Source of the DNA: Bryobacterales bacterium
GTDB taxonomy: Bacteria > Acidobacteriota > Terriglobia > Bryobacterales > Bryobacteraceae
Assembly: GCA_003142185.1 (NCBI GenBank)
Contig: PLOR01000037.1
Coordinates: 1-51,846, forward strand
DNA length: 51,846 nt
Reading direction: 5' to 3'
How positions within the stretch are numbered: position 1 is the first letter of the stretch; every line of letters starts with the position of its first letter. Positions 1-51,846 of the stretch are shown piece by piece. The position numbers were made by a program, and so were the translations under genes. Below the pieces are notes generated by a model. The model saw nothing but the letters and a program-made list of their open reading frames with translations, did no database searches and was not told the origin of the DNA.

Positions 1-13
1 CCCTGATACAAGG
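1..13. repeat. Repeat family A, right-end fragment at window edge
   Basis: The first bases (CCCTGATACAAGGCG) match the outer end of the right arm of the repeat at 9569-9707 (CCCTGATACAAG). The left arm of the same family lies at the other end of the window. The copy is cut by the window boundary. Confidence 0.55.
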
Positions 14-105
14 CGTCCAGCTTGGGAATTCAGGCTTAGTGCAGCAATCACGGAGTCGTGCATGACCGCTCCCTATGGTCGAAGCTCCGATAGAGATCGG
101 CGGGC

Positions 106-217
106 GGGTTGACAGACGAAAGCGTCTGTCCCACTTTGCGGTAGAGGAATTCGCAGGCGAGTGGGGCAGGCGCTACGGTTTCCGGGTCCGAAGCGGATTT
201 CGCCTGCCAACCGATTC
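106..217 (-). repeat. Repeat family C, longer copy
   Basis: This is an intergenic composite of hairpins. GTTGACAGACGAAAGCG with CGTCTGTCCCAC forms one side, and GTGGGGCAGGCG with TTTCGCCTGCCAACCGATTC forms the other. Its reverse complement matches 41392-41473 over both ends, including the flanking GAATCGGTTGGCAGGCG and TGTCAACCCGCC. The copy at 41.4 kb is shorter inside. There is no transposase. The 235 bases before the first gene contain nothing else I can identify. Confidence 0.6.
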
Positions 218-235
218 ATTCGTACTCGGCGCGCC

Positions 236-796
236 CTATCGGAACACCATATGCTCTGGCTCGATTTTGCGCGCGGCGCACCAATCCAGGTAGAGGCGGC
301 CGTAGCTGGCGGTGATGTAATCCTGCTCGCGAAAACCCAGCCGCCGGGCCATCCGGTCGATCCAGCGCGGGCTGCCTTCCAGTTCCAGGTAGATGCCGAT
401 CGGCGTCTCATCCAGCGTCGCCACGCCGGAGGTGCCGGGAAGGCGGAACTCGGTGCGGTACTTTTCGTAGCGAAACGCCGGCACATACCCGAGGCGCCGA
501 AGAATCAGGCCGCACGTGGCGGCGCTCGACAAAGTGAGCTCCAGTTCCTCGCGCGTTTTGTGTTTGGCCGCCAGCGGTGGGCCTTTGAAGGTGAAGGTAT
601 CCGCGCCGGGCGTCTCGCGCACGCGCAGCAGAAGGTTCGCCTGGCGCAAGCCGCGATCCGCCGTGTCGAAAACCGTGTTGGCTTCGAAGACGCGGCGGCG
701 CGCCACACGGAATCCGGCCTTGCGCAGCAGGCGCCGCGCGTCCGCCGCGTCCGGCGCCACCAGCTTGATTTCGGTCTCTTGGGTTCCGCGGAGCAT
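236..796 (-). CDS. CYTH domain protein (class IV adenylate cyclase / thiamine triphosphatase-like)
   Basis: This 186-residue protein begins with the CYTH signature ETEIKL (E7, E9, K11), the ExExK motif that binds metal and triphosphate in the CYTH tunnel fold. Charged strands typical of the family follow (LLLRVRETPG, FTFKGP, REELEL, YRTEFRLPG, YLELEGSP). CYTH proteins hydrolyse or cyclise triphosphorylated substrates. The substrate here cannot be told from sequence. An upstream in-frame ATG at 940 would add 48 residues overlapping the DUF2203 gene and is unlikely. The ATG at 796 sits 20 bases after the DUF2203 stop, so this is probably the last gene of a yjbQ-DUF2203-CYTH operon. Confidence 0.85.
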   Translation of the reverse strand: MLRGTQETEIKLVAPDAADARRLLRKAGFRVARRRVFEANTVFDTADRGLRQANLLLRVRETPGADTFTFKGPPLAAKHKTREELELTLSSAATCGLILRRLGYVPAFRYEKYRTEFRLPGTSGVATLDETPIGIYLELEGSPRWIDRMARRLGFREQDYITASYGRLYLDWCAARKIEPEHMVFR

Positions 797-815
797 TTGT
801 TCAGTGGCTGCGAGT

Positions 816-1247
816 TCAATCGCCGCGATGGTTGTCGAGAAAATCGCGGTCGACTGGCTTGCGGCCGCGAAACCCTTCATCCACGCCGTGCCAGAAGCCG
901 ATGCCAGCCTCGCCCAGCCGCCAGCACAGGTACACTTCATCGCCGCGCAGCAGGGTAGGGAAGTCCACCAGACCGGTGTCCAGGTCCTTGATCACGCAGC
1001 CCAGGTCCTGCACCTGCTCGATGGCGGCGCGCAAATGGCAGGCGGCGGTTTCGCTGCGCGTGCGAACCGCGCTGACGCGGCCACGATCCAGATTCACGCC
1101 GCCCATCAAGGCCACCCGTTCGCGATACTCCATGAGCTCGCCCTGCGCCTGTTCGAGGTCGCTTTTGAGATCGATGGCGCTCCGCAGCAATGGCTCCACG
1201 CGAGACAGCAGCCGCTCGGCTTCGGTCAGAGTGAAGCGCTTCGGCAT
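816..1247 (-). CDS. DUF2203 family protein
   Basis: This is a 143-residue protein starting MPKRFTLTEAERLL. It has a helical first half (residues 8-60) and the conserved C-terminal core of DUF2203: DLGCVIKDLDTGLVDFP, then EVYLCWRLGE and FWHG, ending GFRGRKPVD. The family has no established biochemical function that I know of. The start at 1247 is preferred because the YjbQ stop codon lies one base upstream (1249-1251), which gives tight operon packing. A longer ORF start at 1295 would lie inside yjbQ. It is cytoplasmic, with no signal peptide or membrane segment. Confidence 0.8.
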   Translation of the reverse strand: MPKRFTLTEAERLLSRVEPLLRSAIDLKSDLEQAQGELMEYRERVALMGGVNLDRGRVSAVRTRSETAACHLRAAIEQVQDLGCVIKDLDTGLVDFPTLLRGDEVYLCWRLGEAGIGFWHGVDEGFRGRKPVDRDFLDNHRGD

Positions 1248-1248
1248 G

Positions 1249-1743
1249 TCAGAGGCCGGACACCTGGACCGACATGGTGCGGCTGCGCGGCCCATCGAAC
1301 TCCGCCAGAATGATGCTCTGCCAGGTTCCCAGCAGCACGGCGGAATTGCGCACCTGCAGCGAAAGCGCCTGGCCCATCAGCATGCCGCGCAGATGCGAAT
1401 CGGCATTGCGGCGATCGCAATCGCTGTAGTGCGGGTCGTTGTGCCGCCAGTTGGCGTCGCGGCGCACCAGGTCTTCCAGGATCGCGCGCATGTCGGCGAG
1501 CAACGCATCCTGCCATTCGTTGAGGAAGACCGCTGTCGTCGTGTGCAGCGATTGCAGGTGAACGATGCCTTCGCGGACGCCGCTCTTGCGCACGATGTCG
1601 TTGATCCGGTCGGTGACGTTGATGAGCTGCAGGCGGTCGCTGGTGATCCAGTCCACCACGCGATGGAAGATTTTGAATGACGACGATGGCGCCGCCGGAG
1701 CTTCGGCTGCCGCTGCCGCAATAGAGCCGTCGTGAGATTTCAT
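1249..1743 (-). CDS. yjbQ: YjbQ / UPF0047 family protein (secondary thiamine-phosphate synthase-like)
   Basis: This 164-residue protein has the complete UPF0047 core. HTTTAVFLNE (H67) is followed by H101 and H105 in WRHNDPHYSDC, DSHLRGMLMG (H117) and the C-terminal GTWQSIILAEFDGPR. The conserved histidines form the presumed metal or active site. Family members such as YjbQ have weak thiamine-phosphate synthase activity, though the physiological role is unclear. The first ~22 residues are Ala/Pro-rich and not conserved. The start at 1743 is the ATG nearest the conserved region. It is the first gene of the short minus-strand group with DUF2203 and CYTH. Confidence 0.88.
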   Translation of the reverse strand: MKSHDGSIAAAAAEAPAAPSSSFKIFHRVVDWITSDRLQLINVTDRINDIVRKSGVREGIVHLQSLHTTTAVFLNEWQDALLADMRAILEDLVRRDANWRHNDPHYSDCDRRNADSHLRGMLMGQALSLQVRNSAVLLGTWQSIILAEFDGPRSRTMSVQVSGL

Positions 1744-1887
1744 GGATGTTTCCACGCCCCCCTTCACAGTTAAGATACGCCGGCCACGCATCCAGTAACA
1801 GAAAGGTGGCGGCGGTTTTTCTTCAGTATAGCGCCGGCGCGAAGGATCCATCCCGCGGGCTGTGAGAAATGCGGGGCAGGCGCCGTT

Positions 1888-3709
1888 CTACTTAAATTCG
1901 AGGGAGCGCACCTGACCTGCGGCATCGGGCTGTCCGGGCAGGGCCCGTATTCAATGCGCAAAGCGCGCGGGGGCTTCTGCGGGCCGCACTGCAGGTCGAC
2001 CGGTGCGCCGTTGCCGCTGCGGATGGTCACCGATCGCGGGTCGGTAATCACGAAGATCCTGATCTTGCCGTCGGTGCGCACGTGGAGGCGGGCAGCCTTG
2101 CCGCATTCCAGATGCTCGAGCGTGCCTTCGACCGAGGGTAGCGCAGGCGCAGGCTGCGCGTGTGGCACGCCGCTCTCCTGCGCGGGCCCTTGGTGGACCA
2201 TGCGCGGCGCTTCGCTCAAATCGCCGCTGGTTCGCTCTGACCCGCTCGAACCGGTTCGCTCTGATCTGCCGGAATTCGCTCTTGCTGCCGGCGCTGCCAG
2301 AGACTGATCGAGGTTATCCAGCGAGGCCAGTTCCCCGAAGATGTGCGTGAAGGTGCGCGCCTTGGCCGTGAGCGCCTTGGCCTCCGCGGTGTAGCCGAGG
2401 CGGTATTCCGCGTAAGCCAGGTCGTAAAAGTAATGGTAGGCCTGCGCGGGCTGCACCTTCTTCACCGTGCGCAGTTCGGATACCGCGGCTGCGTAGTTGC
2501 CCTGCTGCATATAAGCGGAACCAAGCTCGAAGTGGATTTCATCATCATTGGGACTAAGCTTGGCGCCTCTGCCCAAAATGTCAATGGCGTCGGCGGAGCG
2601 GCGGCTGTAGGCGAGGACGCGGCCGTAATCGAGGAAGAGGCGCGGGTCCTGCCCGCCCAACTCCACGGCGTGCGCGTAATGCCGCGCCGCATCGTCCAGC
2701 TTGCGCTCGAACCAGAGGAACTGGCCCCAGCCTTCCTCGACCTCCCATTGCTTCGGGTACTCTTGCGCGAGCGCCTCATAAGCAGCGGTGGCCTGTTCGC
2801 TCCTGCCGCGGGTGTTGGAGAGCATCTCGGCTAGCGCCAGGCGCGCGCTCATAACGGCAGCGGTCTCGACCTCGGGCGTTTCCACCGCCTTGGGTAACTG
2901 AATATTGAACACCATTACGTTGATCGTCCCGCCGCGGAGATAGCTGCGCAGGTCCGATTCGATCGCCGCGATGCTCTTATGGTAGACCGCCTCCAGCGCG
3001 GCCGCGGAGTCACCCTGCTTCAGCGCCCCGTCCAGGGCTTTGAGCTGCGGGCGATAGGAAGGATGCAGGAACAGCATGTGCACCAACTTCCAGCTTTCGG
3101 CGTAGAACATACCGGCCTTGGATTTTTCGTTGTAGTAAGGCGAGCTGTGATCCACGGTCAGCAGGGTTGCCAGAGGGAGCCATCTCTCCCTCTCGAGCGT
3201 CAACATGCGAACAGGATGTCTTGCCCGACCTTGATCTTGTTCCCCATTGGTTCCAGGTTGGAGAAGAGCTCGGCCAGGCCTTCATTGAACCACGGCGGAT
3301 ATTCATGGCCGCTCTCGTGCACCATCATGTGCGTGAACTCGTGAACGGCGACAGGGTAGTGGTCGATGGAGCCGTTGCTCATCACGATGAAGTCGTGCGC
3401 GATGCCGGCGTGGAAAAACGCGCTGGCGAATTCGGTGGGGCGGTACTGGTCGAACTCTTTTTCGTTACGAAAGGCGATGATGCACGCCGGCTTGGCGTCG
3501 GGTAGGTGGTCTCCGAAAGCCTGCACGAAGAAGCTGCGAACCTGCTCGAAGTGGCGGATCAGGTCGCGGCCGGACCGTTCACTGCCGGTGGTGTAAAGCT
3601 CGAAGTTGACTGATGTGATTTTGAGCCACGGGTCGGGCTGGGCACCCGCGGCGGTTATGGCTGCGGCGATCAGTAGAATCGCTCGACGGTGCGCGAAGCG
3701 AGGCATCAC
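1888..3709 (-). pseudogene. DUF1570/gluzincin-like peptidase with TPR repeats, broken by two apparent single-base deletions
   Basis: The first frame (3709-3200) encodes a signal peptide (residues 1-23) and a metalloprotease-like domain with HEFTH (123-127) followed by NEGLAEL (E143). It stops after VGQDILFAC. The protein clearly continues in another frame (3206 downward): MLTLERERWLPL, YNEKSKAGMFYAESW, then several TPR units, a Ser/Arg-rich linker and a final beta domain. Restoring one C near 3213 joins the two (GQDI-PVRMLTLERE). Near the end, restoring one base at about 1926 gives DAAGQVRSLEFK and a stop at 1888; as it stands the frame runs on to 1770. The intact product would be an exported or periplasmic protein of roughly 600 residues. 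The losses could be real decay or sequencing error. The second ATG overlaps the first stop, so coupled translation of two halves is possible but would split the peptidase-like domain. Confidence 0.8.
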
Positions 3710-3724
3710 GCCGGAGCCCGGTTT

Positions 3725-4036
3725 CTAGTCGCTTTCGCCGGCGACGACTTCCTTTTCGGGACCGCCCGGCAAACCCCGCTCCGCCAGCAGCAACCGGCGC
3801 AGCGTGCGCAGGTTGTTCAGCAGGCGGCGGCTGGCCGTGATGTGCAGGTTCAGCTTGGCCAGACTGTAGGACACCAGCAGCAGAGCTTCTTTGCGGCGTT
3901 CCGCGGTTTCTCGCTCGGCCAGCGCAATCTCGGCTTCCACCTCGCGCCTGGCCTCATCCAGAGCCTCGGCCAGAAGGGCCACATACTCGTGAGAGCTCTC
4001 GATATTATCGAACGGCGTTTCCGGCTGATAACTCAC
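3725..4036 (-). CDS. Small helical protein of unknown function
   Basis: This is a 103-residue product from a GTG start, VSYQPETPFDNIESSHEYVALL. An ATG at 4084 would add 16 residues of low plausibility. It is almost entirely alpha-helical and charged, with a likely coiled coil at residues 20-90 (EALDEARREVEAEIALAERETAERR read in heptads, then Leu/Arg-rich NNLRTLRRLLLAE). I see no signal peptide, metal motif or membrane segment and do not recognise a family. It ends 15 bases before the peptidase/TPR gene on the same strand, so the two are probably co-transcribed. Confidence 0.6.
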   Translation of the reverse strand: MSYQPETPFDNIESSHEYVALLAEALDEARREVEAEIALAERETAERRKEALLLVSYSLAKLNLHITASRRLLNNLRTLRRLLLAERGLPGGPEKEVVAGESD

Positions 4037-4127
4037 TCGCCACGCCTTTCCAGCCGCCAAGCCGGGAAGCCTGGCAAGCCTCAATCATTGTCGCACAAAC
4101 CGAAGCCGCCATGTAACGCAGTATTCA

Positions 4128-4688
4128 CTATCCCAACGCCAGGGCGACCAGCGTGGGGCAGGGGATTTCCTCCCCCGCCAGTTGTTGGAGGAAGGGCATT
4201 TCGAGCGCGTCAGCATCCAGTTCCACGGCGCACCCAGCGATCTCCTCCTCCGTCGCACCGGGAAAGCACAGTTCGCAGACCCCCACCGCGCCGCCCGATC
4301 GGATGGCGGGTCCGAACGTGCGGCAGGTTAGGGGCCGCGATTCGTACAGATCGCAGGTTCCGGTCGCAGGGTCGAGCACCGGGCACGGCTCGTCATCGTC
4401 CGCCGCCTCGCTCAGCACGCGATTCGCGGTGTCGCCGGGATACTTGCGCCGCAACCGCGCTGCCGCTTCGCCGGCGCGGGTGCGAATGCGCGTGGCGCGC
4501 GCCGGGTCGCGTGTCTCCAACTCCGTCAACCCGCGGCGCAGGCGCTCGGCGTCCAAGCCGCTGATCTCGAAAGCGCCCAGGCAGCACTCGCAACACCCGG
4601 GCCGGCACTTGAGCCAGCTCCCGGCTTTGCGGTTGGCTTCTGCCAGCGCGGCATCGATGACCTGAATCAGTTTTGTAGAGTCCGCCAC
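4128..4688 (-). CDS. YkgJ family cysteine-cluster protein
   Basis: This is a 186-residue protein. The N-terminal cluster CRPGCCECC (C28, C32, C33, C35, C36) and the later CPVLDPATGTCDLYESRPLTCRTFG are the hallmarks of the YkgJ/UPF0153 zinc- or iron-chelating family. A further C-x-x-C (CELC) and GCAVELD follow. The two cysteine groups probably bind one metal centre. The reaction is unknown for most members. The start MADSTKLIQ at 4688 is the only ATG ahead of the first cluster. It is transcribed away from the small membrane protein at 4784. Confidence 0.8.
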   Translation of the reverse strand: MADSTKLIQVIDAALAEANRKAGSWLKCRPGCCECCLGAFEISGLDAERLRRGLTELETRDPARATRIRTRAGEAAARLRRKYPGDTANRVLSEAADDDEPCPVLDPATGTCDLYESRPLTCRTFGPAIRSGGAVGVCELCFPGATEEEIAGCAVELDADALEMPFLQQLAGEEIPCPTLVALALG

Positions 4689-4783
4689 TCCTTACAAGGA
4701 TAGCGGACGGAGAGGCTCGATTCGATTCGCACGGGGAACAAACCGGCCTCCCGGCGCGTAGAGGAAGGGAGAGGTTCACGCGC

Positions 4784-4972
4784 GTGAAGTTTCTGTTGTG
4801 GTGTATCCTGCTCGTGCTGTGCTGGCCGCTGGCGCTGGGCGCACTGGTGCTTTACCCGCTGGTGTGGTTGCTGCTGCTGCCGTTCCGCGTGGTCGGAATC
4901 GCGGTGGAAGGCGCGCTGACGCTGGTCTGGGCCGTAGTCACGTTTCCCGCGCGGTTGCTGCGCGTGATCTGA
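4784..4972 (+). CDS. Tiny hydrophobic membrane protein
   Basis: This is a 62-residue product from a GTG start with a purine-rich ribosome-binding stretch (GGAAGGGAGAGG) about ten bases upstream. Nearly the whole chain is hydrophobic: residues 3-33 and 36-58 could form two membrane helices joined by a short LLPFR segment. I do not recognise a family. The ribosome-binding site and composition support a real gene, but there is no homology evidence. It stands alone, followed by the oppositely oriented PilZ gene. Confidence 0.5.
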   Translation: MKFLLWCILLVLCWPLALGALVLYPLVWLLLLPFRVVGIAVEGALTLVWAVVTFPARLLRVI

Positions 4973-4990
4973 AACTTGCCGCCAAGCGCG

Positions 4991-5386
4991 CTAATTGGTC
5001 AACTGGACTTCGACGCCAAGCTGCGGTCCCGGCGGGAAGTTGCGACCCTGGGTGCGAAATTCGTACCGCTCGATGGCGACTGCGGCGCTTCTCTCGTTGC
5101 TGCGGACTACGCATCCGTAGATCATGAGCTTCATCGGGCAGTTGTCATTGAGCAGGACCGGCCACGTCATCGAGAGTTCGACCGGCATGCCGGTGGTGAG
5201 CATACTTTCCGTGGAAAACCAGACGCCGCCGCTGGAGATGTTCATCGTTTTGCCGTTTCCAGTCTCGGCAATCCGTTGACCGTAAAGCATCTTGTAGCGG
5301 ACTTCCTGTTCGATCTGGAAACGCCGCTTGTTGCGTCTTTCGCGCTCGCTGTTTCGCAATAAACTGTCGTCCTGTATCTCGATCAC
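4991..5386 (-). CDS. PilZ domain protein
   Basis: This 131-residue protein contains a PilZ domain. The arginine-rich switch RRNKRRFQIE (residues about 18-27) precedes the MNISSGGVWF motif, the (D/N)xSxxG element that together with RxxxR binds cyclic di-GMP. A beta-barrel pattern follows to the C terminus. It probably acts as a single-domain c-di-GMP receptor influencing motility or exopolysaccharide. The start MIEIQDDSLL at 5386 fits a short N-terminal extension. It has no obvious operon partner. Confidence 0.85.
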   Translation of the reverse strand: MIEIQDDSLLRNSERERRNKRRFQIEQEVRYKMLYGQRIAETGNGKTMNISSGGVWFSTESMLTTGMPVELSMTWPVLLNDNCPMKLMIYGCVVRSNERSAAVAIERYEFRTQGRNFPPGPQLGVEVQLTN

Positions 5387-5621
5387 CCGGCACCGCCTTC
5401 TCTTTGTGAAGATAACCCGTTTAGGATCAGTCGCTCAAGATGTCTTTGGTTAGGCGGGTGGCGTTAACTGGGGGCCCCGAAGTTAATCCTTACCGATGGC
5501 CTATTTCCGGCCATTTGAGAGCATTACGGCATCGGGTCCAAACTTCGGTACTAGGAACGAGGTACCGTCCGCGATCGCGTCAGCGCCCAAAAAATTGTTT
5601 CAAAATAATTTCAAAAAGTAC
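5387..5621. other. Intergenic region, no gene recognised
   Basis: I see no convincing coding sequence here. It presumably carries the PilZ gene promoter. It contains a short inverted repeat, CGGTAC (5546-5551) and GTACCG (5562-5567), and becomes A/T-rich from 5587 toward the sRNA promoter. ORFs crossing this stretch have no family resemblance. Confidence 0.5.
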
Positions 5622-5650
5622 TGGACAAGCAGGTCTTAAATTGCTAATAT
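5622..5650 (+). promoter_or_regulatory. Predicted sigma70-type promoter of sRNA candidate 1
   Basis: TGGACA (5622-5627) is separated by 17 bases from TAATAT (5645-5650), a good -35/-10 pair in an A/T-rich stretch. Transcription would begin near 5657, just before the conserved ACAGACAGC block. Confidence 0.65.
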
Positions 5651-5656
5651 CAATCT

Positions 5657-5745
5657 CACAGACAGCATCCCTGGCGGCGAGTCCCCTCCCGCCGCCAACC
5701 CTCTGAGTGCAAGGCCCCGAGATACCCAGCTCGGGGCCTTTTCAT
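5657..5745 (+). ncRNA. Candidate small RNA, tandem copy 1
   Basis: This is a predicted transcript of about 88 nt with two hairpins. Hairpin 1 has a GGCGGC/GCCGCC stem (5673-5678 with 5691-5696) and a 12-nt loop GAGTCCCCTCCC rich in C. Hairpin 2 is a GC-rich terminator. The block from ACAGACAGC to the terminator is repeated at 5946 with only a few changes. All 24 bases of hairpin 1 are identical. One terminator-stem pair changes from G-C to A-T in a compensatory way. The loop CCCCUCCC is complementary to GGAGG-type Shine-Dalgarno sequences, so a trans-acting regulator is a reasonable inference. I do not recognise a named RNA family. Confidence 0.65.
5711..5744 (+). terminator. Rho-independent terminator of sRNA candidate 1
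   Basis: The stem is GGCCCCGAG (5713-5721) with CTCGGGGCC (5730-5738), flanked by AA on the left and a TTTTCATTT tract on the right. Confidence 0.8.
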
Positions 5746-5907
5746 TTGTCCGGCCAAGTCGGCATCCATCTTTCCCCTATAGGCATTTTTTCACACTACG
5801 TTGAGAGATTCAACGTCGAGAAGGCTTCCCAGAACAAACGATTAGTACTTCTGGAACCAAACTCCACCAGAAAATGGGCTTCTCGCCAGGAAACCTTCAC
5901 TCAGTTG

Positions 5908-5936
5908 TAGACAAACAGATCCGAAATCGTTATTAT
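5908..5936 (+). promoter_or_regulatory. Predicted sigma70-type promoter of sRNA candidate 2
   Basis: TAGACA (5908-5913), a 17-base spacer, then TATTAT (5931-5936). The architecture matches copy 1 although the surrounding sequence differs, which suggests that each copy is transcribed independently. Confidence 0.65.
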
Positions 5937-5944
5937 AGATTCAA

Positions 5945-6034
5945 TACAGACAGCATCCTTGGCGGCGAGTCCCCTCCCGCCGCCACTCTCTGAGTGCAAA
6001 GGCCCCAAGTTACCCAACTTGGGGCCTTCATTAT
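5945..6034 (+). ncRNA. Candidate small RNA, tandem copy 2
   Basis: This is the second copy, 288 bases after the first. The ACAGACAGC block starts at 5946. The GGCGGC/GCCGCC hairpin (5961-5966 with 5979-5984) has an identical loop, then CTCTGAGTGC, then a terminator. In this copy CACTC-TCT-GAGTG (5984-5996) could form an extra small hairpin overlapping hairpin 1. The sequence between the two copies is unrelated, so conservation is confined to the putative RNA. No start codon with a plausible peptide is seen. Confidence 0.65.
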
Positions 6035-6036
6035 TT
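5999..6036 (+). terminator. Terminator of sRNA candidate 2, possibly bidirectional with lptD
   Basis: The stem is GGCCCCAAGTT (6001-6011) with AACTTGGGGCC (6016-6026), an ACCC loop, then TTCATTATTT. On the minus strand the same hairpin follows the lptD stop at 6079 and is trailed by TTT, so it may also end lptD transcription. Confidence 0.75.
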
Positions 6037-6078
6037 CCGGGGTGTTGCGTCTTGAGGGGCCGTCCGCGCTGCCCCCGC

Positions 6079-8688
6079 CTAGAACAGCCGGTCCTGTTTC
6101 TTCAGGTTGCCGAATGTGTTGACATTGGCAATTGAGAACGAAAACATGATTTGGCTTTCGTCGCGGATGCCCGCATTGTAACGGCGGTATTCCACGTTGA
6201 AGCCGCAACAATCGGTATTGTACGTAACCAGCGTGGTGGTGTACTCCACCTTCCCGAGGCGATAGTCGTAAACGGCTTCTACGCCGGCGTTCCAGCCGCG
6301 GTTGTTAGGATCGCCGTACTGCACGCGGGCCCGGTACTGGTTGGCGTAGGGAACCAGCAGCGGATTGGTGTGCACCTCATAGTCGCCGGCCGAGAAAAAG
6401 TACTTTCGCCAATGGTAGTCGACGGCGAAACCGCTATCGACGATGGCGTGGAACCGCGGATCGTAGTCGGCCTGCCAATTCACACCCAGGCCGTTGAGCG
6501 GGCTGGCGCGGAGCGTGGAAACCACCGGAGAATTGCTGCGCGGGCCGAGCAGGAATGCGTAGGCGCTGAGATCGGCGGTGGCCGCGAACAGGTTCGACTG
6601 GCCGGAAACCACCGCCCCGCCGAAGGTCGGGTCGAAGTACTGCTTCTCCTTCAACTCCCAGGTCAGGATCTCCCTGACGGAATCGCCACGCTTGGCATAC
6701 AGACGGTTGGCGAGGGAGAACTCCAGCTCATTGGTGTCGCTCAGCAGGTCGGTTTCGTCGAAGCGGACCACGCGGTCGAAGTCGCTGCCGATGCCGCCGA
6801 CGTAGCGGTAAGTCGCGCGCGGTTCGATGACGTGCTTCACCTTGTCGCCGAAGATGGTCTTCTTATCAAAGACGCGTCCCAGCGACGGAAAAATCAGATC
6901 GAGCGAAAAGTCACGGGCGCTGGTCACGAGCTTGCCGCCCACCACCTGGTAGGCCACATAGCCCACCTGTTGCGAGACTGCGGCGTTTTCGGCCTGGCTC
7001 TGCCCGTAGACGGCCTCATCGATGCCGGCGCTCGGCACCAGGTCGATGTGCCAGAAGTGTAAAGCACTGGTGATGTGCGGGGAAAGTTCGAGCCGCGGCG
7101 TGAACTGCTCGGTGCGGAACGTTTCGTAGAGCGTGTTCCCCTGCGGGCCGCCCAGGTTCAGATCGGAATTGAAGATGGGTTCGGAGCGGGAGAGCAGACC
7201 GGCGGCGGAATAGAATGAAAACCAAATCGGCAGGTTCTTCCAGATCGCGTGGTCGCGGCCGTCGACTTCGACGTCCGGCAGTTTGTGGATGATAACGGCA
7301 TTGGTCACGGCCGGCGTCTGCCCGTTGGCCTCGGTCAACGGCACCTCGGTGCTTTGGAAATTCTCCAGCCGCGCGGTGACGATGTCCACCCGGAAGTTGG
7401 AAAAGTCCTTGCTCACCGAGCCGATGGAATGAACCTCCGAACCAATGGCTTCATTGAAGGATCCCGACCATTCCTGGCGGAAGTCGAAGGAGCTGACATA
7501 GTTGACGTTGGCGGTACCGCTCCAGCCGTGGCCCAGGTCCAGGTGGCCGAGCGCATAGACGTTGAAGCCGGAGTAGTGCTCGCCCGGACTGGTGCCTGGG
7601 ATAACGCCGGTGCGGTCCTGCACGCCATAAAGGATGACATCGAAATCGGTGCCCGGGCGCGGCTTGCCGCGAATGTCCACGTGGTGCGCGAAGGCGGCGG
7701 TGTTGTAATCGAAGAAACGGTAAGCGATGTCGAAGCTGCGGCTGATGGCCCAGTAGTAGCCCAAACCCACCATCGGGCCGCGCTGCGAATGCGCCACCAG
7801 GTTGGGCAGCATAAATCCGCTGTGGCGCGGCCGCTTGGCGAGCGAGTGGTAGAAATAGGGCGTGTAGAAAATCGGTACCTTGCGCAGCAGAAACCGGCTC
7901 CGATAGGCCAGCGCGCGATCTTCAGGAATGATGTCGAATTTCGGGCCGCGCAGCTTCCACCACGGACCCGGTATTTTGCAGTTGGTGATCCAGCCGTCGT
8001 ACAGCAGGTACTTGTCGCCGATGCGCTCGGCCCATTTGCCTTCGAAATGAAACGGGCTGTTGCCGGTCAGGATGCCGCGGCGCACCACCGTTTTGGGCAT
8101 GGATTCGCCGCGCACGTTGTAAAACTTGCCCTTCTGCTCTTCGGTGTTGTACTCCATGCGGTCGCACCAGATCTGCTCGTTCTTTTCGAAGCTATGGTAA
8201 TAGACGTTACCGGTGGCGACCACCTCGTGCGTGTCTTCGTTGAATTCCATTTCGTCGGCCTGCGCCAGCAACGCCTTGCCTTCCAGTTGCACGTTGCCGC
8301 GGCCCTTCTTGACAGGGCCTTCCGACTCCTGATAAACGGCCCAAAAAATCCATTGGGTGAGTTCGAGAGTTTTGTGATCGGGAAGCTGCGGCGCCGTAGC
8401 CTGCGCGGTGTTATCGGCCTTGGCAACCGGGGCGGTGACACCGGTTTGCAGAGCGGCAGCAGGCGGGGCAGGGGAGGGCGGCTGGGCGCTTGCCGTATTG
8501 ACCAACACCAGCCAAGCCAATGCGGTAACTCGAAAAACGCAGGTGAAGCTACACGAATTTCCGTGACAAGAGCCACCTCTTGTGCTAAGAAATGGAATAG
8601 AGCTTGGCGAAAAGGGCCCCAACCACAGACGGTACCACAGAATGCCGGCTAAGGTTCCGGGCGATTCGCGCACAGTGTGAAAGACCAT
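6079..8688 (-). CDS. lptD: LPS-assembly protein LptD
   Basis: This is the outer-membrane beta-barrel protein that inserts lipopolysaccharide at the cell surface. An OstA-like N-terminal periplasmic region is visible around residues 130-240 (AQADEMEFNEDTHEVVATGN, YNTEEQKGKFYNVRGES, GWITNCKIP). A long region of amphipathic strands with aromatic girdle residues follows to the C terminus, including FYTPYFYHSLAKRPRHSGFM, the typical LptD insert. At up to 869 residues it is within the usual range. The start is uncertain. The ATG at 8688 shares its CATG with the divergent gene at 8687 and leaves no promoter. The signal-peptide-like stretch (LAWLVLVNTASAQ) begins near 8520, so a GTG at 8673 or TTG at 8622 may be used. 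Confidence 0.88.
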   Translation of the reverse strand: MVFHTVRESPGTLAGILWYRLWLGPFSPSSIPFLSTRGGSCHGNSCSFTCVFRVTALAWLVLVNTASAQPPSPAPPAAALQTGVTAPVAKADNTAQATAPQLPDHKTLELTQWIFWAVYQESEGPVKKGRGNVQLEGKALLAQADEMEFNEDTHEVVATGNVYYHSFEKNEQIWCDRMEYNTEEQKGKFYNVRGESMPKTVVRRGILTGNSPFHFEGKWAERIGDKYLLYDGWITNCKIPGPWWKLRGPKFDIIPEDRALAYRSRFLLRKVPIFYTPYFYHSLAKRPRHSGFMLPNLVAHSQRGPMVGLGYYWAISRSFDIAYRFFDYNTAAFAHHVDIRGKPRPGTDFDVILYGVQDRTGVIPGTSPGEHYSGFNVYALGHLDLGHGWSGTANVNYVSSFDFRQEWSGSFNEAIGSEVHSIGSVSKDFSNFRVDIVTARLENFQSTEVPLTEANGQTPAVTNAVIIHKLPDVEVDGRDHAIWKNLPIWFSFYSAAGLLSRSEPIFNSDLNLGGPQGNTLYETFRTEQFTPRLELSPHITSALHFWHIDLVPSAGIDEAVYGQSQAENAAVSQQVGYVAYQVVGGKLVTSARDFSLDLIFPSLGRVFDKKTIFGDKVKHVIEPRATYRYVGGIGSDFDRVVRFDETDLLSDTNELEFSLANRLYAKRGDSVREILTWELKEKQYFDPTFGGAVVSGQSNLFAATADLSAYAFLLGPRSNSPVVSTLRASPLNGLGVNWQADYDPRFHAIVDSGFAVDYHWRKYFFSAGDYEVHTNPLLVPYANQYRARVQYGDPNNRGWNAGVEAVYDYRLGKVEYTTTLVTYNTDCCGFNVEYRRYNAGIRDESQIMFSFSIANVNTFGNLKKQDRLF

Positions 8689-9496
8689 GACTTGCAGTTA
8701 TTGCGGAACGCAACTCGGGCAAAGCGAACAGCGCTGTGGCCGTTGCGGGCGTAAGGACGATGACCGGTTGACGGGCGGGTTCAGCCTGGTAACCGACGGC
8801 GCCCTGGCGGCTGCACCGAGGCCGGTGCCGCAGGCGCGTGTGCCGCTGCCGCGGCCGTCGCGCGACATGGGCCGCGCCGTACAGGTTTCGCTGTTTCCCG
8901 ACAAGCTGGCGTCGAGCGTGGTTATGATCGCACCCGCGCGGACGAAGACGGCCACTCGCAAGCCCAGAACCAGGACCGGCACGCGCGTGCCGGAGGGACA
9001 GGGAAAACTGGAATTCCTGGAGGCAGCTCCCTCTAAGGCGCGCACGCTGGGCACCACCGTCGAGGCCAGGATTTACTGCGATGCGCAGGCGGCGACGCCG
9101 CTGCATCGCGCGGTGGCGGCGGCACTGGATTGGGCCATGGTGCTGATTGCCTATGGCTGTTTTCTGCTCGCGTTTCGTCTCCTCGGCGGCCAAGTCGTCT
9201 TGAACAAAACCAATTTGATGGTTTTCGGAGCGGCGTTGCTGCTGATCGGCTTCACTTACGGCTTGCTGCCAGTGATCGCCGGCACCGAGACTCCGGGTAT
9301 GCGCTGGACCCGGCTGCGGCTCACCACGTTCGACGGCTTCCCTTTGGAGCCGCGCCACCGCTTACTGCGCATGCTCGGTTCTTGTCTGAGTGTATGCTCC
9401 GCGGTGGGCTTGTTGTGGTCGCTGGTGGACGAGGAAAGCCTGGCCTGGCAGGACCATATTTCCGGCACTTTCCCGACCCTAGCCCTGGATCGGTAG
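8687..9496 (+). CDS. RDD family membrane protein with N-terminal zinc ribbon
   Basis: This 269-residue protein starts with a four-cysteine zinc-ribbon knuckle pair, CSYCG and CGRCG (C3, C6, C17, C20). A low-complexity basic linker of about 110 residues follows, then an RDD domain (about 140-265) with three likely membrane helices (residues 146-167, 175-197 and 225-245). The motif GTETPGMRWTRLRLTT and the terminal WQDHISGTFP are typical of RDD proteins. Their function is generally unknown; some are linked to transport or ion tolerance. The start shares the palindrome CATG with the annotated lptD start, so divergent promoters must lie in one of the two genes or the lptD start is wrong. Confidence 0.8.
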   Translation: MTCSYCGTQLGQSEQRCGRCGRKDDDRLTGGFSLVTDGALAAAPRPVPQARVPLPRPSRDMGRAVQVSLFPDKLASSVVMIAPARTKTATRKPRTRTGTRVPEGQGKLEFLEAAPSKARTLGTTVEARIYCDAQAATPLHRAVAAALDWAMVLIAYGCFLLAFRLLGGQVVLNKTNLMVFGAALLLIGFTYGLLPVIAGTETPGMRWTRLRLTTFDGFPLEPRHRLLRMLGSCLSVCSAVGLLWSLVDEESLAWQDHISGTFPTLALDR

Positions 9497-9568
9497 GGCA
9501 CGCTTTAGCTTGCCGAGGCCCGCTTGCGGGCGCTTCGAGTTACTGCCGAGCGCATGGGGATACGAGCT

Positions 9569-9707
9569 GTGTATCAGGGCACGGCTTTAGCCGTGCCGCG
9601 GAATCGCAGTTAGGAATGGGCTTTAGCCCCTGGTAATGTGAGGCAGGGGCTAAAGCCCGATGATGCGTGCATTTTGCGGCACGGCTGAAGCCGTGCCCTG
9701 ATACAAG
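9569..9707. repeat. Repeat family A, complete copy (MITE-like inverted element)
   Basis: The left arm reads TGTATCAGGGCACGGCTT then TAGCCGTGCCGC, and the right arm is its near-exact inverse, GCGGCACGGCTGAAGCCG then TGCCCTGATACA. Between them is a second inverted pair, GGGCTTTAGCCCC and GGGGCTAAAGCCC (about 9618-9658). Each arm is itself a hairpin. There is no coding capacity. The remaining bases of the 9497-9802 gap hold a GCCCGC/GCGGGC hairpin near 9523 and nothing else I recognise. Confidence 0.75.
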
Positions 9708-9802
9708 ACACCACGATTGGGTTGGCGCGGTTAGGTGACGCTCAAATGCAGAAGCTCCAGACGCCCGCTTGCGTGCGTTTTATTGACAGCCTGTCCCAGT
9801 CC

Positions 9803-10705
9803 CTACAGATTCGCCGCGGCTCTCCGCAGCCGATCCAGCACGCCGGCCCACTCTGGCGTTTCCGGCGGACATTCCACCGCGATCCACTCTAAGTGCTCGC
9901 CATCGAGACAATGCAGCGTTCGATAGAGAACCGCGGCATACTCGCGCGGATCGGCAGGCATTTCCCGACCGAGCCGCAGGCAGGCGCCGCGGCCTTCCGG
10001 CGGCGGACTGCCGGGAGAGATCAGATAGAGTGACGTGGCCGGCCGATAGTGGCGAAGATGCATGCCGGGCGATGGGTGCGGCCCTTCCGCGGCTGCTTCG
10101 GCTATGGCCACCGGTCCGATCAGACTTTCGATTTCGGGCAGCGGGATAACGCCGGGCCGCAGCAGCAGCGGCACGCCCTCGAGCGACAGCACGGTGGATT
10201 CGATACCCACCCGCGCCGGGCCGCCATCCAAAACGAAATCGGCAAGCTCGCCGGGCACGTCCTCCGCCGCGGTGGGCGAAAGCTCGGTGAAGCGGTTGGC
10301 GCTGGGGGCGGCGATCGGCACTTGCGCGGTGCGGATCAAATCGAGCGCGAGGGCGTGCGCGGGCATGCGCAGCCCCACCGTGGGCAGGCCCGCGGTGACA
10401 ATGTCCGGCACCACGCTGCGCTTGGGCACCACCAGCGTCAGCGGCCCCGGCCAGTAGTGGTGCGCCAGAACCTCCGCCGCTTCCGGCCAATCGGCAGCCA
10501 GCGTTTGCGCCATCGCAATCGAATCCACGTGAACGATCAGCGGGCTCGAGCGCGGCCTCCGCTTGGCGGCGAAGATGCGCTCCACCGCCGCCGCGTCAAG
10601 CGCATTCGCGCCCAACCCGTAGACGGTTTCGGTCGGGAAGGCCACCAGGCGCCCGGCGCGGATCAACTCCGCGGCATGGGCTACGCTGGTTTGGTCGGCG
10701 CTCAC
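9803..10705 (-). CDS. tsaC: L-threonylcarbamoyladenylate synthase (Sua5/YwlC type)
   Basis: This is the enzyme that makes threonylcarbamoyl-AMP from threonine, bicarbonate and ATP, the first step of tRNA t6A37 modification. In the 300-residue product the YrdC domain spans about 1-200 with PTETVYGLG, the KRRPRSSPLIVH loop, YWPGPLTLV, GLRMPAH, PIAAPSANRF and ESTVLSL. A C-terminal Sua5 domain follows (LRHYRPATSLYLI onward). The GTG start ([18 protein letters not shown]) overlaps the prfB stop as GTGA. Longer in-frame extensions run antisense-like through prfB and lack family resemblance. It is probably translationally coupled to prfB. Confidence 0.9.
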   Translation of the reverse strand: MSADQTSVAHAAELIRAGRLVAFPTETVYGLGANALDAAAVERIFAAKRRPRSSPLIVHVDSIAMAQTLAADWPEAAEVLAHHYWPGPLTLVVPKRSVVPDIVTAGLPTVGLRMPAHALALDLIRTAQVPIAAPSANRFTELSPTAAEDVPGELADFVLDGGPARVGIESTVLSLEGVPLLLRPGVIPLPEIESLIGPVAIAEAAAEGPHPSPGMHLRHYRPATSLYLISPGSPPPEGRGACLRLGREMPADPREYAAVLYRTLHCLDGEHLEWIAVECPPETPEWAGVLDRLRRAAANL

Positions 10706-11836
10706 TCCGGCGCTTCGTCCTTGTCGTCGCCGGCGACGCGGCCGGTCTTGCGCCATACCAGGTACGCGTGGATCATGCCATCCAGGTCGCCCTCCAGCAC
10801 GCGGTCCACGTCTCCCAGCGACAGCTTGCTGCGCAGGTCCTTCACCAGCCGGTACGGCGCCAGCACGTAATTGCGGATCTGGCTGCCGAAACTGGCTTCC
10901 AGCTTGGAGTCCTCGGTCTTTCGCGTCTCCTCGCGTTTCTTTTCCAGCTCCAGCTCGTACAGCTTGGCGCGAAGCTGTTTCATGGCGGTCTCGCGGTTCT
11001 TGTGCTGCGAGCGCTCGTTCTGGCATTGCACCACGGTCCTGGTGGGCAAGTGCGTGATCCGCACCGCCGAATCCGTCATGTTGACGTGTTGCCCGCCGGC
11101 GCCCGAAGAGCGGAAGGTATCGATGCGGAGATCGTCGAGCTTAATCTCGATCTTGATCTCGTCGTCCACCTGCGGGTAAACGAACACCGAGGCGAACGAC
11201 GTATGGCGGCGCGCGTTGGCGTCGAACGGCGAAATGCGCACCAGGCGGTGAATGCCCGCTTCCGATTGCAGCAGCCCGTACGCGTTCTCGCCGTTCACTT
11301 CGAAGGTGACCGACTTGATGCCCGCTCCTTCGCCCTCCAGCCGATCGGTGATGACAGTTTGGAAACCATGCCGCTCGGTCCATCTCAGGTACATGCGCAG
11401 CAGCATCTCCGCCCAATCCTGGCTTTCGGTGCCGCCGGCGCCGGGGTGGATGGTGACAATGGCGCTGAGCGCGTCGTTCTCGCCCGCCAGCAGCATGGCG
11501 GTTTCCAGGCGATCGACGTATTCGGCGTAAGTCTTGACGTCGCGCTCGATGTCGCCGGCCATGTCTTCGCCCTCGCGCGCCAGCTCGAACATGGTGTCGA
11601 GGTCCTCGGTCAAGGCGCGAATGCGAGCGTCGTCGGCGATGGCCTCTTCCAGGCGCTTGCGCCGGTGCATTACTTTCTGGCTTTTCTCGGGCTGCGCCCA
11701 GAAATCCGGCTGTGCGACCTGCTCTTCGGTCCGGCTCAGTTCGACCTTCTGCGCGGGGGCGTCAAAGATACCTCCGCACGGCCAGGGCTTGGTCGCGAAG
11801 CGGCGCGTATTGGCGTTCCAACTCTTCGAGGGTCAT
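10702..11836 (-). CDS. prfB: Peptide chain release factor 2, with programmed +1 frameshift
   Basis: RF2 recognises UGA/UAA stops and triggers peptide release. The SPF anticodon-mimic tripeptide (in [16 protein letters not shown]) and the catalytic GGQ ([17 protein letters not shown]) are intact. The first 24 codons run from ATG at 11836 ([15 protein letters not shown]) to an in-frame UGA at 11762-11764. The rest, [15 protein letters not shown] onward, is in the +1 frame. The site reads GGAGG TAT CTT TGA C, the classic RF2 autoregulatory frameshift signal. The complete product is about 377 residues. An annotation starting at the internal ATG (11670) would truncate the N-terminal helix. The metallophosphoesterase ends six bases upstream. 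Confidence 0.93.
11762..11776 (-). other. Programmed +1 ribosomal frameshift site in prfB
   Basis: Read on the minus strand: CGGAGG TAT CTT TGA C. The internal Shine-Dalgarno-like GGAGG lies three bases before the CTT slippery codon and the UGA is codon 25. This matches the well-known bacterial RF2 arrangement. Confidence 0.93.
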
Positions 11837-11842
11837 GTGGGT

Positions 11843-12439
11843 TCAATCCAATTCTAACAAATACCCGGCTTTGCCTACGTTGCGCGCCAGTGTGCGGCCG
11901 ATGCGGATCTCGACTCCTTCCGCCTCGTGTATGTGGCCGCAGAAGAAATAAAGCGGCTGCGATTTCTCGATGAACTCGCGCACCGCGCGCGAGCCCGCAT
12001 GGAGGCCCGGGCGAATCTGGTCGAGCGCAGTGCCATAAGGCGGCGCGTGGCACACCAGCACCAGCGGGTCCAGATCGGCGAACTTGGCGAGCCGCGCTGC
12101 CATCTGGGGCTCGCTGTATTCGCCCGGCGTGTCGAACGGAGTTGGGCTGGAGTAGCCCAAGCCGGCGACCTGCCAGCGGCCGATCTCGATGTGCTGTTCG
12201 TGAAAGTTGTGCAGGCCGAAGCGCGCGCACATGCTGGCGATATCGTCGGACGATTCATGATTGCCCGGAAGCACGTAAACCTGGTTCGCGCGCCGCCCGA
12301 GAATCTCCCCGCAGCGTTCGAAGCCCTTGGCCCAGGTGACCTGGTCGCCGGCGGCAATGTAGAAATCCGCCTGCACGTCCAGCCGCTCTTCGAGCGTCTT
12401 CCAATCGTTATGGATGTCGGAAAAAATCAGCAGCTTCAA
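11843..12439 (-). CDS. Calcineurin-like metallophosphoesterase
   Basis: This 198-residue single-domain phosphoesterase has all the family's metal-binding motifs in order: DIHND (residues 8-12), GDQ (about 31-33), GNHES (about 59-63), VCHAPPYG (about 128-135) and GHIHE (about 168-172). The two-metal site would hydrolyse phosphomonoesters or diesters. The substrate is unknown. It is cytoplasmic, with no signal peptide. Its stop lies six bases before the prfB start, so it heads an operon with prfB and tsaC. Confidence 0.9.
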   Translation of the reverse strand: MKLLIFSDIHNDWKTLEERLDVQADFYIAAGDQVTWAKGFERCGEILGRRANQVYVLPGNHESSDDIASMCARFGLHNFHEQHIEIGRWQVAGLGYSSPTPFDTPGEYSEPQMAARLAKFADLDPLVLVCHAPPYGTALDQIRPGLHAGSRAVREFIEKSQPLYFFCGHIHEAEGVEIRIGRTLARNVGKAGYLLELD

Positions 12440-12515
12440 TGAAGGGATGGTACCGCACCCGACGTCCGATCGACACCGATCGGGATTTTGCGGGGTGTTT
12501 TCGCAAGGTTGTCTT

Positions 12516-12562
12516 GATAACGCATGGGTTATTTATTTATCGCCGCTTGAAAAGATAACGCA
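12516..12562 (+). promoter_or_regulatory. Direct repeats upstream of the TA-like cassette, candidate operator
   Basis: GATAACGCA occurs at 12516-12524 and again at 12554-12562, each followed by a G/T-rich GGGT or GGTGT. An A/T-rich stretch (GGTTATTTATTTATC) lies between. The position just ahead of the GTG start suggests an autoregulatory site for the XRE protein. The rest of the 12440-12573 gap shows nothing else. Confidence 0.4.
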
Positions 12563-12573
12563 GGTGTGATATT

Positions 12574-12993
12574 GTGGAGGAGTGGCGAGTTTATTGCTAC
12601 CTAGGCGGCATGCGCCGAGACAACGTCGTTCGGGAGTGGCTGGCGACCGAGTCCGTGTCCGTTGCTCAGATAGCTGCCTTCCAGGAAAAAATCGACACCC
12701 TTGAAATGAGTGGGCCCACGATGGTCCCTGGGTTCATTTCGGAGACCCCCGTTGCCAAGGACATATACAAGATGAAGATAAAGGGCAACAAGGGAAGAAA
12801 GCAGCTCCGCCCCATGTGTTGCCGGGGGCCGTTCGGACCGAACGAGTATACGATTTTGGCAGGAGCTGTGGAGAGAGACGGGAAATTGGTGCCAGAGAAC
12901 GTGAAGGACACCGCGAGGCTGAACCTCAACGAGCTGCGGGCAGATCCAACAAGGAGGGTACATGAGCGACTTGCGCCAAGACCTAAAGGCTGA
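12574..12993 (+). CDS. RelE/HigB-like toxin candidate
   Basis: This 139-residue protein from a GTG start (VEEWRVYCYLGGM) has a central segment, DIYKMKIKGNKGRKQLRPMCC, followed by GPNEYTILAGAVERDGKLVP. It resembles the strand core of phage Gp49/HigB-type RelE-superfamily toxins, where basic residues contact mRNA on the ribosome. The identification rests on this pattern and on context: the next gene is an XRE regulator overlapping it by 32 bases, the usual toxin-then-antitoxin HigBA order. The base composition is less GC-rich than the neighbours, which suggests recent acquisition. It could instead be a non-toxic RelE-fold protein. Confidence 0.55.
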   Translation: MEEWRVYCYLGGMRRDNVVREWLATESVSVAQIAAFQEKIDTLEMSGPTMVPGFISETPVAKDIYKMKIKGNKGRKQLRPMCCRGPFGPNEYTILAGAVERDGKLVPENVKDTARLNLNELRADPTRRVHERLAPRPKG

Positions 12994-13555
12994 GTTCGAA
13001 GATCCAGAGTATCGGTACGCTTATGCTGAGAGCTTCCTGAACACCAAGCTGGCGACGCAAATCAAGATCCTGCGGGAACAGCGGCAAAAAACACAGTCCG
13101 AGCTGGGGGCTGTGGTCGGGACCAAACAGTCCGGATTTTCCAGATTTGAGGATGTGAATCACTCGGTGTGGAAGACCGATACCCTTTGGAAAATTGCGCG
13201 CGCTCTTGATGTTCGGCTGGATATCGCTTTTAGGACGTTCGGCAGCATCATAGACGACAAGGAGCACTTTACCAAGGAGGCTATGCAGTGCCAAGATTTT
13301 GATCATGATCCAGCGTTCGCGGAGTTATCGGCTGCAGGGGTTGGTCAGCCTTGCCCCGCCAGGAGAAACCGTCGACGGATTTACTCCAGCGATGGCCGGC
13401 GTCATAGGCTGAGAAGCGCAGCTGGAGGAACTCAGGGGGTTGGCAGGGCATCCGGTGTCAGCGGCGGCGGCGTTGGCAGCGCAAGCTCGTCTGCACCCGC
13501 CCCCAATCTCATCCTACGAGCCAATGCGATGCAAGGGGTATTCAATGGGATCTGA
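12962..13555 (+). CDS. XRE-family HTH regulator / antitoxin, C-terminus doubtful
   Basis: This protein has a helix-turn-helix domain at residues about 30-85 (LATQIKILREQRQKTQSELG through ARALDVRLDIAFRTF). It is preceded by a strong ribosome-binding site, AAGGAGGG. Family members end soon after FGSIIDD...DPAFAEL. Here the last ~80 residues are Arg/Ser/Gly-rich and look out of frame. A shift near 13325 would give LQGLVSLAPPGETVDGFTP and stop at 13412. A frameshift, natural or artefactual, is therefore suspected. It likely neutralises the upstream toxin and represses the promoter with the GATAACGCA repeats. The ORF as read overlaps the DUF3467 start by 11 bases. Confidence 0.65.
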   Translation: MSDLRQDLKAEFEDPEYRYAYAESFLNTKLATQIKILREQRQKTQSELGAVVGTKQSGFSRFEDVNHSVWKTDTLWKIARALDVRLDIAFRTFGSIIDDKEHFTKEAMQCQDFDHDPAFAELSAAGVGQPCPARRNRRRIYSSDGRRHRLRSAAGGTQGVGRASGVSGGGVGSASSSAPAPNLILRANAMQGVFNGI

Positions 13556-13895
13556 AGAAACTAAGAACAAGGCTGAAGCCACGGAAGGCATGATTGATCT
13601 TGGCAAGCTGCCGCTAGAAGAGCCGGAACGCGGTGTTTTCGAGACGTACTCGAACGTCGTGAACATGAACTGGACGCTCACGGATGTCAGGATCCGCTTT
13701 GCTGAGTTGCTGCAGGTTCCAGACGATGATCGTCCTACATGGGAAAACCAGCACGGAATACTACTAGAGCGGGCCGCCATTACAATTCCCTGGCACGTAG
13801 CAAAGGTTCTCCGCGATAGCCTGATCGGTGTCATCAAGAACTACGAGGAGATCAATGGAGAACTCAGGCCCCCGAAGCTGCCCGCTCGGCCCTAG
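13545..13895 (+). CDS. DUF3467 family protein
   Basis: This is a 116-residue protein. The start at 13545 (MGSEETKNKAEAT) has AAGGGG eight bases upstream. The DUF3467 pattern is visible: VFETYSNVVNMNWTLTDVRI with RFAELL, then AAITIPWHVAKVLRDSL and IKNYEEINGELRPP. Family members are small cytosolic proteins of unknown function, found scattered in bacteria. Here the gene ends the less GC-rich toxin/XRE cassette. Whether it takes part in that module is only suggested by position. pilT starts 11 bases after its stop, but that gene has the host-like composition. Confidence 0.7.
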   Translation: MGSEETKNKAEATEGMIDLGKLPLEEPERGVFETYSNVVNMNWTLTDVRIRFAELLQVPDDDRPTWENQHGILLERAAITIPWHVAKVLRDSLIGVIKNYEEINGELRPPKLPARP

Positions 13896-13906
13896 GGGCA
13901 CGGCTC

Positions 13907-15055
13907 ATGTCCGAATACGATAGCGAGCTTTCCAAAATCGTCGCCGAATTGAACCGGGCCGCGCCCGGCAACAAGCCGGCGTCGCGCCTGCCGGACGCGA
14001 CCGCCTCGCTCGACAAGCTGCTCTCGTTTGCCGCCGCCCGCGGCGCTTCCGATGTCTTGTTGATCGCCGGGGCTCCCGCTGTGCTGCGCGTCAATGGCGC
14101 GCTGGCGCCCGGCTCCGGGCCGCCGCTCGAAGCCGACGACGTGCGCAGTCTGGTGCTGCCGCTGCTGGCGCCGCCGCAACTCGAAGAGCTGCAGAAAAAC
14201 CGCTCCGCGGATTTCAGCTTCCTACGGGAGGGCCTGGGCCGCTTTCGCGTCAACCTGCATCACCAGCGCGGCACGCTGGCGGCCAGTATCCGCCTGCTGC
14301 CGGCGCGGATTCCTTCGCTCGAATCGCTGCACCTGCCGCCGGCGCTGGCCAAACTCGCCGAGCGGCGCCAGGGCCTGGTGCTGGTCACCGGAGCCACCGG
14401 CTGCGGCAAGACATCCACGCTCGCCGCGCTGATCGACATCGTCAACAGCCGGCGGCAAGCGCACGTGGTGACCATCGAGGACCCGGTCGAATATCAGCAC
14501 GCCAACCGTTCTTCGATCATCGAGCAGATCGAAGTCGGCCGCGACACACCGGATTTCGCCGGAACCTTGCGCAGCATCATGCGCCAGACGCCCGACGTGA
14601 TTCTGGTCGGCGAGATGCGCGACGCCGAGACCATGTCCACCGTGCTGACCGCTGCCGAAACCGGCCACCTGGTGCTTTCCACGCTGCACACCAACGACGC
14701 CATTCAGGCCGTGGCGCGCATTCTCGATTCGTTCCCCGCCGCCAACCAGCCGCAAATTCGCCAGCAGATATCGCTGGCCCTGGCCGCCGTCATCGCGCAA
14801 CAACTCGTCCCCGGATTGGATGGCGTAAGCCGCTGGCCCGCTACCGAGATTCTGATCGCTAACGACGCCGCGCGCGCGCTGATCCGCAAGGGCGACGATC
14901 ACCAACTCCGCAGCCAGATCTCCGTCGGCCGTGCCGATGGCATGATGACCATGGAGCAATCGCTAGCCGAGCTGGTGAGAACCAACCGCATCGCGCGCGA
15001 CACGGCTTTCGCGCATTGCTTCAGGAGCGAGGATCTGCAGCGGTATCTGGTGTAA
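13907..15055 (+). CDS. pilT: PilT-like twitching motility ATPase
   Basis: This 382-residue hexameric secretion ATPase retracts type IV pili. Its N-terminal PAS-like region (residues 32-130) is followed by Walker A GATGCGKTS (162-170), the Asp box (TIEDPVEYQH), Walker B (PDVILVGEMRDAET) and the His box (HLVLSTLHTND). The helical C-terminal domain ends near RTNRIARDTAFAHC. The canonical PilT AIRNLIRE retraction motif is not obvious in the C-terminal part, so a PilU-like or other retraction-ATPase role is possible. No other pilus gene is in the window. The start at 13907 has an A/G-rich leader. Confidence 0.85.
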   Translation: MSEYDSELSKIVAELNRAAPGNKPASRLPDATASLDKLLSFAAARGASDVLLIAGAPAVLRVNGALAPGSGPPLEADDVRSLVLPLLAPPQLEELQKNRSADFSFLREGLGRFRVNLHHQRGTLAASIRLLPARIPSLESLHLPPALAKLAERRQGLVLVTGATGCGKTSTLAALIDIVNSRRQAHVVTIEDPVEYQHANRSSIIEQIEVGRDTPDFAGTLRSIMRQTPDVILVGEMRDAETMSTVLTAAETGHLVLSTLHTNDAIQAVARILDSFPAANQPQIRQQISLALAAVIAQQLVPGLDGVSRWPATEILIANDAARALIRKGDDHQLRSQISVGRADGMMTMEQSLAELVRTNRIARDTAFAHCFRSEDLQRYLV

Positions 15056-15056
15056 G

Positions 15057-15107
15057 GTGGGCGGGTCCCCGACCTGCCAACGCGGCGCTTTCGCCTGCCA
15101 GCCGCTC
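15057..15107 (+). repeat. Repeat families D and C, composite copy
   Basis: GTGGGCGGGTCCCCGACC and TGCCAA (family D, reverse of 22256-22280) is directly followed by GCGCTTTCGCCTGCCAGCC, an arm of family C. It lies between the pilT stop and the STAS gene start, where an upstream ATG would otherwise translate it as a false N-terminal extension. Confidence 0.55.
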
Positions 15108-15173
15108 TTTCGACGGCGCCGGTCCCTTCCCACCCCCGCCCCGAAAATGGTACCCATAGTAAAGGCGCAAACC

Positions 15174-15581
15174 ATGGGACTCGACATCGAACAACGGGAA
15201 CACGAAGGCATTGTCATCCTCGATCTGAAAGGCCGCATCACGCTGGGCGCCGAGTCGAGCGCGCTCCGCGACAAGGTCAAAGAGCTGAACGATGCCGGCA
15301 GCCACAACCTGGTCCTCGACCTTGCGCAAGTCGACTATATCGATAGCACGGGTCTCGGCGCATTGGTGATGTGCGCCACCAGCCTGCGCAAGACCCATGG
15401 CAACGTGAAGCTGCTCAGCCTGAACCGGCGCACCTGCGAACTGTTGGTGATGACCAAACTCGCCACCGTCTTCGAGATTTTCACCGAGGAGCAGGACGCT
15501 GTGAACAGCTTTTTTCCCGACCGCGAGATCAAAGCGTTCGACGTGTTGAGCTTCGTCGAAGGCATGAAGAAGGAGGCATAG
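15174..15581 (+). CDS. STAS-domain anti-sigma-factor antagonist
   Basis: This 135-residue protein has an SpoIIAA/RsbV-type STAS fold. The conserved phosphorylatable serine is in VDYIDSTGLGALV (S58), and the strands GIVILDLKGRITLG and NLVLDL are typical. In partner-switching systems the unphosphorylated form frees a sigma factor from its anti-sigma kinase. A C-terminal tail of about 25 residues (FFPDREIKAFDVLSF onward) exceeds the minimal domain. The start at 15174 excludes an upstream extension made of repeat sequence. It is followed six bases later by the flavoprotein gene. No kinase gene is adjacent, but a kinase/STAS pair lies at 25.6-26.4 kb. Confidence 0.85.
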   Translation: MGLDIEQREHEGIVILDLKGRITLGAESSALRDKVKELNDAGSHNLVLDLAQVDYIDSTGLGALVMCATSLRKTHGNVKLLSLNRRTCELLVMTKLATVFEIFTEEQDAVNSFFPDREIKAFDVLSFVEGMKKEA

Positions 15582-15587
15582 CCGCCG

Positions 15588-16889
15588 ATGGCGCTGGTTG
15601 TCGTCGGAGGCGTGGCGGCCGGCATGAGCGCGGCTGCGCGGGCGCGCCGCCTGGATCCGCAGCTTCCCATCGTCGTTCTCGAAAAAGGGCCGGCCGTTTC
15701 TTATGGTGCGTGCGGGCTGCCCTACTTGCTGGAAGGCCGCGTGCGCGAGCCCGCCGATCTGATCGGCCACACGCCTGAGTACTTTCGCAAGGAGCGCAAA
15801 ATCGACGTGCGCACGGGAGCGCGCGTAACCGCCATCTCCCATCCGCGCCGCGAGGTGGTGCTCGAATCGGGCGAACGCATCAAGTACGAACGGCTGGTAA
15901 TTGCGACCGGCGCCCGCTGCGATACCTCCACGATTGCCGGCGCCGGCCAGCCGCACGTTTTCACTCTGCACACGCTCGACGATGCCGAGCGGCTGCGCGC
16001 CTTTCTGCGCGACCGCGAGCCGCGGCGCGCGGTGGTGATCGGGGCCGGCTATATCGGCGTGGAAGTGGCCGATGCGCTGCGCCGCAACGGCCTGCGCGTC
16101 ACCGTGCTGGAGCGCGGCGCCGACGTTCTGCTGCGCGACGATGCCGCGTTTTCCGCCGCCGTCCGCAACATGCTCGAGACGCACGGCGTCGAGTTGCGCT
16201 GCGGCGTGAAGGTGGAGACGATTGAACCCGACCGCGTGGCGGACGTGCCCTGCGACCTGGTCATCATTGCGGCCGGCTTCAAACCGAACGTCGAGCTTGG
16301 CCTAGAAGCGGGCGTGGCGACCGGGCGCACCGGTGCCATCGCCGCCGACGATCACATGGAGACCAACCTGCGCGGCGTTTTCGTTGCCGGCGATTGCGCC
16401 GAAACCACGCACCTGGTCACGGGCCGGCCCACCTGGATTCCACTGGGCACCACCGCCAATAAGACCGGCCGCGTGGCGGGCGCCAATGCCGCCGGAGGCC
16501 GCGAGCGTTTTCCGGGAGTGGTGGGCACCTGCATCGTGGGAATCTTCGGGACCGCGTTCGCCGCTACCGGCCTTTCGGTGGCGCAGGCGCGCGCCGAGGG
16601 CCTTACGCCAGTGAGCGCGCGGATTGAGGCCCTATCGCGGCCGGGCTATTACGAGGGCGTCAAGACCACGGTCGAGCTGGTGGCGGATCGCGCTAGCGGC
16701 CGGCTCATCGGCGGGTCTGTGATTGGCGAAGACGGCGCTGCCGGCCGCATCAACGTCATCGCCGCAGCCTTGCACACTCGCATGCGCGTGGAAGATTTCG
16801 AGCGGCTGGACCTGGCCTATTCGCCGCCCTTTTCCCCCGTCTGGGACCCCCTGCTCATCGCCGCCCAGCAGCTTGTGAAGCAGTTGTAG
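15588..16889 (+). CDS. FAD-dependent pyridine nucleotide-disulfide oxidoreductase, CoA-disulfide reductase-like
   Basis: This 433-residue flavoprotein begins with an FAD-binding GGVAAGMSAAARARR motif. The redox cysteine is C42 in SYGACGLPYLLEG, the single-cysteine arrangement of CoA-disulfide reductases and NADH oxidases. A second dinucleotide fold, VVIGAGYIGVEVADALRRNG (about 145-164), binds NAD(P)H. The FAD-site GVFVAGDCAE and a dimerisation domain (about 320-433) follow. It probably reduces CoA disulfide, polysulfide or oxygen. There is no C-terminal rhodanese domain. It is probably co-transcribed with the STAS gene. Confidence 0.85.
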   Translation: MALVVVGGVAAGMSAAARARRLDPQLPIVVLEKGPAVSYGACGLPYLLEGRVREPADLIGHTPEYFRKERKIDVRTGARVTAISHPRREVVLESGERIKYERLVIATGARCDTSTIAGAGQPHVFTLHTLDDAERLRAFLRDREPRRAVVIGAGYIGVEVADALRRNGLRVTVLERGADVLLRDDAAFSAAVRNMLETHGVELRCGVKVETIEPDRVADVPCDLVIIAAGFKPNVELGLEAGVATGRTGAIAADDHMETNLRGVFVAGDCAETTHLVTGRPTWIPLGTTANKTGRVAGANAAGGRERFPGVVGTCIVGIFGTAFAATGLSVAQARAEGLTPVSARIEALSRPGYYEGVKTTVELVADRASGRLIGGSVIGEDGAAGRINVIAAALHTRMRVEDFERLDLAYSPPFSPVWDPLLIAAQQLVKQL

Positions 16890-16940
16890 GGTTAAGGTAG
16901 GACAGGCCATCGAGTTTTGTGGCCTGTCGCGACGCCTACC

Positions 16941-17050
16941 GTGGCGCACGCACTCGTGCGTGCCGCGTCGGCATTCCTGCCGACGCCCGGCTGGCGGCGA
17001 AGAAAGGTCGAGACGACTCTCGACCCTGCACGCTGGACAGCGCGCGCCAC
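16941..17050 (+). repeat. Repeat family B, copy 1 (mosaic)
   Basis: The left half is the typical GTGGCGCACGCACTCGTGCG arm followed by a GTCGGC/GCCGAC hairpin. The right half (AGGTCGAGACGACTCTCGAC onward, ending GGACAGCGCGCGCCAC) matches the reverse complement of the half-element at 49993 and the one at 23584 better than the right half of other full copies. It lies between the flavoprotein and the RHH gene. Confidence 0.75.
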
Positions 17051-17059
17051 GGTGCTGAA

Positions 17060-17344
17060 TCAGGACCGTGTCTGCGATTGCCGGGCGCGCTGGGCGAGGT
17101 AATGCCGATCGAGCGCTTGTCGAACTAGTGTCTTGATGACGGCTTGGCGACTCACGTTCAGATCCCGTGCGGTCTTATCCAGTTCCTCCAACATGGTCGC
17201 AGTCAGGTCCACGTTCACACGTTGAATCGGCTGAACCATGCGGCCCTGACCTTTGAAGAAGCGAGACACATCCTCGCCTTTTTCAGCCAACTGCGCAATT
17301 ACATCGGCGGAGACCGGTTTGGCGGGTTTACGAGTTTTCTTCAT
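17060..17344 (-). CDS. Ribbon-helix-helix (CopG-like) protein, orphan antitoxin candidate
   Basis: This 94-residue protein has a basic N terminus (MKKTRKPAKPVSADVIAQL) and a ribbon-helix-helix domain at about 40-88: PIQRVNVDLTATMLEELD for the strand and helix A, then LNVSRQAVIKTLVRQALD. Such proteins usually act as antitoxins or autorepressors. No toxin gene is adjacent, since both sides are repeat copies, so it is an orphan or acts alone. The ORF upstream of 17344 is translated repeat and is excluded. The inverted repeat TGGTAT/ATACCA just upstream is a likely operator. Confidence 0.75.
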   Translation of the reverse strand: MKKTRKPAKPVSADVIAQLAEKGEDVSRFFKGQGRMVQPIQRVNVDLTATMLEELDKTARDLNVSRQAVIKTLVRQALDRHYLAQRARQSQTRS

Positions 17345-17364
17345 ATAAGCGGAAACGCACGGAG

Positions 17365-17383
17365 TGGTATGACTGTTATACCA
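17365..17383. promoter_or_regulatory. Inverted repeat, candidate operator of the RHH gene
   Basis: TGGTAT-GACTGTT-ATACCA is a perfect 6+7+6 inverted repeat located 21 bases upstream of the RHH start codon on the minus strand. Its size and position fit autoregulation by an RHH dimer pair. Confidence 0.45.
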
Positions 17384-17405
17384 GATTGGTGCGGGCGGGC
17401 GCGCC

Positions 17406-17519
17406 GTGGCGCACGTACTCGTGTGCCGCGTCGGCACTCGTGCCGACGCACGGCGAACCGAGCGAGCGAAGACGCGTCGAGAGGAGTCTCGACGCTGCAC
17501 GCACGAGTGCGTGCGCCAC
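17406..17519 (+). repeat. Repeat family B, copy 2
   Basis: Left arm GTGGCGCACGTACTCGTG, then the GTCGGCACTCGTGCCGAC hairpin, a variable spacer, the GTCGAGAGGAGTCTCGAC hairpin and right arm GCACGCACGAGTGCGTGCGC ending in CAC. The end arms are inverted copies of each other. It has the same orientation as the copy at 51240. Confidence 0.8.
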
Positions 17520-17554
17520 GTCCCTTCTCGTATCATGGTCGTGTGCCGATATCA

Positions 17555-18346
17555 ATGAAACCTCGGCGAGTCGTATCCCGGTGGCTGGCGCTGCTGGTGG
17601 CCGCGTTCGCGGTCTGCGTGGTACCCGCGCCCGCCGCCGGTGCGCAAAAACTCACCGTCGCGGCGGCGGCCGATCTGCGGTTTGCGCTCGACGAACTTGT
17701 CCTCCAATTTCGTGCCGCGCACCCCGCGGAAGACTTGGCAATCACCTATGGTTCCTCCGGCAACTTCTTCGCCCAGATTCAGAACGGCGCGCCGTTCGAT
17801 GTGTTCCTATCGGCCGATGTCGACTACCCGCGGCGCCTCGTCGCGGCCAGTCTGGCGAGCAAGGATTCGCTGTTCCTCTACGGTGCGGGGCGGATCGTGG
17901 TCTGGGTACCGGCCGGCTCGCCACTCGATCCGGCTGCGCTCGGCATCCACGCGCTGGAAGCGGCTTCGGTGCGGCACATCGCTATTGCCAACCCGCAGCA
18001 CGCGCCGTATGGACGCGCCGCCGTTGCGGCTTTGCGCTCGCTCGGCGTGTACGATCGCGTGGCGCCGAAGCTGGTGCTCGGCGAAAATATCGCGCAAGCT
18101 TTCGAATTCGTGGAAAGCGGCGCGGCGGAGGTTGGGATAGTCGCTCTCTCGCTGGCGCTGGCGCCCGCCGCGCGTACTCACGGCCGCTATTGGGAGGTGC
18201 CGCAGGACGCTTATCCGAAAATCGAGCAGGGCGGCGTGATTCTCTCCCGCGCGCCGGCCGGCCCCGCCGCCCGATTCCGTGCCTTCCTGCTTTCCGAAGA
18301 GGCGCGCCGGATCCTCAAACAATACGGCTTCTCGGTGCCGCAATAA
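17555..18346 (+). CDS. modA: Molybdate ABC transporter substrate-binding protein
   Basis: This is a 263-residue periplasmic binding protein with an N-terminal signal peptide (MKPRRVVSRWLALLVAAFAV, then cleavage after APAAGA). The mature part starts QKLTVAAAADLRFALDEL, and ITYGSSGNFFAQIQNGAPFD with VFLSADVDYPRRL forms the oxyanion-binding region shared by ModA proteins. NPQHAPYGRAA and AEVGIVALSLAL are further family marks. It captures molybdate (or tungstate) for ModBC. The start at 17555 is chosen because it gives a normal signal peptide; sequence further upstream is repeat B. modB begins two bases after its stop. Confidence 0.92.
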   Translation: MKPRRVVSRWLALLVAAFAVCVVPAPAAGAQKLTVAAAADLRFALDELVLQFRAAHPAEDLAITYGSSGNFFAQIQNGAPFDVFLSADVDYPRRLVAASLASKDSLFLYGAGRIVVWVPAGSPLDPAALGIHALEAASVRHIAIANPQHAPYGRAAVAALRSLGVYDRVAPKLVLGENIAQAFEFVESGAAEVGIVALSLALAPAARTHGRYWEVPQDAYPKIEQGGVILSRAPAGPAARFRAFLLSEEARRILKQYGFSVPQ

Positions 18347-18347
18347 C

Positions 18348-19022
18348 ATGGATTGGCAAGCCATCGGTTTGAGCCTGCGCCTGGCGCTCGCAACCACGCT
18401 GGTGCTCCAGGTGGTGGGCATGCCGCTGGCGTGGTGGGTGACCTTTTCGCGGCGGCGCTGGAAATTCCTGGTGGAAGCGGTGGTAGCGCTGCCACTGGTG
18501 TTGCCGCCCACGGTGCTGGGGTTTTACGTCCTCATCGCGATTGGCCCGCGCAGCCCCGTGGGCGCGCTCTATGCGCGGCTCACCGGCGGCCTGCTGCCAT
18601 TTTCGTTCGCCGGTCTGCTGGTGGCTTCGGTGCTGTATAGCATGCCGTTCACCGTGCAGCCGATGGTGGCGGCTTTCGGGTCAGTGGACCGCAAGCTGCT
18701 CGAGGCCTCGTGGTGCCTGGGCATTTCCCGCGCCAGCACTTTTCGACGAGTGGTGATGCCGCTGGCGCGCCAGGGCATCGCCACCGCCGCCATCCTCAGC
18801 TTCGCCCACACGGTGGGAGAGTTCGGCGTGGTGCTGATGGTGGGCGGCAACATCGCCGGCGTCACCCGCACGGTCTCGATCTCGATTTACGACCAGGCGC
18901 AGTCGCTCGATTATGCCGGCGCCTGGCACACTTCGCTGCTGCTGGTCGCCTTTTCCTTCGTGGTGCTGGCGGTGACGTATTCCTGGCAGCGCCGTGCGTG
19001 GATGCTATGGCCGCCACACTAA
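18348..19022 (+). CDS. modB: Molybdate ABC transporter permease
   Basis: This 224-residue inner-membrane permease has five to six predicted helices. The EAA loop that docks the ATPase is visible as EASWCLGISRASTFRRVVMP (about 121-140), followed by HTVGEFGVVLMVGGNI. Features shared with ModB include the PLVLPPTVLGFYVL segment and SMPFTVQPM. It forms the transmembrane dimer for molybdate import. The start MDWQAIGLSL lies two bases after modA. The 3' end overlaps modC by 16 bases. Confidence 0.92.
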   Translation: MDWQAIGLSLRLALATTLVLQVVGMPLAWWVTFSRRRWKFLVEAVVALPLVLPPTVLGFYVLIAIGPRSPVGALYARLTGGLLPFSFAGLLVASVLYSMPFTVQPMVAAFGSVDRKLLEASWCLGISRASTFRRVVMPLARQGIATAAILSFAHTVGEFGVVLMVGGNIAGVTRTVSISIYDQAQSLDYAGAWHTSLLLVAFSFVVLAVTYSWQRRAWMLWPPH

Positions 19023-20071
19023 CCGCTAATTGCCGCTGTGTGCTGCCGGGAGGCTTTCGCCTCGATGCCGCGCTGGCCCTGCCGCTCGATGAGGCGCCAG
19101 TGACGGTGCTTTTCGGTCCTTCGGGCGCGGGCAAGACCACGCTGCTGCGCCTGCTGGCGGGCCTCGAACGGCCGGACGCGGGCAAGATCGTTTTTCGCGA
19201 TCGGACCTGGTGCGACACCGCGCGCGGCGTTTGGCTGGAGCCGCAGCAGCGCCGCGCCGGCATGGTGTTTCAGCACTATGCGCTGTTCCCGCACCTGACG
19301 GTTGAGCGCAACGTAGCCTTCGCCGCCACAGGGCAAGCCGCCGCGCGAATGATGGAGCGTTTCGGGCTCAGCGGCCTGGCCGGGCGGCTGCCGCGCGCCA
19401 TTTCGGGTGGCGAACAGCAGCGGGTGGCGCTGGCGCGCGCGCTGGCTGCCTCGCCGGATCTGCTGTTGCTCGACGAACCGCTTTCCGCGCTCGATGCGTC
19501 GGCGCGCATCCGCACCCGCCGCGAGCTGCGCGGGCTGCTGGCCTCGGCCGGTGTGCCCAGCATCGTCGTAACTCACGACCGCACTGAGGCCATCGCGCTC
19601 GCCGATTGGATGGCGGTGATGGTGGAGGGCCGCATCCTGCAAACCGGGCCTGTGCGCGAGGTCTTTGCCCGCCCAGCTAGCGCGCAGGTGGCCGAAGCGG
19701 TAGGAGTGGAAAATATTCTGCCCGCGGAGATCGTGTCGCGCGGGGCCGGGCTGCTGCGTCTGGCCGTCGGCCGCGCCGTACTGGAGTCCCTCGATGGCGG
19801 GGAAAGCGGGCCGGTGCTGGCCTCGATCCGCGCCGAAGACGTGGCGCTCACCCGCGATGCTGTGGGCGCCTCCACGCAACGCAATCGGTTGACCGGCGTG
19901 GTCCGCGCCATTGCCATCGAGGGCCCGCTGGCGCGCGTCGAAATGGATTGCGGTTTCGCTCTCGTCGCATTGGTCACCGCGCAATCCGCCGCCGACCTCA
20001 ATCTGCGGCCCGGCGAATCGCTGGCGGCCATCGTCAAGACGACTTCGGTGCACGTGATCCCGGCCGGATAG
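19007..20071 (+). CDS. modC: Molybdate ABC transporter ATP-binding protein
   Basis: This is a 354-residue ATPase. Walker A is GPSGAGKTT (37-45), the Q-loop is in MVFQHYALFPHLTVERN, the signature is ISGGEQQRVALARAL, Walker B is LLLLDEPLSALD and the switch His is in IVVTHD. A C-terminal TOBE/Mop-like domain (about 225-354) would bind molybdate for feedback control. ATG at 19007 (MAATLTANCRCVLPGG) overlaps modB. An ORF extending further upstream lies in a different frame over modB and is not coding. Confidence 0.92.
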   Translation: MAATLTANCRCVLPGGFRLDAALALPLDEAPVTVLFGPSGAGKTTLLRLLAGLERPDAGKIVFRDRTWCDTARGVWLEPQQRRAGMVFQHYALFPHLTVERNVAFAATGQAAARMMERFGLSGLAGRLPRAISGGEQQRVALARALAASPDLLLLDEPLSALDASARIRTRRELRGLLASAGVPSIVVTHDRTEAIALADWMAVMVEGRILQTGPVREVFARPASAQVAEAVGVENILPAEIVSRGAGLLRLAVGRAVLESLDGGESGPVLASIRAEDVALTRDAVGASTQRNRLTGVVRAIAIEGPLARVEMDCGFALVALVTAQSAADLNLRPGESLAAIVKTTSVHVIPAG

Positions 20072-20077
20072 CGAGCA

Positions 20078-21202
20078 TCACTTCACGGCTACGGCGTCCA
20101 CGGCGAAACCGGCGTCCATCGAGGGCAGGCCTTCGAACAGCAACAGGGTTCCGGCGGGCGGGCGGGCGGCATCGAAGACTTCCGCACGCAGCTTGCGCGC
20201 TTGCGCGGCGATATCGAGCGAGAGCGGATAATAATCGGCGAACGCCACGCTCCCTGGTGAAATCCCTGCCTGCGTCAGCTCCTTTTGCAGGCGGTCGAAA
20301 GCCAGTTGCGTGTCGCGCGGCTGGTAACCGAAGGAAACTTGCGCGCCGGTCAGCACCACTTCGGCGGAGTTCACCAGCGAGACCGACGCTTGTCCGGATT
20401 CGCGCGGCAGGCCATCAGGGTCCAGGAACTGGAGCGGCGCCGCCGGATCGGAACCCAAACGCGCCACGGCTTCGCAGGCGGCCAGCGCGCTGCCCGGCGA
20501 CCGCTGCGTCTGCACGTAGTTCAACGCCGCGTGCGGGTATGCGGAATCCATCAGTATCCGCGTGGCAACCTTGTCGGCCAACGTGCTGACGAAACAGGTT
20601 ACGCGCAGCACGTTCTGCGGCGTCGCGCCGGCGGCCTGGATGGCCTGGCCGAGTTGCGCCAGCGCTTTCCGGACCAGCGGCGCGGCCGGATCGAGCGGGC
20701 TCGCGGAAGCCGCGGCCTGGGCGGAGAAGAACGCCAGGCCGTGCGGGTTCACGTCCTTGTGCCCTTCCACGATCGTCTCCAGCACCACTTGCGCGCCTTC
20801 CATCGGCAGGCCGCCGGCACGCACCAGGGTCAGGGCGGGGAGTGGCCGCTTGCGCCCGGTGAACTCTTCGCTCACCAGGTCGCGCACCCGGCGCACGTCG
20901 CCAGATCCCGCCACGAATGCGCGAATTTTGAGCACGGTTTCGCCGCCCGATTGACGCTCGAGGGCCTTCAGCGCCTCGCGGATCTGGTGCGTGAGAAGGC
21001 CCTTGCCGGTGAGCGGCGTGACGTAGAATTTGAGGCGCCGCGGGTTGCCCGTGGTGACGGCAGGCAACTCGGTAGGAAGTTGCAGCACCTGCGTGCGCTC
21101 TTCTTTTTTCGAGCGTTTCTCTTCCGCGGGCTGTGTGGCACTGGCGGCAACCGCGGCCAGCGTCAGCAACATGATCCACTGCGGCAAGCGCGGTACGCGC
21201 AT
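20078..21202 (-). CDS. Exported protein with three tandem RidA/YjgF-like domains
   Basis: This 374-residue protein has an N-terminal signal peptide (QWIMLLTLAAVAASATQPA). Three YjgF/RidA-fold units follow at roughly 45-150, 150-270 and 275-374. Each has the pattern of a helix pair followed by a final strand hairpin (PALTLVRAGGLPMEGAQVVL; NYVQTQRSPGSALAACEAVA; GTLLLFEGLPSMDAGFAVDA). RidA enzymes deaminate reactive enamines/imines with a conserved Arg in the PAR motif before the last strands. That Arg appears replaced in all three units (PAL, LNY, PAG). Three units in one chain could imitate the RidA trimer. A catalytic role is doubtful. The start at 21202 gives the signal peptide. It converges on modC with a six-base gap. 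Confidence 0.75.
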   Translation of the reverse strand: MRVPRLPQWIMLLTLAAVAASATQPAEEKRSKKEERTQVLQLPTELPAVTTGNPRRLKFYVTPLTGKGLLTHQIREALKALERQSGGETVLKIRAFVAGSGDVRRVRDLVSEEFTGRKRPLPALTLVRAGGLPMEGAQVVLETIVEGHKDVNPHGLAFFSAQAAASASPLDPAAPLVRKALAQLGQAIQAAGATPQNVLRVTCFVSTLADKVATRILMDSAYPHAALNYVQTQRSPGSALAACEAVARLGSDPAAPLQFLDPDGLPRESGQASVSLVNSAEVVLTGAQVSFGYQPRDTQLAFDRLQKELTQAGISPGSVAFADYYPLSLDIAAQARKLRAEVFDAARPPAGTLLLFEGLPSMDAGFAVDAVAVK

Positions 21203-21357
21203 AGAACTTGGATTGTAGCAGAGGGGTGAAGGGAGGCCGGACGGCAGCGTGCCACGGGCGAATATCAACATCAGAACATCAAGAACATCGGAACAGGCTG
21301 CGAAACCCCGATGTCGGAGGTCGGCGAGCGCTTGGACTTGAATCGATGATGGGTCGC

Positions 21358-21612
21358 CTACAAGCGCCGGTGCGCGGGGCGGCGAGAGCGATGTTTCTGG
21401 ATGATTCCGGCCAGAGCGCGCAACGCCTCATTTGCCTCTCCCGAACTCGGGAACGCGGCGGCAACATCGGGTTCCAGCACTACAACAGCGCTGCCCGCGG
21501 CGTACCGCGATGCGTATTTATTGCGCGAGGAGCGACTGAAATCGTACTCCGGAAGAATCTCGTCGGCATCAGGCTTGATGGCGACCGCGCCTTTATTGGG
21601 TGACTTCTTCAT
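21358..21612 (-). CDS. Antitoxin-like partner of the BrnT-type toxin
   Basis: This 84-residue protein, MKKSPNKGAVAIKPDADEIL, has a conserved middle, PEYDFSRSSRNKYASRYAAG, followed by VVVLEPDVAAAFPSSGEANEALRAL. This resembles a small antitoxin family that accompanies DUF497/BrnT toxins in place of the usual ribbon-helix-helix BrnA. It overlaps the toxin ORF by 20 bases (21593-21612), which supports coupled translation. No DNA-binding motif is obvious. The first 30 or so residues are basic and variable. Confidence 0.7.
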   Translation of the reverse strand: MKKSPNKGAVAIKPDADEILPEYDFSRSSRNKYASRYAAGSAVVVLEPDVAAAFPSSGEANEALRALAGIIQKHRSRRPAHRRL

Positions 21613-21877
21613 AGTTCCCTCGCTCAGGGCGGGTTGCCCGCCGCGCGCTGATGATGCGAATCACTCCAACACGGTCGGCATACATGACCGCGAGCAAGTG
21701 CCGGTCCTGCGAAACGCCCAACAGCACAAACCGCTCTTCCCCAATGGAATGACGCGGATCAGCCACGATGCGGCCTAGTGGATCGCCGAAAACTGTCGCT
21801 GCCTCCTCGAACGAGACTTTGTGCTTGGCGAGATTTGCCGCAGCTTTCTGCGGGTCCCACTCGAGATCTAACGCCAA
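21593..21877 (-). CDS. BrnT/DUF497 family toxin
   Basis: This 94-residue protein has the BrnT core: LEWDPQKAAANLAKHKVSFE, EAATVFGDPLG, the HSIGEERFVLLGVSQDRHLL strand pair, and IRIISARRATRPERGNYEE at the C terminus. BrnT is a RelE-fold ribonuclease; the SARRA...E..NYEE tail carries the conserved basic and acidic residues. It is the first gene of the pair, on the minus strand, divergent from the MocR regulator. The start MALDLEWDP at 21877 is well placed. Confidence 0.85.
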   Translation of the reverse strand: MALDLEWDPQKAAANLAKHKVSFEEAATVFGDPLGRIVADPRHSIGEERFVLLGVSQDRHLLAVMYADRVGVIRIISARRATRPERGNYEEVTQ

Positions 21878-21991
21878 TTCTCATTATACTCGCAGGTCCC
21901 GGGAGGCCCGGTTGCAGCGCGGATTGCCTACGGCCGAACACCGTCTGGGCAAGCTCAAGCGTGCCCCGCCAATATGGTATGGTATGGATGG

Positions 21992-23485
21992 ATGGACGCT
22001 TTGCCGCATCTCGATCATGGGTCGGAAGTGCCGCTTTACCGCCAATTGTACGAGCAGTTTGCAGAGAGGATTCGCTCGGGCGAGCTGGGGCAGGGTGAGC
22101 GGCTGCCAGCCACTCGCGAATTGGCTGGGTCGCTTGGACTGAACCGGACTACGGTCTCCGCGGCTTACGAGATGCTTGAGGCTGAGGGCATGATCGCGGG
22201 AAGGGTCGGGAAGGGCAGCTTTGTTACTGCGGCGCTTGTGCGTGGCGAGTTGGCATTGGCAGGTCGGGGACCTGCCCCACACGGCTGGGGCGCGTTGCTG
22301 GAGCGCGGCGAGGCGGCGCCTTTGCCGGCGGCGCTGGGGCGCGAGACCATCAGCTTTGCCACTTCGTGGCCTTCGCGCGAGCTGTTTCCCTTGGACGAAT
22401 TTCGCGCCAGTTGCGCGGCGGTGCTGGGTCGTGCGGATCTGGCAGACATTTTGCAATTGGGGTCGCCTGCCGGATACGAACCGCTGCGCCGGCATTTGAT
22501 CGAGGAAGCGCGCCGGCAAGGCTTGGCGGGCGCGGCGGACGATCTGCTGATCACCAACGGCTGCCAGCAAGGGCTCGACCTGGTGGGCCGCGTGTTGCTG
22601 CGGCCGGGCGACGCGGTGGCGGTCGAAGATCCGGTCTACCCAGGATTGAAGAGCCTGCTCACGGGGATGGGCGCGCGGCTGGCGGCGGTTCCGGTGGGCG
22701 CGGACGGGATGGAGATTCCGCGGCTGGTGCGCGTGTTGGAACGCGAGCGGCCGAAGCTGATCGTGGTGACGCCGGACTTTCAGAATCCGACCGGCGCCAC
22801 GCTGCCGATGGCGGCGCGGCGCGGGCTGCTCGAGGCGGCGCGGGCGGCCGGCGTTCCGGTGGTGGAGAACGATCCCTATGGCGAGTTGAGATATGAGGGC
22901 CAGCCGCTGGCGGCGCTCAAGCAACTCGATGCGAATGGCGGCACGGTGCTGCTGCGCAGTTTTTCGAAGGCCAGTTTTCCGGGGTTACGGGTGGGTTGGG
23001 TGGTTGGCCCAAAGCCGCTGCTCGACCGGCTGCGCCATGCCAAGGAAGCGGCCGATCTGCATAGCGATCAGCTTTCGCAGGCGGTGCTGCTTGAATTCGC
23101 CGAGTCCGGGCGTTTGGAGGCGCATCGCAAGCGGCTGCTCGAAGCGGGCGGAGAACGGCTGCGGGTTACGCTGGAAGCTTGCCGGGAATTTCTGCCGGCT
23201 GGCACGGGCTGGACGCGGCCGGAAGGCGGCATGAACCTGTGGGTGAGCCTGCCGGAGCCGTTGGATGCCGGCGAACTGCTGCCGCGCGCGCAGAAACTGG
23301 GTGTGGCGTATTTGCCGGCGCGCTATTTTGCGGTATCGCGGCAGGAGCCGGGCGGGCTGCGATTGAGTTTCGCGGGCCTCGAGCCGCAGCAGATCCGCGA
23401 CGGCCTCGCCATCATCGGGCAGTTGGCGGCGGCGGAATTGGCGAGTGCGCGTCCGAGCGGCGAGCCGGCGACGGCGATGGTGTGA
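21992..23485 (+). CDS. pdxR: MocR/PdxR-like GntR-aminotransferase regulator
   Basis: This 497-residue fusion has a GntR winged helix (residues about 9-75: VPLYRQLYEQFAERIRSGEL, LPATRELAGSLGLNRTTVSA, EGMIAGRVGKGSFV), a linker, and a fold-type I aminotransferase domain (about 115-480). The PLP lysine is in SFSKASFPGLRVGW and the Asn/Pro loop is DFQNPTGAT. Its place directly ahead of pdxST suggests PdxR, the PLP-sensing activator of vitamin B6 synthesis. An ATG at 21974 lies in TATGG tandem repeats; the one at 21992 (MDALPHLDHGSEVP) fits the family better. Repeat D is inserted within the linker coding sequence. Confidence 0.82.
   Translation: MDALPHLDHGSEVPLYRQLYEQFAERIRSGELGQGERLPATRELAGSLGLNRTTVSAAYEMLEAEGMIAGRVGKGSFVTAALVRGELALAGRGPAPHGWGALLERGEAAPLPAALGRETISFATSWPSRELFPLDEFRASCAAVLGRADLADILQLGSPAGYEPLRRHLIEEARRQGLAGAADDLLITNGCQQGLDLVGRVLLRPGDAVAVEDPVYPGLKSLLTGMGARLAAVPVGADGMEIPRLVRVLERERPKLIVVTPDFQNPTGATLPMAARRGLLEAARAAGVPVVENDPYGELRYEGQPLAALKQLDANGGTVLLRSFSKASFPGLRVGWVVGPKPLLDRLRHAKEAADLHSDQLSQAVLLEFAESGRLEAHRKRLLEAGGERLRVTLEACREFLPAGTGWTRPEGGMNLWVSLPEPLDAGELLPRAQKLGVAYLPARYFAVSRQEPGGLRLSFAGLEPQQIRDGLAIIGQLAAAELASARPSGEPATAMV
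22256..22280. repeat. Repeat family D palindrome within the pdxR-like coding sequence
   Basis: TTGGCAGGTCGGGG and ACCTGCCCCAC form a near-perfect palindrome (GGCAGGTCGGGGACCTGCC) whose reverse complement recurs at 15057-15080. Here it is translated in frame as LAGRGPAP, in the linker between the DNA-binding and aminotransferase domains. Confidence 0.6.
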
Positions 23486-23583
23486 GGTTGCGTATCGGAG
23501 CCGCGACCGCAGGAAGCGGTCGGCACCGGGATTACGGAGCGAGGTTTGGGGTCGAGATTTGTTGAAATAGTGGCCGGGAATGA

Positions 23584-23633
23584 AGAAAAGCCGAGATGAC
23601 TCTCGGCTCTGCAGGCTGGACAGCCCGCGCCAC
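23584..23633 (-). repeat. Repeat family B, half-element (H type)
   Basis: GAAAAGCCGAGATGACTCTC and GGCTCTGCAGGCTGGACAGC, ending CCGCGCCAC. The reverse complement matches 49993-50041. Only one arm and one hairpin are present. It sits in the pdxR-pdxS gap immediately upstream of pdxS. Confidence 0.65.
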
Positions 23634-23645
23634 GAGGGAGAAGCA

Positions 23646-24536
23646 ATGTTTGATTTTACGAGCGAGACGTTTCGAGTGAAGGTCGGGCTGGCGGAGATGC
23701 TGAAGGGCGGCGTCATCATGGACGTCACCAACGCCGAGCAGGCCAAGATCGCGGAGGATGCGGGGGCATCGGCGGTGATGGCGCTGGAGCGTGTGCCTTC
23801 CGATATACGCAAGGATGGCGGCGTGGCGCGCATGGCCAACATCGGCATCATCGAGAAGATCATGCATGAGGTGAATATTCCGGTGATGGCGAAGGCGCGC
23901 ATCGGCCACTTCATGGAAGCGCGCATTCTGGAAGCGCTGGGCGTGGACTTCATCGATGAAAGCGAAGTGCTGACGCCGGCCGACGAAGAGCACCACATTG
24001 CCAAGAGCGATTACAAGGTGCCGTTCGTTTGCGGCGCGCGCAACCTGGGCGAAGCGCTGCGGCGCATCGCCGAAGGCGCGGCCATGATCCGCACCAAGGG
24101 CGAAGCCGGCAGCGGCAACATCGTGGAAGCGGTCCGCCACATACGCACCATCGTCAAAGAGATGAAGCAGCTCACTGTGCTGGGCAAAGAGGAGCTGGTA
24201 CACCAGGCCAAGGAGCTCCAGGCGCCGCTTGAGCTCGTCGAGTGGGTGGCCGCCCACGGCAAGCTGCCAACGCCGAACTTCTCGGCCGGCGGCATCGCCA
24301 CTCCGGCCGATGCGGCGCTGGTGATGCAACTGGGCGCGGAGGCCGTCTTCGTAGGTTCGGGCATCTTCAAATCGTCCGATCCTTCGGCGCGCGCCGTGGC
24401 GATTGTGCAGGCGGCCAAGAATTTCGACAATCCGGAAAAACTGCTCGAAGCCAGCCGCGCGCTGGGCGAGGCCATGCCCGGGCTCGACATCGCCAAGCTG
24501 CCGGAGGGTGAACTGATGCAGACCAGGGGCTGGTAA
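23646..24536 (+). CDS. pdxS: Pyridoxal 5'-phosphate synthase subunit PdxS
   Basis: This 296-residue TIM-barrel lyase makes PLP from ribose 5-phosphate, glyceraldehyde 3-phosphate and ammonia supplied by PdxT. Visible features are [19 protein letters not shown] (D26), the first Schiff-base lysine in MAKARIGH (K83), [11 protein letters not shown] with the second active lysine, and the phosphate-binding [13 protein letters not shown] and [14 protein letters not shown] loops. The length is normal. The start [14 protein letters not shown] follows GGAGAAGC. The pdxT ATG comes directly after its TAA. Confidence 0.97.
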
Positions 24537-25115
24537 ATGAAGAAGGTGGGCGTGCTTTCGCTGCAGGGCGATTTCGCCGCCCATGGTGCGGCGTTGCAGC
24601 GCGCCGGCGCGGAGCCCGTGTACGTCCGCCATGCCGACGAGTTGGCCGGTCTGGACGGGCTGGTGATTCCCGGCGGCGAAAGCACCACCATGCTGAAGCT
24701 GCTGCGGTACGATGGCCTGATGGAACCGCTGGCGGAATTCGCGCGCCGCAAGCCCGTATTCGGTACTTGCGCGGGAGCCATCCTGATGGCGACCGAAGTT
24801 TCGGCGCCGGCGCAGGAGAGCCTCGGTCTGATGGATATGGCGGTGGAGCGCAACGGTTACGGCCGCCAGGTGGACAGCCGCGTCACCTCAATCAAACCCG
24901 AACCCGATTTCGAGCGGCGCACCGCGCCTGGCAAGCTGGAGGCCGTCTTTATCCGCGCACCGATCATCCGCCGCGTCGGCGCTGGCGCGAGAATACTGGC
25001 CCGCTACGGCGGCGATCCGGTGCTGGTGGAGCAAGGCCCGCACCTGGCCGCCACTTTCCACCCCGAGCTTAGCGCAGACTTGCGCGTGCATCGGCTGTTC
25101 CTGGAAAAACTGTGA
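24537..25115 (+). CDS. pdxT: Pyridoxal 5'-phosphate synthase glutaminase subunit PdxT
   Basis: This is a 192-residue class I glutamine amidotransferase. Key parts are VGVLSLQGDFAAH, the oxyanion-associated PGGESTTM (about 45-52), the nucleophile Cys78 in FGTCAGAILMA and the His-x-Glu of ATFHPELSADLRVH near the C terminus. It hydrolyses glutamine and channels ammonia to PdxS. ATG at 24537 abuts the pdxS stop. Its own stop overlaps the next gene's GTG (GTGA). Confidence 0.96.
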   Translation: MKKVGVLSLQGDFAAHGAALQRAGAEPVYVRHADELAGLDGLVIPGGESTTMLKLLRYDGLMEPLAEFARRKPVFGTCAGAILMATEVSAPAQESLGLMDMAVERNGYGRQVDSRVTSIKPEPDFERRTAPGKLEAVFIRAPIIRRVGAGARILARYGGDPVLVEQGPHLAATFHPELSADLRVHRLFLEKL

Positions 25116-25564
25116 GCGATCACCGCACCCGCGTTCTGTTCGTTTGTATCGGCAATTCCTGCCGCAGCCAGATGGCCGAAGCCTTCGCGCGGGCGCTGGG
25201 CGGCGACGTGATGATTCCGGCCAGCGCCGGACTGGCGCCCGGCTGGGGCATTGCGCCCGACACGATTCGCGCCATGGATGAGAAGAGCATCGTGCTGCGC
25301 GATCACTTCCCGAAGAGCCTGCGGAACCTGGCGCGCATCCGGTTTGACCTGGTCGTCAACATGAGCCAGCGCCCGCTTCCGCTGGAAGCCCCGGCTCGCC
25401 TCGTGGAATGGGAGATCCCCGACCCGATCGGCATGAAGTTTGAGGAGCATTGCGAGGTCCGCGACGAAATTGAGCGGAAGGTTGTGGAGTTGATCGAGGA
25501 ACTGCGCCGCGAGGTGCATCCGCCGCAGTTCCGTGGGCAGGGCTCGGGCTACGTGCCGCTGTGA
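25112..25564 (+). CDS. Low-molecular-weight phosphatase / ArsC-like protein
   Basis: This 150-residue protein has the CX5R(S) P-loop, VLFVCIGNSCRSQMAEAFA (C12, R18, S19), shared by low-molecular-weight protein-tyrosine phosphatases and thioredoxin-type arsenate reductases. A late acidic loop, VEWEIPDPIG, would hold the catalytic Asp. Residues after 120 form a basic C-terminal helix. The lack of ars genes and tight coupling to pdxT (GTG start overlapping its stop) argue against a dedicated arsenate role, but the substrate is unknown. Confidence 0.8.
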   Translation: MSDHRTRVLFVCIGNSCRSQMAEAFARALGGDVMIPASAGLAPGWGIAPDTIRAMDEKSIVLRDHFPKSLRNLARIRFDLVVNMSQRPLPLEAPARLVEWEIPDPIGMKFEEHCEVRDEIERKVVELIEELRREVHPPQFRGQGSGYVPL

Positions 25565-25634
25565 CCGTCCTTGACTTTGGCGGCTCCGGTAATTTATTCT
25601 GACGATTCGCTTTGGCCGAGCGGCCGCTATCGCA

Positions 25635-26075
25635 ATGGGGGATCTTTCGCGCCCAGCAACGGAATTCGTGGAAAGGTCGCTCGAATCGACCTTGGAGAGC
25701 GTGGACCACGCCGAAGACCTGGCCGTGGGTCTGGCGCGGCGGGCCGGTTTCGATGAGGAAGACCTGATGAAGATCGGGCTGGCCGTGCGCGAGAGCATGG
25801 TCAACGCGGTGGTGCACGGCAATCGGTACAACACGAATAAGAAGGTGCGCTTTTCGGCCAGCATGAACGGCAGCCGGTTCACGGTGCGGGTCACCGACGA
25901 GGGTGAGGGTTTCGATTATGTCAACCTGCCCGACCCGTTGACGCCGGAGAACCTGCTGCGCACCTCCGGCCGCGGCATTTTTCTGATCCGGTCGTTTATG
26001 GACGATTTTCACGCCCGGCGTTTGGAGCCGGCGGGAACCGAAGTAACTTTAGTGAAGTTTGCGGTGTCTAAATAG
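25635..26075 (+). CDS. Anti-sigma factor / serine kinase (RsbW/SpoIIAB-like ATPase)
   Basis: This 146-residue protein has the GHKL ATPase motifs of the RsbW/SpoIIAB group: N-box VRESMVNAVVHGNRYN (about 53-68), G1 box VTDEGEGFDY, and G2 TSGRGIFLIRSFMD. Such kinases bind a sigma factor and phosphorylate a STAS antagonist. The STAS gene 28 bases downstream is the obvious partner. No sigma factor gene is adjacent. The start MGDLSRPATEFVER at 25635 is chosen as the first ATG with family-length spacing. Confidence 0.85.
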   Translation: MGDLSRPATEFVERSLESTLESVDHAEDLAVGLARRAGFDEEDLMKIGLAVRESMVNAVVHGNRYNTNKKVRFSASMNGSRFTVRVTDEGEGFDYVNLPDPLTPENLLRTSGRGIFLIRSFMDDFHARRLEPAGTEVTLVKFAVSK

Positions 26076-26103
26076 ATTCTTAAGAATCCCAGGAGGATAT
26101 TCA

Positions 26104-26448
26104 GTGAGCGTTAAGTTGAATACTCGGCAAGTGGGCGACGTCTCCGTTGTGGACGTGGCCGGGCGAATCACTCTCGGCGAAGGGTCCAGTGCGCTGCGCG
26201 AGACGCTGCGAGAGATGGTGAGCAAGAACCAGAAGAAGATTCTGCTCAACCTCGGAGACGTTTCCTACATCGATAGCTCGGGGATCGGCGAGCTGGTATC
26301 GGGCTTTACCACAGTGACCAACAGTGGCGGGCAGTTGAAGCTGCTCAACCTGAACAAGCGGGTGAAGGACCTGTTACAGATCACCAAGCTGTATACCGTC
26401 TTCGACGTGCACGAAGACGAAGCTCACGCCATCCGCGCGTTTGCGTAA
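26104..26448 (+). CDS. STAS-domain anti-sigma-factor antagonist (RsbV-like)
   Basis: This 114-residue protein from a GTG start ([17 protein letters not shown]) has a strong AGGAGG eight bases upstream. It has the phosphorylation-site motif [15 protein letters not shown] (S58 or S59), preceded by [15 protein letters not shown] and followed by [15 protein letters not shown]. It is a minimal single-domain antagonist, clearly paralogous to the STAS protein at 15174. It is presumably phosphorylated by the kinase encoded just upstream, forming a partner-switching pair. Confidence 0.87.
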
Positions 26449-26454
26449 ACGGGT

Positions 26455-26567
26455 GTGGCGCACGCACTCGTGCGTGCCGCGTCGAGACTCTTCTCGACGC
26501 GTTTTCGCTGCGGTCCGGCGGGCGTCGGCAAGAGTGCCGACGCGGCACCGAGGAGTGCGTGCGCCAC
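26455..26567 (-). repeat. Repeat family B, copy 3 (inverted orientation)
   Basis: The order is arm, GTCGAGACTCTTCTCGAC hairpin, spacer, GTCGGCAAGAGTGCCGAC hairpin, arm. This is the reverse complement of the order at 17406 and 51240. It fills the gap between the STAS gene and the ThiS-like gene. Confidence 0.8.
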
Positions 26568-26569
26568 CG

Positions 26570-26776
26570 CTACCCGCCGCCGACGAACTGGACGATTTCG
26601 ATCTGCGCGCCCAGTTCGACCACGATGTCGCTCCACTGCGCTTGTTTAACGATGCGGCGGTCGAGTTCGACGGCCACGCGGGCGGGATCGAGTCCCAGCC
26701 GCCGCAGCAGTTCCAGCAGCGTTTGCTGCGCGGCCACGGTGCGGGTTTCGCCATTGATGACTACTGGAATCTCCAT
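26570..26776 (-). CDS. thiS: ThiS/MoaD-like sulfur carrier protein
   Basis: This is a 68-residue beta-grasp protein, [20 protein letters not shown], with [20 protein letters not shown] and a C terminus ending QFVGGG. The terminal Gly-Gly is adenylated and converted to a thiocarboxylate in ThiS, which donates sulfur to thiazole synthesis. The short length and [10 protein letters not shown] favour ThiS over MoaD. No thiG or other thiamine gene lies nearby. The start at 26776 is preferred over 26806 on length. Its stop lies three bases from the end of repeat B copy 3, and it diverges from nuoA. Confidence 0.82.
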
Positions 26777-26782
26777 CGCCGG

Positions 26783-26812
26783 TTGACACTCTACTTTTGC
26801 AACCATTATAGT
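26783..26812 (+). promoter_or_regulatory. Predicted nuo operon promoter
   Basis: TTGACA (26783-26788, a perfect -35) precedes TTATAG (26806-26811, 17-base spacer) or TATAGT (26807-26812, 18-base spacer). A start near 26819 would give a leader of about 25 nt before nuoA. It begins only seven bases from the ThiS start on the other strand. Confidence 0.7.
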
Positions 26813-26843
26813 CTAAGGTTAGGCCGCAGCTTCCCGAACCGTC

Positions 26844-27239
26844 ATGCCAGAATCTTACGCGGAACAGTACTTTCCTGTCCTGGTGCAGGCCTTGCTGGCC
26901 ATGGCGCTGGCGGCTGGCTTGCTCACGGTTTCCTACCTGCTCGGCAAGCGCGTGCGCAACCGCGTGAAGGACATGCCTTACGAATCGGGCATGGTTCCTA
27001 CCGGCGACGCGCGGCACCGCTTCAGCGTGAAGTTTTATCTGGTGGCGATGCTGTTCATTCTGTTCGATATCGAGGCCATCTTTCTTTATCCCTGGGCGGT
27101 GGTGTACCGCGAGCTGAAGATGTTCGGGTTCATCGAGATGCTGGTGTTCGTAGTGCCGATTCTTGCCGGGTTTTTTTACATCTGGAAAAAAGGCGCCCTC
27201 GATTGGTCCCCCGATTCCACCTTGAACCGAAAACGGTAA
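26844..27239 (+). CDS. nuoA: NADH-quinone oxidoreductase subunit A
   Basis: This is a 131-residue membrane subunit of complex I with three predicted helices (about 11-33, 65-88 and 95-115). The conserved loop [20 protein letters not shown] and the helix [20 protein letters not shown], with acidic DIE residues, are diagnostic. NuoA lies at the interface of the membrane arm and the quinone site. It is first in the operon; nuoC follows after eight bases, so nuoB is absent from its usual position. Confidence 0.95.
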
Positions 27240-27247
27240 CGACTGCT

Positions 27248-27721
27248 ATGCTGCCCGATCCATTGCGCGAACAGGCTCTGGCCGTTGCCGTGGCGGACTT
27301 TGATGCCGACGCAGTCACCGGCGGCAAGTTCGACCGCGGCGAGTTGACCCTCGAAATCGCTCCGGCCAAGATTTTGAGCGTCTGCGGGTTTCTGAAATAC
27401 GATCAGAAATTCGTACGTTTGAGCTCGGTTACCGCGGTGGACCGCTTGCCGGCCGAGCCGCGCTTCGAGGTGGTCTACCATCTGCATTCGGTGGAGAAGA
27501 ACCAGAGGGTGCGTCTGAAATCCCGGGTGAGCGGCGCCGACCCAGCCATCGAGAGCGTCACTTCGGTGTGGCGGGGCGCCAACTGGTATGAGCGCGAAGT
27601 GTTCGACCTGTTCGGCATCCGCTTCCTGAATCATCCCGATCTGCGCCGCATTATGATGCCTGACGATTGGGAAGGCCACCCGCTGCGCAAGGATTATCCG
27701 ATCACGGGGACGAGGATCTGA
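27248..27721 (+). CDS. nuoC: NADH-quinone oxidoreductase subunit C
   Basis: This 157-residue peripheral subunit (30 kDa type) has the family signature [20 protein letters not shown] followed by [19 protein letters not shown]. The N-terminal alpha/beta domain (about 5-85) precedes it. It is separate from NuoD, not fused. It lies on the hydrophilic arm near the N2 cluster that would be carried by NuoB. The start at 27248 follows nuoA by eight bases, and nuoD starts directly after its stop. Confidence 0.95.
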
Positions 27722-28948
27722 ATGAGCGAGCCGGACGTACCAGGAGTTGCCGCCACGCTGGAGAGCGAAGAGCTCAGCTCCGGCAGACGCACGCTGGTGC
27801 TCAACATGGGCCCGCAACATCCCTCCACGCACGGCGTGCTGCGGCTGCTGCTGGAGCTGGATGGCGAGACCATCGTGCGTTGCCAGCCCGACATCGGCTT
27901 CCTGCACACCGGCATCGAAAAGGAATTCGAGGTCAAGCTCTATCAGCAGGCGGTCACCCTGACCGACCGCGTGGATTACCTGGCGCCGCTTTCGAACAAC
28001 CTGGGGTGGTGCCTGGCGGTGGAGAAACTACTCGGCCTGGAGATTCCGCCGCAAGCGCAGTGGATGCGGGTGATGCTGACGGAGTTGACGCGCCTCAACA
28101 GCCACCTGGTCTGGCTGGGCACCCACGCCATCGACATCGGCGCCATGTCGGTCTTCCTCTATTGCTTCCGCGAGCGCGAAGACATCCTGCGCATCTTCGA
28201 GATGTTTTCCGGCCAGCGCATGATGACCAGCTACTTTCGCATCGGCGGGCTGGCGCTGGAGCCGCCGCGGGGCTGGCAGGAGCGGGTGAAGAAGTTCATC
28301 GACGTGTTTCCCAGCCGGGTGGACGAGTACGAGGATCTGCTCACCAACAACCAAATCTGGATCGGCCGCACGCGCGGCGTCGGCACGTTTCCGATTGAAG
28401 ATATGCTCGATCTGGGCGTCACCGGTCCCATGCTGCGCGCCGCCGGGTTGAAGATGGACGCGCGCAAGGACGCGCCTTACTCCAGCTACGACAAGTTCGA
28501 TTTCGAAGTGCCGGTGCGCACCGAAAACGATGTTTACGCGCGCTACCAGGTGCGCATCGAAGAGATGCGGCAGAGCGCGCGCATCGTCCGGCAGGCGATG
28601 GACGGCATGCCGCCGGGCCCGTGGAAGGCCGATTCTCCGCACGTGGTGCTGCCCGACCGCGACAAGATGAAGACGCAGATGGAGGCGCTCATCTATCATT
28701 TCAAGATTGTGACCGAAGGCTTCCGCGTGCCCGAAGGGGAAGTCTATCAGGTGATTGAATCGCCGCGCGGCGAACTGGCTTATTACGTGGTCGGCGACGG
28801 CACGGCGCGGCCGTACCGCGTTCATATGCGCACGCCCAGTTTCGGCAACCTGCAGTCTACCTCGCGCATGGTGGAAGGCACGCTGATCGCCGACGTGATC
28901 GCCGCCATCGGCAGCATGGATTTTGTGCTCGGAGATACGGATCGATGA
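27722..28948 (+). CDS. nuoD: NADH-quinone oxidoreductase subunit D
   Basis: This is the 408-residue 49-kDa-type subunit forming much of the quinone-binding pocket. Motifs include LNMGPQHPSTHGVLRLLLEL (the loop with the quinone-headgroup His), QPDIGFLHTGIEKEFE, DRVDYLAPLSNN, MMTSYFRIGGLAL and the C-terminal FVLGDTDR. It has normal length and is not fused to NuoC. ATG at 27722 abuts the nuoC stop. The nuoE start follows seven bases after. Confidence 0.96.
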   Translation: MSEPDVPGVAATLESEELSSGRRTLVLNMGPQHPSTHGVLRLLLELDGETIVRCQPDIGFLHTGIEKEFEVKLYQQAVTLTDRVDYLAPLSNNLGWCLAVEKLLGLEIPPQAQWMRVMLTELTRLNSHLVWLGTHAIDIGAMSVFLYCFREREDILRIFEMFSGQRMMTSYFRIGGLALEPPRGWQERVKKFIDVFPSRVDEYEDLLTNNQIWIGRTRGVGTFPIEDMLDLGVTGPMLRAAGLKMDARKDAPYSSYDKFDFEVPVRTENDVYARYQVRIEEMRQSARIVRQAMDGMPPGPWKADSPHVVLPDRDKMKTQMEALIYHFKIVTEGFRVPEGEVYQVIESPRGELAYYVVGDGTARPYRVHMRTPSFGNLQSTSRMVEGTLIADVIAAIGSMDFVLGDTDR

Positions 28949-28955
28949 ACCGCCC

Positions 28956-29438
28956 ATGACATTCTCTCCCCAATTGGAAGCCAGGTTCGCCAAGCTGCTT
29001 GAGAGCTATCCGGCCGGGCGCCAGCGCGCGGCGATGATTCCGATGCTCCTCTATGCGCAGGATGAAATCGGGTCGGTTACCGATGAGTTGGTCGAGGAAG
29101 TGGCGCAGCGCGTCGGCGTGACGCCGCTGCAGGTCAACGAAGTGGTTTCGTACTACAGCATGTTGCACCGCGAGGCGCGCGGCAAGTATCACGTGCAGGT
29201 CTGCACCAACATCAGTTGCCTGCTGCATGATGCCGACCAGTTGCTGGAACATACTTGCCAGAAGCTCGGCATCGAAAACCACGGCGTAACCCCGGACGGG
29301 CAATTTTCCATCGAAGAAGTGGAGTGCATGGGCGCGTGTTCCTGGGCGCCGGCGATTCAAGTCAATTACGATTACCATCACTTCGTAACGCCGGAGAAAC
29401 TCGACCGGCTTTTGGACGGTCTGAGGAAGAAGCAATAG
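28956..29438 (+). CDS. nuoE: NADH-quinone oxidoreductase subunit E
   Basis: This 160-residue thioredoxin-like subunit carries the 2Fe-2S cluster N1a. Ligands are visible as CTNISC and CMGAC (in VECMGACSWAPAIQVNYDYH). The N-terminal helical region AMIPMLLYAQDEIGSVTDEL is typical. It works with NuoF and NuoG in the NADH-oxidising module. The start MTFSPQLEARF at 28956 is preferred over an ATG at 28923 that lies inside nuoD. Confidence 0.95.
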   Translation: MTFSPQLEARFAKLLESYPAGRQRAAMIPMLLYAQDEIGSVTDELVEEVAQRVGVTPLQVNEVVSYYSMLHREARGKYHVQVCTNISCLLHDADQLLEHTCQKLGIENHGVTPDGQFSIEEVECMGACSWAPAIQVNYDYHHFVTPEKLDRLLDGLRKKQ

Positions 29439-29441
29439 AAC

Positions 29442-30755
29442 ATGCTGTATAACGAACCCAGCCCGCTCGAAACCAGAGTGCTGTCGCGCCGTTTCGGCAT
29501 GGCGCATTCCGAGTCCATCGAAACCTATCTCGCGACCGAGGGCTACCAGGCGTTCCTCAAAGCCTCGAAGATGACGCCCGACGAGATCATCAGCGAGATG
29601 AAGGCGTCGAACCTGCGCGGGCGCGGCGGCGCGGGGTTTCCCGCCGGCATGAAGTGGAGTTTCGTGCCGCGCACATCGCCCAAGCCGAAGTACATCGTCG
29701 TCAACGCCGACGAAGGCGAGCCCGGCACGTGCAAGGATCGCGTGCTGATGGAAAACGATCCGCACCAGTTGATCGAGGGCGTTCTCATTGCCGGGCTGGC
29801 CGTGGACGCTCACGCGGGCTGGATCTACATTCGCGGCGAGTATCGCTACCTGATCGACATCATGGACCGCGCCATCGCGGAAGCGCACGAGCGCGGCTGG
29901 CTGGGCAAGAACATTCAAGGCACGGGCTTCGATTTTGATCTCTACACGCACACTGGCGCGGGCTCGTACGAATGCGGCGAGGAATCCGCGCTGCTGGAAT
30001 CGCTCGAGGGCAAGCGCGGCGTGCCGCGCATCCGGCCGCCGTTTCCGGCTGTGGCGGGTGCGTTCCAATGTCCCACGGTGCTGAATAACGTCGAGACATT
30101 TTGCGCCGCGCCCGCTATCCTCCTGAACGGTGGCGCGGCGTTCGCGGCGCTGGGCATTCCCAAGGCCGGCGGCACCAAATTGACCTGCCTCACCGGCCAC
30201 ATCAACAAGCCCGGCGTCTACGAACTGCGGCTCGGCTTCCCGGTCAAACAGATGATCGAGGAAGTGGGCGGCGGCATGCGCAATGGCAAAAAGCTGAAAG
30301 CGTTCATACCCGGCGGATCGTCGTGCCCGGTGCTGACGGCGGCGGAGTGCGAAGGCGCCACCATGGATTACGATTCCATGGCGCAGCGCAAGAGCATGCT
30401 CGGCTCGGGCGGCGTGGTCATCATGGATGAAGACACCTGCATGGTGAAGGCCTGCCTGCGGCTGATGAAGTTCTATGCCCACGAAAGCTGCGGCTGGTGC
30501 ATCCCTTGCCGCGAAGGCACGGCCTGGCTCACCAAAATTATGACGCGCTTCCACTCCGGCGGCGGATCGCCGCAGGATATCGGCCTGCTGGGCGACATCG
30601 CGAAGAATATGCTGGGCCGCACCTTCTGCCCGCTGGGCGACGCCGCCGCGCTGCCGATGATTTCCATCGTCGAAAAATTCCGCGGCGAATTCGAGGATCA
30701 TCTGAACGGCAAGCCGTGCCCCTACGAGCATTCCAACCGGATGGTGACGGCGTAA
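29442..30755 (+). CDS. nuoF: NADH-quinone oxidoreductase subunit F (NADH/FMN-binding)
   Basis: This 437-residue subunit binds NADH, FMN and the 4Fe-4S cluster N3. Glycine-rich loop GRGGAGFPAGMKWSFVPR, NADEGEPGTCKDR, IRGEYRYLID and GAGSYECGEESALLESLEG form the nucleotide sites. ESCGWCIPCREGT and the later TFCPLGDAAALP supply the cluster cysteines. It is the electron entry point, with E and G. The stop overlaps the nuoG ATG by one base (TAATG). Confidence 0.96.
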   Translation: MLYNEPSPLETRVLSRRFGMAHSESIETYLATEGYQAFLKASKMTPDEIISEMKASNLRGRGGAGFPAGMKWSFVPRTSPKPKYIVVNADEGEPGTCKDRVLMENDPHQLIEGVLIAGLAVDAHAGWIYIRGEYRYLIDIMDRAIAEAHERGWLGKNIQGTGFDFDLYTHTGAGSYECGEESALLESLEGKRGVPRIRPPFPAVAGAFQCPTVLNNVETFCAAPAILLNGGAAFAALGIPKAGGTKLTCLTGHINKPGVYELRLGFPVKQMIEEVGGGMRNGKKLKAFIPGGSSCPVLTAAECEGATMDYDSMAQRKSMLGSGGVVIMDEDTCMVKACLRLMKFYAHESCGWCIPCREGTAWLTKIMTRFHSGGGSPQDIGLLGDIAKNMLGRTFCPLGDAAALPMISIVEKFRGEFEDHLNGKPCPYEHSNRMVTA

Positions 30756-32803
30756 TGGCTGACACGGTAAAACTCACGATCGACGGCCACGAAGTGCACG
30801 CGCCGGCTGGAATGCTGGTCATCGACGCTGCGAAACTGGCCGGCATCGAGATACCGGCGTTCTGTTATTACGAAGGCCTGACGCTCCAAGCCGCCTGCCG
30901 CATGTGCCTGGTGGAAGTGGAGAAGATGCCCAAGCTGATGACGGCCTGCACGCTGCCGGTGGCTGAGGGGCTGGTGGTGCGCACGGAAACGCCGCAAGTC
31001 GCCGCGGCGCGCAAGTACATGCTCGAATTCCTGCTCACCAACCATCCTCTCGATTGCCCGGTGTGCGACAAGGGCGGCGAATGCGAGCTGCAGGACATGG
31101 CGTTCCGTTACGGCGCGGGCGAGAGCCGTTACAACGAAACCAAGGTTCACACGCCGGAAAAACAATATTCGCCGGTGGTGTTTTTCGATGCGCCGCGCTG
31201 CATCCTGTGCTACCGCTGCGTGCGCATCTGCAACGAAGGCATGGGCGTCAACGCGCTCGGGGTGGTCGAGCGCGGAGCGGTTTCGGAAATCGCGCCGAAT
31301 CACGGCGACCACCTGGAATGCGACGAGTGCGGCGCCTGCATCGACATCTGCCCGGTCGGCGCGCTCACCAGCGGCATCTACCGTTACCAGACGCGGCCTT
31401 GGGAGATGACCCACGTTGGCACCATTTGCACACACTGCTCCGACGGCTGCAAGACCACGCTCGGCACGCGCAATGACCGCATACTGCGCGGCAACAATCG
31501 CGACCGCTCCGGCATCAACGGCGAGTTCCTGTGCATCAAAGGCCGCTATGGCTTCGATTTCTACGACCATCCCGACCGCCTGCAAGCGCCGCTGATGCGC
31601 GTCAATGGCAAGCTGGAAGAGGTTTCGTGGGCGCAGGCGCTGGCCGCGGTGGCCGAGAAATTCAAGCAGACGATTGGCGCGGGCACTTTCGGCATCGTCG
31701 GCTCCAACCACACCACCAACGAAGAGAATTACTATTTGCAGAAGTTCGCGCGGAGCGTGCTCGGCACCAACAACATCGATCATCATCGCACCGGCGACGT
31801 GGTGACGCTGGTGGACGCGTTGAGCGGCAAATCAGGCGCGTTGGCCACCGTGGCGGACCTTTGCGAGCGCAAGGCCTTCCTGGTGCTCGGCGCCGACCTG
31901 GCGCTGGAGCATCCGCTGCTTTCCTACCAGATCCGCGCCAATTACCGGCATCACCAGGCGCACGTTTACGTGGTGACGCCCAAGGCCGTGCGCGAAGACA
32001 AGTATGCCGCTGCCACCATGCGCGGCCGCGATTACGAATCGCTGCGCGACAAGCTGAAGGCCCAGCCGGAGCTGGTCATTCTGTTCGACGATTCCTACCA
32101 GGGCGGGGAATTGCGCAAGCTGGTGGACTTCGGCGAATCGCTCGGCATCCCTGTGCGCTACGTCTGCCTGGTGGATTACGCCAATTCGCGCGGCGCCATC
32201 GACATGGGACTCACGCCGGAGTTGCTACCTGGTTACCAGCCCTCCGGGCAATCTGGCCTGCATCTCGACGAAATGCTCGCGGCCGAATTGAGCGTGTTGT
32301 GGGTAGTGGGCGCCAATCCGTTGGAGAACGCCGCGCGCAAATCGGGCTTCCTCGTGGTGCAGGATTTGTTTCTCACGGAAACCGCGCTCCAGGCCGACAT
32401 CGTGCTGCCGGCCGCCTGCGCTTACGAAAAGAACGGCACCGTCACCAGCGGCACCGGTGAAGTACAGCGACTCAAGCGCGCCATCGAGACCATGGGCGCC
32501 AAGCCGGATCTCGAGATCATCGGCTTCATCGCGCGCGAAATGGGAGCCGCGGCCGCGCTGGGGCCCTGGACGCCGGACGCGGTCTTCGAAGAAATCCGCA
32601 AGAACGTTCGCGGCTACGATGTCGCCATGCCGGCGCTCTCGACTGGCGGCGCGGCGCAGACCATGCCGGTCAACGGGCGCGTCGCCGTCCCCGGACCGGC
32701 CGGCCTGGTAAGGTCGGATCGCAACGGCCTGTTCGCCTCGGGCACGCTGGGGCGCTATTCTAAGGTACTGAACTCGGTGCTGGAAAGCCGCTTGAGCCGC
32801 TAA
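30755..32803 (+). CDS. nuoG: NADH-quinone oxidoreductase subunit G
   Basis: This is a 682-residue iron-sulfur subunit. The N-terminal 2Fe-2S domain (CYYEGLTLQAACRMCLVEVE) is followed by the His/Cys N5 region (NHPLDCPVCDKGGECELQ), then CILCYRCVRIC and CDECGACIDICPVG. A CTHCSDGC...FLCIKGRYGF set matches the extra N7 cluster. The rest is a molybdopterin-oxidoreductase-like domain without obvious cofactor ligands. It is shorter than the E. coli protein (about 908), lacking the C-terminal part. Start and stop are each coupled by one-base overlaps (TAATG). Confidence 0.95.
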   Translation: MADTVKLTIDGHEVHAPAGMLVIDAAKLAGIEIPAFCYYEGLTLQAACRMCLVEVEKMPKLMTACTLPVAEGLVVRTETPQVAAARKYMLEFLLTNHPLDCPVCDKGGECELQDMAFRYGAGESRYNETKVHTPEKQYSPVVFFDAPRCILCYRCVRICNEGMGVNALGVVERGAVSEIAPNHGDHLECDECGACIDICPVGALTSGIYRYQTRPWEMTHVGTICTHCSDGCKTTLGTRNDRILRGNNRDRSGINGEFLCIKGRYGFDFYDHPDRLQAPLMRVNGKLEEVSWAQALAAVAEKFKQTIGAGTFGIVGSNHTTNEENYYLQKFARSVLGTNNIDHHRTGDVVTLVDALSGKSGALATVADLCERKAFLVLGADLALEHPLLSYQIRANYRHHQAHVYVVTPKAVREDKYAAATMRGRDYESLRDKLKAQPELVILFDDSYQGGELRKLVDFGESLGIPVRYVCLVDYANSRGAIDMGLTPELLPGYQPSGQSGLHLDEMLAAELSVLWVVGANPLENAARKSGFLVVQDLFLTETALQADIVLPAACAYEKNGTVTSGTGEVQRLKRAIETMGAKPDLEIIGFIAREMGAAAALGPWTPDAVFEEIRKNVRGYDVAMPALSTGGAAQTMPVNGRVAVPGPAGLVRSDRNGLFASGTLGRYSKVLNSVLESRLSR

Positions 32804-33978
32804 TGGACTCGTTCATCGTCATCAGCCTCATCAAGATATTCGTGGTCTTCGGCGCGCTCATGACCATCCTCGCCTACCTGCAATGGGTGGAGCGGAAGGT
32901 GATCGCGCATATCCAGGTGCGGCCGGGCCCCTATCGCGTGGGCCCGCACGGCCTGCTGCAGCCGCTGGCCGACGTGATCAAACTCATCACCAAGGAAGAC
33001 CTGGTGCCGCCGTATGTCAACAAGGTGCTGTATCTCGCGGCGCCGTTCCTGGCGATCACCATGGCGCTGCTTTCCATCTCCGTGATTCCCTTCGGCCCCA
33101 AAATCCAGGTGGCCGGCTACCAGACCTGGATGCAGCTCACCGACCTCAACTTCGGCGTGCTTTTCATTCTGGGCATTTCTTCGATGGGCGTCTACGGCAT
33201 CGCGCTGGCCGGTTGGAGTTCGAACAACAAATACGCGCTGCTGGGCGGCCTGCGCAGCTCGGCGCAGATGATCAGTTACGAGCTGCCGCTCTCGCTGGCC
33301 ATCGCCGCGCCGCTGTTGATTTCGAACACTCTGAGCCTGCGCAAACTCGTGGAGACGCAGGATGGCTGGCTGTGGAATTGGAATCTGTTTCACGGCTTTC
33401 AGTATGTGAGCTTTGTCATCTTCATCATCGCCGCATTCGCCGAAACCAACCGCGTGCCCTTCGATCTGCCGGAAGCCGAAAACGAGCTGGTGGCGGGCTT
33501 CCACACCGAGTACAGCAGCATGAAGTTTGCCTCGTTCTTCATGGCCGAATACGCCAACATGATCACGGTGAGTTGCATGGCGGTGTTGCTGTTCCTCGGC
33601 GGATGGGTGGCGCCGTGGCCGGCCGCGTATGGCTCCGGTTACGTGCCGGTGGTGATTTTCGCGGTCGCCGGTGTGATCACCATCTGGCGCGGGCTGAACC
33701 CGCGCCGCAAGCGCGACCGTTACACTTTCCCGCCGTTCGGCGTGGTTTTCCTGATCGTCGCGGCGGTTTTCCTGGTGCCGCTCTTGCAGAGCGCGCTGCT
33801 GCCGTTGTTCTGGTTCTGCGCCAAGACCGGCGCCATTCTGTTCCTCTTTATCTGGATTCGCGGCACGCTGCCGCGCTTCCGTTACGATCAACTGATGGGC
33901 TTCGCCTGGAAGGTTCTGTTTCCGGTCGCCATGTTGAACCTGCTGGCCACCGGCCTGGCGATCGCCGTGTTTTCGTGA
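32803..33978 (+). CDS. nuoH: NADH-quinone oxidoreductase subunit H
   Basis: This 391-residue membrane subunit with eight or more predicted helices links the quinone cavity to the proton channels. Conserved segments are WVERKVIAHIQVRPGPYRVG, LLQPLADVIKLITKED, the AFAETNRVPFDLPEAENELV loop with GFHTEYSSMKFASFFMAEY, and WIRGTLPRFRYDQLMGFAWK. The start at 32803 shares a base with the nuoG stop. nuoJ follows after ten bases; nuoI would normally be here and is missing. Confidence 0.96.
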   Translation: MDSFIVISLIKIFVVFGALMTILAYLQWVERKVIAHIQVRPGPYRVGPHGLLQPLADVIKLITKEDLVPPYVNKVLYLAAPFLAITMALLSISVIPFGPKIQVAGYQTWMQLTDLNFGVLFILGISSMGVYGIALAGWSSNNKYALLGGLRSSAQMISYELPLSLAIAAPLLISNTLSLRKLVETQDGWLWNWNLFHGFQYVSFVIFIIAAFAETNRVPFDLPEAENELVAGFHTEYSSMKFASFFMAEYANMITVSCMAVLLFLGGWVAPWPAAYGSGYVPVVIFAVAGVITIWRGLNPRRKRDRYTFPPFGVVFLIVAAVFLVPLLQSALLPLFWFCAKTGAILFLFIWIRGTLPRFRYDQLMGFAWKVLFPVAMLNLLATGLAIAVFS

Positions 33979-33988
33979 GTCAAAGCGA

Positions 33989-34489
33989 ATGGAATTGATT
34001 CTCTTTCTCGTATTCGCAGGCATTGCGGTGGTGGCCGCCATCAACGTGGTGGTGCAGCGGCATCCCATCTCGAGTGCCGTTTCGCTGATCGCCGTGATGG
34101 GGTCGCTGGCCGTGTTGTACCTGTTGCTGGGCGCCGAATTCATCGCCGCCGCACAGGTGATCGTCTACGCCGGCGCCATCATGGTGCTGTTCGTCTTCGT
34201 CATCATGCTGCTCAATGCCGGCGGCGAAACCAAGGCCGGCCGTTCCTTCGTCGCCAGCCTGCTGGGCGTGCCGGTGCTCGTGGCGCTGCTGGCGCTGCTG
34301 GCGTTTTTCACTGCGCGCATCTACCCGCGCGATACTGAGGTGCACTTCGGCGGCTTCCGCGGCGGCACGGCGCAGTCGGTTGGCCGCGCCCTGTTCACCA
34401 CTTACCTGCTGCCGTTTGAAATCACTTCGATTCTGATCCTGATCGCGATCGTCGGCGCCATCGTGCTGGCGCGCAAGGAGCTCGAATGA
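33989..34489 (+). CDS. nuoJ: NADH-quinone oxidoreductase subunit J
   Basis: This is a 166-residue membrane subunit with five predicted helices. The signature is NVVVQRHPISSAVSLI, then YLLLGAEFIAAAQVIVYAGAIMVLFVFVIML, which includes the pi-bulge helix (TM3) region. It ends with ILILIAIVGAIVLARKELE. It lies between NuoA/K and NuoH in the membrane arm. Its stop overlaps the nuoK start by four bases (ATGA). Confidence 0.94.
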   Translation: MELILFLVFAGIAVVAAINVVVQRHPISSAVSLIAVMGSLAVLYLLLGAEFIAAAQVIVYAGAIMVLFVFVIMLLNAGGETKAGRSFVASLLGVPVLVALLALLAFFTARIYPRDTEVHFGGFRGGTAQSVGRALFTTYLLPFEITSILILIAIVGAIVLARKELE

Positions 34490-34797
34490 TGGGCCACGTC
34501 CCGCTTTCCTGGTTTCTCATGCTGAGCGCGGTGCTGTTCTCGCTCGGCGTGGCCGGCTTCATTTTCCGCCGCAACATCATCACCATGTTCATGTCGATCG
34601 AGCTGATTTTGAACGCCGTCAACCTAACCTTCATCACCTTCGCCTACCAGCGGCAGCAGGTGGCCGGACATCTGCTCGCGTTCTTCGTGATGGTGGTGGC
34701 GGCGGCCGAAGCCGCGGTCGGCCTGGCGATTATTCTGACCGTTTTCAAGAACCGAGAAACCCTGAATATCGACGACCTCGACTCGATGAAGAACTGA
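34486..34797 (+). CDS. nuoK: NADH-quinone oxidoreductase subunit K
   Basis: This 103-residue antiporter-like (MrpC-related) subunit has three helices. FMSIELILNAVNLTFITFAY contains the conserved membrane Glu, and a second Glu lies in VVAAAEAAVGLAIIL; both are part of the proton path. The C-terminal INIDDLDSMKN-type tail (here LNIDDLDSMKN) is typical. An alternative start is the next ATG (34489). nuoL begins ten bases after the stop. Confidence 0.95.
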   Translation: MMGHVPLSWFLMLSAVLFSLGVAGFIFRRNIITMFMSIELILNAVNLTFITFAYQRQQVAGHLLAFFVMVVAAAEAAVGLAIILTVFKNRETLNIDDLDSMKN

Positions 34798-34807
34798 CAC
34801 CCGACCG

Positions 34808-36651
<1,844 letters not shown>

Positions 36652-36655
<4 letters not shown>

Positions 36656-38187
36656 ACCTGCTGCTGCTCGTTCTCCTGCTTCCGGCCGCCGGATTCCTGA
36701 TCGCGCTGGCGCTGCCGCGTTCCTCGCCGGCTTCGAGCCGCTACTGGGCGCTGGCGATTTCGCTGGTCACCTTTCTCGCTTCGCTAGCGCTGCTCGGCTG
36801 GTTTGACCGCAGCGTCGCCGGCGATCAATTGACCGTCGATCTGCTCTGGATCTCATCGCCCGAAATCCGTTTTCACATCGCAGCCGATGGCGTCAGCCTC
36901 TGGCTGGTGCTGCTTTCCACCTTCCTCACGCCCATTTGTGTGTTGATTAGCTGGAACCACATTCAGAGCCGCGTTAAGGAATTCTACGCTTTCCTTCTGC
37001 TGCTGGAAGTCGGCCTGGTGGGCGTGTTTCTGGCGCAGGACCTGTTTCTGTTTTACGTGTTTTGGGAAGTCAGCCTGGTGCCCATGTATTTCCTAATCGG
37101 TATCTGGGGCCACGAGCGCCGCATTTACGCCGCAGTGAAATTCTTTCTCTACACCATGGCCGGTTCGGTGCTGATGCTGGCGGCCATCATTTATCTGTAC
37201 AATCGCGCCGGCACGTTCGGCTACGCGGCGATCCTGGATCAGCTCGCGAGCGGCCGCCTCGCCTTCACCGCCTTCGAGCAGATGCTGCTCTTTCTGGCCT
37301 TCTTCGTCGCCTTCGCCATCAAAGTGCCGCTGTTCCCTCTCCACACCTGGCTGCCGGACGCGCACGTCGAAGCTCCCACCGCCGGTTCCGTCATGCTGGC
37401 CTCCGTCATGCTGAAGATGGGCACCTTCGGTATTTTGCATTATGCGCTGCCGCTGTTTCCCGCCGCCGCGCGCCGCTGCGCTCCGTGGATCGCGGTGCTG
37501 GCCATCATCGGCATCATCTACGGCGCGCTGGTCGCCATGGTGCAGCCGAATATGAAAAAGCTGGTGGCGTATTCGTCGGTCAGCCATCTCGGCTTCGTCG
37601 TGCTCGGCATCTTTTCCTTCACCCAAATCGGCCTCGATGGCGCGGTCTACCAGATGCTCAATCACGGCATCACCACCGGCGCGCTGTTCGCGCTGGTCGG
37701 GCTGATGTACGATCGCCGCCACTCGCTCGCGATTGAAGATTACGGCGGCGTCGCCACCGCCGCGCCGTGGCTCTCCACCGTGTTCCTCATCACCACGCTG
37801 GCTTCCATCGGACTGCCGCTGCTGAACAATTTCGTCGGCGAGTTCCTGGTGCTGCAAGGCGCCGCCCTCGCCAATTTCAAATGGGCCATATGGGCCGCGC
37901 TGGGAGTCATTCTCTCCGCCTGCTACATGCTCTGGATGTACCAGCGCGTCTTCTACGGCGAGTTGAAAGATGCAGTGCGGTCGCACATGCCCGACCTCAA
38001 CCTGCGCGAGTGGGCCGTCGTCGTTCCGCTGATCGCCATGATGGTCTGGATGGGCGTTTACTCGAAATCCTTCCTCGACCCAGTCGGCAAGACCACCGCC
38101 CGCGTGCTCGAACAAACCCAGGTCAATGTACCCTACCGGGTCGATCTCCGCGGCCCCGCGAGCACGGAGGTGAGCCGTGCCCGCTAG
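36652..38187 (+). CDS. nuoM: NADH-quinone oxidoreductase subunit M
   Basis: This is a 511-residue second antiporter-like subunit. FYVFWEVSLVPMYFLIGIWG holds the conserved Glu; VPLFPLHTWLPDAHVEAPTA, GSVMLASVMLKMGTFGILHY and MKKLVAYSSVSHLGFVVLG are diagnostic. The start MNLLLLVLLLPAAGFL (ATG 36652) is chosen since it overlaps the nuoL stop (ATGA). A start further upstream would lie inside nuoL. The C terminus overlaps nuoN by 11 bases. Confidence 0.96.
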
Positions 38188-39640
38188 CCCCATCTTCAAT
38201 CCCACCGACCTGATCCGCTTCCTGCCCGAAATCATCCTCACCGCGATGGGCACCTTGATCATGGTGCTCGATCCGTTACTCAACCGCCGCGAATCCAAGG
38301 TCTACGGAACGCTCAGCCTGGCCACGCTATTGGCCGCCATTCTCGCTGCGATCTACGCGTACTCCGACGCCGGCCCGGCATTCGGCGGCATGCTGATCGT
38401 GGATGGCTTCGCGACCTTCTTCCGCGTGCTGGTTTTGGGCGTCGGCATCCTCACCATTTTGCCTTCTTTCAGTTTCCTCAAACGGCAGCAGGCCGAAACC
38501 AGCGAGTTTCATGCGCTGCTGCTGTTCTCCATCGCCGGCCAATCGATTATGGCCGCGGCCAACGACCTCATCATCATCTTCATCGGACTGGAAATCTCCT
38601 CCATCGCCAGCTACATCCTGGCCGGCTATCTCCGCGATGACAAGCGCGCCAATGAGGCCGCGCTCAAGTATTTTCTGCTCGGTTCCTTCGCCACCGGTTT
38701 CTTCCTCTACGGCGTGGCGCTGATTTATGGTGAAACCGGCAGCATCAATCTCAGCGTGGTGCACGCCGTCGTCACGGGTCCCGACGCGCCCTTGCCGGTC
38801 ATGGTCGGCCTGGCGGCGGCGCTGATGTTCGTCGGGCTGGCCTTCAAAGTCTCCGCATCCCCGTTCCAGATCTGGGCGCCGGATGTGTATCAGGGCGCGC
38901 CCACGCCGGTCTCGGCGTTCCTGTCCGCCGGTCCCAAAGCGGCCGCTTTCGCCATCTTCCTGCGCATCTTCATGACCGCCTTCGCGCCCATCGGCCACGC
39001 CTGGGCGCCGCTGGTGTGGGCATCCGCGCTTCTCTCCATGACCATTGGCAACTTCGCCGCGCTGCTGCAAACTAACGTCAAGCGCATGCTGGCCTACAGT
39101 TCCATCGCGCACGCCGGTTACGTGATGGTGGCGCTGGCGTCGCGCTCGGAAGTCGGTATCGCCGCCGCCATGTTCTACCTGGCCGCTTACGCGTGCATGA
39201 ACGTGGGCGCGTTCGCCGTGGTCAGCCATCTTTCCGGCAAAGGCGAGCGGTATCAAAGCATCGAAGATTTCGCCGGTCTCGCGCAGAAGCAGCCGTTCGT
39301 CGCGGCCATGCTCTCCATTTTCCTGCTCTCGCTGATCGGTGTGCCGCTTACCGGCGGTTTCTTCGGCAAGTTTTATATCTTCAAAGCGGCTTTGGAATCG
39401 CACCTGGTGTGGCTCACCGTGCTCGGCCTGCTCAACAGCGCGGTGGCAGCGTATTACTACCTGCGCCTTCTCGTGATGATGTACTTCCGCGATCCCGGCG
39501 AAGCCGCCTCCAGCGCCGAGCCCCTCACGCCCGCGTTCTCCGCGGCTCTCATCCTGCCTGCCATCGGCACACTGGTCCTCGGAATCTTCCCCGGCTGGGT
39601 GCTGGATTTCGCGGGACGATCCGCCAGCCTGGTGAAGTGA
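38177..39640 (+). CDS. nuoN: NADH-quinone oxidoreductase subunit N
   Basis: This 487-residue third antiporter-like subunit starts at a GTG (VPASPIFNPTDLIRFLPEII). Conserved parts are IFIGLEISSIASYILAGYLR, VGLAFKVSASPFQIWAPDVYQGAPTPV (as consecutive pieces), VKRMLAYSSIAHAGYVMVAL and IGVPLTGGFFGKFYIFKAAL. It is the last nuo gene. The next gene starts 39 bases downstream and may be co-transcribed, but is unrelated to complex I. Confidence 0.95.
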   Translation: MPASPIFNPTDLIRFLPEIILTAMGTLIMVLDPLLNRRESKVYGTLSLATLLAAILAAIYAYSDAGPAFGGMLIVDGFATFFRVLVLGVGILTILPSFSFLKRQQAETSEFHALLLFSIAGQSIMAAANDLIIIFIGLEISSIASYILAGYLRDDKRANEAALKYFLLGSFATGFFLYGVALIYGETGSINLSVVHAVVTGPDAPLPVMVGLAAALMFVGLAFKVSASPFQIWAPDVYQGAPTPVSAFLSAGPKAAAFAIFLRIFMTAFAPIGHAWAPLVWASALLSMTIGNFAALLQTNVKRMLAYSSIAHAGYVMVALASRSEVGIAAAMFYLAAYACMNVGAFAVVSHLSGKGERYQSIEDFAGLAQKQPFVAAMLSIFLLSLIGVPLTGGFFGKFYIFKAALESHLVWLTVLGLLNSAVAAYYYLRLLVMMYFRDPGEAASSAEPLTPAFSAALILPAIGTLVLGIFPGWVLDFAGRSASLVK

Positions 39641-39679
39641 TGATCCGGCGCCGCTATCGTTTCAGCCTAAAAGCATGAC

Positions 39680-41344
39680 ATGACGGATCGCGAAAAAGAC
39701 GAGCTCGCCGCCCAGGTCCTGGCCGTCATGCGGGCCCGCTTCGACCCGCCCGGCGCCGCCGATACCGAGGACATCCTGGAACGCGCCCGCTGCCAGGCCC
39801 AAGCGCCGCCTCCTGCCTCCGTGCCTGCTCCCGTGCCGGCCGCCGTCCCAGCGCCTGTTATCGCGCGCTCCCGTCCATCCGGCCCGGCGCCCGACATGCG
39901 CCTGGTCGATCGCGGCCTGATCGCCGCCGGCGCGCTCCTGCTGGCCGCCTACTTTTTCCGCCTGACGCGCCCCTCCCTCCACGTCTATTTCACGGGCGAC
40001 GACCTGATGAACTTATATCGCTCCTGGGTCTTTTCCATCGGCCATCTCATCTCTGCCAACCTGCTGTTCTTCCTCAATTCCGATTTCATACGTCCCATGG
40101 GCAGTGTGTGGTACCGCGTGATCGTCGATTTCGCCGGTTTCCATCCCTTCTGGTTTCACGCTTCCAATCTCGCCATCCTGGCCGCCAACATCTGGCTGAC
40201 TTATGCGGTGGCGCGCCGCCTCTCCGCATCGCGTGAGATCGCCGCTCTCACCGCGCTGGCGATGGCCTATCAGCAGCGTCTCGCGTCGCTCTATTTTGAC
40301 ACCGGATTCATCTACGACGTCCTCTGCTATTTCTTCCTCTTCGCCGCACTGGCACTCTATATGCGAATGCGCGCGCGTGCCGCGGCGTTCCAGCCCTGGC
40401 AATGGACGGCCCTTTTCGCGCTCTACATCTGCGCCTTGAATACCAAGGAAATGGCCGTGATGCTGCCGGCATTTCTGGGAACCTATGAACTGCTTTACCA
40501 TCCGCCGCGCGCCTGGCAGCCTGCAAAGCTCTATCGCTGGCTGTTCCGCGAAGGCCTCGCCACGCTGCTGACCGGCGCAGTGGCTGTGCTATTCGTGGTT
40601 GGCCGATCGCTCGGCTCTCTGTCTATGGTTCATCTCTCCGCCTACCGGCCGTCCTTCACCTGGACTCAGTTCATGCTTACCAGCCGCCACTTCCTGGGAG
40701 ACTTTCTCGCCATGCCGGACTGGCCGGCCTGGGCGGTGCTATTGCTGTGGACCGCGCTGGCCGCCATCGCGTTGGTCGCACGGTCGCGTGTGCTGGGCTT
40801 CGCCTGGCTGTACCTGATGCTCAGTCCGCTGCCCATTGCATTCATCGAGCCGCGCGGAGCGCCCCAATATTACGTGTGCGTGTTCGGATGGATGCTCTAC
40901 ATCACCGTCCTCCTGGTGAAACTTGCCTCGCTCGCCACGGGCGGTGTCCCGCTTGCCGAATGGTGGCTGTCGAGAGCCAGGGGCGCGGCTTTGTTTTTGC
41001 TCTCGATGGCGATTCTCTATGCGGCTTACAAGCCCTTGGGCTACGCCGGAATCTATAGTGCGAACGAGACGGCTACCCTGAATCGCAACACCGTGGCCCA
41101 ACTTCATGCCGTCGCGCCCGTCATCCGTCCGGGCAGCCGTCTTCTGTTCTTGAACGATCCCATCGCCGCCGACCACTGGGACCTGTTCTTCATGGTGCGG
41201 TTGAGCTACGACGACCGAAACGTGCAGGTCGCCCGGGCGAAAGAAATGAAGCAGGCGCCGAGCGACCAGGAGATCGCTTCCTACGACTACGTCTTCGATT
41301 ATCGCGACGGCCGCTTCTTCGAGCTGAAAAAGCCCGGTTCCTGA
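39680..41344 (+). CDS. Polytopic membrane protein, GT-C glycosyltransferase-like, copy 1
   Basis: This is a 554-residue protein with a cytosolic Pro/Ala-rich N terminus (about 1-72) and ten or more predicted helices. The first periplasmic loop, VYFTGDDLMNLYRSW, has the paired acids expected of GT-C enzymes that use lipid-linked sugars. WYRVIVDFAGFHPFWFH and FDTGFIYDVLCYFFL follow. A soluble C-terminal segment (about 480-554) ends DYRDGRFFELKKPGS. The substrate is unknown. A close paralogue at 41577-43124 indicates tandem duplication. It lies just downstream of nuoN. Confidence 0.7.
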   Translation: MTDREKDELAAQVLAVMRARFDPPGAADTEDILERARCQAQAPPPASVPAPVPAAVPAPVIARSRPSGPAPDMRLVDRGLIAAGALLLAAYFFRLTRPSLHVYFTGDDLMNLYRSWVFSIGHLISANLLFFLNSDFIRPMGSVWYRVIVDFAGFHPFWFHASNLAILAANIWLTYAVARRLSASREIAALTALAMAYQQRLASLYFDTGFIYDVLCYFFLFAALALYMRMRARAAAFQPWQWTALFALYICALNTKEMAVMLPAFLGTYELLYHPPRAWQPAKLYRWLFREGLATLLTGAVAVLFVVGRSLGSLSMVHLSAYRPSFTWTQFMLTSRHFLGDFLAMPDWPAWAVLLLWTALAAIALVARSRVLGFAWLYLMLSPLPIAFIEPRGAPQYYVCVFGWMLYITVLLVKLASLATGGVPLAEWWLSRARGAALFLLSMAILYAAYKPLGYAGIYSANETATLNRNTVAQLHAVAPVIRPGSRLLFLNDPIAADHWDLFFMVRLSYDDRNVQVARAKEMKQAPSDQEIASYDYVFDYRDGRFFELKKPGS

Positions 41345-41391
41345 CCGCATGCGGCGGGAACGCGAAACTGTTCGATCACGGAACCGTGAAA

Positions 41392-41473
41392 GAATCGGTT
41401 GGCAGGCGGAAGCGCCAGCCCCACTCGGCCGCGAGAGTGGGACAGGCGCTTTCGCCTGTCAACCCGCCGGCCG
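41392..41473 (+). repeat. Repeat family C, short copy
   Basis: GAATCGGTTGGCAGGCGGAA then GCGCCAGCCCCAC, and after a 13-base centre GTGGGACAGGCGCTTTCGCC with TGTCAACCCGCCGGCCG. The outer parts match the reverse complement of 106-217. The element lies between the two duplicated membrane-protein genes. The rest of the 41345-41576 gap shows nothing recognisable. Confidence 0.65.
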
Positions 41474-41576
41474 GGCGCGAATTCTTCGCAGTCCCTCACA
41501 ATGTCAGTCCTCGGCACAAAATATGCTGGACGGTGTAGTGTTTCTTGCCCCCGGCGGGTCTTTGTAGCATGAGGAC

Positions 41577-43124
41577 ATGGTGATCCGCGGCCCAGGCCGC
41601 GGCGATGCCGCGCGCCCGCCTGCCCCGCGCCCCGCGCCCGATATGCGCCGCGTCGATCGATGCCTCTTCGCCGCCGGCGCGCTCCTGCTTGCGGTTTACT
41701 TCTGCCGGCTGACCCGCGCATCCCTGCACGTCTATTTCTCGCCCAACGATCTGATGAACCTGCACCAATCCTGGATCTTCTCCGCCGGCCTTCTCCTCAA
41801 ATCCAACCTGCTGTTCTTCCTTGCTTTCGATTACGCGCGTCCCATGGGCAGCGTGTGGTACCGTCTGATTTTCGATTTCGCCGGCTTCCACCCGTTCTGG
41901 TTTCACGCTTCCGATCTCGCCATCCTGGCCGCTAACATCTGCCTGACCTATGCGGTGGCGCGCCGCCTGGCCGGATCGCGCGAAATCGCCGCCCTCACCG
42001 CCCTGGCGATGGCCTATCAGCTTCGCCTCGGGTGGCTCTACTTTGATACTGGATTCATTTACGACGTCCTCTGCTATTTCTTCCTCTTCGCCGCGCTGGC
42101 GCTCTATCTGCGAGTGCGCGCGCGGGCTCTGGCGCTGCGGCCCTGGCAATGGGCAGCCCCGTTTGCTCTTTACATCTGCGCCTTGAATTCGAAGGAAATG
42201 GCGGTGACGTTGCCGGCGTTCCTGGGAACCTATGAGCTGCTATACCATCCGCCGCGCGCCTGGCAGCCTGCGCCGCTATGCCGTTGGCTGCTTCGGGAGG
42301 GCCGCGCCACGCTGCTGACAGGCGCAGTGGCCGTGCTGTTCGTGATTGGCAGATCGCTCAGCCCTCTGGGGCTGATTCATCTTGCCGCCTACCGGCCGTC
42401 CCCAACCTGGTCCCAATTCATGCTCACCAGCCGCCACTTCACGGGGGACTTCCTCGGAATGCCGGACTGGCCGGCCTGGGTGGTGCTGCTGCTCTGGATC
42501 GCGCTGGCCGCCATCGCCTGGTTCTCCCGGTCGCGCGTGCTGCGCTTCGCCTGGCTGTTCCTGATGCTCAGCCCGCTGCCCATTGCATTTATCCTGCCGC
42601 GCGGAGCGGCCCAATATTACGTGTGCGTGTTCGGTTGGATGCTCTATGCCGCGGTTCTGCTGGTGAAGCTCTTCACGCTCCTCACGCGTGCTGTGCCGCT
42701 TCCGGAATGGTGGCTGTCCAGAGCGAGGGGCGCGGCTTTGTTCGTCGGCTCGATGGCGATTCTCTATTCGGCATACAAGCCTCTGGGCTATGTGTTCAGT
42801 GAGGTTCCGGAGTTTCAGGAAAACCGCAACATCGTGGCTCAGCTCCATGCCGCCGCGCCCGCTATCCGCCCTGGCAGCCGGATTCTGTTTTTGAGCGACC
42901 CCGTCCCCGCCGATTCCCTTCACCTGCTCTTCATCGCGCGGTTGAGCTACGACGATCGCAACCTGGAGGTCTCCCGGGCGAAAGAAATGAAGCAGCCTCC
43001 GAGCGACCAGGAGATCGCTGCTTACGACTACGTCTTCGACTATCGCGACGGCCGCTTCCTCGAGCTGAAAAAGCCGGGTTTCCCGGTGAATCAACCGGAG
43101 CCTGGTAAGGCGGTAAGGAAGTAA
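41577..43124 (+). CDS. Polytopic membrane protein, GT-C glycosyltransferase-like, copy 2
   Basis: This 515-residue paralogue of the gene at 39680 matches it along the whole membrane region and C-terminal domain (both end with DYRDGRF-x-ELKKPG). It lacks about 60 residues of the Ala/Pro-rich N terminus. In the first periplasmic loop the acid pair DD of copy 1 is ND (VYFSPNDLMNLHQSW), so one candidate catalytic Asp is lost. Copy 2 may therefore be inactive, altered in specificity, or a partner. High DNA similarity suggests a fairly recent duplication. Confidence 0.7.
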   Translation: MVIRGPGRGDAARPPAPRPAPDMRRVDRCLFAAGALLLAVYFCRLTRASLHVYFSPNDLMNLHQSWIFSAGLLLKSNLLFFLAFDYARPMGSVWYRLIFDFAGFHPFWFHASDLAILAANICLTYAVARRLAGSREIAALTALAMAYQLRLGWLYFDTGFIYDVLCYFFLFAALALYLRVRARALALRPWQWAAPFALYICALNSKEMAVTLPAFLGTYELLYHPPRAWQPAPLCRWLLREGRATLLTGAVAVLFVIGRSLSPLGLIHLAAYRPSPTWSQFMLTSRHFTGDFLGMPDWPAWVVLLLWIALAAIAWFSRSRVLRFAWLFLMLSPLPIAFILPRGAAQYYVCVFGWMLYAAVLLVKLFTLLTRAVPLPEWWLSRARGAALFVGSMAILYSAYKPLGYVFSEVPEFQENRNIVAQLHAAAPAIRPGSRILFLSDPVPADSLHLLFIARLSYDDRNLEVSRAKEMKQPPSDQEIAAYDYVFDYRDGRFLELKKPGFPVNQPEPGKAVRK

Positions 43125-43151
43125 TGCGCTATACTGTAACCGGCGGCGCTT

Positions 43152-43376
43152 ATGGTCAGCAAAATCACCAGTAAAGGCCAGGTTACACTTCCCAAAAAAG
43201 TCCGCGACAAGCTCGATGTTCGCGCCGGGGATTACCTGGCCTACGAGGTTACCGGGAATACCGTAAGGATGCGCAAAGCGCAGCCGCTCGATCTGCCCTG
43301 GCTTCGCGCAATTTCGCACACGCTTGCGCCCGAATGGGATTCGCCTCACGATCACGAGAATTTCGATGACCTGTGA
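43152..43376 (+). CDS. AbrB/MazE-type antitoxin
   Basis: This 74-residue protein has a swapped-hairpin AbrB DNA-binding domain: MVSKITSKGQVTLPKKVRDK, LDVRAGDYLAYEV, NTVRMRKA (residues 1-45). The remainder is an extended acidic tail (PEWDSPHDHENFDDL) that would wrap around and block the toxin. A TATACT at 43130-43135 could be the -10 box of a short-leader promoter. It overlaps the toxin gene by 11 bases. It probably represses the pair's own transcription. Confidence 0.85.
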   Translation: MVSKITSKGQVTLPKKVRDKLDVRAGDYLAYEVTGNTVRMRKAQPLDLPWLRAISHTLAPEWDSPHDHENFDDL

Positions 43377-43701
43377 TGTCTTCGATGTGGTGGTGGTTCC
43401 TTTTCCCTTCACGGATTCGCCGGCCGCCGTCAGACGCCCCGCCTTGGTGCTCAGCCGGCCGTCGTTCAACCGCCATGGCTACACTGTGCTGGCGATGATC
43501 ACGGATCTGCGCAATGCGCCGTGGCCGCTCGACACCGAAATCGAGCCCTCTGCCGCCGGCCTGAAAATGGCAAGCGTGGTGCGTATGAAGTTCTTCACCC
43601 TGGACAACCGTTTGATCGTCGGCAAGATCGGCCGCCTGAAGCCTGCCGACCGCCGCAAGGTGAGCGCAGCGCTCGCAACGGTGATGCCGCTCGCGTCGTA
43701 G
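43366..43701 (+). CDS. MazF/PemK-family endoribonuclease toxin
   Basis: This 111-residue protein begins MTCDVFDVVVVPFPFTDSPA and continues RRPALVLSRPSFNRHGYTVL, the PemK/MazF barrel with the conserved FPFTD loop and RPALV strand. SVVRMKFFTLDNRLIVGKIG and LKPADRRKVSAALATVM form the dimer and tail region. MazF toxins cut mRNA at short motifs. The start at 43366 lies within the antitoxin's last codons, which implies translational coupling. Confidence 0.85.
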   Translation: MTCDVFDVVVVPFPFTDSPAAVRRPALVLSRPSFNRHGYTVLAMITDLRNAPWPLDTEIEPSAAGLKMASVVRMKFFTLDNRLIVGKIGRLKPADRRKVSAALATVMPLAS

Positions 43702-43721
43702 GGGCCGGGCATGCCCGGCCC
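43702..43721. repeat. Perfect 20-base palindrome between convergent genes
   Basis: GGGCCGGGCATGCCCGGCCC sits directly after the mazF-like stop and before the deoC 3' end. It could work as a bidirectional transcription barrier (there is no T tract) or be another dispersed palindrome. Confidence 0.5.
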
Positions 43722-43755
43722 GCGCCGCACCCGCCCCCACTTCCCGCGCGGCGTC

Positions 43756-44466
43756 TCAACTCTCGCTGGTGCGCTCCAGCGCAGGCAATCCCAACCGGCG
43801 CCGGCACTCATCCAGCATGGATGCCGTGCGGGTGGCGCCGGAGCGCGTCACGCCCACCGCGCGCACGCCCAACAGCGCATCCAGGTCGCGAATCCCTCCG
43901 GCGGATTTCACCTGCACCCGCGGCGCGGCATGCTTCCGCATCAGCACCAGGTCTTCGATGGTGGCGCCCCCGCTGCCGTATCCGGTGGACGTCTTCACCC
44001 AATCGGCGCCCAACTCGCTCGAAATCTCACAGAGGCGGATCTTCTGCGCGTCGTTCAAATAGCAGTTCTCGAAAATCACCTTCACTTTTTGTCCCGCGGC
44101 GTGGGTCACTGCGATCACCGCCGCCAGGTCATCGCGGACGTATCTCCAGTCGCCGCTCAACACCGCGCTGATGTTCACTACCATGTCCAGTTCCTGCCCG
44201 CCGTCGGCCAGCGCCCGCTCCGCTTCGGCCACTTTGACGGCCGTGGTGTGGCAGCCGTGCGGAAAGCCGATGGTGGTGCTCGCCTTCACCTGGCTGCCTG
44301 CCAGCATCTGCGCGCACCGGCGCAGGTAATACGGCAGGATGCAGACGCTGGCCACATCATAGTCGAGCGCCAGCCGGCAGCCCCGCTCCATTTCCGCCGC
44401 CGTTAGGGTCGGGTTCAGCAGCGAGTGATCGATCATCTTGGCGATATCTTCGTACGTGTAGTCCAT
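43756..44466 (-). CDS. deoC: Deoxyribose-phosphate aldolase
   Basis: This 236-residue TIM-barrel aldolase cleaves 2-deoxyribose 5-phosphate to acetaldehyde and glyceraldehyde 3-phosphate. Family marks are IAKMIDHSLLNPTLT, DVASVCILPYYLRR, TTIGFPHGCH, the KVIFENCYL strand, the Schiff-base lysine in ADWVKTSTGYG and VQVKSAGGIRD. The start MDYTYEDIAKMID at 44466 is correct; a longer ORF to 44598 only translates repeat B copy 4. No other deoxynucleoside catabolic gene is adjacent. Confidence 0.94.
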   Translation of the reverse strand: MDYTYEDIAKMIDHSLLNPTLTAAEMERGCRLALDYDVASVCILPYYLRRCAQMLAGSQVKASTTIGFPHGCHTTAVKVAEAERALADGGQELDMVVNISAVLSGDWRYVRDDLAAVIAVTHAAGQKVKVIFENCYLNDAQKIRLCEISSELGADWVKTSTGYGSGGATIEDLVLMRKHAAPRVQVKSAGGIRDLDALLGVRAVGVTRSGATRTASMLDECRRRLGLPALERTSES

Positions 44467-44484
44467 GCGTCTGCTCTTTTCTCC

Positions 44485-44598
44485 GTGGCGCACGCACTCG
44501 TGCGTGCCGTGTCGAGACTCTTCTCGACACATGCTCGCGCGCGGGAAACCGGGCGTCGGCACGAGTGCCGGCGCGGCCCGCACGAGTTCGCGCGCCAC
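44485..44598 (-). repeat. Repeat family B, copy 4 (inverted orientation)
   Basis: Arm GTGGCGCACGCACTCGTGCG, GTCGAGACTCTTCTCGAC hairpin, spacer, GTCGGCACGAGTGCCGGC hairpin, right arm ending GCGCGCCAC. The order matches copy 3 (26455). It occupies the space between deoC and the TPR gene. Confidence 0.8.
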
Positions 44599-44604
44599 GA
44601 GCCC

Positions 44605-46380
44605 CTACTGGAGCTCTTTGCTGAATTCCCGCGATTTCTCCAGGTCCGCATCACTGCCGGCCTTGTCGCCCAAACCGCTGCGCGCGGCGGCGCGGTTCTG
44701 GTACGCGTTGACGTAGTTCGGATCGAGCCGGATGGCGTTGTCGAAATCGGCAATCGCCCCGGCAAAATGCTTGAGGCGCATTTGCGCGTAGCCTCGCGCG
44801 TTGTATGCCCGCGCCGAAGTCGCGTCCAACCGGATCGCCGCACTGAGTTGCTCGATAGCCTCGGCGAATTTCGCCTCCTGAATCAGCTTGCGCCCTGCCG
44901 CCTGATGGGCGGACGCATCCTTGGCCGCTTCGGGCGCCGGCTTCGGCGGCGCCGGCTCCGTTTTCAGCGCTGGTTTAACAGCCGGCGCTGGCAGTTTGGA
45001 CGTTGGCGCGGCATCGGACTTCGGCGCCGCCGCCTCCGCTTTCAGCGCTGGCTTTACCACTGGCGCCTGCGGTTCGGGCGCTGGCGCGGCATCCGGTTTC
45101 GGCGGTCCCTCAGTGGCGATGGGCGCCGGCGCGGCGGGCGCGCCCGGCAGGTCCACCGCCACCGTGTCCGGCGCCACTTCCCTGGCGCGAGCGGCCTCGA
45201 TCGCTTCTCGCACTTTCTGCTCCGCCAGCGCCAGCAGTTGTTGGGCTTCCGTGTTTTCCGGCTCCAACTGCGCGGCGCGCTGCAAATCCGCCAGGGCCTC
45301 GTCGTAGCGCCCCAGCAGGATGTAGTCGCCGCCACGCGCCCGCCACGCAATCGCCAATGCAGGGTTCAGCGCGATCGCGGCAGTGCGGTCGGCCAGCCCT
45401 TTCTCATGCTCTCCCAGCGCGTGGTATGAGGCGGCGCGTTCGACATAAGCTTCGGCGTTCTTCGGGTCCAGTTCCACCGCGCGGTTGCGGTCCCGCAACG
45501 ACTCTTCGAGCTTCCCCTGCTGCGCAAAAACCGTGCCGCGCGCCAGATACAGGCGCACATCGTTCGGGTCCAGCCGGATGGCTTCCGTGTAATCCGCCGC
45601 CGCTCCGTCCTTGTCGCCGAGCACTTCCTTTACCGCGCCCCTCGTGCGTAGCGCGCGGGCGTCCAGCGGCCGCAGCCGCACCGCCGTGTCCAGGCCCGCC
45701 AGCGCGCGCCGGTAATCGCCCAGCGAGGCGTAGGCCAGTGCCTGCTCCACGTAAACGGCCGCGTCGTCGGGGCGCCGGCGCAGGCACAAATCGAAAGCGT
45801 CTACCGCCTCGCGAAAGCGCCCTTCGGCTGCGCGCGCCATGCCCAGGCCCTTGTCTGCGTCGGCGTTATCCAACCGCAACTCCAGAGCCCGCGTGAAATC
45901 CGCCGCGGCCTTTTCGTGATCGCCCAGCGCCAGCTCCTGATTCCCTCGTCCGGTGTACACTTCCGTCCGTTCCAGCTTCAGGCCGATCGCCGTGGTGTAG
46001 TCCTGAATGGCGCGCGCGCCTTCTCCCGCCTTGGCATAGTAGTCGCCGCGCGCCCAGTAAGCCTGGGCGTCGGCCGGCTGCAAGCGCACTGCTTGTTCCA
46101 GGTCGGCCAGCGCTTTCACCTTGTCGCCGCCGGCCAGGTAGTCCAGACCGCGCGCGCGCAACGCCGCGGCGTTGCCGGCGTCTTCTTCAAGAGCCTCCGA
46201 ATATTCGCCGATGGCTTCTTCCCGGCTGCCCGCCTGGTCGGCGCGTTGCCCACGCTGGTACGCCGCTTGCGATTTTCTCTTGTCGGGTTTACCCGCGGAG
46301 TGGAGCGCCGGAAGCGTCGCTCCCAGAAATGCGAGCGCCAGCCCCAAGTGGGCGAAACAAGTCTTTCGGATTCGCATCAC
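44605..46380 (-). CDS. Exported TPR-repeat protein
   Basis: This 591-residue protein has a signal peptide (residues 1-31; HLGLALAFLGATLPALHSAG). About ten tetratricopeptide repeats run from 38 to 400 (for example AIGEYSEALEEDAGNAAALR, AAADFTRALELRLDNADADK, AAADYTEAIRLDPNDVRLYL). A Pro/Ala/Lys-rich linker with internal repeats of PALKxE(A/P) spans about 405-500. Two more TPRs (AIEQLSAAIRLDATSARAYN and AIADFDNAIRLDPNYVNAYQ) close it. It is likely a periplasmic or outer-membrane scaffold; partners are unknown. It is divergent from the cobalamin riboswitch. Confidence 0.82.
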   Translation of the reverse strand: MMRIRKTCFAHLGLALAFLGATLPALHSAGKPDKRKSQAAYQRGQRADQAGSREEAIGEYSEALEEDAGNAAALRARGLDYLAGGDKVKALADLEQAVRLQPADAQAYWARGDYYAKAGEGARAIQDYTTAIGLKLERTEVYTGRGNQELALGDHEKAAADFTRALELRLDNADADKGLGMARAAEGRFREAVDAFDLCLRRRPDDAAVYVEQALAYASLGDYRRALAGLDTAVRLRPLDARALRTRGAVKEVLGDKDGAAADYTEAIRLDPNDVRLYLARGTVFAQQGKLEESLRDRNRAVELDPKNAEAYVERAASYHALGEHEKGLADRTAAIALNPALAIAWRARGGDYILLGRYDEALADLQRAAQLEPENTEAQQLLALAEQKVREAIEAARAREVAPDTVAVDLPGAPAAPAPIATEGPPKPDAAPAPEPQAPVVKPALKAEAAAPKSDAAPTSKLPAPAVKPALKTEPAPPKPAPEAAKDASAHQAAGRKLIQEAKFAEAIEQLSAAIRLDATSARAYNARGYAQMRLKHFAGAIADFDNAIRLDPNYVNAYQNRAAARSGLGDKAGSDADLEKSREFSKELQ

Positions 46381-46414
46381 GTCATGAATTAGTGTACACT
46401 CGAAAAGTATCTGA

Positions 46415-46575
46415 TTGTCCGCTGGTGTACGGGAAGCCGGTGCAAATCCGGCGTGGCCCAGCCACTGTAAGCGCGGAGAATCGCCCCTAGTGAGTCACTG
46501 TTCCAGCGATGGAATGGGAAGGCTGGGCGATTCGACGATGCGCAAACCAGGAGACCGGCCAGCGAGATTGTTTAC
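46415..46575 (+). promoter_or_regulatory. Cobalamin (AdoCbl) riboswitch
   Basis: The conserved B12-riboswitch elements appear in order: GGGAAGCCGGTGCAAATCCG (from 46431), GCCACTGTAAGCG (the invariant region, 46461-46473), TGAGTCACTG (46491-46500), GGGAAGG (46516-46522) and ACCAGGAGACCGGCC (46546-46560). It lies directly upstream of the btuB-like gene and should shut the operon down when adenosylcobalamin is plentiful. Confidence 0.95.
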
Positions 46576-46579
46576 CTTC

Positions 46580-46598
46580 GGCTCTCTAGGGAGGAGCC
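46580..46598 (+). promoter_or_regulatory. Possible expression-platform hairpin holding the btuB ribosome-binding site
   Basis: GGCTC (46580-46584) can pair with GAGCC (46594-46598), enclosing AGGGAGG, the ribosome-binding site for the ATG at 46603. This would fit translational control by the riboswitch. Confidence 0.5.
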
Positions 46599-46602
46599 TC
46601 GA

Positions 46603-48795
46603 ATGTATATACGTCTCCAGGGCCTTGCGGCCTTGCTCTTGCTCTTTTCCGCCGGCCTTCCGGCTGCTTCGTTGAAAGGCACGGTTGCCGATCCGTCCGG
46701 CGCTCCCGTCGTGGGCGCCCAGGTCGCTGTGTCGGTCCCCGCCGGAATCGCCGCCCGCACGCTGACCGGTGTCAACGGCTCGTTCGAGCTCGATACCGCT
46801 GTTGCCAATGCGCCCGATGCCAAACTCGTGGTTGCCGCGCCCGGATTCCGCACCGCCGAAATCGCTCTCGCCGCCGCATCGCAGCCCCTGCTCGTGAAGC
46901 TGGAACTGGCGCCGCTCCAGGATTCGGTGAGCGTGGTCGGCTCCGCCATCGATGTCCCGGCCAGCCAGCAGGGCGGCAGCACCAGCATCGTCACCAGTGA
47001 AGAGATCCGCCAGAGCAACCTGGCGCAGGCCGTCGACCTGCTCCGCTTTCTCCCCGGCATGGCCGTCAGCCAGACCGGATTCACCGGCGGCCTTACCTCG
47101 CTCTATCTGCGCGGCGGCTATGACGATTTCAATCTCGTCGAGATCGACGGCATCCCGGTCAATGGTTTCGGCGGGACCTTCGATTTCGCCCACATTCCGG
47201 CCGAGGAACTGGACCGCGTCGAGGTGATTCGCGGTCCCGAATCCGCCGTCGCCGGCGAGTACGCCAACTCGGGCGTGGTCAACTTCGTCACCCGCGAAGC
47301 CGGCGGCGCACCCAACCTCGATATCCTCGCCGAAGGCGGCACTTACCAGGAGCGTCGCTTCGGCATCGCTGGCGGCGACACTCTGGCCGGGTTCGGCATC
47401 TCCTTCGCGGCTTCGCGCCTCGACGATAACGGCCCGGTGCCCAACAGCGACTATCGCAATGAGAACCTGATGCTCAACCTTCTACGCCGTTTCGGCAGCC
47501 AGTCGCTGAACTTCCATGGCGACTTCGATTCCAACACCGTCGGCGAGCCCGGCCCCTATGGCTCCGATCCCAATAACAACTACGCAGGCATCGACACCGT
47601 CAGCCGCAGCAAGAACAACTCTTCCGATTACCTGGCTCATTACCAGGCGGACCTGTTCTCGGGCCGCATCAAGGAGGACTTGTTCGCCTCGTTCTTCCTC
47701 AACAACAACGGCTACACCAGCCCCTACGGGTTCAGCTTCAACAAGGATCTTCGCGGCCAGGCCGAATGGCGCATGACCGCCAGCGTCAAGCCTTGGTACA
47801 CGGTGGCCTTGGGCACGGTTGAGACCATCGAGGAAGTGCGCAACACTTACATCACCGATGCGAGCTCCGACACCTTCCCTATCCGCCGCAACGATCTCGC
47901 GTTCTACCTCGAGAACCGTTTTCAACTGCCCGGCGGCTGGTCGATTAACGCTGGCGTGCGCGGCGAGTTTGTGAGCACCGGCGCCATTCCGACCGATGGC
48001 TATTCGCGTCCGGTCTTTCCGGCGCAGTCCGTCAGCGCCGTCGATCCCAAGGTGGCCGCCGCGTACACGCGGGGCGGCACGCGGCTGCACGCTTCCTTCG
48101 GCACCGGCTTTCGCCCACCCACCGGCTTCGACCTGGCTTACACCGACAATCCGTCGCTCAAGCCGGAGCGCACGCGCGGCTTCGACGCGGGTGTGGAGCA
48201 CCGCTTTTTCCACGACATTCTCTCGCTCGACGCCACCTTCTTCGACAACCGCTACTACGACCTGATCGTCATTCTGGGTGGCAATCTCTCCGTGCTCAGC
48301 CACTATGAATCCGACAACATCGCCAACGCGCGCGGCCTGGGCACCGAATACTCCGCCCGCCTGCGGCCCGCCCGCTGGTTTTACATCACCGGCTGGTACA
48401 CCTGGCTCGATTCGGAAATTCTTTCGCTCAACGGCACCGCCAACCTGGCGCCGGCGCCGTTTACAGTGGGCCAGCAGTTGCTGCGCCGCCCGGCGAATTC
48501 GGGCGCTTTCGCCGCTACCTTCACGCGCGGACGCGTCTCGGGCGGCCTGGACGGCTACTTCCGCGGTTCCATTCTAGATGTCGATCCAAGCTACGGCGCA
48601 TCCGCCGGCTTGTTTCAAAACCCCGGCTATGCCAACTTGGGGCTGAATCTCAACTACAAGCTCGGCCGCGGCCTCACCGCCTACGGCAACCTGCGCAACG
48701 CGCTCGACCAGCATTACGAAGAGGTGTTCGGCTACCCTTCGCCGCGCCTGAATTTCGTGACCGGTTTGAAATGGTCGTTCGCGGGAGCAAAATGA
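46603..48795 (+). CDS. btuB: TonB-dependent outer-membrane receptor, BtuB-like
   Basis: This is a 730-residue receptor. The signal peptide (1-22, LQGLAALLLLFSAGLPAA) is followed by a carboxypeptidase-regulatory-like domain (about 24-105), common in Acidobacteriota and Bacteroidota. The plug domain (about 110-225) has IVTSEEIRQSNLAQAVDLLR, GGLTSLYLRGG and AEELDRVEVIRGPESAV. A 22-strand barrel follows to the C terminus (ending FVTGLKWSFAGAK). The riboswitch upstream and adenosyltransferase downstream point to cobalamin uptake. It would need TonB/ExbBD encoded elsewhere. The ribosome-binding site AGGGAGG precedes the start. Confidence 0.9.
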   Translation: MYIRLQGLAALLLLFSAGLPAASLKGTVADPSGAPVVGAQVAVSVPAGIAARTLTGVNGSFELDTAVANAPDAKLVVAAPGFRTAEIALAAASQPLLVKLELAPLQDSVSVVGSAIDVPASQQGGSTSIVTSEEIRQSNLAQAVDLLRFLPGMAVSQTGFTGGLTSLYLRGGYDDFNLVEIDGIPVNGFGGTFDFAHIPAEELDRVEVIRGPESAVAGEYANSGVVNFVTREAGGAPNLDILAEGGTYQERRFGIAGGDTLAGFGISFAASRLDDNGPVPNSDYRNENLMLNLLRRFGSQSLNFHGDFDSNTVGEPGPYGSDPNNNYAGIDTVSRSKNNSSDYLAHYQADLFSGRIKEDLFASFFLNNNGYTSPYGFSFNKDLRGQAEWRMTASVKPWYTVALGTVETIEEVRNTYITDASSDTFPIRRNDLAFYLENRFQLPGGWSINAGVRGEFVSTGAIPTDGYSRPVFPAQSVSAVDPKVAAAYTRGGTRLHASFGTGFRPPTGFDLAYTDNPSLKPERTRGFDAGVEHRFFHDILSLDATFFDNRYYDLIVILGGNLSVLSHYESDNIANARGLGTEYSARLRPARWFYITGWYTWLDSEILSLNGTANLAPAPFTVGQQLLRRPANSGAFAATFTRGRVSGGLDGYFRGSILDVDPSYGASAGLFQNPGYANLGLNLNYKLGRGLTAYGNLRNALDQHYEEVFGYPSPRLNFVTGLKWSFAGAK

Positions 48796-48799
48796 GGAT

Positions 48800-49435
48800 A
48801 TGAGCAAACAGCCGTTCGACCCGCCCCACCTGACCATCGGCCGCGTCTACACCCGCGGCGGCGACGAAGGGGAAACCGCTCTCGCCGGCGGCCAGCGCGT
48901 CGCCAAGGATGGGCCGCGCATCGAAGCCTACGGCTCGGTGGACGAGCTGAACGCCTTCGTGGGCGCCGCGCGCTCGACCGCCGAGGCGCTGGTCGACCAT
49001 GACGGCCGCGTCTGGACGCTGGTGCCTGTTCTGCTGCGCGTCCAGCACGAGCTGTTCAACCTCGGTTCGATTCTGGCCACCCTGCCCGAAGACGTTGGCG
49101 AACGCCAGGCACGCGTGGCCGATGAAGACGTGACTCGCCTCGAAACCGAAATGGACCGCGTCAATCGCGATATGGCGCCGCTGCACTCCTTCGTGCTGCC
49201 CGGCAGCGGCCGCCTGAACTCCGATCTACACCTTTGCCGCGTAGTGTGCCGCCGTGCCGAACGCGCCGTGGTGGCCCTGGCCCGCGTCGAAAGTGTGCCG
49301 CCGGAGGCGATTCGCTACCTCAACCGGCTCAGCGACGCTTTTTTTGTCTGGAGCCGCTGGGCGACCCACATCACCGGCGATCCGGAAACTTTATGGGATC
49401 CGAACCATGCCGGCTCGGCTCATTCTGATGGATAA
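48800..49435 (+). CDS. pduO: Cob(I)yrinic acid a,c-diamide adenosyltransferase, PduO type
   Basis: This 211-residue protein is an ATP:cob(I)alamin adenosyltransferase of the PduO/MMAB family. The ATP-binding N-terminal motif YTRGGDEGETALAGGQRVAK is followed by IEAYGSVDELNAFVGAAR. The helical bundle has LHSFVLPGSGRLNSDLHLCR and VVCRRAERAVVAL, with YLNRLSDAFFVWSRW near the C terminus. It converts imported cobalamin to adenosylcobalamin. It starts four bases after the btuB-like stop and so shares the riboswitch. Confidence 0.92.
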   Translation: MSKQPFDPPHLTIGRVYTRGGDEGETALAGGQRVAKDGPRIEAYGSVDELNAFVGAARSTAEALVDHDGRVWTLVPVLLRVQHELFNLGSILATLPEDVGERQARVADEDVTRLETEMDRVNRDMAPLHSFVLPGSGRLNSDLHLCRVVCRRAERAVVALARVESVPPEAIRYLNRLSDAFFVWSRWATHITGDPETLWDPNHAGSAHSDG

Positions 49436-49454
49436 TCGATTAAGGAGAACACGA

Positions 49455-49976
49455 ATGAAGAACAATACATCGAGGCCGCTGGCCATTGGCCTCACCATCG
49501 TGGGTATTCTGGCCCGCCTGGTACCGCACGCGCCGAACTTCTCGCCGGTGGGCGGCGTCAGCCTTTTTGCCGGCGGCCGGCTCAGCGGCTGGAAGGCTTA
49601 CCTGCTGCCGCTGGTGCTGATGCTCGTCACCGACCCGTTTGTGGGCGGCTATTCGTTCGCGACTCCGTTCGTGTATGCGAGCTTCCTGATTTATGTGTGG
49701 ATCGGCTCACGGCTGCGCTCGACCCAAAACCCGCTCGCCTTCGGCGCCGCGGCGGTCGCGGGCAGCGTGCAGTTTTTCCTGATGACCAATTTTGCGATGT
49801 GGCTGAAGCCGGTGTCCCTCTATACGCACAACGCCGCCGGCCTGATGGCTTGCTATGTGGCGGCGATTCCATTTTATGGCCGCACCTTGCTGGCGGACCT
49901 CTTCTATTCGGCCGCGCTCTTCGGCGCCTACGCCCTGCTGAGCCGCCGCGTGGCCGCCAATCAACCAGCGGCCTAA
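49455..49976 (+). CDS. DUF6580-like membrane protein, putative transport component
   Basis: This is a 173-residue membrane protein with about five predicted helices. LVPHAPNFSPVGGVSLFAGG is its most distinctive segment, then LLPLVLMLVTDPFVGG and FFLMTNFAMWL. It resembles small integral proteins of the DUF6580 group and is about the size of ECF-type S components. Third place in a riboswitch-controlled B12 operon suggests a role in moving cobalamin, a precursor or cobalt across the inner membrane. That is inference. The start MKNNTSRPLAIG has AAGGAG eight bases upstream. Confidence 0.7.
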   Translation: MKNNTSRPLAIGLTIVGILARLVPHAPNFSPVGGVSLFAGGRLSGWKAYLLPLVLMLVTDPFVGGYSFATPFVYASFLIYVWIGSRLRSTQNPLAFGAAAVAGSVQFFLMTNFAMWLKPVSLYTHNAAGLMACYVAAIPFYGRTLLADLFYSAALFGAYALLSRRVAANQPAA

Positions 49977-49992
49977 CCCGCCATCCGCGTGC

Positions 49993-50041
49993 GTGGCGCG
50001 GGCCGCCAGGCCTGCTGAGCCGAGAGTCGTCTCGGCTTTTC
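49993..50041 (+). repeat. Repeat family B, half-element (H type)
   Basis: GTGGCGCGGGCCGCCAGGCC, then TGCTGAGCCGAGAGTCGTCT and CGGCTTTTC. The reverse complement matches 23584-23633 and resembles the right half of copy 1 (16941). It follows the B12 operon; the hairpin AGCCGAGAGTCGTCTCGGCT with TTTT could end its transcription. Confidence 0.65.
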
Positions 50042-50146
50042 CGTTGAGTTTTGCTGCTTTGCCGCGCGCCGCGCCGCGGCCGCCATCGGCGTCGCCGGAA
50101 CAATTTGTGCTAAATTGCACTGCGTAAGCACAGGCTGATCCCCGAA

Positions 50147-51211
50147 GTGAAACGATTCCCCTTTCTCGATTGGATGCGCGGGCTGGCGGTGGTCGTCATG
50201 ATCCAGTGCCACGCCTTCAATGCCTTTGCGCGCCTGGATACGCGCGACGGCGGCCCTTACGTGCTCTCCCAGTTTGTCGGCGGCATGGCCGCGCCGCTGT
50301 TCCTGTTTATGGCCGGAATGACGACTGCTTTCCAGATGGAAAGCCTGGCGCGGCGTGAGGCCAGCCCGTGGCGCCGCTGGGCGGTTGCGCTACGGCGCGC
50401 CGCGTACATCATGGGGATCGCGCTGCTGTTCCGCTTCACCAATTGGTTGGGAGGCTTGCCCAGTGGGGGCCTGCAGGAACTGACCAAGGTGGATATTCTC
50501 AACTGCATGGCGGTGGCGCTCGCGGTGTTCGCGGCGGCGGCGGCATTCGGTGCCGAAGGCCGCATGCGTTTCGCCGTGCTCGGCGCGGCGGCTGTCGCCA
50601 TGTTGTCGCCGTTGATGGCGAACCTTCCCTGGGATGGCGTGCCGCCGCTGTTGCGCGAGTACCTGGTGCCGGGAGCCGGGCGCGGCCGCTTTCCGTTCTT
50701 TCCCTGCGCCTCGTATGTTGGATTCGGCATTGCGGCCGGCCTCGCGGTGAAACGCACGGCCGAAGCCCGTATGGACCGGCTGATGCAATGGTCGGTGCTG
50801 ATCGGCTTCGCGCTGATCTTCACCAACCAGTATTTTTCCAATAACCCTTACTCGATTTACCCGAACTCCAGTTTCTGGACCAATAGCCCGACGCTGGTTT
50901 TCATTCGCGCCGGCATCATTCTGACATTCTTGGCCGGCTCCTATCTTTGGACCGAATACGGCGCGCGGGCAAGCTGGAGTTGGATGCAGTCGCTGGGCAA
51001 GACATCGCTCTTGGTCTATTGGGTGCACGTGGTGATCGTCTACGGCGGCTGGACGACATTCCTGCGCCGCAGCCTGACCATTCCGCAAACGGTCTTCGCC
51101 ATCCTATTGTTGACCGCGCTGATGGTCGGCCTGTCCGCCGCCAAGCTATGGTGGACCGCTCGCCGTGCCGCGCGCCGTCCGCAGCCCGTGCCCGCCGCCG
51201 CGCAGGCATAG
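50147..51211 (+). CDS. DUF1624/HGSNAT-like membrane acyltransferase
   Basis: This 354-residue protein from a GTG start has about ten predicted helices. The N terminus RFPFLDWMRGLAVVVMIQCH with its conserved Arg and His, GGMAAPLFLFMAGMTTAFQM, and the later LGKTSLLVYWVHVVIVYGGW are typical of the DUF1624/heparan-alpha-glucosaminide acetyltransferase-like group and related acyltransferase-3 proteins. These transfer acyl groups to sugars across or at the membrane. The substrate is unknown. It stands alone between repeat copies. Confidence 0.75.
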   Translation: MKRFPFLDWMRGLAVVVMIQCHAFNAFARLDTRDGGPYVLSQFVGGMAAPLFLFMAGMTTAFQMESLARREASPWRRWAVALRRAAYIMGIALLFRFTNWLGGLPSGGLQELTKVDILNCMAVALAVFAAAAAFGAEGRMRFAVLGAAAVAMLSPLMANLPWDGVPPLLREYLVPGAGRGRFPFFPCASYVGFGIAAGLAVKRTAEARMDRLMQWSVLIGFALIFTNQYFSNNPYSIYPNSSFWTNSPTLVFIRAGIILTFLAGSYLWTEYGARASWSWMQSLGKTSLLVYWVHVVIVYGGWTTFLRRSLTIPQTVFAILLLTALMVGLSAAKLWWTARRAARRPQPVPAAAQA

Positions 51212-51239
51212 TTAGGGCCTTTCAGAAAATAACTTTGAG

Positions 51240-51353
51240 GTGGCGCACGCACTCGTGCGTGCCGCGTCGGCACTCGTGCCGACGCATGGCTTCTTATTCG
51301 AGAACATGTGTCGAGAAAAGTCTCGACACGGCACGCATGAGTGCGTGCGCCAC
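51240..51353 (+). repeat. Repeat family B, copy 5
   Basis: Left arm GTGGCGCACGCACTCGTGCG, hairpin GTCGGCACTCGTGCCGAC, spacer, hairpin GTGTCGAGAAAAGTCTCGAC, right arm GCATGAGTGCGTGCGCCAC. It has the same orientation as copy 2. It falls between the acyltransferase and the convergent small membrane protein. Confidence 0.8.
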
Positions 51354-51388
51354 GTTGGTCAGTCGCGGGCGGGGGGCTGCTCTGCGTC

Positions 51389-51694
51389 CTATGTCTTATC
51401 CTCTTCCTCGGGGAAGATCTCGTGCGTCAGGTCTTCGACTTGTCTTTCTCTCGACGCGTCCCACCAGCCGGCGGCGAACGCCGCCACGGCAAGGCCCCAG
51501 ATCGCCAGGTCCGTGAGATCGAGCGAATGCCGCAACGCCACGGCTCCGAGGCAGACTGCGGTGCGGAGGACCCAGCCGTAAACCCGCGACCGTTTCGACC
51601 TGCCCTTGCGCACGCCCACCAGGGTGCGTGCCAGCATATGTGCGCAGCCGATGCCGATGATGCCCACCATGCCGCGCAAGAGCTCGAATGACAT
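51389..51694 (-). CDS. Small membrane protein of unknown function
   Basis: This 101-residue protein starts MSFELLRGMVGIIGIGCAHM. Three hydrophobic segments (about 5-25, 41-56 and 63-80) are likely membrane helices, with a basic cytosolic loop (VRKGRSKRSRVYG) and an acidic C-terminal tail (VEDLTHEIFPEEEDK). I do not recognise a family. The positive-inside pattern and plausible start support a real gene. The upstream neighbour is cut by the window end. Confidence 0.6.
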   Translation of the reverse strand: MSFELLRGMVGIIGIGCAHMLARTLVGVRKGRSKRSRVYGWVLRTAVCLGAVALRHSLDLTDLAIWGLAVAAFAAGWWDASRERQVEDLTHEIFPEEEDKT

Positions 51695-51778
51695 CTCCTC
51701 TTACCATGCCCCAGCGCGCGCCCGGTTGCAAGTTGCCCTGGGGTGTGCGACATGAATGTGGGGACCGGGCGGCTGGCT

Positions 51779-51846
51779 TTGTATCAGGGCACGGCTTCAG
51801 CCGTGCCGCAACGCATCCGTAGCCAAAGGCTTTAGCCACTGAGTCT
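51779..51846 (+). repeat. Repeat family A, left part, cut by window end
   Basis: TTGTATCAGGGCACGGCTTC followed by AGCCGTGCCGC reproduces the left arm of the copy at 9569. CAAAGGCTTTAGCCACTGAG follows, resembling its inner part. The copy runs off the window. Confidence 0.65.

What the first reader, a model, noticed from the sequence alone, without database searches (positions are those of the whole stretch)
5622..6036. Tandem pair of near-identical small RNAs with an invariant anti-Shine-Dalgarno-like loop
Two ~88-nt units 288 bases apart each have a sigma70-type promoter (TGGACA-17-TAATAT; TAGACA-17-TATTAT), a GGCGGC/GCCGCC hairpin with loop GAGTCCCCTCCC, and a terminator. The sequence between them is unrelated. 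Hairpin 1 is 100% conserved, while the terminator stem shows a compensatory G-C to A-T pair. The C-rich loop could pair with GGAGG ribosome-binding sites, as in homologous sRNA families with CCUCC loops (for example the tandem CcsR RNAs of Rhodobacter). No coding potential is seen.
Basis: partly seen in the sequence, partly recalled or inferred. Interest (0 to 1): 0.78.

Follow-up and report, generated by a model that had tools for sequence, protein, structure and literature searches.

The report
Acido-1 small RNA pair, strand corrected
The two repeats are a side-by-side pair of a catalogued but little-studied acidobacterial RNA (Acido-1); comparison with relatives indicates that the catalogue lists the wrong DNA strand and that the RNA is a promoter-driven, C-rich small RNA, possibly a regulator of protein synthesis, with unrecognised relatives in many genera of the same bacterial family.

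Summary
In detail: two 88-nt units 288 nt apart, each with a 17-nt-spaced sigma70-like promoter, a GGCGGC hairpin with a C-rich loop and a terminator, on the plus strand. They are not new: both pass Rfam's cut-off for Acido-1, RF01686 (75.0, 71.4 bits), but on the MINUS strand. One conserved A.C pair, which would be G.U on Rfam's strand, and a more stable raw fold speak the other way. A model of diverged siblings, built without the window, recovers both units on plus (1.0e-18, 8.7e-15) and matches 101 of 200 family genomes. Siblings lack the CCCCUCCC loop but keep a C-rich 5' stretch, a CCCAG loop and a CCCCUC linker; many with a 5' AAGUC hairpin have sigma54-like promoters. Best reading: a trans-acting C-rich sRNA pairing with G-rich ribosome-binding sites. 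No targets are shown, a crude seed test found no enrichment, and one natural copy lacks the loop hairpin altogether.

The parts
5622..5650 (+). promoter of unit 1: TGGACA (5622-5627), 17-nt spacer, TAATAT (5645-5650), extended -10 TG
   Evidence: same layout in 59 relatives: T[AG]GACAA..AGRTCYG.AAA..TGCTA (the TNGAC part was the anchor)
5657..5744 (+). unit 1, predicted transcript of about 88 nt (start inferred from the -10 box, not mapped)
   Evidence: Rfam RF01686 75.0 bits on - strand; sibling model R2 1.0e-18 on + strand
5658..5670 (+). conserved 5' segment ACAGACAGCAUCC
   Evidence: alignment A1
5673..5696 (+). hairpin 1, GGCGGCG/CGCCGCC stem, C-rich loop AGUCCCCUCC
   Evidence: covarying stem; UCCCCUCC mean unpaired 0.86
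5701..5710 (+). conserved linker CUCUGAGUGC
   Evidence: only partly unpaired in the predicted ensemble, 0.48
5711..5750 (+). intrinsic terminator of unit 1, loop with UACCCAG, U-rich tail
5908..5936 (+). promoter of unit 2: TAGACA (5908-5913), 17 nt, TATTAT (5931-5936)
5945..6032 (+). unit 2, predicted transcript of about 88 nt
   Evidence: RF01686 71.4 bits on - strand; R2 8.7e-15 on + strand
5961..5984 (+). hairpin 1 of unit 2, identical to unit 1
5999..6038 (+). intrinsic terminator of unit 2
4991..5386 (-). flanking gene, PilZ-like (below Pfam's cut-off: 21.7 of 22.5 bits)
   Evidence: a relative found in the fetched flanks of 10 of 36 Acido-1 loci, always on the other strand
6079..8688 (-). 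flanking gene lptD (LPS assembly), converging on the sRNAs
   Evidence: PF04453 51.4 bits; found in the fetched flanks of 7 of 36 Acido-1 loci, always on the other strand, and beside one sigma54-type sibling, L147

Best explanation
The two units are Acido-1 RNAs, transcribed from the plus strand (opposite to Rfam's model), each from its own sigma70-like promoter to its own terminator. They belong to a wider class of C-rich small RNAs of one acidobacterial family (Bryobacteraceae, judged from named relatives) that present several C-rich stretches: CAUCC(C), a hairpin loop (UCCCCUCC in Acido-1, CCCAG in most siblings), the linker (C)CCCUCUGA and the terminator loop (often ACCCAG). Inferred mechanism: these stretches pair with G-rich ribosome-binding regions of several mRNAs, perhaps with the help of the genome's Hfq, and block translation; tandem copies raise the dose or divide the targets. 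Supported here by computation: membership, strand, promoter, terminator, covarying stems, distribution. Inferred only: transcription in the cell, transcript ends, Hfq binding, targets, repression.
For: Both units pass Rfam's Acido-1 cut-off. Covariation: 10 of 17 pairs changed on both sides, 46 cells, 0 of 500 shuffles as high. Sibling model R2, built without the window, finds both units on +, and Acido-1 model R1 finds siblings. C-rich stretches are mostly unpaired, save the linker. Hfq in the genome (94.3 bits). Works-alikes with tested SD pairing: LhrC, three redundant CU-rich sites in a stem-loop, single strand and terminator loop, five near-identical copies (PMC4132741, passages); NmsR tandem siblings (PMC5362039, passages).
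Against: No transcript data. One A.C mismatch near the loop, in all 59 rows of A1 (where my pattern fixed it) and in all 64 Acido-1 rows with a hairpin found by model, would be a G.U pair on Rfam's strand. No target signal: GGGAGGGG-N2-11-ATG 10 against 8 for the control; the only other perfect 11-nt complement is inside a coding frame. The CCCCUCCC loop is absent from siblings (0 of 37 with CCUCC), and one natural copy beside an intact one (L024, 1671-1739) lacks the whole hairpin while keeping promoter, 5' segment, linker and terminator. The linker is only partly unpaired in the predicted fold (0.48, 0.35).
Confidence: 0.6

Rival explanations
1. Rfam's strand is right: the RNA is read from the minus strand, with an exposed GGGAGGGG loop, as a G-rich RNA or part of a 3' region of a neighbouring gene.
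For: Rfam's orientation; the conserved A.C column becomes G.U on that strand; lower raw folding energy.
Against: No promoter signal above shuffles on that strand (5.12 against 5.18); less T after either hairpin than after the terminator of the other strand; the 35 G.U pairs would become A.C mismatches; lptD was found beside only 7 of 36 loci, within limited flanks.
Confidence: 0.07
2. The RNA acts by sequestering a protein that binds C-rich single strands (a CsrB-like sponge with CCC motifs in place of GGA), not by pairing with mRNAs.
For: Repeated CCC motifs in loops and linker on stems that covary; tandem arrays of up to four copies; no target enrichment; a copy without hairpin 1 keeps other C-rich stretches.
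Against: No such C-binding protein was looked for or found; the conserved stretches are longer than a short protein motif would need; Hfq present.
Confidence: 0.15
3. The C-rich loop mimics the 16S anti-SD so broadly that the RNA is a general modulator of initiation, not a regulator with specific targets.
For: Loop contains CCUCC; the seed test shows no specific excess (10 places against 8 for the control).
Against: The 5' segment and linker are also highly conserved and siblings lack CCUCC in the loop (0 of 37).
Confidence: 0.12

Closest known systems
Acido-1 RNA, Rfam RF01686 (Weinberg et al. 2010, PMC2864571, passages seen)
   Same: Both units exceed the gathering score; same two hairpins, linker and loop; Acidobacteria; marked y (RNA), n (cis-regulatory), n (switch) in the paper's table
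   Different: Rfam models the opposite strand; promoter, tandem order, siblings and sigma54-type promoters were not in the passages seen (its supplements could not be read)
LhrC1-5 of Listeria (PMC4132741, passages seen)
   Same: Multicopy; [quoted passage not shown] SD pairing
   Different: No sequence homology tested or claimed; UCCC motifs; a target proven there, none here
NmsR siblings of Neisseria (PMC5362039, passages seen)
   Same: Tandem structurally similar sRNAs with own promoters and UC-rich anti-SD stretches between and in stem-loops
   Different: Different phylum; 70% identity to each other; proven targets and RelA control
Cuckoo / alpha-r14 (NfeR1, PMC10746234) and CcsR (PMC10253847), passages seen
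   Same: aSD-like motif in hairpin loops; CcsR in clusters
   Different: Motif CCUCCUCCC in each hairpin (alpha-r14); CcsR is cut from one transcript with a DUF1127 gene; no Rfam match above cut-off here

Membership tests
Acido-1 (RF01686) | covariance-model score at or above gathering (50 bits) | tested here: met
   75.0 and 71.4 bits
Acido-1 (RF01686) | found in Acidobacteria | tested here: met
   35 named stretches match the loop pattern; 32 show the RNA and bear acidobacterial names, three (L046 Solirubrobacterales, L047 Microbispora, L062 Bryobacterales) lack its context and look like chance.
Acido-1 (RF01686) | transcribed strand as modelled by Rfam | tested here: not met
   promoter, U-tail and wobble evidence put the transcript on the other strand; indirect, transcript itself not measured
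Cuckoo / alpha-r14 / CcsR | CCUCCUCCC in each hairpin loop | tested here: not met
   one loop CCCCUCCC, terminator loop UACCCA
Cuckoo / alpha-r14 / CcsR | Rfam score for such families | tested here: not met
   ar7 22.3 of 60 bits, anti-hemB 15.2 of 49.5 bits, none above cut-off
Cuckoo / CcsR | neighbouring DUF1127 gene (CIN1 locus) | tested here: inconclusive
   the two nearest window genes are PilZ-like and LptD; wider surroundings and other loci were not searched for DUF1127
C-rich SD-blocking sRNAs (LhrC type; a functional class, not a homologous family) | several unpaired C-rich stretches | tested here: met
   predicted mean unpaired GCATCC 0.78-0.81, TCCCCTCC 0.85-0.86, TACCCA 0.74-0.99; linker only 0.35-0.48
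C-rich SD-blocking sRNAs (LhrC type; a functional class, not a homologous family) | pairs with target ribosome-binding sites | tested here: inconclusive
   no enrichment of GGGAGGGG before ATG (10 against 8); needs experiment

The most novel reading that the evidence does not exclude
Acido-1 is the lineage-specific form of a family-wide regulatory RNA of Bryobacteraceae that sequesters an unknown C-motif-binding protein (a CCC counterpart of the CsrB/GGA sponges), and whose control has switched between sigma70 and sigma54 promoters while the RNA core was kept.
Probability: 0.1. Interest if true: 0.82.

Novelty: new member of a known kind. Interest (0 to 1): 0.5.

Why it matters
Acido-1 was submitted to Rfam with the 2010 paper, and I found no functional study of it. 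If the listed strand is wrong, anyone who annotates genomes or counts RNA-seq reads with it looks at the wrong strand. The corrected strand turns it into a testable, promoter-driven C-rich sRNA, with relatives in about half of the family genomes examined and a sigma70/sigma54 promoter split. Among the titles listed by my searches on acidobacterial small RNAs (only part of the hits is listed) I saw no experimental study of such RNAs in this phylum.

Tried and rejected
Mobile palindrome: rejected, two copies only. Homology to cuckoo/CcsR RNAs: weak Rfam matches far below cut-off. Perfect-complement targets: none convincing. Shared promoter element elsewhere in the genome: the strict pattern occurs once, at unit 1. 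Wider distribution: RF01686 over 396 genomes of the phylum sample gave one genome above cut-off, the own one, and one other at E<=0.001 (30 bits, L124, looks like chance); R2 over the 396 gave 8 genomes at E<=0.01, the seven others at 20-25 bits. Both searches use stricter filters that lose weak matches, and the sample holds few genomes of the own family. An outer stem of the 5' CAGA with UCUG of the linker appears in the folds, but both sides hardly vary and siblings lack the 5' side, so it is unsupported.

Counts that differ by method: the first wobble count (free helix search) gave siblings 10 G.U against 30 A.C in hairpin 1, which I put down to the search running past the stem end; fixed columns gave 21 against 0. 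In siblings' terminators, counted only by the free search, it was 19 against 8. In Acido-1 the free search gave hairpin 7 against 63 (the conserved column) and terminator 14 against 1; fixed columns 7 against 0 (plus 59 in that column) and 7 against 2.

Selection: Acido-1 copies for A1 were picked by a pattern that fixes GAG..TCCC of the loop and TCTGAGT of the linker, and siblings for A2 by patterns that fix GCATC and CCCCTC, so the invariance of those letters there is by construction; the promoter logo was anchored on TNGAC. A model-based rescan of 43 sources (74 matches, 66 distinct rows) found one sibling (L033) and one hairpin-less copy (L024) besides; the sources themselves were still chosen by Rfam or by the loop pattern.

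Rows left out: 3 of 63 Acido-1 copies cut by contig ends and one identical core merged, leaving 59; one duplicate Acido-1 copy removed from 38 siblings, leaving 37; sibling-like weak hits L070, L074 and L108, not caught by my patterns, are not in A2; one chance match of 16.7 bits and the two window units set aside from the 28, leaving 25; of these 7 without GCATC were left out of the promoter count. Of 55 weak RF01686 loci (L070-L124), by eye 37 are siblings, one (L071) is Acido-1-like and 17 look like chance.

Full report
What is there. The window holds two near-identical units 288 nt apart in the 692-nt gap between a PilZ-like gene (4991-5386, minus; 21.7 bits, just under Pfam's cut-off) and lptD (6079-8688, minus). 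Each has a sigma70-like promoter with a 17-nt spacer, a conserved ACAGACAGCAUCC, a GC-rich hairpin with a C-rich loop, the linker CUCUGAGUGC and a terminator, all on the plus strand. The scan found two promoters where shuffles give 0.3, and three terminator-like sites where shuffles give 1.2, one of them on the minus strand between the units. Both units fold far better than shuffles (z -5.5, -6.5). No other copy was found in the assembly.

What it is called. cmscan places both units in Rfam's Acido-1 (RF01686; 75.0 and 71.4 bits, cut-off 50), on the minus strand. Acido-1 comes from Weinberg et al. 2010 (PMC2864571), whose table, in the passages I saw, marks it y for RNA, n for cis-regulatory and n for switch, in Acidobacteria. 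A search for 'Acido-1' in the open-licence library listed 5 papers, and 'RF01686' only the 2010 paper; of the others I read one passage, a table of computed ncRNA predictions (PMC6337395), and saw three only as listings. I found no functional study; subscription papers and supplements are not covered.

Which strand. RF01686 was searched in 200 genomes of the window's family: 30 have a match above cut-off, 69 at E<=0.1, the weakest of these being chance. From these genomes and from 35 named stretches I took 63 Acido-1 copies by a loop-and-linker pattern, 59 after removal of cut or identical ones. Anchored at TNGAC, 59 copies share the layout T[AG]GACAA, a 17-nt spacer with AGRTCYG and AAA, and an extended -10 TGCTA; one further copy, L071, lacks the anchor. 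My pattern fixed that column, but a rescan by model found the same in all 64 Acido-1 rows with a hairpin, with G.U 16 and A.C 2 elsewhere. Stems covary (10 of 17 pairs, 46 cells, 0 of 500 shuffles as high). I conclude that Rfam very probably models the reverse complement.

The wider class. Of 55 weak RF01686 loci that I fetched (L070-L124, about 22-49 bits) 37 are, by eye, siblings: GCAUCC, a stem with loop CCCAG, a CCCCUC linker and a terminator; many begin with a hairpin AAGUC..GACUU (20 of the 37 rows of A2). CCCAG is in the loop of 36 of 37 rows of A2 and 23 of 25 hits found by model R2 in 20 further loci; none of the 37 has CCUCC there. R2, built from the 37 rows of A2 without the window, finds the two units on the plus strand at 1.0e-18 and 8.7e-15; the Acido-1 model R1 finds siblings in turn. 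R2 matches 101 of 200 family genomes, 46 of 76 genera, at E<=0.01, the four weakest at E 4e-4 to 2e-3, and nothing convincing in 396 genomes across the phylum except the own one. In ten sibling loci scanned against Rfam, four have sub-threshold Acido-1 matches and six none at E<=0.05. One sibling (L147) lies beside lptD as the window's pair does, which suggests positional homology.

Promoters. A -24/-12 element TGGCAC-N5-TTGC (8 or more of 10 positions, GG and GC required) stands 50-58 nt upstream of GCAUC in 21 of 36 siblings with the 5' AAGUC hairpin. It is found in 1 of 19 siblings counted as without it (L157, whose 5' end carries a close variant that my pattern missed) and in 1 of 60 Acido-1 copies, there at another distance; shuffles give about 1% or less. 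A sigma70-like match of 9 or more of 12 is found in 35 of 60 Acido-1 copies (shuffles 15%) and 14 of 19 siblings without the hairpin (13%), but 4 of 36 with it (10%). A sigma54 DNA-binding domain is encoded in 16 of 17 genomes examined, the window's included; the miss is an 88% complete assembly. So the class seems to be under two kinds of promoter control. No activator was looked for.

Arrays. Among 36 distinct Acido-1 loci (67 locus records merged by identical cores; one merge joins two genomes) 16 hold one copy with the loop, 15 two, 3 three and 2 four; copies in an array always share the strand (20 of 20). L024 holds a further copy that has promoter, 5' segment, linker and terminator but no hairpin 1. 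In the ten loci that hold both a CCC-type and a CTC/TTC-type linker the CCC type is upstream, as in the window; L024 agrees, and L021, with a CTT variant third of four, was not counted. Copies of one type in different loci are slightly more alike (0.84, 0.83) than the two types in different loci (0.82) or in one locus (0.80), all +- 0.04-0.05, and the small tree is mixed: compatible with an old, retained duplication, no more. A PilZ-like gene is in the fetched flanks of 10 and lptD of 7 of the 36 loci, 4 with both, always on the opposite strand; flanks were often short, so these are lower bounds.

How it probably works. The C-rich stretches are mostly unpaired in predicted ensembles (loop 0.85-0.86, 5' segment 0.78-0.81, terminator loop 0.74-0.99), the linker less so (0.35-0.48). 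The genome encodes Hfq (94.3 bits, and two weaker matches). The architecture resembles LhrC, where three redundant CU-rich sites block a ribosome-binding region (PMC4132741, passages), and the tandem NmsR siblings (PMC5362039, passages). By this analogy I infer translational repression of several mRNAs. My own target tests were negative or blunt: no enrichment of GGGAGGGG before ATG (10 against 8), and the only perfect 11-nt complement elsewhere lies in a frame that I read as a hybrid histidine kinase (no family search). The step from sequence to function is therefore open.

Verdict. Ordinary in that the family is catalogued; new, as far as my searches show, in strand, in the sibling class and in the promoter split. 

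Noticed in passing
L024 1671-1739 (+): A natural Acido-1 copy beside an intact one has lost hairpin 1 with its C-rich loop but keeps promoter-like sequence, 5' segment, linker and terminator.
   Followed up: partly
window 46406-46577 (+): Cobalamin riboswitch (RF00174, 93.2 bits) followed by a 730-aa frame at 46603-48795; gene not identified.
   Followed up: no
L070, L083, L095, L096, L100, L145, L151, L156, L158: In nine sibling loci related genes lie upstream of the sRNA; the two scanned are adenylate-kinase-type, and in L070 a TIM-barrel gene and an L-lactate permease gene lie next to it.
   Followed up: partly
Acido-1 promoters, between the -35 and -10 boxes (window 5628-5644, 5914-5930): Spacer carries a near-palindromic CAGRTCYG-like stretch in most of 59 copies, echoed in some sibling promoters; perhaps a regulator site.
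   Followed up: partly
L104; L036, L044, L065: Arrays of three to four sRNA copies within one region, in siblings (L104) as well as Acido-1.
   Followed up: partly
G000 C60, C45, C109 (L159-L161): Three Hfq-type matches in one genome (94.3, 28.9, 27.6 bits); the two weak ones were not examined.
   Followed up: no
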